Shown here: positions 1 to 64,000 of the stretch, one piece after another
Numbering within the stretch: the stretch's first letter is position 1
How the letters are laid out: each line of letters begins with the position of its first letter
NCBI GenBank assembly: GCA_015680905.1
Contig: CM027378.1
Span: 5,208,001-5,272,000, forward strand
Reading direction: 5' to 3'
From: Coptis chinensis
Taxonomy: Eukaryota > Streptophyta > Magnoliopsida > Ranunculales > Ranunculaceae
Length of the DNA stretch: 64,000 nucleotides
The notes under the pieces: model-generated
What the model saw: only the letters and a program-made list of their open reading frames with translations
The model's database searches: none
What the model was told of the DNA's origin: nothing
Program-made: the position numbers and the translations under genes

Positions 1-366
1 GTCAACCGATTGGCATGTACCTAGCAGCTACAACTCAAGCCGTTATTATTTTGTTTTTCGTCGATGATGGTAGACCCGTCTTTTTATCGAAGAAGACGTT
101 AACCGGAGCTGAGTCTCGTTATTCAAAGATGGAAAAAATGGCACTTGCATTGGTTCATGCCACTCGTCGGTTAAAACCATACTTCCAGGGGAGGTTGGTC
201 AAAGTTTATACTGAGTATCCCTTACGCAAGATCTTTTCGTGAATGCCGCGAGGAATCAAGCAGATTAGCCGAATGGGAAAGTTATCTTAGTGCATATAGC
301 ATTGTCTTTGAAAGTCGTACTGCTGAAAAAGGACATGTTCTAGCTTCTTTGATAGCTGATTTTCCG
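1..366 (+). pseudogene. End of Ty3/gypsy RT: RNase H domain
   Basis: Reading frame 3 from base 15 gives the gypsy RNase H signature (PVFLSKKTLTGAESRYSKME, then ALALVHATRRLKPYFQGR). The frame breaks at about base 240. The adjacent frame carries on with RLAEWESYLSAYSIVFESR and then GHVLASLIADF, which is the usual end of this domain before the tether to the next one. The visible part lacks the catalytic aspartates of RT, which lie upstream of the window. It acted in degrading the RNA strand of RNA:DNA hybrids during reverse transcription. The frameshift makes it non-functional. Confidence 0.8.
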
Positions 367-905
367 ATTGATGATTCTCCTATTGACAATTTCTTGCGCC
401 AAGAAGAATCTATGGAAGACATTCTGCCACCAATAACTGGGGGCGACGAAGACCAACTTGCAAACGCAATTCCTAATCCAATTGACCTATGGATTGTTTA
501 TTCAGATGGCTCCCATAATAAATCTGGGTCTGGAATTAGATGCGTTTTTGTTAAACCCGGCGGAGAGAAGATTGAGAAATCTGTGCGACTTGGCTTCGCC
601 GCTTCAAATAACGAAGCCGAGTATGAGGCTGCCGTTTGTGCCTTGAGAACAGCTTTGAAACTAGGGGCGCGAAAGCTCCAGTTATACACTGATTCTCGCC
701 TTGTAACCAATCAGTTTGGCGGGTCCTTTGAAGCAAGAGATGACCGTATGGCGGCTTATCTTGGTTTGATACATAGCCTTGCTCGACAATTTGATAGCAT
801 CTCTATCACTTAAAGACCCCGAAATGACATACGTCATGCTGATTCATTAGCTTATCTATCCGCCACCGTTAGAAGCGAAGAGTCAAGACACATCACTGTG
901 GAGTT
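349..905 (+). pseudogene. Second (archaeal-type) RNase H of Tat element
   Basis: A 154-residue frame (349-813) contains the RNase HI fold with its acidic residues in order: D in YSDGS, E in NNEAEYEA and D in LYTDSRLV. It reads as a stand-alone RNase H following an acidic linker (ESMEDILPPITGGDEDQ). A TAA stop follows SISIT at 811-813, but the same frame continues with IRHADSLAYLS, where the final conserved Asp/His region of the domain would lie. This duplicate RNase H between RT-RH and integrase is diagnostic of the Tat lineage. All visible catalytic acids are kept, but the domain is now cut by the stop. Confidence 0.82.
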
Positions 906-1219
906 CCAGAAAGGGCCAAGCATTGACTTTACCGAAAAAGAATTGCATGACTTGTATGTACATGAAAGCAATTACTTGTTTTGTTTATGACGCAAAACAA
1001 ATAAAAATCGACCCACGTATAATCGCACCAATCATGACTCGGAAGCGGAAAAGAGAGATGGAAAATTCACAACATGGCCATACTTTGGATCTTCCATTAG
1101 AATCTGTAGATCCGTTTGTTCCTCCTGAATTCGCTCCCGAAACAGATAGTGAGTTGGTACATGAAGCAGATGATAGTTCTGAAGTTCCCGATATGATACT
1201 ATCAGAGCCAGTGATAATC

Positions 1220-2475
1220 TCCGATGCGCAAGATTGGCGTCTACCTTATATAGACTACTTGCAAGGTTCTTCGCTTCCGCCAGAACCAAAACTCGCTGAA
1301 AGAATCAAATGCAATCCATGGAAGTTTTTGGTGATATATCATCGCATCGGAAGTTTACACTTATATCGAAAAGGCTCGGACTTAAACCCTATGTTGCGAT
1401 GCCTCTCAAAACAGGAAGGACTTCAAGTTTTGGAAGAGATTCACTCCGGCTTATCGGAAGCCACTCCAAGGGCTTAAGTTTAGCTCATAAGGCTATGACC
1501 ACGGGGCTATTGGTGGCGGAGATGCAAAAGGATGCAAAACACCTATCCGAGAGGTGTGAGCCATGCCAAAAGCACGATAATATGAGTAAACTACATTCAT
1601 CGAAGTTGCATCCCATGCTAAGCCCGTGGCCATTTGCCAAATGGGGCTTAGACATTGTTGGTCCTTTATCTAAAGCTCCGGTAGTATAACGATTCCTTCT
1701 TGTGGCAACCGACATTTTACCAAATGGGTAGAAGCAAAGCCTTTGGTCCAAATCCATGCTTCCAACGTCAAAATGTTTTTATGGAGAAATATTGTTTGTC
1801 GTTTTGGCATCCTCGCGGCACTTGTATCGGATAATGGTAAACAATTTGATCTTTGAAGAAATTCGCATGGGTTGCGGCTAATTTGAAGATACGGCATAAT
1901 TTCCGCGACCTTATCATCCATGAAAGTTAACGGGCAGGCGAAGCCACCAATAAGGTGATTTTGGCCAACTTAAAGAGGCGTTTGGCGCCAAAGGAAATTG
2001 GGTCAAGGAGTTACCAATTGTCTTGTGGGCTTATAGGACAACGCCAAAATATTCAACCGCATTATCACCTTTTAACCTTGCATATATGGTGAAGCGCCTT
2101 TACCTCTGTAACTGATTTCCAAGTACATCTCGGTCGATTCTTTGTTGAAACAGTTCTAATGACACCGCTTTGGCTCCAAAAGCTCTTATTGATGAAGTTC
2201 GCTCGAGGGACTACAACAGCTTATTAAGTATCAAGCCGACATGAAACGGAATTACGACAAGAAGATCCGCCCTAAGTCTTTTTGTTCCTCAAGACTGGGT
2301 TCTCTCAGAGAAACCCAAAGCTTATAGAATCAGAAAGTTTGGGGAAAATTGGCAAGGACCCTACATCATAGATCGCCCAAAGATCTAAGGGGTCATATTT
2401 CCTCCATTACTATTTCTCGGAAGAATAATAGAGAAGCCATGGAATGCTTACCACCTTCGCAAGTTTTACCGTTAG
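1220..2475 (+). pseudogene. Ty3/gypsy integrase, broken
   Basis: The N-terminal part reads DWRLPYIDYLQGS and then LRCLSKQEGLQVLEEIHSG, the usual approach to the HHCC zinc finger. After a frameshift near 1440 come MQKDAKHLSERCEPCQKHDN (the CxxC half) and the catalytic-core start WPFAKWGLDIVGPLSKAP with the first Asp of the DDE triad. Further fragments in shifting frames give SDNGKQFD (second Asp), the WAYRTTPKYSTALSPF motif and the C-terminal ENWQGPYIIDRPKI and PWNAYHLRKFYR. There are at least four frame changes or stops, so it is dead. Integrase would have inserted the element cDNA into the genome. No chromodomain is visible, as expected for Tat. Confidence 0.85.
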
Positions 2476-3174
2476 GAAATTTTTTGCAAATTTACATTAC
2501 TCCATCAATAACAAGTCTATCCATCTATGTAGTTCGTTCTATGTTATCCATCAATAAAGGCATTCAACTTCCATTCTCTTAGTTTGGTTGTCATTTTACA
2601 TTTCTCTATTCGTCTATACTTTTACTTTCAACAATGTCATTCATTAATGTTCATTCTAGGGAGGTCATTCATATTATGCCTTTTTCGGTCCAAGTAAGTC
2701 GCATTCATGCCTACTTGACGGAAATCCGAGTCAATAAGATGGTTATTCTTGCTCGGAACAATTATTGCAATACTCCCACAATACAATATCCGTGCTAATT
2801 CTACTACTAAGGCAATGGCGTTGTGTTTTAGTTTGGTCCCAGTGCACGGGTGACGACTTTGAACTTGTGACAACTCCAACAGTTGTCAGGCCGTGCTTCA
2901 CGTTCGGTACAAATATTTTAACACCTGAATGGCTAGGTTCATGGAGGACGATCATGTCCCCTTTGCCTTTCAATAACTTTCTCCAATGGTTCTATATTGG
3001 GATGTTTTTCTCTCTACATGGGGGCGTCTCATTCTTTTATATTCATAAATCAACAACACTAAGTTTTATACAGGTATGTTATCTGACATCACAATGATAA
3101 TCAATAGCCAACACATACTATATTTTTATTTTCATAAAAAGAATTCTTAGCTCTATGATATTACATACTCGCAA
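2476..3174. other. Tat non-coding spacer after pol
   Basis: Spacer between the end of integrase and the first antisense frame. There are short open stretches on both strands but none has a recognisable domain or convincing length. I see no tandem repeat here. Confidence 0.5.
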
Positions 3175-3822
3175 TCACATGATCATTGGTTTGGGAAAAT
3201 CCAATGGTTTCTTTCCAACTTTTCGCATATACAACTCGTACAAATACTTGTAATTCATCTTCTCACGTTCTAGTTCATCGCCCATTTCTATTAAAGTCTC
3301 TGTCAGTTGTCTTACGGACGATTCACAGTGTGCCATTTGCACGTGATCTTGGCCGAGCCGCTCGTTTAAATCTGTCATTCGCTTGTTATTTTTCTCTACC
3401 TCTTTTTGCGCACGTTTAAGTTCCTGATCTTTGGTCGCCACGAGTGACTTCAATTCTATCACATCTGCTTTTAAGTGTTTGTGTTCCTCCATTATCTCAC
3501 AGGCTTTCCCAAATTCTTCGTACGATCTCTCCTCTGCTTCTTCCGTCCGCTCGGTTAAGTTTTTGTTTTCGTCTTCTAACTCTCTGATGGTTCCGCTCAA
3601 CGCTTTGTTGGCCTCTTCCAATTTTTGGTTGAGTATCTTCCCTTTCTCTATCTCTTCTAAGGCATTGACTTCATTCGGAACGATATTTTTCTTCGCGACT
3701 TTTTCATGAATTTCTTTGGCCCGTACTACCGCCGTTTTAACCTGCGGCGAAAAATATCTGATTTCATCATCTTTCAGACTTAAACACAAGTTTGCAATAA
3801 CTGATAAAAATAATACTATCAT
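3175..3822 (-). CDS. Antisense extra ORF of Tat element: coiled-coil protein
   Basis: This uninterrupted 215-codon frame runs opposite to pol. After a short hydrophobic start (MIVLFLSVIANLCLSL) it is almost entirely charged heptad-like sequence: LEEANKALSGTIRELEDENK, then LKADVIELKSLVATKDQELK and ELEREKMNYKYLYELYM, indicating a long coiled coil over roughly residues 40-205. The hydrophobic start is probably intron or non-coding sequence read through, so the true exon may start near residue 17. Extra antisense frames between pol and the 3' LTR are known in Tat-lineage elements, but their role is unknown. It is open while pol in the same copy is broken in many places. Whether it joins the two frames upstream by splicing cannot be settled here. 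Confidence 0.55.
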   Translation of the reverse strand: MIVLFLSVIANLCLSLKDDEIRYFSPQVKTAVVRAKEIHEKVAKKNIVPNEVNALEEIEKGKILNQKLEEANKALSGTIRELEDENKNLTERTEEAEERSYEEFGKACEIMEEHKHLKADVIELKSLVATKDQELKRAQKEVEKNNKRMTDLNERLGQDHVQMAHCESSVRQLTETLIEMGDELEREKMNYKYLYELYMRKVGKKPLDFPKPMIM

Positions 3823-4282
3823 ACCTGGTTTATACTATCGAAAATCATTGACATTGCTCATCATATTCTCCGAGGGTTCTCCGTGATTCGGGTCGCATTT
3901 TGATATATTTTTCGAGCCCTTCCATTGGCGTAATCCCGGGCGATCCCTTCACTTCGTCTTCCAAACTTGAACATCTCTGCTTCATCTACCAATTTCATCG
4001 GATTAGTGTTGTACACAAATTTCTTTACCGTCCTAACGCAATAGTAAAAATCAACGATCAGCTTACCATTAATAGATTCTGTGGTTTTCCTCCATGAGTA
4101 GTATTACCCCTGACGCCACTTGCCAGTGGTTGTTGGATTCTTTGCTCTTGCATTTTACTTTGCCGTTTATTTTCTTTCACCGACTTTGTGTTCTCCGCTG
4201 CACTATCTTTTGTAAGTATCACTGTTTCATTCTTTTCCTCAGATATACCAAACCGAGCGAGATATTACATTTCACCACACTT

Positions 4283-4687
4283 TTACATATCTATATTTTC
4301 TACGGTACATACCTTTTCCTCTTGATGTTGCGTATGTATTATATTTCGTCTGGGATGTTTGGTGCATTGTAGTCTCGTCCCTCGAGGAATCATACATTGT
4401 AACGTTGGTTGTCTCTCTTGGTCTCCGTTCGCCCGTTTTCTTGTGGCACATCTTCTTTTGTACAATTTACTTTTTTTGCTTGGCAAACTCAGCACTAGTT
4501 CTCGCTGTTTTAACTCCGTTCCATCTTCTTTTTCACTATCGCTGTCGCTGCCGAATATTGCATTTCTGAGACTCTTACTCTTCTTCGCCATTTCGCTATG
4601 TGTCTCCTTGGACCTATCGGGCCGTTGTTCAATACCCGCATAATGTCGGAAATCAACGATATCATCAAAGTAGCTCAGATCTACCAA
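4283..4687 (-). CDS. Antisense Tat frame, basic/acidic linker part
   Basis: A 134-codon antisense frame. It contains EMAKKSKSLRNAIFGSDSDS followed by an acidic run and then a lysine/arginine-rich stretch (PSKKSKLYKRRCATRKRANG) that resembles a nuclear localisation signal. The low-complexity, highly charged composition fits an unstructured linker between the globular 4979-5371 part and the coiled coil at 3175-3822. I recognise no family. It may be a middle exon of one antisense gene; the last 30 or so codons look non-coding. Confidence 0.4.
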   Translation of the reverse strand: MVDLSYFDDIVDFRHYAGIEQRPDRSKETHSEMAKKSKSLRNAIFGSDSDSEKEDGTELKQRELVLSLPSKKSKLYKRRCATRKRANGDQERQPTLQCMIPRGTRLQCTKHPRRNIIHTQHQEEKVCTVENIDM

Positions 4688-4978
4688 TCTTTCGTCAGAG
4701 CATTCATGAAAGAAGAAACGAAGGTTGTTCTACTTCTTTGTCCAATTCAATATCGGTAGTGTACTTTCGCGTTTTCGTTAGACACAAAAATAACTCGTGT
4801 TAGTCAACGGTTTACTCATAGTACTATTTTCAATACTTATGTTTTGGCTTACCTCGAAATTTGTTCGCACTTTAAACTCGCCGGATTCCACTTCCCTCAT
4901 AAGCGTACAGAAATCTATCCCATCCGTATATACTTTTGGAAACCCTTTAAAACTTCGTTTGAATCCTTGAATTCAACT

Positions 4979-5371
4979 TCAAATTTTATGTACCCTTTCG
5001 TCATTATGGCTTTCGGTCATTATCAACGCGAAGATTTCTTGAGCCCGAACCTTCGTTAAATTCATTTTGTAAACGGTGCGCCTCGTAAAGATTAACCGAA
5101 CGATATTGGCGGTTGTCGGTGCAATTTGCCACCACTCCAGTAATTGCGCTATTTCTTTGCTCAACGGAATTGCATTCCTGCAATTTAATTGTGTGTAAGT
5201 CATTACTACTTCATCTTCTTCGACTTTCGTTTCAAATTCGTACACTTCCTCCATCTCAAATTTCTCGAGTCCTAGTATTTTCTGTATTTCCTTAAGCGAC
5301 CATCGACGCGGTTCCAGGTAGTCGCTGTATCGGTCACCTTCTTTCCACCTCACCAAGTCTGCGGTTGTCAT
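4979..5371 (-). CDS. Antisense Tat frame, N-terminal globular part
   Basis: A 130-codon antisense frame starting MTTADLVRWKEGDRYSDYLE, followed by an acidic helix-rich stretch (KFEMEEVYEFETKVEEDEV) and a more globular segment (AQLLEWWQIAPTTANIVRL) ending TKVRAQEIFALIMTES. Shortly downstream on the same strand the frame-shifted sequence KFEVEFKDSNEVLKGFQKY and then GKWNPASLKCEQI looks like continuing protein, so the coding region has probably decayed or is spliced. This is the most 5' part of the antisense set and the best candidate for its start codon. No family was recognised; the link to Tat antisense ORFs is from position and orientation. Confidence 0.5.
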   Translation of the reverse strand: MTTADLVRWKEGDRYSDYLEPRRWSLKEIQKILGLEKFEMEEVYEFETKVEEDEVVMTYTQLNCRNAIPLSKEIAQLLEWWQIAPTTANIVRLIFTRRTVYKMNLTKVRAQEIFALIMTESHNDERVHKI

Positions 5372-5516
5372 CGAGTTTCCTTCTCGAGTATTTTTCGCCC
5401 GTATAGTACAGTAGTTCTACCTACAAAAAACGAAGAGAAAAATCGGGTCGGATTGCTCGAAAACCGGGTTCACTAAGTCCACAAGGACAAACCAGGCCAA
5501 CTCAATGGGACACAGG

Positions 5517-5646
5517 TACGGTGCCCTTCCTTAAAGGGCGTTTCACCGTATCATGTGTGTTGATAATTTCCGCATGCACCAAGCCGGATTATAAAACAGT
5601 GGTTACGATGCCCTTCCTTAGAAGGCGTTGCACCATATCGTGTTTG
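5517..5646 (+). repeat. Diverged tandem duplication with hairpin
   Basis: Two copies of a roughly 40-bp unit about 87 bp apart, both reading GCCCTTCCTT then AGGCGTT or GGGCGTTT, CACC.TATC.TGT. The first copy contains a short stem GCCCTT/AAGGGC around a CCTT loop. They lie in the untranslated part of the Tat element. Confidence 0.6.
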
Positions 5647-5805
5647 ATCTATATTGTTTTAGCTACAGCGCCATCATCGTCTTCATTCTTCAGCAGCTTA
5701 TGCAGACGTTGTGCACAACACAAAACGTATCCTTTTTGTCGGCGTCTACACATGTTCGCAACAGAGATGATTCCTGATAAAGGTGTTCAACAGTTCAACG
5801 CCCAA

Positions 5806-5853
5806 AAAAAAAAAAACACAAACCACAAACCACAAACCACAAACCACAAAACA
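5806..5853 (+). repeat. A-tract plus 7-bp minisatellite
   Basis: A run of about 12 A followed by four to five copies of the 7-bp unit AAACCAC. It is simple-sequence DNA inside the Tat untranslated region. Confidence 0.8.
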
Positions 5854-6788
5854 GCATAATGCGCAAGGGTTACTTACCACGGTATCATCAGCCTCCACGA
5901 TGCGCTGAAGGGTGAGTATTCCGCTCTCAAATCTTGCTGTAGCGAAAGATACAACTAAATCTTTTAAAGGCGCCAATAACAGGATGACTTTGTGAATCAG
6001 CCGTTTTTCGTGATCTTTCCGATCCCTTTTTGCTGGTGCGATAGTAAGAATAGATGAAGACGATGACGAGAGGAGTTGCCTGGAACAATAGGAACATATA
6101 GGTGGATGAGAACGATACTAACCTTTTCTTCAAAACCCGCAACTTTTCTTCATCCGAAGTTCTCTTGCCTACGTCTGTGTCAAGTTTTTTTTTTTATGGA
6201 GTAGGATATGCGGCCCTAGCACTTATATAGGATTATGCGCGGGTTTTCCAGTGCTGGTGGAATTCTTCTCCAACTCCGACTTTCATCCCTACTCTCAATT
6301 CTTATCTCATCCGAACACTTTGAGTCCTATTACTGTTTAACTTTCTTTTATTATTATTATTACTATACTGCCCCTACGTTTAATTTTCAACGGTATAGTC
6401 CAAATATCGCTATTTCGTTGGCACGCTTCGTCGAATTCAGCTTTCGCGTCATCGACATCACTTTCGCCTTGTTACGAAATGCATTCGGTACAGTATTCGG
6501 CACTCAATTTCTTTTTGATATTTTCGCCCGTATTTTATTTATGTGCATATTTTATTCTATCTATGCGTTTTCGGCCGTTTTTTATTTAACTATGTCATTG
6601 CGTCCCGTATACGTTAATTTGACATTTTTTCATTTCCGCTAATTCACGAATTTTTCCCGATTGTCCATTTTTCTTATCGTTTACGTTCACACGACACTTT
6701 GTTATACACTCCGCTTACTCTTTTATTAATTCATGTTTTCCGTGATTTATCTTCTCTTCTTTGCCCCCGCGGAACTTTGTTCGCCGAC

Positions 6789-6800
6789 AAAGAGGGCGGA
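6789..6800 (+). other. Polypurine tract of Tat element
   Basis: The purine-rich AAAGAGGGCGGA sits immediately before the TGTT that opens the LTR. This is the plus-strand priming site for reverse transcription, and its position fixes the LTR start. One C interrupts the purine run. Confidence 0.75.
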
Positions 6801-7172
6801 TGTTCGACCCCCACATACGGGCAAACGCCCATTAGTAGGGGTCTCTATTTTATTCATTTAATCAACAGGGCTAAAGCCCAATTCGCAATATCATGGATCA
6901 ATGTATTGGGCTCATTAACTCATGTGTCTAAGGCTGAACCTTAGCCACATGGCTTGCCACCAATATATACGTTGATTTATGTCCATTCATTTCTCATCAA
7001 AGAGATAGTTATCGGTTGACAGGTTATACTCTATCACAATTACTCAAGATACAAGATTACTTGAGCTACAAGGACTCTCTACTCTACCTCTATAAATATC
7101 AAACTATTTTTCATAAGGAACTACGTGGAAACTTGATCCCTAGATAATAGATCTTGGGTACGTAGGCAGCCA
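6801..7172 (+). repeat. Tat 3' LTR
   Basis: A roughly 372-bp LTR starting TGTTCGACCC directly after the polypurine tract and ending near GGTACGTAGGCAGCCA. The stretch GGGTACGTAGGCAG is typical of Tat-group LTR ends. The sequence CTATAAATATC at about 7090 is TATA-like but late in the LTR. The right end is set by TG...CA and by the fact that LINE protein sequence begins at once on the minus strand at 7173. The partner LTR is outside the window, so its age and target duplication cannot be read. Confidence 0.7.
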
Positions 7173-8475
7173 TTATTTGGTTCAGTTTCATCTCCCCCAA
7201 CATCAAAATCCTCTGTTTATTAATGCGTTCATCACCATTGCTCTCGTTGTGTTGAAGCAGTTTACTGCCGAAACAGTTATTATTTTCATCAGGACAATCA
7301 GAGGTAAAAATATGCTCAAAATATTCATTAACAGCCTTACCCACATTGGTTCTCCCCAGCTGCCAGTTACCATCATTATCTTTTATGCTCTCAATCCTGT
7401 TTTTTCTCCTCCTATATAGAGTGGAAAGATGGAAAAATCTTGTATTCTTTCCTCCTTCCTTAATCCAGTGATTAGTGGACTTTTGTTTCCAATAGGATTC
7501 TTCCTTCACATACCACTCTAGCAAGGTTGTTTTAAGAGCCTTAGCTTTATTATGGTTCTCATTCGTAAAAGGCTTTGATAGGACATTTTCCAGCTTACGT
7601 TGAGTCTTCTTAATATTCTGGAAAATGTTCTCAAAGACATTCTTGTTCTAATAATTAAGATTATCTTTTGTGGCATACAACTTATTAAGAATATTTTCAT
7701 CAGGCATATCATGCATCACAGACTTCCTTGCTTCATTAATACAAGGCTTACAAGAGATATCAGATAGCCATATGCTAAAGAATTTAAAAGGTTTTAAACA
7801 TCTATCTTCAGGGTTAGTGAGAGAAATATGCAAAGTCAGGTGATCAGAAGATGCATTAGCAACAGTTCTCATATGAGCATTAGAAAAATAAGTCAGCCAT
7901 TGGGGGGTGGCCATAACATGATCAAGTTTTTCCAGTACATGAGCTCCAGGGGTTCTATGATTGTTCCAGGTGAATTTGGGCCCCTTGAAGCCCAAGTCCA
8001 CCAACCCCAGATCATTAATGAGATTGTTAAACTCCATCATGTACTTAGTTAGCTTGCTACGCCCCCCGAAAAGGCACCAAGGCCCTGGCACTAGAGGAGC
8101 TATGTCCTTCAACTCAGCCCAAACCATACCTTTACGACTAGGTACAGGGTCACCATACACAAAGGAAAAATAAAACACAGCCTTATTATAGTAATTTGAT
8201 ATTTTACCTGTTATCTGGTTCATAGTAGCTCCTAGAACTTCCAGGTCCACTCCATCTTTTCACATGATCACTAAACCACCACTCAGACCATCCACAGGTA
8301 CACAGAAATATCCCCCCATCTTAAGCATCTTCCTTACCACTTCTACACATTTCGCATCCACATTTGTTTCAGACAAACACAAAATATCAAAACCCAACAC
8401 CCCCATTTGGTCCTTTATATGGTAAATCGCCGTGGTGGAACCAATACCCCGGCAATTCCAGACGTAGATCGTCAT
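7173..8475 (-). pseudogene. LINE ORF2, endonuclease and linker
   Basis: ORF2 starts at 8475 with MTIYVWNCRGIGSTTAIYHI, the AP-endonuclease opening with its Asn, followed by ILCLSETNVD with the catalytic Glu. A TGA replaces the usual Trp after GGLVIM at about 8258. The frame resumes KDGVDLEVLG and runs through WCLFGGRSKL, where plant LINEs usually carry GDFN, so a catalytic Asp is lost. Then come GFKGPKFTWNN and SSDHLTLHISL (the C-terminal SDH motif). After a stop near 7648 the linker continues with YWKQKSTNHWIKEGGKNTRF to KLNQ at the LTR junction. No reverse transcriptase is present. Confidence 0.85.
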
Positions 8476-10530
8476 TGGGGTGAAGGTGACTGTGTTGGGA
8501 CAGTCACCGCGAACCCTTCTGAAGCTTTAGCATACGGAGCCTTTCCTTTATTAGTGCTGACCAAACCACTTAACCAAGACATATCCATATTCTTCCCTAC
8601 TGATCGAGCATAATGTTCCCAAATGCTCTCCTCATCACTATCTTCTAGAGCTGGGGCTGGACCAGAACCCTGACCTTGATATTGCTTTCTTCCAGCCATG
8701 TTATGCCTCATAGCTGAATCGTCTACTGCCAGTGGCATTAGTTGTGAGACCGTCTCATCTGAGTTATAATCCACCCCTTCTCCCTTATATGGGATCATTC
8801 TTGTTTCTCGACCTCCATCTCTAGATATCAATATGATTTTTGCATTTCTTGGGATGAGGGTTCTCCCTTTTCCTTTCCTCCTCATTTCCTCTGCTTCAAG
8901 CTTTGCCTTTTTTGATCTGTTGACCGCGTTCCGCACTCCTTTCCCTAGCATCTCCTCTTATTTCTTTGATTTATCCGCCATGTTTACACTCAGTTGAAGA
9001 AATTTTCTTTTGTTATTCTGATATGGGCTGGAGTGATAAACCCCTGGTTCTTGTGGATATGAAGTAGATCTATAGATAGATATAGTTTTGTGTTTCCAAG
9101 CTAGTTTGGGGTTTCGTACTGTCAGCTGCTTGAAAGCCTTGCCATCTTTTCTAACCAGCCTGGTATGTTGAAATTGGGTGGCGTGGTCAATAGAATCATT
9201 TCCCGCAGCTAGATCTTGAATTCCCCCATCTGCCCTAGATAGCCTTAGCTCAGTTTGGTTTTCCAAGGCTCTTCTATAAATCTGATTAGGTGTCGGAGCG
9301 AGGTGGTCTGTGTCTGGAGATTCCAGCTCTCATAACCTAATCTCTGAGGTTTTGGGCTCTGAGGACCGATCCATCTCAAAATCTGCCCCATTTTGGATTC
9401 CAAACTGACCCTCCTAGTCTTGGGCCAAAAGTAGACATCCTCCTCCAGAGCAAGATCCAGACCCCGATATCAAACCCGTATCCGATGTGGATGGGCTGGG
9501 CCTAAGCTGCATTATTCTGTGGCCCATTGGGCTCAGGGGTACCGAGCTTTGCACCCTTCTCCATGTGCCCCTCTGTGCTTCGAGCCATTGTGGAGACAGA
9601 TGGCCCCCTTGACTGTGTCTCTGTTGCAATAGTCACAATGGCTATATTCCCGTTCAAATTTGGAGCCATGTTGGCTTTGTCCTTCTCTGATCGTCCACGA
9701 GTCCCTGATGATCTCCCATGGCCTGAAAATCTTGCCAATTCCGGAGCTGGGATCTCATTGTACCGAGGTTGCCTTGGATGTCCAGATATAGTCACAACTT
9801 GTTTCTCTTTGCATGTTATCCCATAGAAGAACTTGTTTGCCTTCAGCATGCTGGTGAAGTTGGGTTTGACATCCTTACCCGATCCTCCACATTTGACCAG
9901 TTCATAGCGATGTTGAGCTCTCAGCCGACAAGCATGATGGTCATGCCCAATAATCCCACAGAAATAGTAGAAGAGTTCTAACTTTTCATACTTAAACTTA
10001 ACATGGCAAGAGGTTCCTGTTTCAAGCATAACTGTTAGACCCTTAGTGAGTCTCTCCTTGATATCCAGCAAGACTCGGACCCTAGCCACCGGTTGGCTGA
10101 ACTCAAGAGGACAGGATGTATCTTCCTCAGAGACTTCCCCCAGTTCTTTTTCAATTATTCTGACATTCTCTCTATTTATTTGCTCCCTTGGCAATCCCCA
10201 TATCTGAACCTAGTAATTTATCTTGTCAAAATTATAGTCTTCCAAACTCTGTGAACTAACCCACTCCATGATAGACAAAATGTGTCCATGAATAATCCAG
10301 GGACCATTCCTAAGAACATGACTGATTTCCTCATGCTTCTCAAAGATGAGCTTGACATGCTCTCTGGTAATGAGTTCCATGGTGATTTGCCCACTTGTTT
10401 GCCATATTCTATGCAGTTCTGTTCCCAAATCAGCTAGGTTGATAGGATAGCCCCCATACCACTTTCCTACAACCATGAGATGTGCATTTCCATAGTCGTT
10501 TGTGTTAAAGGTTAAGCTTTCTAATCTCAC
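8472..10530 (-). pseudogene. LINE ORF1 (DUF4283/zinc knuckle)
   Basis: The N-terminal frame (10530-10210) has the DUF4283 RNA-binding fold: LMVVGKWYGGYPINLADLG, then VLRNGPWIIHGHILSIMEW. A stop lies just before VQIWGLPREQINREN, and the next frame (10194-9502) continues the domain to the zinc knuckle CGIIGHDHHAC, whose first cysteine is replaced by Tyr. Downstream frames (9266-8958, 8951-8472) are basic and serine-rich, ending in TQSPSPQ. ORF1 would bind the LINE RNA. The last codon overlaps the ORF2 start as ATGA, as in other plant L1s where ORF2 is reached by reinitiation. Confidence 0.8.
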
Positions 10531-10560
10531 TTGTTTTTTTTTGTGTAAACAGATTCTTCA

Positions 10561-11092
10561 TTTTCTGCTGTAACAGCTCCACCTTTGCATCTGTTACTGA
10601 GCTTGATGATTCCCCCAGGAGCAGGGGGTGTTGTGTGAGAGATGGGTTAGGTTGTGTTGGTATGAAGGGGGGGGGGGGGTGGGGGGTGGGTGGGTGGGTA
10701 GGAAGTGTAGTGGAAACGAGACACCGAAGAAAGAAAAGTTGAGAGGGAGGTTAAGAGGAACCCAGGGGAAGAGAGGTAAAGAGGTTGCTATCGCCCGCAG
10801 GAGAGGCTCACTACTGCATGTATCTGGGTTAAGAGGAACCCATTGTCTTTATTGTATCTTTCATTTTAATGTGTTTGGGAACTTTATAATGATACATTTT
10901 TCACAAGTTCCAATTGTGTAAATACAATCTCACGGCTTTAGCACCAGGTAGCTTTGTCTTATAATTCTCCATTTTTATTAGGAAATTAATTACACCGATT
11001 TTCATATATAGTTCACTGGCCCTTAATTAATTGGTAATTTAGAGACTATAAATTGGACTAATCAGAACAACAACTTGAGATACAATATAGAA
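10561..11092. other. Gap between LINE 5' end and PR-1 remnant
   Basis: Contains the extreme G-rich tract at 10667-10704 and AT-rich sequence that may be the old promoter of the PR-1 gene (CTATAAATTGG at about 11047 lies some 45 bp before its ATG). No other coding sequence is seen. Confidence 0.5.
10667..10704 (+). repeat. G-rich tract, quadruplex candidate
   Basis: About 38 bases of nearly pure G with single T or TG spacers: a run of 13 G, then G6, G3, G3, G3. This meets the usual G3+N1-7 quadruplex pattern several times over. It lies just upstream of the LINE 5' end, on the strand opposite to LINE transcription. Confidence 0.85.
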
Positions 11093-11658
11093 ATGGATTC
11101 ATTCATGCCATTGCCAATATCACACCTCTTGCTCACACTCTAACCTTGTGCATGACTTTGGGGCACAGTCTAATACCTCCTGACCGGAGGCATAGTGTCA
11201 TTGCATCCAGTGACCCTACTCATACCAGACCAAATGTTACATCACAATTTCTCCTTGCTCATAACAAAGCAAGAAGTGAAGTTGGAGTTGGTCCACTATA
11301 ATGGAGCAAGAAGCTAGCAATGGATACAAGCCAACTTGTAAGGTACCAAAGAGACAAGAAAAGTTGTAAGTTTGCCGATATGAGTTCAACTAAGTATGGT
11401 ATGAACCAGTTGTGGGCTAGTGGAATTCCGGTGACACCACAAGCAGCGGTGGAATCATGGGTGGAGAATAAGAAGTATTATAATCATGTGAACAACACTT
11501 GTGCACCACAGCATAACTGTGGTGTATATAAACAGGTTGTTTGGAGGAACTCCACATAGGTTGGATGTGCACAAGCTAAATGTTCTAAGGATCATGTTAC
11601 TCTTACAATATGTTTGTATTATCCACCTGGTAATGTAATTGGACAAAAACCATACTAG
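11093..11658 (+). pseudogene. PR-1-type CAP-domain gene, dead
   Basis: Frame 1 gives a recognisable plant PR-1/CAP protein: FLLAHNKARSEVGVGPL, then KLAMDTSQLVRYQ, WVENKKYYNHVNNTCAP, NCGVYKQVVWRNS, VGCAQAKC and YYPPGNVIGQKPY before a natural TAG. CAP landmarks (HNxAR, CGxYxQVVW, VGC.xxxC) are kept. An in-frame TAA at 11299-11301 and a TAG at 11557-11559 interrupt it. The ATG at 11093 with a hydrophobic signal-peptide-like start lies in a different frame, so there is also a frameshift. Family members are secreted proteins of about 160 residues with three disulfides, induced in defence. There is no intron, as usual for PR-1. A truncated Copia abuts its 3' end. Confidence 0.88.
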
Positions 11659-11683
11659 CTAATTTAGACTCTTAGATCAGAGC

Positions 11684-12660
11684 TTGAATTACCATGAAAT
11701 TTTGCACGTCCAAGCAAAGGACATCCTCATCCAACAAGGTTTGCACAAGGCTTTAAAGGGGATTAAATCTAAGGTGACGAATATGAGTAATGATGATTGG
11801 GAAGAGCTCGATCTTCAGGCTTGTTTATCAATCCGATTATGTCTTGCTAATGAGGTCATGTATAGTGTGATGGGAGAAAATACCGCTGCCAGTATTTGGC
11901 TCAAACTAGAGTCTATGTATATGACCAAGAGCATGACAAACAAGATGTACCTTAAGAAGCGTCTTTATAGGTACATGATGGTCGATGGTTCAACAATGCA
12001 AGAGCACGTTAGTGAGTTCCGTCGACGTCTAGCGGATTATTTAAATGTTGGTATGAAGATGGATGATGAGGATCAAGCGGCATGTTTAATATTCTCCTTG
12101 CCAGAAAGCTATGAGCATCTAATGACTACATTTATGAACAAAGAAGTCGTCGATCTTGACGAAGTTCAGAGTGCACTTCTTTCTTATGAGTTGATGAAGA
12201 AGACACGTGTAGAGAATAACATTGATGCAGGTCAGAGGCTAGTGGCAAGAGGAAATTCGTATGAATAGAATTCTACAAGTAATAAGAATTCTAGGTCCAA
12301 GTCAAAGAAGCCTTTAAAACATGTACATTGCTACAATTGCAATGAAAATGGACATTATGCAAGTAATTGTCCTCACCCGAAGAAAGAGAACAAGAGAGAT
12401 GGTTAGAAGAAAGGTAAAGCAAAAATTGAGACAAGTTATGCTTCAGGCTCTGAAGAGGATGAGTTCAGTCTGTGTGTGTCCACACAAGACTATATGACCG
12501 AAAGGTGGATTCTTGATTCCGGATGTTCCTATCATATGTGCCCGAATAGAAAGTGGTTTACTTCTTATGAGAGCATTGATGGTGGTTCCGTTTTGATGGG
12601 TAATGACGTTACTTGTAAGACGGTAGGATTGGAACTATACGAGTCAAGATGTATGATGGT
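11684..12660 (+). pseudogene. Copia gag and protease
   Basis: Gag starts in mid-domain (HVQAKDILIQQGLHKALKG) and continues through SIWLKLESMYMTKSMTNKMY and EHVSEFRRRLADYLNVG. A TAG follows GNSYE at 12266-12268, then the CCHC nucleic-acid-binding knuckle CYNCNENGHYASNC is read in the same frame. A second stop lies before KKGKAKIE. The protease follows with [18 protein letters not shown]; the catalytic DSG is intact. The frame is lost near 12640. About 20 N-terminal residues of gag appear to be missing compared with family members. Confidence 0.85.
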
Positions 12661-15615
12661 GTAGTGAGGACTTTAACCGATGTGAGACATGTTCCTGCGC
12701 TAAAGAAAAGTCTTATTTCTCTTGGTACCTTGGATTCCAAAGGCCACAAGTTTGTGGGCGAAGGTGGAGTCCTAAATATTATTAATGGCTCTTTAGTTGT
12801 TATGAAGGGTCAAAAACATGGAACCTTGTATACTCTGATAGGTAGTATGGTGATAGGCGATGTAGTAGTGGGTGCATGTAGTAATGATTCTGAGTGCACT
12901 AAGATATGACATATGCGTTTAGGGCATATGAATGAAAAGGGTTTGTCTGAGTTGTGCAAGCGAGGGTTCTTGAAGAATTTGAAGAAGCCAAGTATGGGGT
13001 TCTGTGAGCATCAAGCGTTTATGGGAAGTGATCTGAGAGTCAAGTTCAAGTCAAGCAAGCACACGACAACAGGCATCCTTGACTATGTGCATACAGATGT
13101 TTGGGGACCCTCCCGGGTGGCTTCAAAGGGAGGTAACCGCTATTATGTCTCATTCATTGATGATCATACTCGCTATGTGTGGGTGTATATGATGAAATCG
13201 AAAGATGAAGTGTTTGAGACATTTAAGAAGTGGAAGGCAAGGGTTGAGAATCGCACAAATAGGAAGGTAAAGACATTACGGTATGACAATGGTACTGAGT
13301 ATACCTATGGACCTTTCCAAGAGTTTTGTGGGCAACAGGGAATTGCCAGACACTGGACAGTCAGGGGCACGCCACAACAGAATGGAATGGTAGAGAGGAT
13401 AAATAGAACCTTGCTTGAAAGAGCTAGATGTTTGTTGTCTAATGCCAGTCTAAGCAAAGAGTATTGGGCAGATGCAGTGTCCATAGCGTGTTACCTGTAC
13501 AATAGGTCACTAGTACCAGCTATAGATTGCAGGACACCTTATGAGGTGTGGTCAGGTAACCCAGCTGATTATAGTATTTTACGAGTGTTTGGATCGACAG
13601 CTTACTACCATGTGAGGGAAAGTAAGCTAGATCCTAGAGCTAAGAAGGCCATATTCTTAGGCTTCGCAAATGGGGTAAAGGGATACAGATTGTGGTGTCT
13701 AGAAGACCACAAGTTCCTGGTTAGCAGAGATGTTATCTTTGATGAGACTTCCGTGTTATCTTTCAGTAAGCCGGAAGTAGCTGGGCAGAATGGTGAGTCT
13801 ATAGAAGTTCAAGCTACTAAACTTGAGTTGTCTAATGCAGCAGATGACTGGTTAGATCATGATGAGGTACCAAATCATGGAACCACACATGCAGCAACAG
13901 GAAGAAGAGCAAGAGCATCCGCAACTTGTAGTGGCTAACCCTAGGCCAAAGAGACAAGTTAAAGAAGTGCACAAGTATGGGCATGAGAAGCCGGTGAAAC
14001 ACTATGGTCAGGTGGATTTAGTGACATATGTACTGAATATCGAAGATGATGAGCCAGATAGTTTCAAGAAAGCTGTTAGAGATGCTCATTACAGAGATTG
14101 GTTGGTAGCTATGCAAGCAGAGATGAAATCTCTTGATAAAAATCACACATGGGACCTAGTTTTATTGCCAAAGGGCAAAAGGACTATCGGCAGTAAATGG
14201 GTGTTCAGAAAGAAAGAGGTCCTTCTTGAGTCCGACAGTACTGGGTACAAGGCAAGAGTGGTAGCAAAGGGTTTTTCACAAAAGGAAGGAGTCGACTACA
14301 ATGAGGTATTTTCCCCGGTGGTCAAACATATGTCCATTCGTGTGTTATTGAGTTTAGTTGCTCACTTTGACTTGGAGCTAGAGCAACTTGATGTGAAAAC
14401 TGCTTTCTTGCATGGGGACTTGGAGGAAGAGATCTATATGAGACAACCTGAAGGGTTTGTCGTTGCTGAGAAAGAAGATCATGTATGCAAATTGAATCGG
14501 TCACTGTACGGCTTAAAGCAATTGCCCAGGCAATGGTATAAGCGCTTTGACACGTTCATGATGCAATATGAGTACACCCAAAGTAAGTATGATTGTTGTG
14601 TTTACTTTCGTAGGCTTCGTGGTAATGACTTCATCTATTTCCTGCTTTATGTGGATGATATACTTATTGCTTCCAAAAGCATGGTGGAGATAGATAAGTT
14701 GAAATCTAAACTTAGCTCTGAGTTTAAGATGAAAGACTTAGGTGGAGCCAAGAAGATACTGGGCATAGAGATTGACAGAGATAGGCAGAATCGACGGATA
14801 GTTGTATCTTAGAAGAAATACCTTCAGAAAGTACTTTCGCGTTTTGGTATGGAGAATGCAAAGTCGGTTTCTATGCCTTTGGCTGGGCATTTTAGGCTTT
14901 CAGCTAAGTTCTCTCCTAGTTTGGTGGAGGAACAAAAGCATATGGCACATGTTCCTTATACTAATGCAGTGGGCAGTTTGATGTATGTTATGGTGTACTG
15001 CTGCGCCCGGACATTTCACAAAGGCGATTAGTGTTGTGGCGGTATATGGCTAATCCTGGGAAGCAGCATTGGGAGGCAGTGAAATGGGTATTAAGGTACT
15101 TGAAGGGTACCTTGGATGTGGGATTAGTTTATGGTGGAGCCACTTGTTATGTCAGTGGATATGTAGATTCAGATTATGCAGGTGATCTAGATAGACGATG
15201 ATCGACTACTGGTTATGTGTTTATAATGCATGGTGCACCGGTTAGTTGGAGGTCTATACTATAGGCTACAGTTGCTCTATCTACTACTGAGGCAGAGTAT
15301 ATGGCAGTGGCAGAGGTAGTGAATGAGGCATTATGGCTTCGAGGTCTTTTGGATGATATGGGTATTGAGCAGAACAGTGTTGTTTTGCATTGTGATAGTC
15401 AGGGTGCTATTCATTTGGTGAAAAACCAGGTTCATCATGCTTAGACCAAGCATATTGATGTCCGTTATCACTTTATACGGGATGTCGTTGAGGATGGTGA
15501 TGTAGCACTTGAGAAAGTGGACACCCATGACAATCCTACTGATATGCTGACTAAGATTGTCACCGGAGTTAAGTTCCAACACTGTTTGGACTTGTTCCAA
15601 ATCCTACATGCATGA
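12640..15615 (+). pseudogene. Copia integrase, RT and RNase H
   Basis: After the protease frameshift the integrase zinc-finger region reads HMRLGHMNEKGLSELCK, preceded by a TGA where Trp is usual (12907). The DDE core is visible: YVHTDVWGPS (D), LRYDNGTEY (D) and GTPQQNGMVERINRTLLERA (E). The frame then changes near 13900. RT has LDVKTAFLHGDLEEEIYMRQ and the catalytic YVDDILIAS. A TAG replaces Gln after RIVVS, and another frameshift lies at about 14995. The RNase H part follows (VDSDYAGDLDRR with a TGA after it, TTEAEYMAVAEVVNEALW, HCDSQGAIHLVKN) and ends at the TGA at 15613-15615. All catalytic residues I could locate are kept; decay is by scattered nonsense and indels. Confidence 0.88.
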
Positions 15616-15736
15616 TAGAGCCCTTTGTGGGCATGGCCCTTAGGGGCGGATGGACTGCGAGTTTCTAGATGGATGTGTTCTTGCTGGATGTGTTATGCTT
15701 GGTTTTATGTGTTAAAACCTCACCGAGGTGGAGAAA

Positions 15737-16322
15737 TGTAGAGAAAAACGATGTTTTCTCATTCTGGTGTGAAGGGCGCGACCCGCGCTCCATTTACACC
15801 TAGGCAAGGTGCGACCCACGCTCATGCTTTGGCGACCTCTAGTGATTTAAGCGCAACCCGCGCTCAACTTTGCCTGGTCGAGGGCGCGACCCGCGCTCCA
15901 CCTTATTTCAGCACGAATTTGCCCTTTTTCGGAAGTTTTCTGAAATGGTATAAATATAGGTTTTTTCTGTAGAAACCTAACTTTTCCAAAATCAAGAAAG
16001 AGAGAGATTATAAGAGAGCAATTCTTTGTGAGTTGAGTGTTCATTCTTTGTGAATGAATTGAGAGGCTTGTAATCTGTTACTCCAGACATCTAGTAAAGT
16101 TTGGAACTCGCAGTGTGGAAGTAGGCAAATTGTCGAACCACGATATATCTCGTCTTGTGGTTTGTTCTTCTTTTACATTAATTGTTTTACTTTATATACT
16201 TGTTATTTGATATTGAGAAGTGTTGGGATATTGCTTGGAGGGTGTTGAAGTCTTGTTTATTGAGAATGATCGATCCTTGTGTTGGATTGATCCGTTTGTT
16301 GTAGGTAACGTCGTTTTTTGCA
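15737..16322 (+). repeat. Copia 3' LTR
   Basis: Follows the purine-rich GAGGTGGAGAA and starts TGTAGAGAAAAACG; the proposed end is CGTTTTTTGCA at 16322, giving about 586 bp and matching imperfect inverted ends. GGTATAAATATAGG at about 15948 is a good TATA box, and the transcript start would follow by some 30 bases. The U3 part carries four GC-rich direct repeats. There is no partner LTR in the window to confirm the right boundary. Confidence 0.7.
15774..15898 (+). repeat. Four GC-rich repeats in Copia U3
   Basis: The unit GGGCGCGACCCGCGCTC occurs exactly at 15774-15790 and 15882-15898, with two diverged copies at 15808-15823 (GGTGCGACCCACGCTC) and 15850-15865 (AGCGCAACCCGCGCTC). Spacing is about 34-42 bp. 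They stand out sharply from the AT-rich surroundings and lie 50-175 bp upstream of the TATA box, where U3 enhancer repeats occur. The diverged copies differ mostly by transitions in CpG contexts. Confidence 0.8.
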
Positions 16323-17166
16323 ATTATTTATTCACAACATCCTTCAATAAAACTATATATCTGTATTCTCTTTCATTTAGTTTCTGCATGTCTGCAATTT
16401 CAAAACCTAGAACTTTCTATATCATCTGATGGTATGAACAAATTGTTTTCTTATATGCCATTTTGGTGTTTGTCCATATTTCTGGGAGGAAGTCCTTGGT
16501 ACTGTGTTAAATTCTTGAATGGAGGTTGTCCAGAAGAAAGGGAAAGAGCAGAGTTGCCTTGCTCTCCACATTCACCAGTCACCACACCTCATAAGATGAC
16601 GAGATAGCTAGTGAATGGGATCACACACACACATAGGGATTAAGTGAACGACTAAAATAATGACACAGCCGGCGGTAAGCCACAACCAAGGCCCGTCTTG
16701 CTCACAAAAGATTGCAAGTACAAAATGCGAAAAAATTCATGGCTGCGAAAACTTCACCCATCTCTGCGATTCTGCTGTCCCTCTAGATGTGTTTTTGCAG
16801 CATAGCACTTCGTAGAAACATAAGAAATTATGGAACGCATTGAAATAAAACTATGTTATTTATCCTTTCTTTTTTCTTGTAACAAATTCTAATTACTATA
16901 GGCATAATAACCGACCGAGAAATTATAGCCTATAGGTCCTACATAAAATGAATTGTCACTGCATACAACAGAGTTCATGATCTAACAAAATTATTTAATT
17001 CTCATTAAGATAGATTGAAAAATTGGCCTTTTACAAACTGCACACAAATCCTGTCCTATTTCTTGCTTGACTTTTTCATTTTTCTTTGTACAAAGAGAAA
17101 AAAAAATAATCAAATTTACATATGTTCTCAACCACTCACTGCGTTGCTATTTCTTAGATGTAAACA
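16323..17166. other. Intergenic, 3' of DUF547 gene
   Basis: AT-rich sequence between the Copia LTR and the stop codon of the minus-strand gene. The right part should hold the 3' UTR and polyadenylation site of that gene. I recognise no other feature. Confidence 0.5.
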
Positions 17167-20100
17167 TCATCTCACCAGCTCATTTGATATCAAATACCGG
17201 AAAGCAAAGTTGTGAGGCAGCCACTCAAAGCATTTCCTGGACTTCTCATGAAATGGTCGTAGTGTTTTCCTCAGAGTCTCTGGAAGAGATTGCTGGATCA
17301 TCTCTAGCACACCAGCAGGACACAGACCCGAATCCTTAACAAAATTTTCAACAATCTTTGGCAGAAGGATTTTTTGTTCCTTACGGATACCTAAGGTAGC
17401 CCGAATGTATTCTTCTTTTGCAGTTTCCAGCTCTTGAAACACCCTCTTGGGTGTATACATACGAATCTGGGAAAAAGAAGTATGGGGGGTCAGCACGCAG
17501 CTAAAAAAGTTTCTGGAGCATTCCATTAGTACAACTGTTTCTTTTGCAAGTACAGGGCAAGATTTACATATGAAGAATATTAGCTCGTTTACATTTACAC
17601 AGAGAAAAGAAAAGGCCTAACTGTATCCTTACCATACAGAATTTAAATATAAAAAAAAAACATGAATAGGTTCAGAGTGTACCGCAGGATCAGAGTGGCT
17701 TCCTGAGCAAAGTGCAAAATGCAAAAGAGGTTCTGGATGCTCAATTGCATAAGATTGCTGATTATCACCGGCTTTGGATTTTGTCCTTGGAGAAAATAAT
17801 GCTCGAAGCCACTACAAGAAAATGTGAGCTTTGTCAGCCACATTACATATCCACATCTTTTCATTAGTAGAAAAATCAGTAGCTTATGTACTATCCAAAA
17901 TAACAAGCATGTGTGGAAGGTGAATGAAATCTAAAAGTATATTTAAGGACAACACGCGCTACTATTAGATAAGATACTACTTTTACATAGAAAATGGCAT
18001 AAACAAATCGATATCATTCTAAGGGATGAAAATTCCACCTTTACTGGACGAGGCATGCGGCATCCTAGAATAGAACTTTCTATTGTGTCTGCACTTATTG
18101 TCTGACCACCAACATTGTATGCAGCCTGGTTTATGCAAGGGGATCAAAACATTTTCATATGGTAGATTTTTTGGAAAGGAAACAATAAATCACAGCTAAC
18201 CTTTAGGATTAATGAGATTCTTTTGACATTATTTTGTGGAACTCCATAAATTAAAAGTGCCTGTAGAACAATCAAGCAGAAGGAGAAAAAAAGGATCACT
18301 ACTATAATGAAGTGATAAAAAAAGTCACCTACACAAGATTAATATGAGTAATATGATTACATGCATCACCAACGTATTATGTATGTTTATCCAGAAAGCA
18401 AGCTTCTCCTTGTGCTTCAATTTTCTAAGATCAACTTTCTCCAACTGACGAACAAGTGACCTGCAAGAAAATAACTACATTGTCACGCCTAACAAAATTA
18501 CAGCGAAAGTACATAATATTGTCATTTACAGTTTTTTGTGGTTTGGCTGTTTGCCAAGTATACTTCTAGGGGAACGATACTTTTAGGGTAATATCGTTCC
18601 CTGCATGGTACCAGAGCAATAAATCCTAAGAGGTTATTATTGGTATGATGAAGTAATGTTTGTGTGATTTGTGTTTGAATTCAAAACTTCTCTGCTTTAC
18701 AGTCAATTTAGTACCATAAAATGATTTTCCAACACAAAGCAGCTTGGAAACATGCGAGGAAGATGGTTAACAATCAACTGCATCTGTAGGGATCCATAAT
18801 ATCAATTTTAAAGCTGAATATACAGAAAGTGAGAGCTACAGATATGTTCATGGATACGTGTGAAGTACTGACAAAGATACCGGTTTCTGATTCTGGGGAT
18901 CAGGTGGCATCCATGCCTGAACAGAGCATGTTTGCAACCCCCCCATCATCAGTGTATTCAAACACAGTATACCATTCAGGATCAAACCAACCCGATATAA
19001 AATGTAAATGAATTATAAAATCTAACGTATTGATGGAGTTGAGAATGTGTCTGGAATAGCCATAAACTAATATACACACTATAATGCAGGACATGTACCA
19101 AATGTCATAAATCACTTCAGGATGAGCTAAGAACTTGGGAACTGCACACTCTCAGTGAAAAGTGAATGCCGGATTTTATTCACCACTAGTACAGTAGTAC
19201 TACACTCAAGGAAAAAGTTGAGCCAAAGCCTGGAGGCATCTACCATATTGATTGAGTACAGAAAATGATTCCACGTCTTGTTTCCCAATGCTTGATTATC
19301 TAAAGAATAATTGATTTCCAAGTTGCGTAACATGCAGAGCAATAACAAGGTGTTAACTACTAAATAAAATTGCTTAAGATGCTGACAGAATACCTATATT
19401 TTTGTAACATCTCATCAATAGCATCCAGCCTCTGACTATCTCTACATATCTTGGGAATCTCTGCCATTGTGCTATAAGGTCCACTGAACTCTTTTAGCCC
19501 TTCTATATGGAAAGGGTTCTCTAGATATGCATCAAATGAAGAATCCTTTCTCCGACAAGGGCTCCACGAATTATAGTGATCTTGTGGGGAAAACACACTC
19601 TCTGATGACAATGATGAACTAGGAGAAGATGAGAGGCCATGATGCAACAGTGGGGGGTCACAAACTCTGCAATATATAGCTGATATGCACTTAATCAGAT
19701 CTTCAGATATCCTGTTAGGTGCCTCAGGGAGGGTACCCAGATGTTCAGCCAAACTAACGACACTTGAAGTGGCACTTGGCACATACTGTCGATAAGAAAT
19801 TTAAATTCAAACTAGCAAGTCAGGACGGGCCTACAAATTCTCAGACAGCGCATAGACAGATATGAGATTAAGAAAGAAGATTTAATCACCTCCTGATAAG
19901 ATAAAGGTTGGGAGTGGCATGACCATAGGTCTTTAGCTAGATTTTCTACTGGTGGAGAAGTTCGAGTTTTATAAGTTGAGCGATAAGATAATGCAGAATG
20001 ACTGCGGTGAATCCCAGAATCTAATAGCACCTCCTTCACCACAGCAGCATTCTTTTGCTTCTGGGGATTGGCGCATGAATTTTGAGTCACCATTGGCTGA

Positions 20101-22026
20101 CTAGAATTAATCACTGAATAATCTTTCTTCGGCGTGTAGTCATCTTTGTTTATTTGTCGATGTGTCCCTTTCTGGGGTACTGGAGGTGACCTTACTCTTC
20201 TGTCTTTTGTTGGATGAGATACAGAGGAGATTTGCTGATCAAATACATTCCGGTACAGTGAGAGAAGATGTTGTTCCAACTGTACGACTTCCCATTCCAA
20301 TAATGCAATCTCTTTGATTAGTTCCATGGCAGGCTGAATCCAAAATAAGTGTTATTAGTAAGTCCTATCTACCAATTTAGTGTACAAGAACCCAGAGATA
20401 CAGATGCTAAGTATCAAGTACAAGGAGAAAACATATTCTAATAACCCAAAAGAGTTTGTTGGACATGAAATTGATCTTTGTAGTGGTAGCAACTAAGCAG
20501 AATAATGTCCTACTTGTTCGACCTTATGACAACATCAACTGCTTTATATATAAAAAATGTATTCTTCATTTTATGTTTTGTGGCTGGTAAGTTGTATTCT
20601 AGTATTGGGGATTTTGAGCCAAGGTCTCTGGTAACTAAACTAGCTGGCACCTCCACAAAATTATAATTATAAAATTTTACAAAAGGTACGTACAGACAAA
20701 ATGCATCTAAAGAAACCATCATAGTAACATAGTGAATACAAGGATACAAGTAACTAGGTAAATCTGACATTGTTTAGGTGATAAAACGAGGAAAGAGCTA
20801 CCTTCGGAGTTAAACTTTCCTTTGACGTATAAAGGGAGGAAGACTTCTTCATTAAGGCCTCTTCAGCAGCCATCCGTACAACAAATTGGTCTTGTAATCT
20901 TTTTTCAAGCTGTACAATCTGCATTAAAAGACAATTGGGATGAGGGACGACAAGCAAACAACAAGGGCCTAAAACATAAGGCGTAGACCTCCAGGTTTTT
21001 CAGCATGAAGCTTATATGTTTGTGTCTGGTAATGTGTGACTTGGAGAAGTAAATGACTAAAAAATTAGCAAAGGAAGAGAAAATGTTTGGAAAGATAAGT
21101 TTTATATCCTTCTCTATTTTCCATAACTGTTTGTCATTTGCAAGGATCATAAAAAAGAAAAAGAGATGCATGAAAACATTTAAACATGAAATAAGATACT
21201 ATATCCAACCACAAATTAATTTCATAAAGCTAGTAGGTCTTTGGTAAATTAAGACCATTCATACCTTTTGCTCATGTAAAGAGCTATCCTCGGTGCTAGG
21301 CAATTGCTTTTTCACCAGTTGATTGCATTCCTTCAGGTCCCCCATATCCTTGTAACCAAATAATTCCAAATCAAACACTTGTGGGAATGCTTAAAAGTTT
21401 TAAGGATATGGTATATATAAAGCTACCATGGAACTAGTGTAAAATGCATTAGTGCAGGCTACTGGCAACATCTTATGGTTTTCATGGGCACTTGTAAACA
21501 AAGAATCAATAGTAGCATTTGGAATTACTGAAGATTATACGAAAAGATTGAATTCTTACCGACTTAAGACCAGGAGTTTCAGGGGAAATATGCAAATTAA
21601 ATTCTTGCACTCGCTGATCGGCTTCGCTGAAAATGCACAAATACAAACATGAAGTTCAACATAATTAGCATATGCATTTGGTTTTGGTGCGTAGAGAACA
21701 CCCAAGTGATTTCTGTTTTACCAAAAACTAGTATCAGGATCTTTTTCATGTGTTTGATTAACACACAAGAAGAAATGAAAGAGGGAAAAGGGTTGCATTA
21801 AGTAGTCGTTGAATCGCAATTTGAACATTGCTATAATCTTTTCCAGCTAAATAAACCATCACTTTAAACTAAAAAAGGCACAAAAAATAAAAAAACTTGC
21901 AATGGAACAACCATACCTCTTAGAACGCCTGTGCTGTGAAGATACTCTCATTGACTTAAATGGCTTAACATGATCATGCTCGTTCCCCTTGTGCAAGTTA
22001 ATGCTTAAGGTCTCTTCAAACCCCAT
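17167..22026 (-). CDS. MIP1-type leucine zipper/DUF547 protein, 11 exons
   Basis: Eleven exons on the minus strand, all with GT-AG introns, read through without a stop for 629 codons: 22026-21917, 21626-21560, 21348-21265, 20918-20802, 20333-19890, 19785-19394, 18460-18361, 18260-18201, 18125-18039, 17811-17683, 17466-17167. The start MGFEETLSINLHKGNEHDH and the following SPETPGLKS match the N terminus of this plant family. Residues about 85-165 form the MIP1-type leucine zipper (IVQLEKRLQDQFVVRMAAEE, then LIKEIALLEWEVVQLEQHLL). Residues about 415-560 are DUF547 (KLAFWINIHNTLVMH, YNVGGQTISADTIESSILG, EHPEPLLHFALCSGSHSDPA). The last exon ends CFEWLPHNFAFRYLIS. The length fits the family (about 550-650). 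MIP1 was named as a partner of a MADS-box ternary complex factor, and the biochemical role of DUF547 is not known. This is the only full intact host gene in the window. Confidence 0.92.
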
Positions 22027-24621
22027 TGTGAAAGAAGCTTGAAACTTCTGTAAATTCCATTACAAAATGATAAAAGAGTTGAAAGCAAAAAAAAAAACAG
22101 CCTTACATAGTTCATAGTTCATAGTTCGGAGAAAAGACAGAGAGCACTAACTGAGTTGAGTGGTAGAAAAAAGGAGCCAACCCCTACTAATGAAAATGCC
22201 AAAAAATGGTTGAATATCTTATGTGTCTCACTGCACACAACCATATGAAACTCTTTTAACCACCAGAAGTGATCATTTGGTTCTGAACATGAGCAGAAGT
22301 AATAACTTTTACTTAATAAAGCTTAAAAGAAGGAAACCATTTAATTAGAATCTCTCTTCTTGTTCCTCCATACTTTCTAACCTTTTCTTTGGGAAGTCCT
22401 TTTGCATTAAAAGCAGAGAAGGAAATCACTATCAGTTAGTGAAGACCTTTGGTGGAAGAAAGTTATACACAGGTTTACACTCATGCAGAGTTGTTGACTT
22501 TAATGTCAATATCAAAATAGTATGTAAACTGACTCTACAATATCATTAAAAGTAGCATAGTAGAGGTAGGAAGAAAAAGGTCGTTACAAACTTACAATCA
22601 CATTCCCTTCTCTAGACTGAGTTAGGCAGCAGAACAGAAATTGGTGACTGCCCTGTCTTACTAACAGTTACCTATATACCACTTATGCATAGACATTATT
22701 CAAGGAGTAAGCTATCATTTAATTTTTTTTCGGTAAAAGAGTAGTCTGTCATGCATTAATGCTCACCTAGTTCAATACATTATTTGATAAAAACCAACTT
22801 TTGTATGATTTACCATAAATGTGCCCCTAATCCGATGTTAAATAATAATATTTTACAAGCATAACTACATGCATAATTGTCGACAGGTTAGAGCTAGTCC
22901 AGTGCATACCCTTGCTAAAATCATTTCGCACCCAATTGGGCAAAATACGCAACGCAACGCATGTGCAGTATCTGTCTCTCGTCCTTTCAGTGAATCATGT
23001 CTTGTTTGTCAACACCTTGGAAAAGGAAGTAATCTGAAATTTAAGCTCTTTCACAAGTACACAACATTATTAATATTGAGGTCAAAGCCTAAAAGTCTCA
23101 AACACATGCATTGAACATTTGAACTTGCGTTCATATAGGAGCTTGATCAGAAGTAAGCTGGACAAGTGTACAATGGCTTATTAGGATAATGCTAACTGTT
23201 AAATGTGCAGGCTTAAGAAGGTAACACTCATCTAGGAAAAGTACTCACGTCGGTAATTATCATTTAGAAAAATTACTCATGGTAGAAACAAGAGGATATG
23301 TGGAAACTAGATGTACATGTACTATATTATTTTTGGATAAAAGAGCTAGGAGGGTATGTGTATGTGTATAATATGAAAGTGCACCCTCAAAAAGGGCTAA
23401 AGAAAAAGGGATATAATTATGAAGTATACATTGGATACTTGCATAAAAGAAGTGAGACTTGTGTGGGGTTACTTTAGATTTTGCTGCAATGATCCTTATT
23501 CCAATATAAAATTAAAGATGCTCCTTATTGCTCAACGTGTCAAAGGGAGTTACCCATTGTCGTTGAATCCATGAATTAAGTAATGGTTATGGGCTTGACT
23601 ATTTGCAAGATGGATACAAAAGAGAAAGTGTAGTTTTGGTATGGTGAGGTGTGGTAGGGTATTCAGTTCCCTTCTTTTTTGTCGTCATTAAGACACGCTT
23701 GGGAAAGCTTCTTTTTTACATCGACAATTGAAAAGAAAAGTGACGAGGAAAGGAAAGGTAAGCGCCAGAGTGGGAGTTGTGATTTTTTTTGGCACATGCA
23801 TGTGTGGTGCAGGTCTTTTTGCTCCCTACCTTTGGGTTGGAACCCTAGCTAGTCCATGACTTCTTAGCCAAATATCATCTGTTCACAGGTTCACAAGTCA
23901 CAAGCCAACTTCACCCATATATCTTCTGTACAATATAATGTTCACTCGCATTCCCACATCACCAAATGTGTCTGTTTCATTGAAATCTATAAGCCCGGCT
24001 TGGCTTCTATAGTAAATTGGGCCCAAACGTACACTCATCTGAGAAAGTCCACACTTGTTCAGTTAGTTTGAGCGTAGCCTCAACATTCAATCGTAGCACA
24101 CACATCAAGCAAGCAGTCCTAGCACAGATGTGGACATGCAAACCCAGCAACTTTGCATTTCATTGCTAGGGACAAAGTCAATCATGTTAACACAACTAGC
24201 AATATACAATTGATTGGATTACGCAAAACTTTGGAGTTTGCAAAGTGATACAAAGATTATAAATGTTTTGCTTCTGATGTCATTGGGTTATCCAAGGTGT
24301 TTAGTTTGAAATATGGAAGTTATAAATTGTTTTACCTCAAAGTAATGGAAGAACAAATTTTCAAGTGGAACTGACAGACATGCTTGTGGTTCCATGAAGC
24401 AATTAATTTTCTTAGATACCACAAAAATAATGAAATCTCATCGCAACCAAAGTTACATTTTCCCCGAAGCATAATCAATGTTCTAGAGATGCCAATGTGT
24501 CTCTGTGATTTTTAATTAGGACTAATGACTTCATGTCGTGTAGATTAAGACACCCTAACCAAAAAAAAGGGGACTTCACCAAATTTCATGTGCCGTGTTT
24601 TTTAGGTTATTTATATCGCAA
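22027..24621. other. Upstream region of DUF547 gene
   Basis: About 2.6 kb of AT-rich DNA with no convincing gene on either strand. It should hold the 5' UTR and promoter of the minus-strand DUF547 gene. I could not pick a TATA box with confidence. No transposon ends were recognised before 24622. Confidence 0.5.
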
Positions 24622-25814
24622 CTGATAAGGAGAGATCATTCTCTCCTTCAATTAGTGCGCACTTTGCTTATAACCGTCCAAAAGGACAGCTCATACCCAG
24701 GTGGTATTTAGAACTAAAATGAAACTATCACGAGGCAAACAAAACAAAATAAAACGAGGCAAGCCTAAAAAAACAAGAGGTGAAAAAACTTACCATCTGA
24801 TAGTTTTTGCAACTGACCATATGATATTTGCTGAACAATCATCAAATCCTTAATTTCTGTTTTTTCTAGTGTCCTTAATCTTTACAAACCATTCTATGGA
24901 CTTTGATAGTTTGATTTTAAATGAGGTAATTTCCAACTTCTCATTGTTGGTACAGAAGACATAGCAAACATGATTTAGCAAATACCATCGAACGATGGGA
25001 ACCAAAAAATAGGGTTCAGCCACTTGGTTTTAATCCGGTTGAGTATAAACTCCTTCTATCGGTCCATACCACATAACTTTTCTATTTATCGGCCCATACC
25101 ACATAACCTTCTAGTTTTCCAATAACAAGGCAAATCCAGTCTGATTTTTATTTCCAATTTTATTTTATTATCCGTTTTACTATTTTTACAGATTCATCAA
25201 AATTTCGACCAAGAAGAACACCGATTTACCTACTTGGATAACACGATCTGACCTCCTTTGTTTCTCAATTGATGAAAGAAGGTTCGACGCTAAAGAGATT
25301 CATCTCTTTTCCATCTTCTTTGCGATTTTGATTTTGACCATGAAAATTTAAAGAGTTTATGACTATTTAGTACCACGTACTTTTATTTTTTTTTCCTAAA
25401 TGGTATCCGTACTTTGTTTCTCGCCTATTAGTACCACGAACTCTTAATTTGGTTCAATTTAGTACCTCCGTTTATTTTCTATCCCAATCTGTCAAATTTG
25501 TCTAACGATGACCTCACGTGTTTAACCACGTGACCTGGGTTTCTCTAATTAGCGCCAATAACCCAATTAGTTAGTTACGAACAGACAAACCCATTTACTC
25601 TCCTCTTTCACCCGTTTCCATCAACCAAACTCATATTCATACCTTCTAAACATGAAAACACACTCATACATACCCATCAACTAACTCACCTTCCTACCTT
25701 CTAATCATCAAAATCTCTAACAAAAAAACAAAGAAAACCAAATTCCAAATTACTATTTTTTCCAATTTGTTGAAGATTGTGACCTTCTTTGAACTTCCAA
25801 TTGGTTTTGGTTCT

Positions 25815-26055
25815 GTCAGAGTCAAGTTCTGTCTGATCAAGTTTGTGGTGAAACAAGTTCTGTCAGAGTCGAGTTTTGGTTTAAGTTTTTGGTTATGTTA
25901 GAGTCGAGTTTTGGTTTTGGATTCAGTTTTTGTTTTTGGTTCTGTCAGAGTCGAGTTTTGGTTTGCATTTTTGGTTTTGTCAGAGTCGGCGCGAGTTTTG
26001 GTTTTGGATGTACGCACCAAAAAACTCTGTGAATGTACGCACCAAAAAACTCTCT
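25815..26055 (+). repeat. Short irregular repeats in small MULE
   Basis: Five imperfect copies of a unit around TCAGAGTCGAGTTTTGGTTT, spaced 30-60 bp apart, followed by a tandem pair of ATGTACGCACCAAAAAACTC (starting at about 26008 and 26033). They are internal to the non-autonomous MULE and have no coding value. Confidence 0.75.
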
Positions 26056-26073
26056 GCAAGTTAAAACTATGTT

Positions 26074-26656
26074 GAGCCCCATTATCACTTGGTTATCACC
26101 ATTCTTACTAGAAGTTTTGGTCTGCCAAAGTAAGGATGATACATACTATGTAGCATACCATTTTCTGGATGATACATACTATATAGCATTCTGTCGAGCC
26201 CCATTATCACTTGGTTCTCACCATTCTTACTAGAATTTTTGGTCTGCCAAAGTAAGGATGATACATAATATGTAGCATACTATTGTCTGGATGATACATA
26301 CTATATAGCATCCTGTTGAGCCCCATTATCACTTGGTTCTCACCATTCTTACTGGAAGTTTTGGTTTGCCAAAGTAAGGATGATACATACTATGTAGCAT
26401 ACCATTTTCTGGATGATACATACTATATAGGATGCTGTTGAGCCCCATTATCACTTGGTTCTCACCATTCTTATTAGAAGTTTTGGTTTGCCAAAGTAAG
26501 GATGGTACATACTATGTAGCATACCATTGTCTGAATGATACATACTATATAGCATCCTGTTGAGCCCCATTATCACTTGGTTCTCACCATTCTTACTGGA
26601 AGTTTTGGCCTGCCAAAGTAAGGATGACACATATTATGTAGCATACCGTTGTCTAG
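26074..26656 (+). repeat. 122-bp tandem repeat, about 4.8 copies
   Basis: The marker GAGCCCCATTATCACTTGG begins at 26074, 26196, 26318, 26440 and 26562, an exact 122-bp period. Each unit also contains CCAAAGTAAGGATGATACAT and an internal shorter repeat GATGATACATACTAT. The copies differ at only a few positions each, so the array is recent or kept uniform. It fills the centre of the small MULE. Confidence 0.93.
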
Positions 26657-27545
26657 ATGAGAGTTCATCGTGTTTTTTATTTTGGTTATTTGAATTTGGT
26701 TTTGGTTTTTGACCAGGTAATGTTAGTTACCATTAATAACAAACTGATGAATGGTTATGCTATGAAAGCATTGAAACCCACTGCAAGGGTCTTCATTTTG
26801 TTGGTTTATGAGAGTGATAATTTATCATATCGTCCATACAAGATCCTCATGAAACCAATTATGAGTTATGACATAATGACAATCAATTTGAGTCACTACA
26901 TTAATGTATGGAAGTTCAAAGAAGGTGACAATTTTCAACAAATTGGAAAAAATAGTAATTTGGAATTTGGTTTTCTTTGTTTTTTTGTTAGAGATTTTGA
27001 TGTTTAGAAGGTAGGAAGGTGAGTTGGTTGATGGGTACATATGAGTGTGTTTTCATGTGTTTGGATGTTTAGAAGGTAGGAATATGAGTTTGGTTGATGG
27101 AAACGGGTGAAAGAGGAGAGTAAATGGGTTTGTTTGTTCGTAACTAACTAATTGGGTTATTGGCGCTAATTAGAGAAACCCAGATCACGTGGTTAAACAC
27201 GTGAGGTCCCCATTAGACAAATTTGACGGATTGGGATGGAAAATAGACGAAGGTACTAAATTGAACCAAATTAAGAGTTTGTGGTACTAATAGGCGAGAA
27301 ACAAAGTACATGTACCATTTAAGAAAAAAAATGAAAGTACGTGGTACTAATTTAAATAGTCATAAACTCAAATTTAAAAGTTAAATTCCTGAAAATATTA
27401 TTTCGTTGGTGATATTGACTATGTAAAAACACATTTACATATGTTTATCAATTTGTTTGCTAGACAATGATTACGATTTATTAGTTTTTTTTTTTTGTTG
27501 TTTTTTGCAAATGTAGACATGTAAGGGACTGCTCTTTTTGCTATT

Positions 27546-29889
27546 ATGTACGATACACAAATTATGAGTGTCCGTGTCGAGACTAACGGTATAATTGCTG
27601 ATTTGAAGTGTACGATTTCTGAAAAGTGGTCAAACCTTACTCCCTTGTCTATAGAACTGTCTTTTGTAAGGGATTCAAAGCGTATTGTGATAGATACTGA
27701 CTCAGAGCTTCAATCCCTTGTTTGCTTCAACTTGGTTAAAGGTTTTGATACATTCTTGATAACAGCATCGTCAAGAGGATTTTTTGCTTTGTGTGACGCT
27801 GGTTCTAGTTCCAAAATCTCTCTTTAGGCTTCTTCTTTTACTTCTAGTTCTTCTATGTCTTCTGCTACATATGATAAAAAATATATATTAATGTCGCTTC
27901 TTTGCCTATTTTGACTGGTGTGGGACAGAGATTTCCTGGTGGTGCTGCTAATTTTTGAGTTGAGCTTTTACGTCATTGTCTTGTTAATCATTACAAAGTT
28001 CTTATTAAGAAGAATGATCCTAATAGAGTCACGGCTGAGTATTATTTGAATACTGAAACTGGGTGTCTATGGAAAGTTCACGCATCCAAGAAGTATAAGA
28101 TGTCGAAGTTCTTTGAAATAAAGACAATGGAAGCAAAACACATATGTGGAGCTGGATTCGCTAACGTTAACAATCCCCCAATGAATAGTAAACTTGTAAA
28201 GAGTATTGTTTTAGATATGGTGAGAGACAAGCCTTTGATTAAGCCAGGTAAAATCACTGACCATTTTCTAAGGGTATATGGTGTGAACTTGAATTATTAT
28301 TTTGCGCATACTAGCATAGATCTTGCATTGAATGAGATACATGGGGACCATGATTTATCTAATCATCAGTTACATTGGTATGTTGGAAAGCTAAAATAAA
28401 CCAATCCAGGGAGTCATGTTGTTTTGGAAAAGGAATCAACAATAGGAAAGTTTAAGAGATTATTTGTTGCATTTGGTGCTTGTATTCATGGCTTTAACTT
28501 CTGTCGTCCTATGCTTTGTTTGGATGGAAATTTTGTGAAAACAAAATACAAGGGGTGTGTCTTGTCAGCTACTGCCAAAAATGCAAATGGGGGTATGTCT
28601 TTTTAAGTTTGTGACTTTTCACATAGTAGTTCATAGTAGTTTATAAAATTGAACAAGTATAAACTATGAAAATTTATGTTCACATAGTAATTTAGCCTAT
28701 GCATTTTAATATTTACATAATAATTTAGCCTATGAAAATTTATTTTTACATATAAGAGTTAAGTTTTCATAATGAGTATGGTACACAAAACCAAATCAGT
28801 AATTGATGTTTATTTGTGTTCCAGGTGTTTTTCCAGTAGCTATGGCAGTTGTACTTTCTGAAAATGATGACAATTGGGATTGGTTCTTGAAGCAACTTAG
28901 GTTGGTGGTCTCCAAAGATCGTAGGCTAACGTTTATATCTGACAAAAACCATGGTCTACTCGTGGGTGTCTCTCACATTTTTCCTGATTCCCATCATGGT
29001 TATTGCTTGTGGAACCTTAAAAATAATCTTAATTCAGCTATGCCCAACAACCATTGCTTTCGCTTGCATACCCTGGATCTCTTTTCAAACCTTGCCTATG
29101 CTGGGACACACCATGAGTTTGAGAAAGTGATGGCTGATTTTCGAGATGTTTGCGGCCATCAAGCTAAGTGAAAACATTTTTGTCCACCACAGGCATTGGT
29201 GTAATGCTTATTTTCAAGGAAATAGATATGGGGATATGTGCTCCAATATTGCGGAAAGCTTCAACTCTTAGATCCTACTAGAACGCCACTTGCCTATCAC
29301 TGCAATGGTGGACAAGATATGTGGGAAAATTATGAAAATGATGTCTGATCAACGGGAGTTAGCTTGGAGTTGGACTACTATCTTATGTTCATCTATGGAA
29401 ACTTTATTGGCTTAGAGGATCGAGGTGGGGAGAAATTGGGTGGTTCTCAAGTCAAGGGAGGGTATTTTTGAGGTGTGTGCTACTCATACTCACTTGGTTG
29501 ACTTGAATAGAAGTCACTGCTCTTGTAATTGGTGGAGAATCGAAGGATTCCCTTGTGCCCACGCACTGCGCTCCATTTTGGCTGATGGATTGAATGTGTA
29601 TACCTACTATGATAACTTCTTCTATTCTCAAACATTCCATGATAGTTATTCATGAGCTATAGTACCTGTGGAGAACAGTAAAATGCCTGCTAAGATACCA
29701 AGTGTGCCTGATTTACTACCTCCGGATCTGAAAAAGAAGAAGGGAAGACCAAACAAGAAACGGAAGCACAACACGGGTACTACAAGAGGTAAGAAGAAGA
29801 ACAAGGGCCCTTGCTATGGCCACCGTAACCCAAGAGTGGGCTCCACTCCTACAACATGCTCTGCACTAGTTCAATTATCTATTCTTTGA
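27546..29889 (+). pseudogene. mudrA-type MULE transposase
   Basis: The order of domains is: a PB1-like N terminus (residues from MYDTQIMSVRVETNGIIADL), a MuDR DNA-binding finger region (TGCLWKVHASKKYKMSKFFE, AKHICG), the MULE transposase core and a C-terminal SWIM finger (HCSCNWWRIEGFPCAHALRS). Core motifs are PMLCLDGNFVKTKYKG (first Asp), GVFPVAMAVVLSENDDNWDW and LTFISDKNHGL (second Asp), then HHGYCLWNLKNNL. A GT-AG intron at 28593-28824 joins NANG to GVFPVA. Stops or frameshifts lie near 27826, 27957, 28398, 29169 and through 29170-29420. The tail is basic (PPDLKKKKGRPNKKRKHN). It would cut and paste the element; this copy is dead. Confidence 0.88.
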
Positions 29890-30960
29890 TGGTTGCTCTT
29901 ATATAAAAGCAAGATGTCAATGAATTTACTTTTTTTAATCTATTCTTTGATGTTGCTCGTATATGAAAAGCAAGATGTCAATGAACTTGATTTCTTTTTT
30001 CTGATGTTGGATTTTATAGTTTGATGTTGGATTTTATATGTTACATTTTTTAGTTGGAGAATTTTAAAACAGCTAGTCAAAAGAGGTTTTATATTACTGT
30101 GTAAAGATAATTTTACATAGTAACTTTTGAGAATGAAATTAGCCTGACACATGAAAGAATATATGTAAATATATTTTTACATAGTCATTATATATGTAAA
30201 TATATATTTACATAATAACGTGACCTATGCAAACTTAAATATACATAGTAACTTTTGGGATTGAAAAGATCCGGACACCTGACCAAATATATGTAAATGT
30301 ATTTTTACATAGTCATATATATGTAAAACTATATTTGCATAGTCACTAAATCTATGAAAACTTAAATTTACACAGTAGCTTTTGGGAATGAAATTAGCCT
30401 GACACCTTACAGAATATATATAAATGTATTTTTACATAGTCATTATATATGTAAATCTATATTTACATAGTCACTAAAGTTTTGCTATCTAATTTAGTAG
30501 GTGTTTGAGCTAGTTTTGCTATCCAATTTAGGGATAGAGGATGAAATGGTGATCAGGTGTTTGGAGATTATGTGTTTGTGATGACAATAAATAACTTCTT
30601 AATAACTACCATATTGAAGTATGTTATTAGGACAAAGAGTGGTTTTCAAGTAACCTTGGATTCACAAATATGAATAATTATATTGGTGCTTAACCTGACA
30701 GAGAAAGGGACTCTGCGCTGCACACATAATATTTCCAGAAAAGCTATAAACATTTCATCCATCATAATAAAATGTTTTGGCAAAGTAACCATACAAAAAA
30801 GTATAATCCAGCAAAGACTGAATATGCAGAACAATACTAAACAACTCCAACACATCAACAGTAATAGTACATCATAATCGAACACTCCCAAGTTAGAATG
30901 GTTCCAATGTTTTACCACAAATAAACACAACGTAATCAACTAGAAATACGGAAAATCAGT
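29890..30960. other. Spacer between transposase and ULP-like gene
   Basis: AT-rich convergent intergenic region of the large MULE. It contains the 127-bp tandem repeats at 30114-30478. No coding domain is recognised; the catalytic-Cys region of the ULP-like protease would be expected near its right end on the minus strand but was not identified. Confidence 0.5.
30114..30478 (+). repeat. 127-128-bp tandem repeat, nearly 3 copies
   Basis: Units begin at 30114, 30242 and 30369 with TACATAGTAACTTTTG-like sequence, then AATGAAATTAGCCTGACAC and several TTTACATAGT motifs. Copies are diverged (about 80-85% by eye). The same TTTACATAGT/TATGTAAA words recur in the transposase intron region (28620-28790) and in the ULP-gene intron (32738-33060). 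Confidence 0.8.
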
Positions 30961-30999
30961 TCTTCATTTCTTGCATTCTTCTTTTGGATCCCATTTTTC

Positions 31000-33900
31000 T
31001 TGTTAGCTTGATACAATCTCATATGTCAGGTCAACCCACTCTTCATTTCATAGATTTTTTTTTCTTGTAGTTCCTTGGCCTTAAAGAGTCATAGTGCGTC
31101 CATTCCCAATTCAAAGTATCAACATGAAGCAAAGTCTAGTGATAACCATTTTTGTACTTTCTTAACTTGGGACTATTTATGATGAAAAACAGATGGGTGA
31201 CCTTGTTGTCCAATTGTTTTAGGACATCCGTGACATAGACTTTCATGCCTTGTTTATGGTTATCTCTTAAAGTCAGCTATAACAAATAAGAACAACAACA
31301 TCTTCATAGATTTTGTGAATTTATATATTCAACTTCAGTAATTAAATTACATAGAAGATGCTTACCCATGCAAATGATGAGAAATGGAGACACTTTGGTG
31401 GAGAACATCCAATTAGCTTTTCCACTTCCTTGGGGAGTTGGAAGTGCACGTACCAATCAATAATCTACCATAAACAGTACGAAAAATTACTAAATTGCAA
31501 GTTTTTTCATTTCAAAAGATTTAAGTAATCAAAAGATTTACCTTATCACTAACGAAGAAGTTCAACATCATGTGGTTCAAGCGTTCCCCCTGTATTTTCA
31601 AATGCATTTGGATGTCCATCCACGCAATTGTACTGCAATATGCATACATGATCAAAACAATTTGTGCAACTACATAGACGATAAGAAAAACTTACATATA
31701 TTTATGAAAAGTAAATTTTACTTATGGTTTGCTTTTTTGAAAAAACTTTCCACCAACGGCAACTTCTCTTTATCAAGTAGATTCCATAACTTGGTTGAAT
31801 GTGGCCTTGACATAGGCTTTCCTACGCGTGGTGGTGGAGTCTCGAAATCATCTGCATCAATCACCGGTTCATCATCCAATTCAATTTCAGCAACTTTAGT
31901 ATTCCTTGTTTGCTTCTTAATATTTCCGAACTCATATATCGTTGATGTTTTCTTCATCCACTCCCTTTCCTTCACTTTCTTAAACATCGAGTTAGGTTTT
32001 CCCTCACCTTTTTCCTCCTCTTCATTTGACTTTGTTTCTATGCTTTTCTCCTCTCCATCCAACTCGGATTCTTCCTCTTCATCTGCCCTTCCTTTCTCTT
32101 CCTCTTCACATGTCTCTTTCTTAGACAACTCAGTCTCTCCAATGTCCTCCTTTTCAGCCAACTCTTTCTCGGACAACTCAGACTCTCTTTTGCCATCCTC
32201 TTCAACTAAATCCACATCTCCTCTGTTCTCTACCCCTTCAACCATATCTACATCTCCTCCTCCTTCAACCATATCTACATCTCCTCCCCCTTCAACCAAA
32301 CCGACATCTCCTCCCCATAGAACTCGCTATGTTCATGATTTTCAAACATATATTCTAGATTTTCTTCACAAACTATTCTCGTCAGTCTACCAAGTTCACC
32401 CCTTAAATCTTTATTAAGTTTCCTCAACTCTTCATTCTCCCTCTTCAACTCAGCATTTTCCCTCCTCAAGCTTTCAGCTTCACTTTGGTGATGTTCAGGG
32501 TATAATGCCTCTTTCTCTTCCTCGGTTAGTTCCAATCTTACTTTGATGTGGCAATTGGGAACATTTTCTAGATTAAAAGTTTTTGGTACTTCATCCGCTA
32601 GTTGTTCCATCGACCACTTTGCAATCCGTAGAAAGCAAGTTTCGCGTACTAGCTCACAAAATTTCACATGCTCACACAAAAAGTACTGCACATAACATGT
32701 GAATTTGTATTAGCAACATTTTAATAGAATTCTTTTTCTAACATATGACATATGACATCTACATTAGATATGTAAATATGAATAAACATATGTAAATTTC
32801 TATTTTCATACACCTGACAGGTGATATAGACTATGAAAATATGACTATGCATATGTGAAAACAAACTTACATATGAAAATACTAAAATGCAGACAATATA
32901 ATGTTGATATATTACCAACATATGACATCTGATATATGCATATGCATATGCAAATATATATTTTCTTACATGTGAGGTGATATAGGCTATGAAAATATGA
33001 CTACGCATATGTCAGAAAACAACTAAACTTACATATGAAAATATGAATTTGTAGACAATGTAAGTATCTTACCAAAAGCTGAATGATGCATCCTGAAATT
33101 TTGAACGGACTACTGCTATCCCACTTTTGAATTTTTTCAATCAATTCTGAGTGAACTGAGGTAGCCCATAACACACTCCACATAGCTTCCAAAGTCTCAA
33201 CATGCTTTGGGAAAGACCAAGTTATTACACTCACGTACCAAATACTGTCATCACCAGAAAAATGACGAGTAGTCTCACCACATCTTCAATATCCGTAGGG
33301 TCTGTTGAGTCTACAATCTGGTTCAAGATTTCTTTTACAATCGTTGTTGTTATCTTGTTAACTCTGGAGAAACGTCTCAACAGGAATAATGATCCAGAAA
33401 TAGCTTCATCTATTTTCGTTCCTGACTGGAAAACAACAACTTTCCCCATCATGGGAAGCCCAAAGGTTATAGCCACATCAGATGGACATAAAGACACAAA
33501 CTGATTTCCTATCTTAAACTTAGTAAGAGAGAAGGGAAATTTGAGATCTAGGTTTTTATGTGTGGGGGTATTTTAGTCAGTTCAGGTGTTTTAGAAAAAA
33601 AGGGGGTTTTTATGGGTTAGTACGTAGTGAGGGGGTTTTTATGCAGGATGTTTATGAACCAGGGAGATTAAACCCAAAATCTGCAATGGGAACACACCCA
33701 TACAATTTTTAATCCATGGTAATTATTTTGGGGTCCTGTATTGGGTAACCACGGAATTCGATTGGGCAGCCTCCAGCCTAAGCCCAACAAGAAGCCCAAT
33801 AGCACACCATAGCCCAATACACCCCTACACTGAAACGCATATCGGTTATCAATTTTTCGAACCGTTTTAGCCAATATCATCTCTCTCGTGAGATTGAACC

Positions 33901-34402
33901 CAAAAAAAAAAAAAAAAAAATTTAGTCATGTTCATACTACAAATTAACACTTAATTAATATAAATAACTCAAAAATTTGTCCAACGAATACTTGAACAAC
34001 TCCGGAAGGAAGGTTGAGCAAATTTTCGACAGGCTCAGCACAAAGGCAATCCATCCATTCTTTATCAATTGATTCCCAAAGCATATCTTGTAAAGTATAA
34101 TGAAAGAGAGTTAAAAAAGTGGAGATATTAATACATGTGCGTGTATAAGCTATAGAAAAAGAAAGAAAGCAGAAAAACGTACATACCTTGAAGAAATTAA
34201 TGACGTGAGAGTCCATTAAAGGTTTATATGGTTTAAGGAAATGGATAATGGCATTCATCCATTCTAGCGTTTCACTTGTTGTCTTGCACGAGTATTGGTG
34301 TTGCTCATAAGCCATCCCTCTCGTTCTGGTTTCAAGCTTCTTCGGATAAGTGAGTCCAAACGACCCAGCCATGTCACCCAAGAGAGTCCCCAAACGACCC
34401 AT
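31000..34402 (-). pseudogene. ULP1-like cysteine protease gene in MULE
   Basis: Minus-strand spliced gene. It begins near 34402 (GDMAGSFGLTYPKKLE), then WMNAIIHFLKPYKPLMDSHV and, after an intron, EPVENLLNLPSGVVQ. A conserved block follows (LCPSDVAITFGLPMMGKVVV, VITWSFPKHVETLEAMWSVL). Then come a coiled coil (AELKRENEELRKLNKDLRGE) and an acidic low-complexity part with three DVDMVEGGG-like units. The protease domain starts near 31630 with VDMDIQMHLKIQGERLNHM-like sequence (first residues approximate) and has YVTDVLKQL, then His followed by TAG where Trp is usual, TLLHVDTLNWEWTHYDSL and its Asp. The stop disrupts the catalytic domain, and the Cys motif was not found. Relatives remove SUMO-type modifiers; family copies in MULEs have unknown roles. 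Confidence 0.75.
32738..33060 (-). repeat. Duplicated 156-bp unit in ULP-gene intron
   Basis: Two diverged copies of a unit containing AACATATGACAT, GATATAG.CTATGAAAATAT and CTTACATATGAAAATA. The second GATATAGG lies 156 bp after the first (32823 and 32979). The DNA is AT-rich and sits in the intron between the conserved block and the coiled-coil exon. Confidence 0.7.
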
Positions 34403-34495
34403 ACATGTCGTCTTGGCGATTGCCTAAACGAACCCGCCATATCGTCTAGCTAAAAACCAGAGAGTTTTGTCTCAAATGATACGCGCAGACTGCTG

Positions 34496-34617
34496 GAGTG
34501 TACACTGAAATGACATTACGAGACCGTTCGAGTGTACACTCAAATGACATGGCGAGAGCATTCGAGTGTACACTCAAACGATATGGCGAGACCGTTCGAG
34601 TGTACACTCAAACAACC
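34496..34617 (-). repeat. 34-bp array of perfect palindromes upstream of ULP gene
   Basis: Units start at 34496, 34530, 34564 and 34598, an exact 34-bp period with 3.6 copies. Each opens with the 12-bp perfect palindrome GAGTGTACACTC (the first copy ends in G instead of C), followed by AAATGACATGGCGAGA-like sequence. The array lies about 95-215 bp upstream of the proposed minus-strand start at 34402, in promoter position. Evenly spaced dyads of this kind suit binding of a dimeric protein, but that is inference. Confidence 0.85.
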
Positions 34618-35195
34618 CCGTGGTTTCAACATGGCTAGACCGGTTGGACTTCTTGTTGGGCTTGGGCCCAATACAATTTTTTTTTTTAGAAAATGGCAAA
34701 TTTGTAATATATATTTTTTTTGGGGGTTTGCCCAATGCAATTTCATGAGTGCCCGATTAAACTACCTTATTTTGTTCTTAAGAAATATTGATGCAAAATC
34801 TATTGCAATACCACTTTAAATCTCAAATTTGATCTAAACTAGGGTATTATAGCATTTAATTTGCCAAATTAAAGACAAAATAGAACTTTTTCATTCGATT
34901 ATATTTCTTCGTAATTTCTGGTGATATGCAACGGCGAGGTTTCCGACCAACGACAACGACTTTGGCCATGAAAAGATGGAGAGAGGAGAGAGGAGTTCCC
35001 AAACCCAGAGAGTAGAGACGGAGAGAGAAGACTTCATATTCTCTTTTAATTACTGTAGATGCCTCATATCATCAAACTCTTTTAGTTGTCAAGCCACGTG
35101 GGAATCTCGAGATAAGAGTATAAGACACATCTCAATTTAGACAGTTGGTAAAAGTTGCGCTCTAATTCAAGGAGAGAATGATCTCCCCTTATCAG

Positions 35196-35570
35196 GATTC
35201 TATCTATATTTACTTTTCTACATATTGTTGTATCAAAGGAAGGTTCTAAAGGTGGCCTGAGATGCTAACTATGTTAATTAATGAGTGTTAGTTCATGCGT
35301 GTTAAAATTGTAGCTTTTGGGATTGATATCATGCGTGCTCAAACTTTACTCATATTTCATACCCAACCTACTAGCAAGTAAATATTAGGAACTTCAATGT
35401 AAGGGGAATTAAGATGCACTTGTTGAGCTATAATCAGATAGACAAATGTTAAGTTGTTGGGACTTGGGATATGGCATGTAGGAGAAAGAGTCGTTATCCA
35501 AGACATAATCGATTCTAGCAAACAGTTAAAACTTACAAGGCAGTGAACCCACCTCAGATGTATTGACATA
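35196..35570. other. Gap between MULE and hAT
   Basis: A 375-bp AT-rich stretch between the right MULE repeat and the hAT end. I see no gene or repeat in it. Confidence 0.5.
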
Positions 35571-35875
35571 CAGTAGCGAAGCCAGGAATGTAAGTGAGGG
35601 TGAGCCAACAAGACAAAAACCAAACATACAAAAAAAAAACCTAATTATTTTTTAACTAAGTAATAAATCAAACCTGATCACAAAATAAGTATATTTCGAA
35701 CATCAACAAATCATATAAAACGATCGCAATAAATGTATTAGAAAATAAAATTAAAAGAAAAAAGAATCCAATCTAAGCAATTACTTGTTCATAGTTGTCT
35801 TCGGCGGCCTTCTTTTTCGTCATCTTTCTTCATTTTCTGGAAGCGTTGCATGAGCAACTCGGTATCAATGCTATT

Positions 35876-36062
35876 AATAGGGATGTAAATGGGGTGGGTC
35901 AGGGGTGGGTTTGCCATCCCCACCCCCGTCCCTGACTTCGATTTTATTCTCCATACCCACCCCAATCCCCATTTGAGAGTAGTTGGGGATTCCCCATCCC
36001 CGCCCCATATGTGTACCGGGTCCCTATACTCGCCCCATTCCTCATTAACCAACTTTGGAAAA
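35876..36062 (+). mobile_element. GC-rich MITE-like insertion in hAT
   Basis: A block opening TAGGGATGTAAATGGGG with many GGGTGGG/CCCACCCC words, unlike the AT-rich surroundings. Openings of this kind are common in small hAT-derived MITEs of plants. It lies next to the proposed C-terminal end of the hAT transposase. A right terminal repeat is not clear. Confidence 0.45.
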
Positions 36063-36173
36063 AAAAAATCATGACTTGTACTCATCATATTCACCTAACT
36101 AACTAATGGGGAGGGATAAAGGCACATTCTTATGCGCACATTATACCCACATTTTTCACATACAAATGAATTA

Positions 36174-36409
36174 AGGCCTGGTTTTTTGTGAAGATGATCT
36201 CCCCACTATGAAGATCATTCTTACAAAAAATTATAATATTTAGATATGTCTAACTAACCATGTAAAAATTAGTGTTCATTTTTTAGCTTTTCATCTAACG
36301 GTCCAAAATTTTTGTGAGTATGTTCTAAGGTTAGATTTCTTTGAATAAGCTGAATTTTTGTGAGGATGTTCTCCATGGTGGGGAGATTATATCTACAAAA
36401 ATTCAGCCT
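36174..36409. mobile_element. Tourist-like MITE, TTA target duplication
   Basis: The ends AGGCCTGGTTTTTTGT (left) and, read inverted from the right, AGGCTGAATTTTTGT are terminal inverted repeats with ATCTCCCCAC inside both. It is flanked by TTA on each side (36171-36173 and 36410-36412), the 3-bp duplication of PIF/Harbinger elements. It is 236 bp long with no coding sequence and is inserted in the hAT element. Confidence 0.75.
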
Positions 36410-38633
36410 TTAATTTAACTTTTAAGTCTAATAAACTTTCACAGTAGTCTAAGTATTAAATTAAATTTGCAAGTACAAAAACTATATTCTAGCACAATAA
36501 TATCTAAGTCTAACTATCTAACCAATAATATCTTTCATATAGCATAAAGTGGCTTCGGTCTAGTAGTGTAAGAGGGGTACGGACGTACGGTCTTGTGCTT
36601 GACTTGTATACAAGTGAAAAAAAAAATCGTTATCATAATTATTTATGATATTCATAGCAGAAAATGTCATCTCCACGGTGGCAGTAGCAACATGTAAAAT
36701 CAACACCAACTTAATTAACAAATAAATAAGTGGGTACACAATGTATTTCTTCGTCTCAACCATTTTTTTTAGCTAAGCCGCTAATTCCATTTACCCCACC
36801 AAACTTAGTATCAGAACGTACATCAATGATATAATTCTCAAGATGATCCGCTAATTATATTCCATCCGATCTATCTCTGAAAAATCATCGGGATAAAGTA
36901 AGTTGAGCAAAACGGATCAACTTTTGCTTATCAAAAGCAACAAACGACTCACTACAATCAAGACATGTCATACAAAGAAGTAATTTTGAGTTTGTTTCAT
37001 TAAACCGGTCGTTTAACTCTTAAAGTTGCAAATCAATACAATTGGTAGATTAATCCAACATGATAGTAACGTATATTGGTGCTTCCTTCCAGTCTTCATC
37101 GAAGCCTCCCTCAAGCCACATACGTCTCTTCCATATTTGGAACAACCACATCATGTTTGGCACATAATAAAGAAACTTAAGTCAGGAGACTATCCCACCT
37201 ATCATCTCTCATAATCTATAAGCGTACCTTTGTTATTTTAGCAAGAGCCATGACATTGACAATTTCTTGGTCTTCACGCTGCAAAGCCTTTGACAAATCA
37301 TTACTAATTCCTAGTATCATTTTCATCAAATATAAATTGAAGATAAATTCAAAAGACTGCACTGCATTAAATCCAATAATCTATAAGTCTCACCTCTTTG
37401 TTTCGAGCTTGAACCATCTTTTGTTACATTATCAAACACATCAACTACTAAACCATAAGTGTTAATCATGCCAAAAAGTGTATAACATTGTGAGCCCCAT
37501 CAAGTGTCACTAGATCTAAAAAGGTTAGCGATTGACTCATGTTCTTTGCAATTGATACAATGGCTAATTGAAGTTAGCGAGCAAAACAATGAACATAAAA
37601 TGCATGCATACTCATTCTCCTTCATTATAAGTGCTTTTAGGCCATTCAAATCACTTTGCATATTGTTGGCCCTATCATACCCTTGCTCACGCAGTCTAGA
37701 TATGCTCAATCCATGCTTGGAGAATAACTCATTGATTGCCTTTTTAAGTGTTACCGCACTAGTTTTCTTAACATGCACAACTCCGAAAAAGATCTCAATC
37801 ACATAACATTTCTTGTCGACATAACGCAAAACAATTGTCATTTGCTGCTTAATTGATATATCACATGTTTCATCAACTAAAATAGCAAACAATGAATTTT
37901 CATAATCCTTTAGAATAACATTTGTAGTTTCCATAGCAGTTGCATCCACAATATCTTTTTGGATATATATCAGGCCAGGTCAATTTCCAATTTTTAGAAG
38001 CATTATCAAAAACTTTCTTAAATTTTTTGTTATGATCTTTCAAAAACCATATAAGTTTCAAGAAAATTGCCTTTATTGATCGACTCCTCTGATTCATCAT
38101 GGCCACGGAAAGCTAAACTTTGTCTCAAAAGAAACCTAATGCAATCAGTTATTGAAGTTAGGTGTATTTGATAATCCCTTCGAACTTTGTCAAATTGTCT
38201 ATGAAGAAATATTTCAATATGCTGCTCTTGATTTAGCAATGCCTATGCTACCTTGTAAGGAATATTGTGAGCACTATTTGGTCCTCCAACATGCTCTTTT
38301 AATTTGGTTTTCCTTTCCCAATTAGCAAATTCCCTGTGAGAAAAAACATCACCGCCTCTTTGTGCCCCCTTATCAGGTTTAAAGAGATAACAAATATAAA
38401 CAAAACGCAGTATCCTCATGAATACTATATTCCAACCAACTAAATTCTCTATACCACTCTTGCTGAAAGTGTTAGATTCTCTTGTCTATTATCCTTGGAG
38501 GAAAAACATGATTAGGCTGGCAAGGGCCCCTAAGCAAATATGCTCTTCTCACCGAGTCTTGATCATTAGGATGATAATTTGAAATCTTTTTCCTCAGTGC
38601 AGGGTCTCCTGGAAGACTAGACAAGTCGAGTTC

Positions 38634-39358
38634 TGAATATGAGTATTTGATATTGGTGGAAAGGGTTTTGTTGTTCATCTTAGATTCTTTGTTTAGAGGA
38701 GGGTTTTTGATGGATGAAACACTAAACTTTGTAACTCTTCTCTTCTAGTCTCTTTTGGCTATTTGGAATTACTCTCAATCTTAAACTTGTATTGAAATGA
38801 TTAAGAAAACTTGTATTGACTTGATTAAGAACTTGGTTTACACTAAAGCTTGAAGAACATGAAAATGGAAAATAATGAAATAACAATTTAAAATAAAAAC
38901 ATTTAACCTACTCCTAATGACCAAATATTTAGATCTAGGGTAAAGATCTTTCTCTACTACTTTGGTTTATATATGACACCATTTACAATTATACCCTTCT
39001 TCCTAGAAACAAGCTTATGGGCTTTTGACCTAAGCTCACATATTAGAAGTCTTGATTTTGGCTTTAGGTCTCTGAGTTTGTAGCTTTCAGTCTTGAGTCA
39101 TTGAGTCTTTGACTTTGACAGTTGACTTGACTTTTGACTTTGACTTTCCGACAACTTTGCTCCGAAGCTGGAATCTTTCCAACCAGCGTAAATAGCCATC
39201 CTTTTTGTGTTAAATTGCACGTATTAGGAATATACATCCTAAATGAATTGTATCCTACAAATGGTAGCAAAAGCTATAAGTTGACTGTTCATTAAACATA
39301 AGAACGACATAAATGAAGCATTGTAAAGGTAATAAAATGCACATTTGGGGACTGATCA
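38634..39358 (-). repeat. Left (3') LTR of Athila-like element
   Basis: Starts TGAATATGAG and ends GACTGATCA on the plus strand. It is about 725 bp and pairs with 47722-48421. It carries a direct duplication of CTTGTATTGA.(A)TGATTAAGAA, absent from its partner, which explains most of the length difference. Confidence 0.9.
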
Positions 39359-39375
39359 ACTACCCCCAAACAGCA
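39359..39375 (-). other. Polypurine tract of Athila-like element
   Basis: Read on the minus strand, the bases just inside the left LTR are GTTTGGGGGTAGT. A G-rich purine run next to the LTR fits the plus-strand primer and confirms minus orientation. Confidence 0.65.
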
Positions 39376-41390
39376 TTTTGCTTGTCCTCAAGCAAAAGAT
39401 GAGAGAAAAAAGTAAGATCACAAATGTGTGATTTATTATACTAATCTCATTTCGCAGAATGCGATTGCATTGACCATATGCAACAAGACCTTAAACCACT
39501 AGAACTTTCCTAGTGGACGAGCTTAAGCCTCGTGAGAGTTTTCTAGAGAAGGTACTCACAAACTTCTTTTATCTAGTACAAAGGGTTTTGTTTCCTTATT
39601 TATTCTCAAAGGTTTATATATCTCATTAGCGGGGGAATAAAGAAAAGCTCCTTTGAACTCAGAATAATATATATACAGTAGTTTAATCATCTAAAGATAA
39701 ACGTGCAAAACTTGAGCGGTGAAATGCAAAAGCATGGTCGTTTTTTAAACTTTTGGAGAGCGTCCTTAAGTTGGGTCCTCACAGGGGTGTGTTGCAATCA
39801 CAACTCTCTGATAGATTCACTCAAGTTTCATTTTCTCAAGTGCAGAGGGCACTTTTATTCCTCACATACTCGAATGACATCCAAGGAAACCGGGGTCGAT
39901 TGATCACAATTTCCACTTATTGTCACACCATCCTATTCCTAGTTGAGCTAGAGGTCTTTTGTTAGGAATTACAGGGCTAAGGTAGTGGTCTAGAAATAAA
40001 GGGAAGGGAAAACAAACTCTGATAAGTTGAGAAATTGGGTCTTCAGGATATTTGTAACTAGAGAAAAACCTCGTTTTGTTATTTGCTTCCGAAATTGTGA
40101 TTCATTCTTTTAGCCCTTTGGCTTTGTGACTCCATATGATTTTGAATTTTTGGGAGTTCTAACTTTGCTTTTGTTTCTTTTGAAATCGACTCCTTTTGAT
40201 TTTGAACTTTTGGGAGATTTCGATCTTTGAATCTTTTCTTTCTTTTCTTTTTCTTTTGAAGCTTCTAACTATTCTGTTTTTGTACAAGGCATTCTCTTCT
40301 CTTTTTACATATCATCCAATTCTCAACTCGTCAGCTGGGTAAGCTTTTTTATTGTGTGTGGTAACTGTTCAGGGATTGATGGCGAAGAAATAGAAAGGCT
40401 TTTAGAATTTAGTGAAGGCTCAAGGGCGGTAACTAGAGGAAAACCTATCTTTTTGGGTTTTTAACGTTTATTTGGCTATATCGATCTAAAAAGGGCCTAA
40501 ATTATCTCATAGGATATGGCGTGGTGATCAAGCAAGTGGACATGTTATCTTTTTATCTGGACATCCTTGTGTCATCACTCAATAATCATTCAGATGAGGC
40601 TTTTGGCTAGATTCTCACAGGATATGGAACTTAATTGTTCTAACATTGGTCTTGGAAACTCACTGCTATATACAATCAAATGATGATGCATGCCATTCAT
40701 GAAAAGGTGCAGAAACTATTGTATGCATATTAATCTAAGTACGAAGAACAAGTCCTTACTCTAGTGCTATAATGAGACTTCTAAACCTTTTATTCATCAT
40801 AGAAAAAGGAAGACAAGACTTTTAGTACTAAACAGAAAAATATTTTTGGTCTTTTTGAAATATTTTAAGAAAAAAAGAAATATAGAAAATCTATTTAATA
40901 TAAGAAATGCTAATTAATAAATGTCTAGTTTTTGCAAATGTTACTATACCACCCCCAAACAGAAATATGTTTTGTTCTCAAAGTATGAAGAAAAAAAAAG
41001 ATTATCATAGGAACATGAGCAAAAACGATAGTAACTTGTACTCTGTTCTTCGTTATGAAAATAAACCACCCCTAAATAGTTTTGGAGTTGAGTGTGGGTT
41101 GATAGATATAGAACGAGAAATACATGGTTTATCTAAAAGGTAAAAAAACATAATTATTCTAACATGAAATTTTTGGTTTTATTGAATTTTATTTGTAAAA
41201 CATGCATAGTGTAGAAAATAAGAAAAATTTGGGCATGATATATTTGTATGTCCTTCTGCTCATATACCACAAATCCTTATATATTCCACAAAACACAAAC
41301 ATCCATAAGAGATAAGACTATGAAAAACTAGAAGTGCAGAAAGTAAAAATAGATACTACAACGATAATAAAAAACATATAACTATGCGGA
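39376..41390. other. Athila-like 3' non-coding region
   Basis: AT- and T-rich region with repeated words around GATTTTGAA.TTTTGGGAG (40137-40215). No protein-coding domain is seen. It corresponds to the untranslated stretch upstream of the 3' LTR. Confidence 0.5.
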
Positions 41391-42422
41391 CACTAGGGAG
41401 TTGCCTAGTCAGATTCCGCGCGGGATAACTAACGACATCGAGATGAACTCGAGCTACTTCTGTCTCTCCCCTCTCAGAAGCCGATGGAACTATCTCATCT
41501 CGCAACGCTTGAAGCATCTGGAGAGTGTTGTCCTGAAAGGTGCGCTACTCCTGCTGAATAGTAGTCAACTGCAGATGTAGTAAACGCTGACCCTCGTGCA
41601 TGAATTGCAAAGCATCCAAAGGACGCGTGATCTGAGACAGAACTCCTGGAGCAAAGTAGTCTACTGGAGGTGGAGATATGGAGCGTCGTCATCATCGAGA
41701 CCGTGCTCGATCTCTTGTACTACCTCTGGGGACCAGTCGTGCTAAACGCAATGAAGGTAGATAGGAGTGAATGTGGCAGACTTGACTGCCACAAAGTCAG
41801 TCGGAACTGCTGCTCCCCAACTAAGCATGAGCCTAGTTACAAGGGTAGGAAGGGGAGCAGTACTCCGTCTACACTGAGAAAGCTGGTCCCACAGGAAAGA
41901 AGCAATACATAACCCATTGTTCCGGGTCTGTAAAATATATCCAAAGAATGTGAAGGATCGACTTATTGATATCTAAAAGTTTCGTCGTCCCCACAAGGTT
42001 GTGTGCAATCCACGTTGCCACTGCCAACTAGTTCTTTCTCAGAGAAGTCTGCCTCGCGCAGGTAAAACCATTAACGTACTCGCCCGCTAACACAGTAGCA
42101 TTCATCAAATCGAACACTGTGCCATGAAACTGCTGACTCTCGAGTCGTGTCGCACTTCCATGCCTAAAATCATTCCAACTATCTACCTAGTGAACACATG
42201 ATAGCAACCCCCAAACGATACGGTAACCAAGCATTCGTTATCACGAGCTAAGTCGCGAAAAAAAGCTTGAACAAGAGAAGGGGAGTAATGGGCGGTGGGT
42301 TCTAGCAAGAGTGGCCTCCAACCTCTTCTAAGGATTTGTGCTATGAAGAAAACATCAAAAATCCCCAAATCAAAGATATTAGAAAAATTCATCTCGGGAA
42401 CAATCTTTCGAGTGGCAGCCAT
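41391..42422 (-). pseudogene. Athila-associated plant-transposon-domain fragment
   Basis: The frame from 42422 (MAATRKIVPEMNFSNIFDLG) continues with QILRRGWRPLLLEPTAHYSP and LVQAFFRDLARDNECLV, then after a stop NATVLAGEYVNGFTCARQTS. This resembles the 'putative plant transposon protein' domain that lies between pol and the 3' LTR of many Athila elements. Further minus-strand pieces down to about 41400 look coding but are broken by stops. The function is unknown. The family call is moderate; position and orientation support it. Confidence 0.55.
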
Positions 42423-43467
42423 TAGAGGGTGTTTTGGTTAAATTGAAAGTGGATATAAGGTGGGGTGAATATGGGCGAGTTGCAGCTGAAACTATTTTTA
42501 ATTTGGTGTAGGTTGAGGCGCGACGCGAGTTTTGGCAGGCACGGGCGCAAGTCAGCTTTGAGTGTGCGAGCTAGGGTTTTGAATGGAGAAGATGGTATGT
42601 CAGGCGGTCACGTGGTTGGGTCTTAAACCCGCGTACGACCGTCGATTGTTGGGTTTTTAGGTTTTTGAAATTTTGGCCCAAGCCCAAATAAAATGAAAAA
42701 ATACCGAAAAGGTCCCGTCCTGTCTCGTAACGAGTAAAATGCAAATCCCCGCTTCATTACCGGTCTGATTCGGACAAACAAATTGTCTAAACGATTAGCA
42801 TGAAGAATCCTATCCAATGGTATATCACATGCTTCGATCCAAGGTTGTATGACACACAAGATGATAAATGAACGCCTTGAAGCGTGAAGATAACATAAGC
42901 TGTATACACGAATGAGCTCTGAAAAGAATAGAGTATGCCAACTTGAAAACAAAGCACATGAATAGCGGAATGGATCAAAAAGAGTGTTACAAGAGCAAAG
43001 GGAATGGATGGTGGAAAGAATATACAAACTTAAAGTTAAAGACTAATTAATTTTTTTGGATTATATTTTTGAAAAACTGTAAAAATGTGGGTCGTTTTAA
43101 GTTAGATCCCCAAGACTCGAGTCAATCCTAACTAGAAGGTTTGATGACTCTATGAAGCTGAGCTCTGTGCTTTGGTGTAAGGCACATGTAGACTATAAAT
43201 ACTGAGCCTTTGCTTATCGGCTGAAGCTCAGGGCAGTCTGGTGTTTGACATCTCAAGTACCAATTCTCCCTGACTGCGCGCCGTCTGCGGGCGTAGGAAT
43301 GTTTTCCTGCACCAGGCGTGGTGGTGTGAATTATCTTCTAGATATCATGTTTTATATCAATCGGAAGAGAAGAAAAAACTTCTGAATCAGAGGGTATACG
43401 TCTCCATTGAGCCTTGCTCGCTGGAGAATAACTTTCTTTAGACATTTTGAAAGATTTGTAGAAAGGA

Positions 43468-43491
43468 GGGGGAGAGAGAGAGAGAGAGAAA
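43468..43491 (+). repeat. (GA)n microsatellite
   Basis: About ten GA dinucleotides, preceded by GGAGGGG. Confidence 0.8.
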
Positions 43492-43705
43492 AGAAGTTCT
43501 TGAAATTTTTAGCAACTGGAAATATTTTGTAGAATTTTTAGAAAAGGGAGGGAGGGAATTTTTTAAAGTTTTTATTCAAAATGAGTATTTTAAGGTCAGA
43601 TTCTCGAGACAATAATAGAGAGATGCATGATAGAATTAAACAATTCATGGTTTCACTTTGGGTTACACCATTTGTTTAATTCTAGAAGTCGACTCCTCGT
43701 CGAGG

Positions 43706-43731
43706 TTTTTTTTTTTTTTTTTTTTTTTTTT
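43706..43731 (+). repeat. 26-base T homopolymer
   Basis: An uninterrupted run of T after TCGTCGAGG. On the minus strand it is a poly(A) run and could mark an old retroposed 3' end, but no adjacent source was recognised. Confidence 0.85.
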
Positions 43732-44580
43732 CCGTTCTTGTTTTTCTTAAAAGATATCTCTAACAAGATAGAGGATTTTTGCAAGAAGATAAAATCGTAC
43801 GTTAATCCAGTATCATTTTGGTTACTCTGGGATGTAAGATTTTAATTTTCATATCCTCAAGTTTTTGAAAACTATGTAGAGATATATATAAAAGATTCTT
43901 ACAAAAGCAGTGAGAAAACATACCATAACAGATTGTCTTAGGCAACTTTCATGTCGGTCCGAGTGAACCCAATCCAGACGGACAAAGCTTCAGTTATACA
44001 AGTTAGGGGTTTTACTGTGCAAGACATGGAATGCCCAGACCCGTGCGAATAGCGCGGTGATATAGGCGTCCCTTAATAAGCAAAACTGATCTCAAACCGC
44101 CCCTAGATTGCGATTTTCTAGGGGTTAGTTCGTGTAGAATCCATTGCTCATTTTGAAACAAAAACATATGACTAGTGTTGTGTCGAGGATCCTCTATTAT
44201 AAAAACTGGAAAAACCATGAACTTTTATAAAAACAACAAGAAAAAACTATTTCTAACAAAAAGAGTGTAAAATAAAGAAAAAGAAAATTATATACTTGCT
44301 CCACAGGAGTACACTACTCAAACTACGAGTAAAAGTGCTAACAAGGAATATGCAAGATATACGTGGACTCAAGGGTCTGACACTTATAACCACACACTCC
44401 AAGTGGAGTGGTCCGATTACCTTTTCCGATGTACTCCAAAGAAATAGATGTAAGGGAATGAATGGATTGGAAATACATCACGGAACAGAGAATTTAGGTG
44501 GTTGTAGCTTCCAAGGTTGAGTTCGCTTGTTTAGGATTAGGAACTGTTTGTCTTGGGAACACACCTTTCTAGGCTTTCTC

Positions 44581-45843
44581 TTAAGTTAGGTGGCTTAGAG
44601 ATTGTTGTATAGACACCAAGATTTGAGATTGTTGGTGCATCAAGTATAGCATCATCTCAAATGTTTTGTCTAGTATGACATTAGTAGGTTGGGCAACTGG
44701 TACTAAGTTTCTTTGGTTTTTGATTGGTGGATTTTGGTAGTTCTGGTTAAAGTTGGATGGAACCATTGCTCTATTCTAATTGTTGTAGGTACCTTGTACT
44801 TGTCTGAACCGATTAAATGTATTTTGTGGTTTGACATAATTTGTGAACCCTGGAGGTGGTTAGTTTTGTGGATTACTGTTCCATTGAAAATTTAGGTGTT
44901 GCCTCCATAGTGCATTTGGTATATTAAAAGCACAAACTTCTTTTGGTTGAAGTGATGCTATGTTGTTGAGCAAGGGATAATGGGTAGATACGTGATTTAG
45001 ATCGAAACAGAAAGTGCATGGTGTTATATCGATGTTCATGACTAGTTAGGGAGTATGGTCTTTTTGTTTGGTTGCAAGGGCATCTATCTTTCTTGTGAGG
45101 GTTTCGATTAGGGTTTTCATCTCTGGATCGGATTTTACCCCAAATATACCATTGGCTTTGGAAATACTTGACTGGGATGTTCTGAAATTGTTTGTGTCGC
45201 TCTAATGAGTACTCTTTTCAGCTTGGTCTTCTAGAAAGGTTAGAGCTTATGTAGCACCTTTATTTAAAAAGTTTCCATTACTCATGATATCCAGTGTGAC
45301 TTTGTGTTCTTAGAGAAGACCTTTGAAGAAACATTAGACAATAGTGGATTTTTCGAGTTTATGGTGAGGACATGAATGGATCAGGTCAGAGAATCTATCC
45401 CTTGCTTCAGAGAATGTCTCACTCGGACTTTGTCTGAAGAACTGTATTTTGTTTACTATCTTCTCTGTTTTCTTCGGTGGAAAGTACTTCTTCATGAAGG
45501 AGAACAGTACCTTTTCCCATGTATCGAATGAATCGGGCTTCTGCGATAGAAGCCATGCATGGCTCTTGCCAGCTAGAGTGAAGGGAAACACTCTCAGTTT
45601 AACTTGAACATCATAAATGCCCGGATGATTGAACGTACTGCAGACCTTATGTATCCGGCGTAGGTGTTCGTATGGTAACTCGTGTTCGAGATCGTGAAAG
45701 ACGGGCAAGAGATTAAATACGTTAGGTGGGATGCAGAAATCACTATTGAGCTGTGTAAGTTGTATACAAGATGGAGGTCCATCTTGTAATGGTGTGTAGA
45801 AACTAGAGAGAGGCTCTTCAGCTTGAACTACTTCATCCGCCAT
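44581..45843 (-). pseudogene. Athila-like gag
   Basis: The intact 169-residue N-terminal frame (45843-45334) contains the retrotransposon gag domain: KLRVFPFTLAGKSHAWLL, DSFDTWEKVLFSFMKKYFPP, IQFFRQSPSETFSEARDRF and HSCPHHKLEKSTIV, followed by a TAG and more gag-like sequence (FFKGLL). A zinc knuckle in the next part (CTFCFDLNHVSTH) has Tyr in place of its last Cys. The C-terminal part (44766-44581) is Asn/Gln-rich (NFNQNYQNPPIKNQ). Gag forms the particle that packages the element RNA. It is now interrupted by several stops. Confidence 0.8.
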
Positions 45844-47698
45844 CCTAATAGTTGGGGGATGAAAAATAGGAGAATGTCGAGATCAACGTGCTCTCCTACG
45901 TGGGTAAGTTTTAAACACGCTAAGCTTTGTGTAGTCTGAGCGTAGTCTCATGCACGATTGCGAGACTATTTTATAATCTACTTACATGTGCACACAAATG
46001 TGTTGGATGCTCAAACAACGAAATTCGTTTGTGGTTTTGAAATTTTTAAAAAGTTTGCATGCAATGTCTATAGATTAGATACTATTCCCTGTTTGAATGT
46101 AACAGTGGGCGCAAAACTAGGATTTTTGGAACTACACACGTCAAGGGAGAAGATCACTACTTCACCAGATGGTGTGCCACCAAGAATCTCACCCACGGTA
46201 TTTCTGAGGGAGGGGAGTGAGGAAAGTGATTGGTCCACTGGAATTTGGTAGTTTACTACTCTCTTTGTTCGTGCTAGATGTTTGTCCTGATGGACGTTAC
46301 TAAATTGGCTCTGCTTGGTTGATTTTATCTTTTTAATTTGGTCTATGTAACAAACATTTCACGCAACGTCCATTCTAAAGTGGGTCTTAATCCACTTTTT
46401 GTTCTTTTATGGCTCGGGTTTAGCCTTAGCGTTAAATGTAAAAACAGGACTAAAATATAAATCACACAATCATCCAAACATGCTTAGTAACATACAAGTA
46501 TCCTCTTACACTTTGTAGAGATGAGGTTTATATTAGAAATTACCTCCCAAGGTGTGCGTACACGAACCTTGGGGTGAAGGCGACATGGTGGGGTTGACGA
46601 AGTGTTTGGTGTCTTGCATGTCAACCCACCATGCAAGCTTTTCCTTACAGTTACAAATTTAATCTAACTAAAACCCACAAGTCGGGTCGAAATGTTGGCA
46701 AAGCCAATAAATTACAATTAATTGCCTTCGTGTGCCTAAAACAACTTTGCCTTCGTGGGCTTAAACTATAAAAACGGTAAACACGAAAATTAACTACATT
46801 TAACTTAATTAACTAATAACTTAATTAAACAAAATACATAAAAGTTTGGAAAGTGTTCGTCAAAGAATGGAACTCCAACCCCCAAGTTGGGTTGTGATGT
46901 GCGCGCGTGGTACTACTCTTTCGTGCTACGTACATCCAACCGGTCCAAGTTGGTTGAATCCCCAACTCTTGGTAAGTAAACTTAAACCAAAAGACTAAAC
47001 TTTCAAAGCTTAAACTATTTTGTATTTAACCTAGCTAATTAATTTTTTTTTTGTGTTTTGACGTAACTATATGATATTATCTTAATCTAAACATGCATAA
47101 ACAACAATTAATGAAAACTAAAACCTAAACATGCTACTAAACTAATTTTAACTTTTAACCTTGCTGATGGATTACTAATTCATTTTAATTAAAAAAATAT
47201 TTTTAATTTTTAAATTGCATTTTTAATTGAATTGTTGGTTTTTGAAAACTCAAAAACTTGTAAATCTATCTACTTTTTATCTACTAACAGTTGAATTAAA
47301 TAGACTATGATAAATTAAAGTTGACTTACATATGAAGATTCCTAGCCAACGGAATCTTCATCTGATGAAAATGAGGCGCGACGCGGGTTAGGTAAGGTGC
47401 GGTCGCGTGTCATTTGCGTCCGATGGGAAATGGTTCGCGGGTGCGTTTCACACACGGGTGCGCATGTGGCAGGCGCGGCGCGGGTTTTTTTTTTCTCCGT
47501 TTGCACTATGTTTTCTACAGCAAGTTCTGGTGGGTCTTCTCGTGCTACTGTCGGTCTCGTTTGCGTAGAAATGTACTATAAACACACAAAAATGAAACAT
47601 TAGTAGCGAAAATTAGAAAAAAAACAAAAAAATTGAAATGAAGATTGAGAAGAAGGGTTCAATTATTGTTGCTCTTCTCCATCTTCCTCTTCCCATAT
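45844..47698. other. Athila-like 5' leader
   Basis: Untranslated region between the primer binding site and gag, read on the minus strand. It is AT-rich except for a GC-rich patch at about 47371-47490 with GGCGCGACGCGGGTT-type words. A similar patch occurs at 42516-42560. No gene is seen. Confidence 0.5.
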
Positions 47699-47719
47699 GA
47701 ATCCATGACGGTGATGCCA
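47699..47719 (-). other. Primer binding site, tRNA-Asp type, decayed
   Basis: Two bases inside the 5' LTR the minus strand reads TGGCATCACCGTCATGG then ATTC. The expected Athila-type site complementary to tRNA-Asp starts TGGCGCCGTTGCC. Most mismatches are transitions, many at former CpG positions, consistent with methylation-driven decay. This supports the lineage call. Confidence 0.6.
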
Positions 47720-47721
47720 TT

Positions 47722-48421
47722 TGAATATGAGTATTTGATAGTGGTGGTTTTGTTGTTCATCTTAGATTCTTTGTTTAAAGGAGGGTTTTTGATGGATAAA
47801 ACACTAAACTTTGTAACTCTTCTCTCCTAGTATCTTTTGGCTATTTGGAATTACTCTCAATCTTAAACTTGTATTGAAATAATTAAGAACTTGGTTTATA
47901 CTAAAGCTTGAAGAACATGAAAATGGAAAATAAGAAAATAACAATTTAAAATAAAAACATTTAACCTACTCCTAATGACCAAAGATTTAGATCTAGGGTA
48001 AAGATCTTTCTTTACAACTTTGGTTTATATAGAACACCATTTAGAATTATACCCTTCCTTCTAGAAACAAGCTTATGGCCTTTGGACCTAAGTCCACATA
48101 TTATAAGTTTTGATTTTGGCTTTAGATCCCTGAGTTTGTACCTTCCAGCCTTGAGTCTTTGACTTTGACAGTTGACTTAATTTTTGACCTTGACTTTTGA
48201 CTTTGACTTCCCAGCAACTTTGCCCCGAAGCTGGAATCTTCCCAAGCAGCGTAAATAGCCATTCTTTTTGTGCTAAACTGCACGTATTAGGAATATGCGT
48301 CCTAAATGACCTGTATCCTATAAATGGTAGTAAAAGCTATAAGTTGACTATTCATTAAGCATAAGAAGGGTATATATGAAGCATTGTAAAGGTAATAAAA
48401 TGCACATTTGAAGACAGATCA
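47722..48421 (-). repeat. Right (5') LTR of Athila-like element
   Basis: About 700 bp, matching the left LTR over its full length. It ends GACAGATCA, followed directly by the AGTTC target duplication. As the 5' LTR of a minus-strand element it would hold the promoter, but I could not choose a TATA box with confidence. Confidence 0.9.
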
Positions 48422-48610
48422 AGTTCTTCATGATTTTCACATTGAACTCGCTTTGACGTGGGTTGTTTAACACCACCTTCTTCAGTTTCTTGGTGTCTCA
48501 ATTCACTTTGAGGAGGATCCCACATCAACACTAGCAACATTATCTATGTTATTAGTTGGTTGACCAGGTTGAACGGGCAACAACTTTCCCTTAGTCAAAT
48601 ACTTTAACAT

Positions 48611-49140
48611 AGCTGTTTAAATAATTAAAATAAATCATTAATCAACTGAATTGAAATTGCACCAATTAAAATAAACCGCCAATGATATTCACAAAATAAA
48701 GTTAAATAAAAATCACAAACATACAAAAGCTAAATTTGTCATATTCATGAATCATGATAAGTTATTTAATATAACCTTTCAACTAAATTAGAGATATTTA
48801 GGAATTATGGTATATTATATGTGGTTTAATGAATTCACAAAAAGAATACAAAAAATTAAATAATATGGTTTAGGATTTAGGAAAAAAAAACAAGAAATTT
48901 AATAATATTAGGCTTACCTAGAAGACTTTAGGAATTATGGGTAGAAGACGTTAGGAATTATGGGTAGCTAACTAGAATAATATAGAAGGGAGGAGCAGTG
49001 GAGTTATGTGGGGGGGGTTTTTTTTTTTTAATGATAAAAAGACAAAAAGTATGTCTAGGGTTTTTGTTTGTTTGGGTTTCGGTGTTTTTTTTTTCGCTGC
49101 TGGAGTTTTAGTTCGAGTGATTGAATCAATACAAAAACTA
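48611..49140. other. hAT 5' non-coding end
   Basis: AT-rich DNA between the transposase start and the right terminal inverted repeat of the hAT element. No gene is seen. Confidence 0.5.
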
Positions 49141-49754
49141 TATATATTTTTTTTCGAAAGCTGAGGGTGAGCCAGGGTGTACGTACCCCCCTAGCTTCGC
49201 CACTGTTATCATACCCTATGATGTGTTATGGGATAATGTATCTCTAGGTGGTGGAGGCATCAAATGTCATGTTTGAGGCTAAATTTGAGGCAAACATCCG
49301 CAAACAATGACCAACTCTAGGTGGAGGCAAACCACAATCGCAAATTTCTCGTAGGACCTACCACTCGTGACATTACCACTATCGCGTGCCATTTGTAAGC
49401 AAAAATAAATTTGCGTGACACTCCAATTGTAGCCATTTTAGACTTTTTTTTTTTTTCGTATAGATAGTTCTCTAAAAAAAAATGGATTTCGATGACGAAT
49501 ATGCCTATGATAATCAAGAAGTAAGATGGAGTGGTGATGGCGAGGAAGAGTAAAATAGTGGCAATAGTGCATTGTTTTGGAGAAATCCAACGAGAGATTT
49601 AGATGATGAAGCAGGAACTTTTGGAGTTGGAAATTAGGGAGACGCTGGAGTTGGTAACTAGGGGGGTGAGCCGACCGATCCACTATTGTTTCAGTATCAA
49701 CATGTCAATTTTGAATTTCTTTCAGATCCTAGATTTCAGACATCTTAGACTGTC

Positions 49755-51230
49755 TGATAAGCACCCAAAACTGTGTTATAAACCCCGTGGAAACACTACA
49801 TATTGGTTGATTATGTGTTTAATAAATGTAAATTAATTGTATTTTTGTGTTTTCACAGGTTTCGACAGTTAATGACAAAAGTGTAGCAAAACCTGCATTT
49901 TAGCATGAAATAGTTGTATGCATGGAATAGTGCTTGAACTTGAAGTCTTCTTTCTCTACCCATTTGAAGTTCAAAAAGTCCAGATTAAAGCCCGTGTACT
50001 CAACGCCGACCATTTCTGGGTCAAATCAAAACAATGATGAAGAAAAGTCGTGGAACTTTTGACAATCATATCTTCTGATTCTGGACTCCGAATTCGGCAC
50101 GTGAACTGTTAAAACGATTAGTGCGGCGAGCTCTGCACAAATACGTAAAATTGTAAAAATCAATAGGGCCCACATAGATCCACCATTGGTCAAAACACAT
50201 TGGCCCATCACTTAGTGGTTTCTTCATCATTTGAGCAGTACCAAAGTGGATCACTACCAAGTGGAGCAATACCAAATTAAAGTGGAGTACTTGTGATTTG
50301 CATTCATTCTAATTTTTTTATTCATAAATTAGTTTTTGCAAAGATATGTTTTTTGATTTTTTGTTTTAGTTTTTTAGATAGTTTGTAACTCATCAATGGA
50401 GTTTTCTCCATAGTGTAAAAAGAAGTTTTTATTTTTGTTTTTGTTTCTTCTTCATATTCTTTCTTCTTTAGTTCTTGATTTCCTAGGATCATGAGCTAAA
50501 ACCCTCTCTTGTGGAGGGTTAATGAAGCTCATGTGAAAAATCCGACTCTGTTTCTATCGTCTAGTAATTTGCTTAGGGCGTTCAAGCCTGATCTTACATC
50601 CTATCACAAATTAGTAGCAACTGGCCAAATTTGAGGACTTGGTTTCAGAATTTAGTAGCATGGCACAACTACTTTAGTAGCGCCCACGACTTTTTTGTAT
50701 GATCAGACTCTCATCTTTGAACGATAGGTATAAGGTTAAGTTAGGAGTAGAAATGTACTCTCAAAGATGAGGTATTTGTTCAACTCCTCATGCTACCATG
50801 ATGTTCTCAAAGATGAGTTCATCGTGTTAGGGATCATGACTCGACGACACTTGCCTTTGATTTGTATATGAATCAAAAGAAAGATTAGAGATGCAAGAAA
50901 GTTGTAAGCAGTGTAAGAGTAACCTACATGAGTGGATTTAATTCTCTACACTTTTTCTCTCTCTTCTATTTTCTCTCGTAATTTTAGAATTAAATTGTTA
51001 TTTGTGCGTGAATTTAAAGTAAGATTAAGAATAGTGTAGTGTAAAACTTCTAAACAAAATCATTCTCTCATTTAAGTTCTCTTTTGAGTAGTTTAGCAAA
51101 GGTGTGAACAAGTGCTTTAGTGTTTAGGCATGGGACGATTCTCTTACTCGAACTAAATTTCAACATGAATTGAGAGTAAGGAACTTAACTTAAGTGTGAG
51201 TTAAGAGTAACATCTAATAAACACTTATCA
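49755..51230 (+). repeat. Solo LTR, Athila type
   Basis: A 1476-bp block opening TGATAAGCACCC and closing AACACTTATCA, so the ends form the inverted pair TGATAAG.../...CTTATCA. The flanking 5-mers are CTGTC and GTGTC (four of five match), fitting a target duplication. Internal words such as TTCCTAGGATCATGAGCTAAA resemble Athila LTRs. No gag, pol or second LTR is attached, so it is most likely the product of LTR-LTR recombination. It interrupts the plant-mobile-domain pseudogene. Confidence 0.75.
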
Positions 51231-52349
51231 GTGTCTAAGTGGTGGCATGATAAGTATGTGTCAAGAGTTGTTCTTGACCAGCAGGTATGTTTTTTAATTT
51301 TATATTAATATTAGTGTTTAACTCTAATAGTTAATACATGCATTTTTATTTTTATTTTTTTTAATTTTAGTTTCATTTTGCGTACATCAACAATGTGTAA
51401 TGTATCGGGTTCAGTGCACTCCACATGTGCTTAAGACGTGATGGGATGATATTAAAATAGTTGGTGCACTTGACCATGCTAGAGATGCAATTCTAGAGAC
51501 TCCCTTTGGTTCTCTAGTTAACATACCTTACAATAAGACAGACATTCGAGTAGTTATCAATGGCTTAGTTAAGAGATGGTGGGATATATAACACACATAC
51601 TTTTCACTTCCCTCAGGGAGAGTTGGGCTTCACTCCATTAGACTTTTGTATGATATCTAGTTTGAGTATGGGATTAGGTGAGCCGTTAAAATATAACATT
51701 GAATTCCAAAGTTGCGCCCAAATTATGACTTTCTTTTCTTGTTTGACCGAGGAGTCATATGACAGTGTTGGTGTACTGTTAGGATTTCTTACATCAAAGT
51801 TGCATACATTCCACCCTTGACTAATGTTGAAGGGTTGCAGCTTTTAATAGACTATTTGTCACTTGATTATATTGATGGTCAAGCACATGTCGATGGGTAT
51901 ATATGCCAGGAGTTTTCTATATGTATTGATGGGTGTTTTGTTTATTCCTAGTGGCCATTCCACAATTAACTTGGGGTATCTTGCCAACTTTGTGAATTTG
52001 AATTAGTTGGGTCGTATTGATTTTGGTGGAGTCATGTACTGTAATTTGTTGCGTCATTTAGATAAGGCTTCTCAGCAAATTGGTGTTGCCACTACTCCCC
52101 AAGTTGGAGGGTTTGTCATTCTCTTAGAGGTATGGTTCTATGAGTATTTTTGTACTGCAAATCTTATCCTCACAGAGTACACTGATGAGAGGCCTTAGCT
52201 CAGGGCTTGGCACAGACCTCGTCGAGCTCGTCTGACCAGTGAGATCAGTCATAATTTTATATATGTTCGAAACCAGATTGAGATTAGTACACATGCTCCT
52301 ATTGTTTGGAGACCTTGGAGGACTTTTGTGCACGTCTATGACCAACATT

Positions 52350-52350
<1 letters not shown>

Positions 52351-52420
<70 letters not shown>
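52351..52420 (+). repeat. (CA)35 microsatellite
   Basis: Thirty-five uninterrupted CA units. It inflates apparent reading frames on both strands. Confidence 0.98.
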
Positions 52421-52423
<3 letters not shown>

Positions 52424-52950
52424 TCATTTCTCATAGGAGGATGGTATCCACTTGCGGGAGCAAAAATGAGTAATATTTAGGGGATCGATGTTACAGGAAG
52501 CTCACATCATGCTTTGGTATCCCACCCAATCCACTTGCCCATGTATTAGGGGCTAAATACATGACCTTACAAGATGTCATTGAAAGAAATGTTGATTGGA
52601 GTTGGCAAATAGCTTCTGACCTAGTTACGTTGCAGACTTATGAGCAATATATATTACCGTTATTAGTCTAGGGTCTCTATTGGTCATTTGCTCCCAACTG
52701 TGGCTTGTACATTCAACATTCATACGGTTAACATAATGGGTACGTCAGACATGAATATCAGATTGGTCAGCCGTCATAGCCGACGTTTCAGCCGGGACCT
52801 GTAGACACATTTGTTCCAGTGCCAGACCTCATTCAGTCAGAATGGTCTTGGGTGTACAGTTTGAGTGATCCGATTGGCTAGATGATTTACCATCCCATTC
52901 CTTCTGTTGATGACACTCACATGGAACAGTTAGAACCCGACATTGCACAC

Positions 52951-53600
52951 CTACCTCTGGTAATCAATGTTATTGCTTTGGTTCATTATAAAAATGTCAT
53001 ATATTATTAATGGATAATTTTTTCAGGATGAACTGCGTAGGATGTATGAGACAAATATTTGTATAAATGAGGGCATGCGCTCCTCAATATTTTGCCTACA
53101 GTGCTGAGAGAGAGACACTTCTTTTCTAGGCTGGCTCACGTGAAGCAGGACGATTTGCAAAGCCAAGTTGATGAATTACAAGCTCAGCTTGATAGCACTA
53201 AGGTACATCCAGGGAGTTCATGACTTGGACAACTAGAGAGTTCAGTACAAGGAAAGTCGAGGGGTTCACGGTAAAGGAGGCGTATGTAGGGAGTAAGGAC
53301 TTGATGACTTATATTATTAGCAAATGAATTGCAATTTTTATCAATAGAACGACAACTATTACATATTACCTAATACATGATTAAAAAAAAAATATTACTT
53401 ATTACATATTCCTAGTTAAGCCAGTCATCATCTCCTTCTTCCTCGGCACCTTCATTGGCACTACTTGATCCAGTTTTTGTTTTAGCTACAATTGCCTTTT
53501 GTTTTAACTCTAAAATTATCCGTGCACAAGGATTGAGTTTGTTGAGTGTCATTGCTAACAACCTAATCTCATTTTCTTTCTCTCTAACACAAACTTTTTC
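52951..53600. other. Spacer in candidate PMD element
   Basis: Degenerate plus-strand sequence that may be the C-terminal end of the PMD gene (up to about 53230), then a convergent spacer. Nothing firm is seen. Confidence 0.4.
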
Positions 53601-54470
53601 TTACTTCAAAAATAATTTTTTATGTCTTCTTTTGCTTCAATGTCATCATAGTTTGAAATTGCCAATCTATAATCTCCTCTCTATGTTTGCGACTTTCTTT
53701 AAACGACTCAACAAAAATATTTAGATTTTTTGTAATGGATGCAACATTACCATCGACAGTAGAAACAACTTTCTCGTTCTTCTTGATTTCTTTGCTCTGC
53801 TTCCTGCCAAAGGACCTCTCCAAGAAACCTTCGGTACTGCTAAGGTCGTATTCCAAATAAAGTGAAAGACCAGACTCAGAAGTTGGAGGAAAGTGAAGCA
53901 TTGATGGGGTTGATGGTGAAGAATAAAAACCTTCCAGATCTTGCTTTCTTTCTTACTCTTGGTACAAGAGTTTCGTTGCGTAACTGAGTTCTTTCACACT
54001 TTGACATATCTTCCTTTGACTAGGTCATACAATCTTGCTATGTCCATGGTTTCCCATTGGCTGCCGCATAAATAGTTGTCGCGTTGTTAAACTATGTTTA
54101 TAAAAAAAAAAATCAAAATCAAATACTCTATAGTAAAAGTATAAAGAAAATGAAGTATAAATTAAACAAGTTTGTCGAATCTTACAATGTTCTCGCGTCC
54201 CCACCCACTTGGAGGTTGTTCTTCAACCTTTCTTAATATGACGTACATGATATTTGTTCAAGAATGGTAAAAAATACACTTAACGTTGTGAGACTCCCTT
54301 CCATTTACGGTTTTTGTTAAAACCTTGAATTTCACACATCCCAGCCATAATTCATTCCCAATAAACTTTCCACAAATGATCGTTTCATATTATAGGATCT
54401 TCTCCAATTTCAACCCATGCTCTAGTAAGATTAATATTTTCTTTATTTGTCCAATTTGGAACCCTACCTT
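53600..54470 (-). pseudogene. PIF/Harbinger ORF1-type Myb/SANT-like protein
   Basis: From about 54460 the minus strand reads PNWTNKENINLTRAWVEIGE and then DPII, the opening of the Myb/SANT-like domain of Harbinger ORF1 proteins, followed by a stop and HLWKVYWE. The C-terminal part is an open 93-codon frame (53901-53620) with GRKQSKEIKKNEKVVSTVDG and FVESFKESRKHREEIIDWQF, like the NAM-associated C-terminal domain of these proteins. In PIF/Harbinger elements ORF1 binds the ends and helps the separate DDE transposase. Several frame changes lie between the two parts. No DDE partner was seen. Confidence 0.6.
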
Positions 54471-54815
54471 ACTTTTGTGACATTGAGAGTATAGTTGTGT
54501 GTGAGTTGAGTTGTTTGAGTTGAGTGTTAGTGTTGAATGTAAGTAAAATGAATAAGGAAATGAGTGTATATATATAGAGGTAGAATTCCGGCCATTTTTT
54601 TCCCGTTGGAGCACGTGACGGTGGGAGAATGTCGCGCAACATTAGTAGTGTCGCGGCTGTTTTGCTCAAAGTAAAAAAAAAATTTGTACGACATTAGAAG
54701 TGGCGCACGACATTGGGAATGCCGCATTTTGTTCGCATCCGAAACAACAAAATTGCCTCCATAGATGCGGGTAGACACTTGATGCCTCCATGTTTGCCTC
54801 CACCTAGAGACGCTC

Positions 54816-55216
54816 CAAGGCTCTATAAAAACCAAAATTCTCAAGTGTGTTTCTTGTGTCTCAGTTCTGTACTTCTACACATTGCTCCTATTCAATATCC
54901 TATCCATTGGCGACAGAATGTGAGAAATTCCTTTATCCCCTTCTAAGACCAACTCCAACCGTTATTGTAATTTGTTTGTTATCCCCCCAAAATTAGCACC
55001 CAAGTAGCAAATACGGATAACTTAATTGGGGTTTTATCTCCAACTTTTTAGAGCTTCATACACCTACTAAACTGGCGAATAAAATAGCATAACTTAATTC
55101 CATATTAAATAACACAACTTAAAAATGATAAAACTAAAATTCTATACAGATTAATCATACCATCACGTCAAGATTTAGGTTTGTCCAAAATCTTCATTAC
55201 AAGTGTTTAATCTCAT
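54816..55216. other. Spacer before MITE cluster
   Basis: AT-rich DNA with an AGACCAACTCCAACCGTTATT word at about 54948 that resembles a MITE end, but no partner repeat was found. No gene is seen. Confidence 0.4.
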
Positions 55217-55950
55217 GGGCATCTCCAATGGGGTGTGTAAGGGAAATTGGTGAAAAATCATAATAACATTGGCGCGGTATTGGCACCCCTTTGGCAAAAA
55301 GTAAAATAATAATGGTTATTCCTTATATGTCTTTTTACACCCTACATGCCCGATAGTTCAACGACATCAGGTTGCCGCGAGATGCGAGATCCCATATCCC
55401 ACGGCAGGGAGTTGCCGTGGAACATTTTATTTTTTGTGTTTTTTGTTTTTTTTTTCACTTCAAATTTTGCGTATTAAACACACAACATATGAATACTTCA
55501 TTTTCTTCTTTAAAACTTCTTTATACACTCCAAGAACAACATTAAAACCAAAAAATATACAATCGAGGCATAATTTTGCTATTTCGCGGCAAATATTTTT
55601 ATATGCTATAAGAAAAACTTGTGATCAAATTAATGAAAAAGAGTTTTGATAATTAACCCAAACAAAGACTCCATTTTAGTGGACACAACCATATCACAAC
55701 AACTAACTTTTTTTAGGATGGCTATTAAAAAAATTTAAAAGAAAAAAGAACCCATGGAAACCACCTTCCGTGGGATATGAGATCTTGCGGCAACCTGATG
55801 CCCTGGATTATGAGATATCGCGGCAATTTCTTGCTGTGAGTGTTTTTTTTTTTGAGTAATGAAGGGGTGCCAGTACCTTTGAATTGGTCAAAAGGATGCT
55901 AATTCTATAAAGTGGGGTGTCAATACCGCGACCCAATAGCATTTCCATTT
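55217..55950. mobile_element. Foldback MITE A
   Basis: Opens GGGCATCTCCAATGGGG. Long inverted arms are visible: CGCGGTATTGGCACCCC at about 55273 pairs with GGGTGTCAATACCGCG at about 55917, and CATCAGGTTGCCGCGAGAT at 55366 pairs with sequence near 55790, including CCCATATCCCACGG. It is about 730 bp and non-coding. The outer right end is weak. Confidence 0.65.
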
Positions 55951-56375
55951 GGGCATCTCCAATAGGGGGTGCAAAATTACACCTCCACCTAGGCTCCACG
56001 TAGATGTCATTAGGATTTTGCACCTCTAATTGTATACTATTGTATAACCTATAAATATCCACACTCTATACTCTCCAATGGAGAAATGTAAAAAAAATTA
56101 GATTTTAAACTGGGACGTCACTGTCCGAGTTAAAAAATTACTTTAGAATTAGAAAGGGACGTTACTTAAAGTGACATCCGAATTTTTTTTTACTCAGACG
56201 TCTGTTTGAGTGTCGCCTGAGCTTTTTATTAGCTGATAGCGAGAGGGGGAATTCCCCACCCTCTCTATTAACTAATACTCTATTACCTACGGTATAACAC
56301 CCCTATTGGAAAGAGTTTTTTGACATTTGGGGTGTAAAATTTCCACTCTATACGGTTTACACCATCTATTGGAGA
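55951..56375. mobile_element. Tourist-like MITE B
   Basis: The left end GGGCATCTCCAATAGGGGG pairs with the right CACCATCTATTGGAGA, which lacks the last five bases because copy C starts there. The interior has GGGACGTCACT-type dyads, TATTAGCTGATAGCGAGAGG and CCCCACCCTCTCT. It is non-coding. Confidence 0.75.
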
Positions 56376-56680
56376 GGGCATCTCCAATGGGGGGTGTAAA
56401 ATTACACCTCCACATAGGCGCCACCTAGGTGCTATTAAGATTTTACTACTCCAATTGTAAATTATTGTAGAGTCTATAGATATCCACTATTTATTGTTCC
56501 CAATAGAAAAGGGTAAAAAAGTTCAATTTTAAACTCGGACGTCACTTCAAGTGACGTCCCTCTTTAAATTAAAGTGGGACTTCACTTCAAATGACGTCTG
56601 AGTTTAAATTTTTTAAATTGTGACTTTAGGAATAGATAGGGACGACACTTCAAGTGATGTCCGAATTTGTTTTTACTCAG
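56104..56680. repeat. Dyad repeats with ACGTCA half-sites in MITEs B and C
   Basis: At about 56539 the arms GGACGTCACTT and AAGTGACGTCC face each other across one C, a perfect 11-bp stem. Degenerate versions lie at about 56112, 56158, 56577 and 56640 (GGGACGTTACTTAAAGTGACA, GGGACTTCACTTCAAATGACG, GGGACGACACTTCAAGTGATG). TGACGT is the core of plant TGA/bZIP sites. Confidence 0.75.
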
Positions 56681-56791
56681 ATGTCTGTTCGAGTGTTGCC
56701 CGAGCTTTTTATTAGTTGATAGCGAGAGAGGAAATTCCCCACCCTCTCTGTCAACTAATACGCATTAGTTTCTAGTACCTGGCTAATAGTC
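56376..56791. mobile_element. Tourist-like MITE C, truncated
   Basis: A second copy of the B family, opening GGGCATCTCCAATGGGGGG and matching B through CCCCACCCTCTCT at about 56745. The right terminal repeat is missing. It abuts B on the left and the 425-bp MITE on the right. Confidence 0.75.
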
Positions 56792-56794
56792 TAA

Positions 56795-57219
56795 GAGTGT
56801 GTTTGTTATGATGGAAATACTGTGGAAATGAAAAGAAAATAAGAGTGGTCCACATTTTCCATAGTTTTTAAGGCGTTTGTTTATCCATGGAAAGGAAATA
56901 GACTTTTCCATATGGAAACAAAATCATGGAAATGGAAAAAGTTTTGTGTCCTTAGCTAACTCATGAAAATTTTGTGGAAAGGAAAGGAAATAGATAGCTA
57001 GGGACTTACTACTAGCACACCCAACAATACAATTATTCTTTTCCATAGCTTTTGCAAACAAACATGATTATTTATTTATCCAGTTTTTACTTTTCTTTCC
57101 CCAGTTTCCCAAATACATACCATTTAAAATTATTTTATTTCCATTCCTTTCAATAGTAGACCACCCCTTTCCTTTCATTTCTTTTCTTTTTCATGAGTTA
57201 AAATTTAACAAACACACCC
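56795..57219. mobile_element. Tourist-like MITE, TAA target duplication
   Basis: The left end GAGTGTGTTTGTTATGA and the right end TTAACAAACACACCC are terminal inverted repeats. Both sides carry TAA (56792-56794 and 57220-57222), the 3-bp duplication of PIF/Harbinger elements. The 425-bp interior is rich in GGAAATGGAAA-type words and has no gene. Confidence 0.85.
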
Positions 57220-60200
57220 TAATACAACGAAAAACACAACTACAATGGAATGTTTCGCCACCAAGTTGTGGACACACTCTGCGTCCGCTCCTCCCTCCCC
57301 TCTTCTCAACGTAATCGAGATCTAATTGCACAAACCAGACCTAGTGGTAGACCGTAGACCACTAAACTCCATTGGTCAAGCTCGTCCCAAATCACATTTT
57401 GTGCAACAATACTCTTTTGATGTGAATCTCGCTTCCGAAATTCCGAAATCACAACAGGTTCACCACTTCATCATCTATTTCTTTCTTTCAAACTTATTAC
57501 ATCACTTGTTATAAAATGCAATTAAGCCTCAACTTCTCGTCACCGTAAATTGTCAAAATTTGATGCAACAAAACTACCAAATACCCCATGAAAAAGATCA
57601 ACTTACAAAAGTGTTACTGGTCTGGTGATTCTGGTCTACCTACCTAGCTACCAGTGGGGTAAAATCAAATAGACGGATATGCCCAAAGTCCCAAACTGAA
57701 AATGAAAATGAAAATAAAAAAAAAGTTCATCTGAGCCTGCTCGCTTGCCCATCAATATAAAACCGTGAAACCTTGAGAAAGACAATAATAGACTATAGAC
57801 TATAGAGCGAGCCATCAAAAAAGGGGGAAGACCAAGACCAGAGCCAAACCCACAATATACCTGATCCCAAAATTGGATCCCATCCACTCGTCCACCCACG
57901 ATCATCCCTAGAGTCTTGGTCCACTTTCTCTCCTCCCCACATACATAAGACCCCATTTTCTCTATTTGCCATACATACATAAAACCAAAATTAAAAAACA
58001 CAAACAAAAAAATCTGGTCGGTCACTTGGAACAAGTCCGCTCCCCCCACACAGCCAAAATAAAAAACAGAACTTCTCCACAAAATTAAAAAGGTACATTT
58101 TTTTTTCACCAAATTTTTGTTATGTTCATATGTGTTTATTATTATTATTATTATTATAGGTATGTGTCACGACCGCACGAATGCAACCTTTGATACAGTC
58201 ATATTTATCGTGCCCTAGACATTAGAGATTAGACACCTTTTATTTTGTTACACCTTGAAATAAAAGAAAAGAAAAAATATAACAACATTAAGATGGTCGT
58301 GCCCTAGAACCCCAAACATTAATTTTCAATTGGGTTCGGCTCAAATCAGACCTGATTTTGTCGATTAGAAGGTTATTTGTTTATGACCCACTTTTTAATT
58401 TTTGTCCTAATCAGATGTAACGTTTTTTAATTTTAGATTCTCACATGCTTTTAATTGTTCTTGATCTTGGACTGCATATATATATTAACTATTAATGTTA
58501 ATGTTTTTAGTGAAATGGGTATTTGTCAATTAGGAGTTTTAGATCGTAGAGGGTCACGGTGTTATTTTATATCGGGTGTCAAATTGGTCTGTGCACAGTT
58601 ATCCTTTTTGGGTCCCGTGATTGACTTTGCCTGATTGTTAAAATTTCCGGTGTCGATTTGTTAGATTCTTATGTTGTGGAACTCAAGTGCCAAATGTGGA
58701 AGAGGAGGATCTTTGAAATGCCCATGTTTAATATGAAAATCGATTATAGTTTCCAAAATTGGCATGTGAGTTGATTACTGTTTTTTTTCTATAAACAGTA
58801 TATTGTTTGAAACATCTTTAATATAAGAAAATAAGTAGAAATAATGTCCATAAATACGACGCCGACACTCATGTCACTTTTTACCATATGTAGCTTGCAT
58901 ATAAACTAAGTAGTAACATCCGAGAGACTGAAGGTCCAAGATGAATGCAAGGTAAGTAAACCTTTCGATTAAGTGCTAAAAGGGGTTGTAAGTTGGATAC
59001 TCGGAGGAGTGTTTTTTATTAATTTTATTTTAGTTTTATCCTGGTGCAATTAATTTGTTCTTCATTTTAGATAACTCATAGGCATTAGCATTTTGCATAT
59101 AAATTATTGGCAAAATATGATGGAAAAATGTCTATTGCTTTTATTGTAATATCTTGGAGCTCAAATGAGAAGCTCTTTCACAATATAAATATTACATCTG
59201 CTTTGAGTTGTAACACGTTATTACGTATCACATGTGAGGGACTATATGTAGTGAGTTTTTTTTTTTTGGCCGGTAACTATATTGGCAACTGGTAGTGGTA
59301 AGTGTAAGTCTATAACAGATAAAACGGTTGAACTATGCCCGACCTCAACCATTTTGACATATAATTATTCTCTGTTACTGCTTCTCTCAAGTTTGTGAGA
59401 GTGTTCATATGTCCTTATAACAATTGGGTAATGAATTGGGGTGTGTCTTTCGTTTCGTTGTCAGTTGAGGATTCCTCTCCAGTGAACGGATGGGTACAGA
59501 TAGGTCAATCTTGGATTGTACTTGATAGGGAAATGTCCTCAAGTAGGGAAAATCTCCTTTTCTTTTTGTAATAGCAGAAAGTCCATATATGATTGATCTA
59601 ACTATTGAATCTTTACTAGGATTGGCCGTGTACTGTGGTTACAGGTTTCTTCATAGCATTGTATCACACTCCGCATTAGTATGGGAAATTTAGTAGGGTA
59701 GACCTTTTATTCCTTCATAATAGAAAACATATAATGTGGCAGATTAGTTAACGAGTCTTTGCTAGAATTGGTCCTGTTGGTGTGGTTAAAGGTTTGATTT
59801 TCACTATGGAACATGGTGAGCTTATCTCTCAGTCTCATAATGTAGATATTTTTGTTCTTTAGTTATTTGTGGGGAACACCTCTTCATGGTTTCTGGGGTA
59901 GACAATTAATTTTTATACTGATGCAAATTTTACTTTTCACACAAATGTTCTGTGGTTTGAGAAACTAAGTGTGCTAGCAGTAGTGTACACTTTCACCCTA
60001 GCAAAAAGAGTATTTATAATAATTTTATGGAAAAACGTTTTGGAAATCTAGCATGTTACTAGAATTTCACTTTTATAACTTCTTATCTGCTCATTAATAT
60101 TTGGTCATACTCATCAGTCAGGTGCCGATTTGTTGACCTGAGATGAAGAATTAACGTGAAAAACCGTAGATAATTTTTGGAACTGCCAATCCTCGTAAAT

Positions 60201-60226
60201 AGCTATGGTAGTACTGTCTCATTCAG
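57220..60226 (+). other. 5' region of SUVR5-like gene
   Basis: Three kilobases with no coding exon recognised. The CT-rich stretch at about 57880-58090 could be a 5' leader, and the rest a promoter or a leader intron ending at the CAG just before the ATG at 60227. A (TTA)n microsatellite lies at 58136-58158. I cannot place the transcription start. Confidence 0.45.
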
Positions 60227-61690
60227 ATGTCCGGTATTTCTGAAAATCTAGTCGGTCGCAATTTCGGTATGATGGAGAATCCAACTCTTTTGAACATGGA
60301 AAAAAGTTTCAACCACCAACAAGTGCACAAAGTAGATGACTTTGTGAGAACGGCAGACTATCCTTTGATAAATAAGCCAGGCGAAGATCGAGGGGGAGTA
60401 GATGAATCATCTTACAAGGCAGGCATCTTCGCTACAACATTAGACCCTGGGCTTAGAGTAGAAGAGCAAGAGTTACCTAATAACCACTGTGACTCACTGC
60501 AAGATAGATTGAATGATGATAAAAGAGATGTTGATCTTTTCATTGGTTCTCATAACTTTTATCATAATGTGGAGGCAATTGAAGGTGAGCTGCCAAATAT
60601 AAATTTTGCTGGGGGCTCTCATTTTCCAGAAGCTGAATGGTTAGAGCATGATGAATCTGTGGCATTATGGGTGAAGGTACCTATTTATTGTTTCTTTGTT
60701 TGTCTCCATTTATTTTAATAAATTGCAGCACTACATTATTGTTAATGTCTTTTGGTTCTGGGACATGGCCTAGTGAGAGTTGTTCCATTATCTACATGTG
60801 GTAATTCCTGATAGGAAGTTTAAGGATTGTCCTAGTATATCTTATTAGATGTTAATAGCTGTACTTATTGCCATCCAATATAAGTCTTTCTGCATTTGAG
60901 GTTTATTTTAAAAATATTTTGACCAGATGATTTAAATAATGATTTCTAAGCTAATGAGTGTGACAAGGCGACTCACTAGCGTAATAGGTGGGGCATAAGC
61001 CTTATTAACACCAAGCTATAAAAAAAACTGATATTTTAATGTTTTAGACAAATAACAAACAGTGTTTTGACTATTTTTTGCCTGTGATGTATTTAAAAGG
61101 AGCAGACATATCTAATGTGGCACACATTTACCCTCATTCTGTTCAGTATGTTCATGTTTCTCTTTTTCTTTTCAAGTATAGTGGAGAGGAATATGGCAGG
61201 CAGGCATTCGATGCGCTGGGGCTGACTGTCCACTATCAACTTTAAAAGCAAGGCCTACTCATGATCGAAAGAAGTACTTTGTAGTATTTTTTCCCCACAC
61301 AAGAAACTACTCTTGGGCAGATATGCTACTTGTTCGCCCGATTCATGAACTTCCTGAGCCTATTGCACATAAAACACATTCTCAAGGTTTTGAAAAGGTT
61401 AAAGATTTGACTCTTCCACGACGCTTCATCATGCATCGGCTTGCTGTTGGCATTGTGAATCTCATTGACCAATTGCATAATGAGGTAGACATTACTTTCA
61501 GTTTTGTTGTTTTGCTTTATTTTTCGTTTTTTTTTCCCTTGATTTGTTTTTCCTAATTTGCGGTGCTTACATGGAATAGGCTGTGATTGAGGCTGCTCGT
61601 GAGGTTACGACCTGGAAGGAATTTGCTATGGATGCGTCTCATTGCAAAATCTATTCCGATCTTGGAAGGATACTTATAAGGCTTCAGAGT
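60227..61690 (+). CDS. SUVR5: SUVR5-like histone methyltransferase, N-terminal exons (partial)
   Basis: Three coding exons on the plus strand with GT-AG borders: 60227-60676, 61182-61484 and 61580-61690, giving 288 residues in one frame. The first starts MSGISENLVGRNFGMMENPT directly after an acceptor-like CAG and ends EWLEHDESVALWVK. The second reads WRGIWQAGIRC, THDRKKYFVVFFPHTRNYSW and ADMLLVRPIHELPEPIAHKT; the third EAAREVTTWKEFAMDASHC to LIRLQS. These match the conserved N-terminal part of plant SUVR5. The C2H2 fingers, pre-SET and SET domains must lie beyond the window. SUVR5 places H3K9me2 at target genes independently of DNA methylation and works with an LSD1-type demethylase. The long next intron is loaded with transposon pieces. 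Confidence 0.85.
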
Positions 61691-62480
61691 GTAAGCTCCT
61701 GGTATTGATACCATAGCTAATAATACTCTGTATTTATACCCGTTTTATATGATATTTCGTATAATACGAATAATAAGGCGAACATCTCTAACCTAAGGAT
61801 TAATATGCGAATTCTATGGTCTAGGCTTATAATTGCCGAATAATAAGGCCTGTAATTTTTAAACAAAAAAATTAGACTTTACAAGGTATGTTAAAACTTT
61901 GAAATGGAAGGTTTTGAAAATCCACTTTAAGTTGAAACCTTTGGAGAATATCAAAGAATTAAAATTTTAGCAAGTATGAAGGAAAAACTGAGTTATGTTT
62001 ATGTAGTTCATGAGCAATTCCGGTAAGAATATTATATTCTAAACTTCAAAAGTTAACATGCAAAAAAGATATAACTGATTTTTTTTCCGTATTATACACG
62101 TGTAAAAGATGAATTGTATTGTTAGCCTTTTTTTCCCCCTTTTTTTGGACCAAATTTTTAAATGAATTACTGTCCAAACTTTCTAATTTCAGATGAATAA
62201 TTTCCGTATCAAATTTTTGCCGTCCACAAATTTACTTGCTTTGCTTCTTCTTTTTTTCGATAATAGAATTGACACTAATGTTCTGTTGTATATCCCATGG
62301 TGTTAGTGATATATAATTGAGGTACTTTTGTTTCTGAATCATGTCAAAACAAGTTACAGTCTGACTTTATTGTTAATGATGATGGGAATTGGGAACTACT
62401 TTTATTTTTAGAGTTTTTGTGATTTCTGTGTTCTTGATGTGTTAAATGATTCTGCTGTGGAACCTAAGTTACAATGTTAT
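61691..62480 (+). other. SUVR5-like intron, first part
   Basis: Starts with the donor GTAAGC. AT-rich with T runs; no exon recognised. Confidence 0.55.
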
Positions 62481-62655
62481 GGACAGGTGTGTCCATATTC
62501 GACACGGATACGAAGTTCTGACACGGCAAAATATAAAATTGGGGTATATCACATACAATATCATATACAATATATGCCCGACACGAACACGTGGATATGT
62601 CTCCGACACAGATTATTTTCAAAATATGGTGTGTCCATGTAACATAGCGTGTAAC
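62481..62655. repeat. Dispersed-repeat-like block with GTGTCC words
   Basis: Bounded by ATGGACAGGTGTGTCCATAT and GGTGTGTCCATGTAACATAG, with GACACGG and CGACAC words inside and a short tandem CATACAATAT pair. It looks like a small plant transposon of unknown family inside the SUVR5-like intron. Confidence 0.4.
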
Positions 62656-62959
62656 CAATTGAGTCTTTAGAGTAATATATGGACAATTCAAGTTATGGTG
62701 GGATGGAATAAGCATGCCTGTTACTCCACTCCCATGACCGAGAGTGTTCTCCTCTCTTCTCAATTTTAGAGTCCAGTGGGCTTGGTTGTTTCTTGGTAGT
62801 TCTTTATTTCTTTTCCTTTCTCTTGGTTTGCTGTTGAATCTTGAAGCTTTAAACTAGAGTTCGTGTAGTGTCTTTGAGAAAACTTGAAACATTATGCTTG
62901 CATTTGATTCACGATAAGTGGCGAAAGAGGAAATATTAGATGGCACACTGCAGCACAGT

Positions 62960-63410
62960 GAAACACCACATTTAAAGCTATTACTTTGACTGATCCCCAT
63001 GTGATCCAGAGTCGGTTTTAGACCTTTCCAATTAACAGGTTCTTTGGGGAAGGATATCATTATGGCTCCACTATCTACCAAAACCAAATGGTTAAATGAT
63101 CATCTTCCGATTACCATTGTGTGGACACTTTGGAAGGAAAGAAATTTGATGGCCTTTGAGCATAAGGAAAAGAAGTTGCATAAGATGGTGAGGGACATCG
63201 AGGAGGTTCTCTTTGATTTTTGATTGGGCTTTTGCTAATCTATTGTTTGAGGGAGTGAGATTTGAAGACTTTATGTGTAATTAGGGTGGGCTTGTAAGAT
63301 GAGAGCATTTTTGTAATTTGGGGAGCTTGAGTGGGACAAGTAGCTTCTTGTTACTTTCTTAAGAAACTTTGTAAGCTTTATCTTATTATATTAATGAATA
63401 TATAGTGAAT
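62960..63410 (+). mobile_element. LINE 3' fragment 1
   Basis: Plus-strand protein remains TVWTLWKERNLMAFEHKEKK-like (from about 63115, first residue approximate) and LHKMVRDIEEVLFDF, then in a second frame FEGVRFEDFMCN. This is the C-terminal region of plant LINE ORF2 downstream of RT. It is followed by a non-coding tail ending TTATATTAATGAATATATAG. The rest of the LINE is absent, as expected from 5' truncation. Confidence 0.65.
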
Positions 63411-63439
63411 TTCATATTGATATCTATCCACTCAGTTTG

Positions 63440-63815
63440 AATGAGGGCGAGTCTGTGAATGTTATGGTGTCCTTCTATTGGGACATTTGGAGCATCTTTA
63501 TGTGGTGAAAGTGCTACATGCCTCATGGGATTTGAGAGTTCACGCAAGAAAGGGAAGACATATTTTGAGCATGATTCCTTTTGCTATTTTGTGGGGAATT
63601 GGGTTGGCGAGGAATTGCAGATATTTCGAAGGAAGGAAAGATGAAGATTATGGAGGTCATTGTGTTTATCAAAGGCCTTTTATTCTTTTGGTCCAAGTTG
63701 CAATACGAGATGAGGGATATACCTTTCAGCCATTTTATGTTGAGATGGGATTCCTTGATTTGTTGATCAAGGACCTTTGCTTAGTAATTTCATGTTTTTA
63801 TCCTTCTTTGTCGTT
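63440..63815 (+). mobile_element. LINE ORF2 C-terminal fragment 2
   Basis: Frames 63478-63822 and 63581-63766 together read SMIPFAILWGI, ARNCRYFEGRK, then MEVIVFIKGLLFFWSKLQYE and RDIPFSHFMLRWDSLIC. This resembles the same C-terminal LINE region from another subfamily. A frameshift separates the two parts. It lies in the same orientation as fragment 1. Confidence 0.5.
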
Positions 63816-63948
63816 ATACTAGTAGGACATCTCATCTTACTTTCCTTTGACTGGTTTCATATCTATTGACATATATGAGTCTCTAATATATAAATAGAAT
63901 TGACCCTTAACATAAGTTCGAGCTTATGGAAAAATTGGCAATTTAACA

Positions 63949-63960
63949 TGGTATCAGAGC
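63949..63960 (+). other. tRNA-iMet-type primer binding site at right edge
   Basis: TGGTATCAGAGC matches the usual primer binding site complementary to initiator tRNA-Met, preceded by AACA, which could end an LTR. TATATAAATAG at about 63888 could be its TATA box. This suggests the start of an LTR element that continues beyond the window. The LTR start was not found, so it may be a short LTR or a fragment. Confidence 0.5.
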
Positions 63961-64000
63961 TACTGGTTTCTGAGAAGTCTCGGGTTCAACTCCTGCCAGG

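Follow-up and report, generated by a model that had tools for sequence, protein, structure and literature searches.

In the published descriptions of the KAONASHI (KI) MULEs of Arabidopsis a C48/ULP gene lies opposite mudrA, copy number is high, clear long TIRs are missing and the C48 domain is retained (PMC2528002, PMC6117577, PMC13317346). The KIU proteins of KIU-carrying Vandals are reported as anti-silencing factors, while the role of their Ulp1 domain is itself called unknown in that account (PMC13317346). The preliminary description of the locus presented here held the pairing of protease and transposase to be unexplained, which is no longer quite so given the KIU report. ULP-carrying MULEs of grapevine are described with the ULP gene downstream of the transposase ORF and in either orientation, in TIR and non-TIR elements and with 9-nt TSDs where these were found (PMC2528002), and those of melon and rice are described likewise (van Leeuwen 2007, as cited in PMC2528002). 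In VANDAL elements the transposase is accompanied by VANC. The targets reported for VANC are motifs in tandem repeats, located in introns and upstream of genes, and its variable regions often bear tandem peptide motifs (PMC5735166, PMC10398659). MULE-encoded PMD-C proteins bring a plant mobile domain (PMD) into a MULE; in grasses and Amborella, where they are described, the domain forms one protein with the transposase, and the authors speculate on anti-silencing (PMC5418596).

The mudrA-ULP element described below, which we call A, is like the KI MULEs in the traits listed, as far as published descriptions allow the comparison, and its family has the C48 gene opposite mudrA in one element and the His-Asp-Cys active site, the latter not in the window copy. 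It differs from them in an N-terminus that matches the plant mobile domain, with no DUF1985 reported. A shares the downstream ULP gene and the 9-nt TSDs with the grapevine elements, but belongs to another genome, and neither a PMD nor noncoding motif arrays are mentioned in the consulted sections of PMC2528002. Like VANDAL elements, it has a second factor beside the transposase, a variable region with tandem peptide motifs and family-specific motif repeats upstream and in introns, the repeats as an anatomical feature only, whereas the DUF1985 and DUF287 of VANC were not reported in A. Like the PMD-C elements, A has a PMD match within a MULE, but in A the PMD-like part is on a separate gene together with C48. 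To judge by sequence, the copies of A have traits in common with transposons known for anti-silencing.

Nested elements at the mudrA-ULP locus

The window, a stretch of 64,000 nucleotides from Coptis chinensis, contains at 24617-35200 a mudrA-ULP locus that is not one unit but a nest of dead elements, at least four in number. The features are as follows.

24608..24616, no strand: TSD of the outer shell, TATTTATAT, 8/9 identical to TATCTATAT at 35201-35209
24617..25002, plus: left portion of the outer shell, bearing one of the inverted repeats; end shared with other loci, homologous to C3 and C7 copies
24994..25002, no strand: TSD of A, GATGGGAAC (shell sequence); single occurrence in the C8 empty site
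25003..33684, plus: element A, mudrA + ULP MULE, interrupted by C; ends seen in other copies
25344..25352, no strand: TSD of C, AAATTTAAA, repeated 9/9 at 27370-27378
25353..27369, no strand: element C, inserted in A, with inverted repeats of about 0.45 kb at its ends; missing from the four full A copies
27521..29895, plus: mudrA transposase gene, broken; transposase domains, presumed intron at about 28596-28820
29896..30530, no strand: intergenic TATGTAAA/TTTACATA motif array, with 11 of A's 17 motifs
31001..33522, minus: ULP-like gene remnant with PMD-like part, coiled coil, acidic DVDMVEGGG block and C48 remnant
31037..31054, minus: junction of the Cys-exon deletion; extra sequence here in 18/19 other copies
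33685..33693, no strand: TSD of A, AATGGGAAC, partner of GATGGGAAC
33685..33730, plus: outer shell, stretch separating A from B; joined to both shell halves in C8, C3 and C7
33731..34765, minus: element B with captured gene fragment (about 34043-34339); TSD ATTATTTTG/CTTATTTTG, multicopy
34766..35200, plus: right portion of the outer shell, bearing the other inverted repeat; continuous with the middle stretch on C8, C3 and C7
35201..35209, no strand: TSD of the outer shell, TATCTATAT, 8/9 versus TATTTATAT

The inverted repeats of the shell (24617-35200) had been described as 57 bp long and as bounding a mudrA-ULP unit. The repeats exist, but only about 40 bp align (24622-24661 and 35156-35195, 40 nt, 93% complementary), and their 27-base core has two matches in the window and none in 100 shuffles. 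They do not bound the unit, as A has ends of its own at 25003 and 33684. Instead, the shell ends belong to another MULE family, also present as short elements. A search for other copies with the same ends, proposed earlier, gave 38 further shell-end loci, all without a scored mudrA or ULP copy inside 20 kb, and no match to the shell ends was found in the four full A copies or in the 19 other ULP loci. Shell copy L013 on C3, the only one scanned, has a FAR1 domain (E 8.3e-24), a MULE domain (E 4.7e-5) and a perfect 9-bp TSD, as in Jittery/FAR1-type MULEs, to which the FAR1 domain presumably links the shell family. Unlike these, the window's shell gave no clear trace of a FAR1-type transposase gene in a domain search (best E 0.26).

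A paralogous locus on C8 has the left flank and the shell in common with the window and carries TATCTATAT at the site of the window's left shell TSD, and related shells on C8, C3 and C7 are uninterrupted across the insertion sites of both A and B. It is these empty sites, together with the TSDs, that establish the nested architecture, and the order of events is almost certainly shell, duplication of the flanking DNA (C2/C8), A and B, and later C. An internally deleted MULE of the FAR1-type family inserted first, followed by duplication of the surrounding DNA; the shell on C2 then received A, a separate MULE whose mudrA and ULP genes are convergent, and B, a gene-capturing element, with C arriving later within A. 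In line with this, the four full A copies are contiguous across the site of C. It could be argued that a mudrA-ULP element really does terminate at the shell ends and that C8 is a mere internal deletion product, since C8 and the window share left flank and shell and since deletions between short direct repeats could imitate both junctions. We consider this highly improbable, as the C3 and C7 copies are contiguous over the same two points, the ends of A are seen again elsewhere, in different flanking DNA and with 9-bp TSDs of their own, and other A copies are without shell ends where searched.

Element B seems to have captured a gene fragment, which on its own matches five other places, and a B copy (L040) has the TSD ATATTTTAA on either side; the search query began at B's own ends, making outward extension of matches impossible. 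The one matching place fetched for the fragment (L042) held no recognisable gene. An ORF at 33944-34423 was rejected as part of the ULP gene because it lies inside B, and a guessed origin of this ORF from a methyltransferase gene gained no support, with no match in Pfam (E up to 1) or in the PDB (E up to 10).

Ends, genes and motifs of element A

A is a multicopy MULE family separate from the shell, in which the transposase and the ULP gene travel together. That they share one MULE, as first described, is confirmed by all four fully read copies (out of 19 other ULP loci fetched), where both genes are present and colinear. A scored ULP place accompanied 22 of 39 scored mudrA places, always in the same geometry and never in a wrong one, the other 17 being without a scored partner; the 15 pairs of left end and ULP gene also included none with wrong geometry. 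By the refuting clause of the preliminary description, its account of the ends is contradicted and its pairing of mudrA with ULP is not. With a query starting at 24900, matches in the four full copies begin at 25000 or later and TSDs adjoin the left end in L016 and L018, and on this the left end rests. A query from 25003 was discarded as proof of it, as leftward extension was impossible (at 32 of 39 other places the match opens with its first or second base). On the right, matching stops at 33682-33684 in 12 of the 19 other ULP loci. The window TSD GATGGGAAC/AATGGGAAC is 8/9 identical, and among the full copies two TSDs are 9/9, one is 8/9 in a shifted register and one copy is without the left end. 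Judged by eye, the termini have short imperfect similarity only. A has the transposase domains and 9-bp TSD expected of a MuDR-type element.

Both genes are broken in the window copy. The plus-strand mudrA, recognised correctly from the start (DBD_Tnp_Mut E 2.3e-5, just below cut-off; MULE E 4.7e-11), is interrupted by stops and frame changes; other A copies gave DBD_Tnp_Mut 3.2e-10, SWIM 7.3e-6 and MULE 1.3e-5. For the convergent minus-strand ULP-like gene, the HVDTLNWEWTHYDSL block, the TAG stop directly after the catalytic His, the coiled coil and the DVDMVEGGG repeats were all found as described, the last two recurring in those other copies inspected. The protein order is plant-mobile-domain-like part, coiled coil, acidic repeats and peptidase C48. 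Peptidase_C48 had E 0.08 in the window copy; in another copy the corresponding exon gave 2.5e-4, above the cut-off, and a second exon 0.012, below it.

In the other ULP copies the active-site His is kept in 17/19, Asp in 17/19 and Cys in 18/18 alignable, so the suggested search for copies with the Cys motif succeeded, but an intact one was not among them: none of the 19 is free of stops and broken codons (the latter perhaps partly alignment error), and consequently no working ULP protein was seen. The window copy has lost the Cys exon and the 5' part by deletion. At 31037..31054, 18 of 19 other copies have about 430-690 bp extra, including an SSDCGFF stretch; at the Cys-exon junction L034 has 1.3 kb extra and L033 does not reach. 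DYVVFICG near 30920 (minus) was rejected as a mutated Cys box, since by comparison with other copies the Cys exon is deleted and this stretch lies beyond it.

Mean pairwise dN/dS among ULP copies was 0.54, and 0.82 in the Cys exon. N/S was lower for changes common to at least two copies (1.99) than for singletons (2.89; p 0.033 in a Fisher test that included stops in N, with sites and copies not independent), which suggests a weak selection signal on the gene. All five open N-termini matched the PMD (PF10536, best E 3.5e-8), the first member scoring 31.3 bits and thereby below the Pfam cut-off of 34.9, and neither DUF1985 nor DUF287 was reported at E up to 1 in any of the five. The predicted N-terminal structure had a pLDDT of 43.5, too low for use.

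The noncoding parts of the window A contain 17 TATGTAAA/TTTACATA motifs against 0.44 expected (maximum 3 in 500 shuffles), with none in its coding blocks. The four full copies have 104 such motifs in their 18.5 kb of noncoding DNA, 1 in 12.7 kb of flank and none in 14.7 kb of coding DNA, although the motif was chosen after inspecting the window and the copies share ancestry and are hence not independent tests. The motifs form dyads, TATGTAAA-N6-TTTACATA, often 31 bp apart, and reach their highest density in introns and in the space between the genes; further ones precede mudrA or lie in the mudrA intron, and the count for A's terminal stretches in the window was zero.

Possible roles of the ULP gene

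We tentatively propose, by analogy with VANC and KIU, that in a living A the ULP gene may encode a factor that binds dyads of its own family and relieves host silencing. Composed of a plant-mobile-domain-like N-terminus, a coiled coil, variable acidic repeats and a C48 protease, the factor would bind motif dyads in the family's noncoding parts and lift silencing there, as reported for VANC/KIU proteins at Arabidopsis VANDAL elements; as a guess, the C48 protease might act there by stripping silencing proteins of the bound copy of SUMO or a relative. The proposal builds on the pairing, the conserved catalytic residues, the N/S depletion, the noncoding motifs, the PMD matches and the published parallels. 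Against it are the lack of reported DUF1985/DUF287, the first-member PMD score, the weakness of the selection signal, the choice of the motif after inspection of the window, the damage in all 19 other ULP copies and the 17 mudrA places that had no scored partner.

The ULP gene could instead be a captured, decaying gene that rides on a successful MULE and has no part in transposition. MULEs are reported to capture genes often (PMC2528002), B appears to have done so, and the damage in all 19 other copies and the dN/dS values would agree with such a passenger; yet the constant geometry of the 22 pairs, the near-invariant active site and the depletion of N among shared changes argue against it, and we find it somewhat unlikely. 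Somewhat less probable still is a role in aiding integration or the transposase, with the dyads as transposase or promoter sites. The genes of MuDR are convergent, as in A, and mudrB is thought to be a helper of maize MuDR; the motifs upstream of mudrA and in its intron would also suit this role, but it is at odds with their density between genes and in introns and their absence from the terminal stretches.

Taken together, the nested architecture with an anti-silencing role for A's ULP gene is probably the best explanation as a whole. A narrower version, which we regard as unlikely, is that the anti-silencing factor of the A lineage joins a PMD to a ULP protease and has a dyad target code of its own, spread through introns and intergenic DNA. 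The locus illustrates that a MULE nest can be misread as one element and that a paralogous empty site resolves it. The A family lends itself to the question why transposases are accompanied by ULP proteases, since it offers many datable copies, a candidate recognition motif and a match to the PMD, a domain with a known place in plant silencing. If the narrower version is true, the PMD-ULP lineage would represent a VANC system in variant form, one in which a domain from a host silencing pathway (MAIN/MAIL) is turned against silencing.

Elements within and around the outer shell

The preliminary description drew a single MULE, in which a plus-strand mudrA and a convergent ULP-like gene lay between 57-bp inverted repeats 10.6 kb apart. 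Both genes and the inverted ends are present, but a search of the whole genome (935.6 Mb; the window is G000:C2:5208001-5272000) shows four elements instead of one:

24617-35200: outer shell, a MULE with the inverted ends; target site duplication (TSD) TATTTATAT/TATCTATAT
25003-33684: element A, mudrA (plus strand) and ULP-like gene (minus strand), inserted in the shell
25353-27369: element C, nested in A; ~0.45-kb inverted ends; perfect TSD AAATTTAAA
33731-34765: element B, 1,035 bp, in the shell, with a captured gene fragment

The shell left end had at least 46 matches elsewhere, merging to 38 loci (40 of 118 candidates scored). The limits of the window's shell were set from the termini of copies with readable ends, such as L005, which begins GGCAACTGATAAGG, finishes CCTTATCGGGACTT and is flanked by a perfect TSD, GTAGAAGAA. 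Two further shell copies have TSDs of 8/9 (L008) and 6/9 (L007), and L006 showed no convincing TSD at its ends. A 4.9-kb copy on contig C3 (L013), with TATATTTTT on both sides, encodes a FAR1-type protein by domain scan (FAR1 E 8.3e-24, MULE E 4.7e-5), and ORFs in the C7 copy look similar by eye; the window's shell gave no clear trace of a FAR1-type gene (best E 0.26).

A locus on C8, paralogous to window 23478-25002 (left flank and shell; 89% identity) from C8:11341500 onward, lacks A and B, its shell passing without a break through GATGGGAACACACCC...ATTATTTTGTTC. In the window, A and B are each bracketed by two 9-bp copies of the respective repeat, 8/9 identical. The C3 and C7 copies are contiguous across both junctions as well (88% over 108 bp and 70% over 383 bp); the uninterrupted state is therefore old, and A and B were inserted into it. 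Similarity to the C8 copy is lost before the right end, and its right TSD is therefore not seen. The C8 duplication is useful for dating A and B.

For element B, 40 of 1505 candidate matches were scored. A copy on C5 (L040) holds the same fragment with ATATTTTAA on either side, and in at least 5 of the 39 other primary matches coverage is confined to the inner fragment, as would be expected of a captured gene piece; among the matches listed it occurs by itself twice on C2, twice on C21 and on C27.

By eye, element C holds a direct repeat array (~26040-26650, ~120-bp units), and Copia-like polyprotein pieces lie at 11663-14812, with a related stretch near the C3 copy. An inverted repeat at 36169-36415 (86-nt arms, 73% complementary, 75 nt between) is possibly a short hairpin element, and a minus-strand ORF at 37500-37979 resembles, judged by eye, a piece of a hAT-type transposase.

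The mudrA-ULP element and its copies

The proposed pairing of transposase and protease proved real. Among the places scored outside the window, 39 for mudrA and 39 for ULP (40 scored of 247 and 327 candidates, respectively, secondary pieces left out, so that counts are lower bounds), at least 22 pairs lie within 16 kb, every one in the window's geometry. The left end of A pairs with ULP at least 15 times (39 left ends, 39 ULP places), with ~0.02 expected by chance; unpaired left ends, mudrA or ULP places may be truncated or have a partner that is not among the matches listed. The shell ends do not serve as ends of this unit: at the 38 other shell-end loci, no scored copy of mudrA or ULP was present within 20 kb.

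With a query extended beyond A, matching ceased at 33682-33684 in 12 of 19 other ULP loci and reached 33692 in L030; L019 matched only partially, and L021, L023, L024, L033 and L034 gave no match at A's right end. The flanks of the 13 loci with a located right end differ, except in L031 and L032, whose common flank indicates that both stem from one insertion. Four copies were read full-length (L016, L017, L018 and L028). Each of them is colinear with the window in mudrA and ULP, lacks element C and begins to match at 25000 or later (query from 24900); L018 lacks the end of mudrA. TSDs are 9/9 in L016 (TTTTACTAG) and L018 (TACAAAAAG) and 8/9 with shifted register in L028, and none was found for L017, whose matching begins only at 25114.

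The ULP gene

The stop adjoining the catalytic His of the window's ULP was confirmed. Among 19 other copies His and Asp are each kept in 17 and the Trp following His in all 19, and the catalytic Cys stands in all 18 alignable copies. Every one of the 19 shows stops or broken codons; in L019 these are five broken codons, possibly an alignment error, and no stop. In L028, Peptidase_C48 was matched by the His exon (E 2.5e-4) and the Cys exon (E 0.012). A deletion at 31054/31037 removed the window's Cys exon, where other copies are ~430-690 bp longer, and another at 33522 amounts to ~660-770 bp relative to most copies reaching across. The DVDMVEGGG block, present as described, is a family feature, because other ULP copies examined carry similar blocks. 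The N-terminus matched the plant mobile domain (PMD) in five of five members selected among 20 loci for open frame (best E 3.5e-8; the first member falls under the curated cut-off).

The alignment of ULP frames gave a mean pairwise dN/dS of 0.54 (171 pairs; 0.27 to 0.82 by exon). Changes common to at least two copies had a lower N/S (1.99, 141/71) than singletons (2.89, 309/107; Fisher p 0.033 with stops as N, leaving out 59 multi-step variants and columns with <8 copies), and past constraint on the gene is therefore weakly favoured.

Noncoding motif arrays and related systems

The 8-mer TATGTAAA/TTTACATA, chosen as the top enrichment in three noncoding stretches of the window's A, occurs there 17 times in noncoding DNA and never in the coding blocks, C or B; shuffling A's four noncoding stretches gave 0.44, and the rest of the window has 6 in 53.3 kb. 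The 13 A copies with a located end (of 19 loci) hold 216 over 64.9 kb of element sequence and 0 over 7.3 kb of flanking DNA. The four full copies hold 104 in noncoding, 0 in coding and 1 in flanking DNA, where the left limit of A is an assumption in L017 and L028. The motif is arranged as dyads; spacers of 4-8 bases were accepted, and the window's five dyads have 6. Over the window and the four full copies, 8 of 20 neighbouring dyad distances below 200 bp are 31 bp, about three helical turns, a spacing that tandem duplication by itself could produce.

KIU anti-silencing, in Arabidopsis MULEs, is reportedly the subject of Sasaki 2022 and is described in a review (PMC13317346). In anatomy, the motif arrays of A resemble what PMC5735166 reports for VANC targets. 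MULEs that carry ULP sequences have been on record since 2006-2008 (PMC2528002, which cites Hoen 2006 and van Leeuwen 2007). Within a partial coverage of the literature, no paper joining plant mobile domain, Ulp1 and Mutator was found, and no title among the related papers listed names a PMD-ULP fusion.

Taken together, the pairing of transposase and ULP is of a known kind and the unit as earlier drawn is a nest of elements; what is possibly new in this family is the combination of a PMD-like N-terminus with motif arrays.
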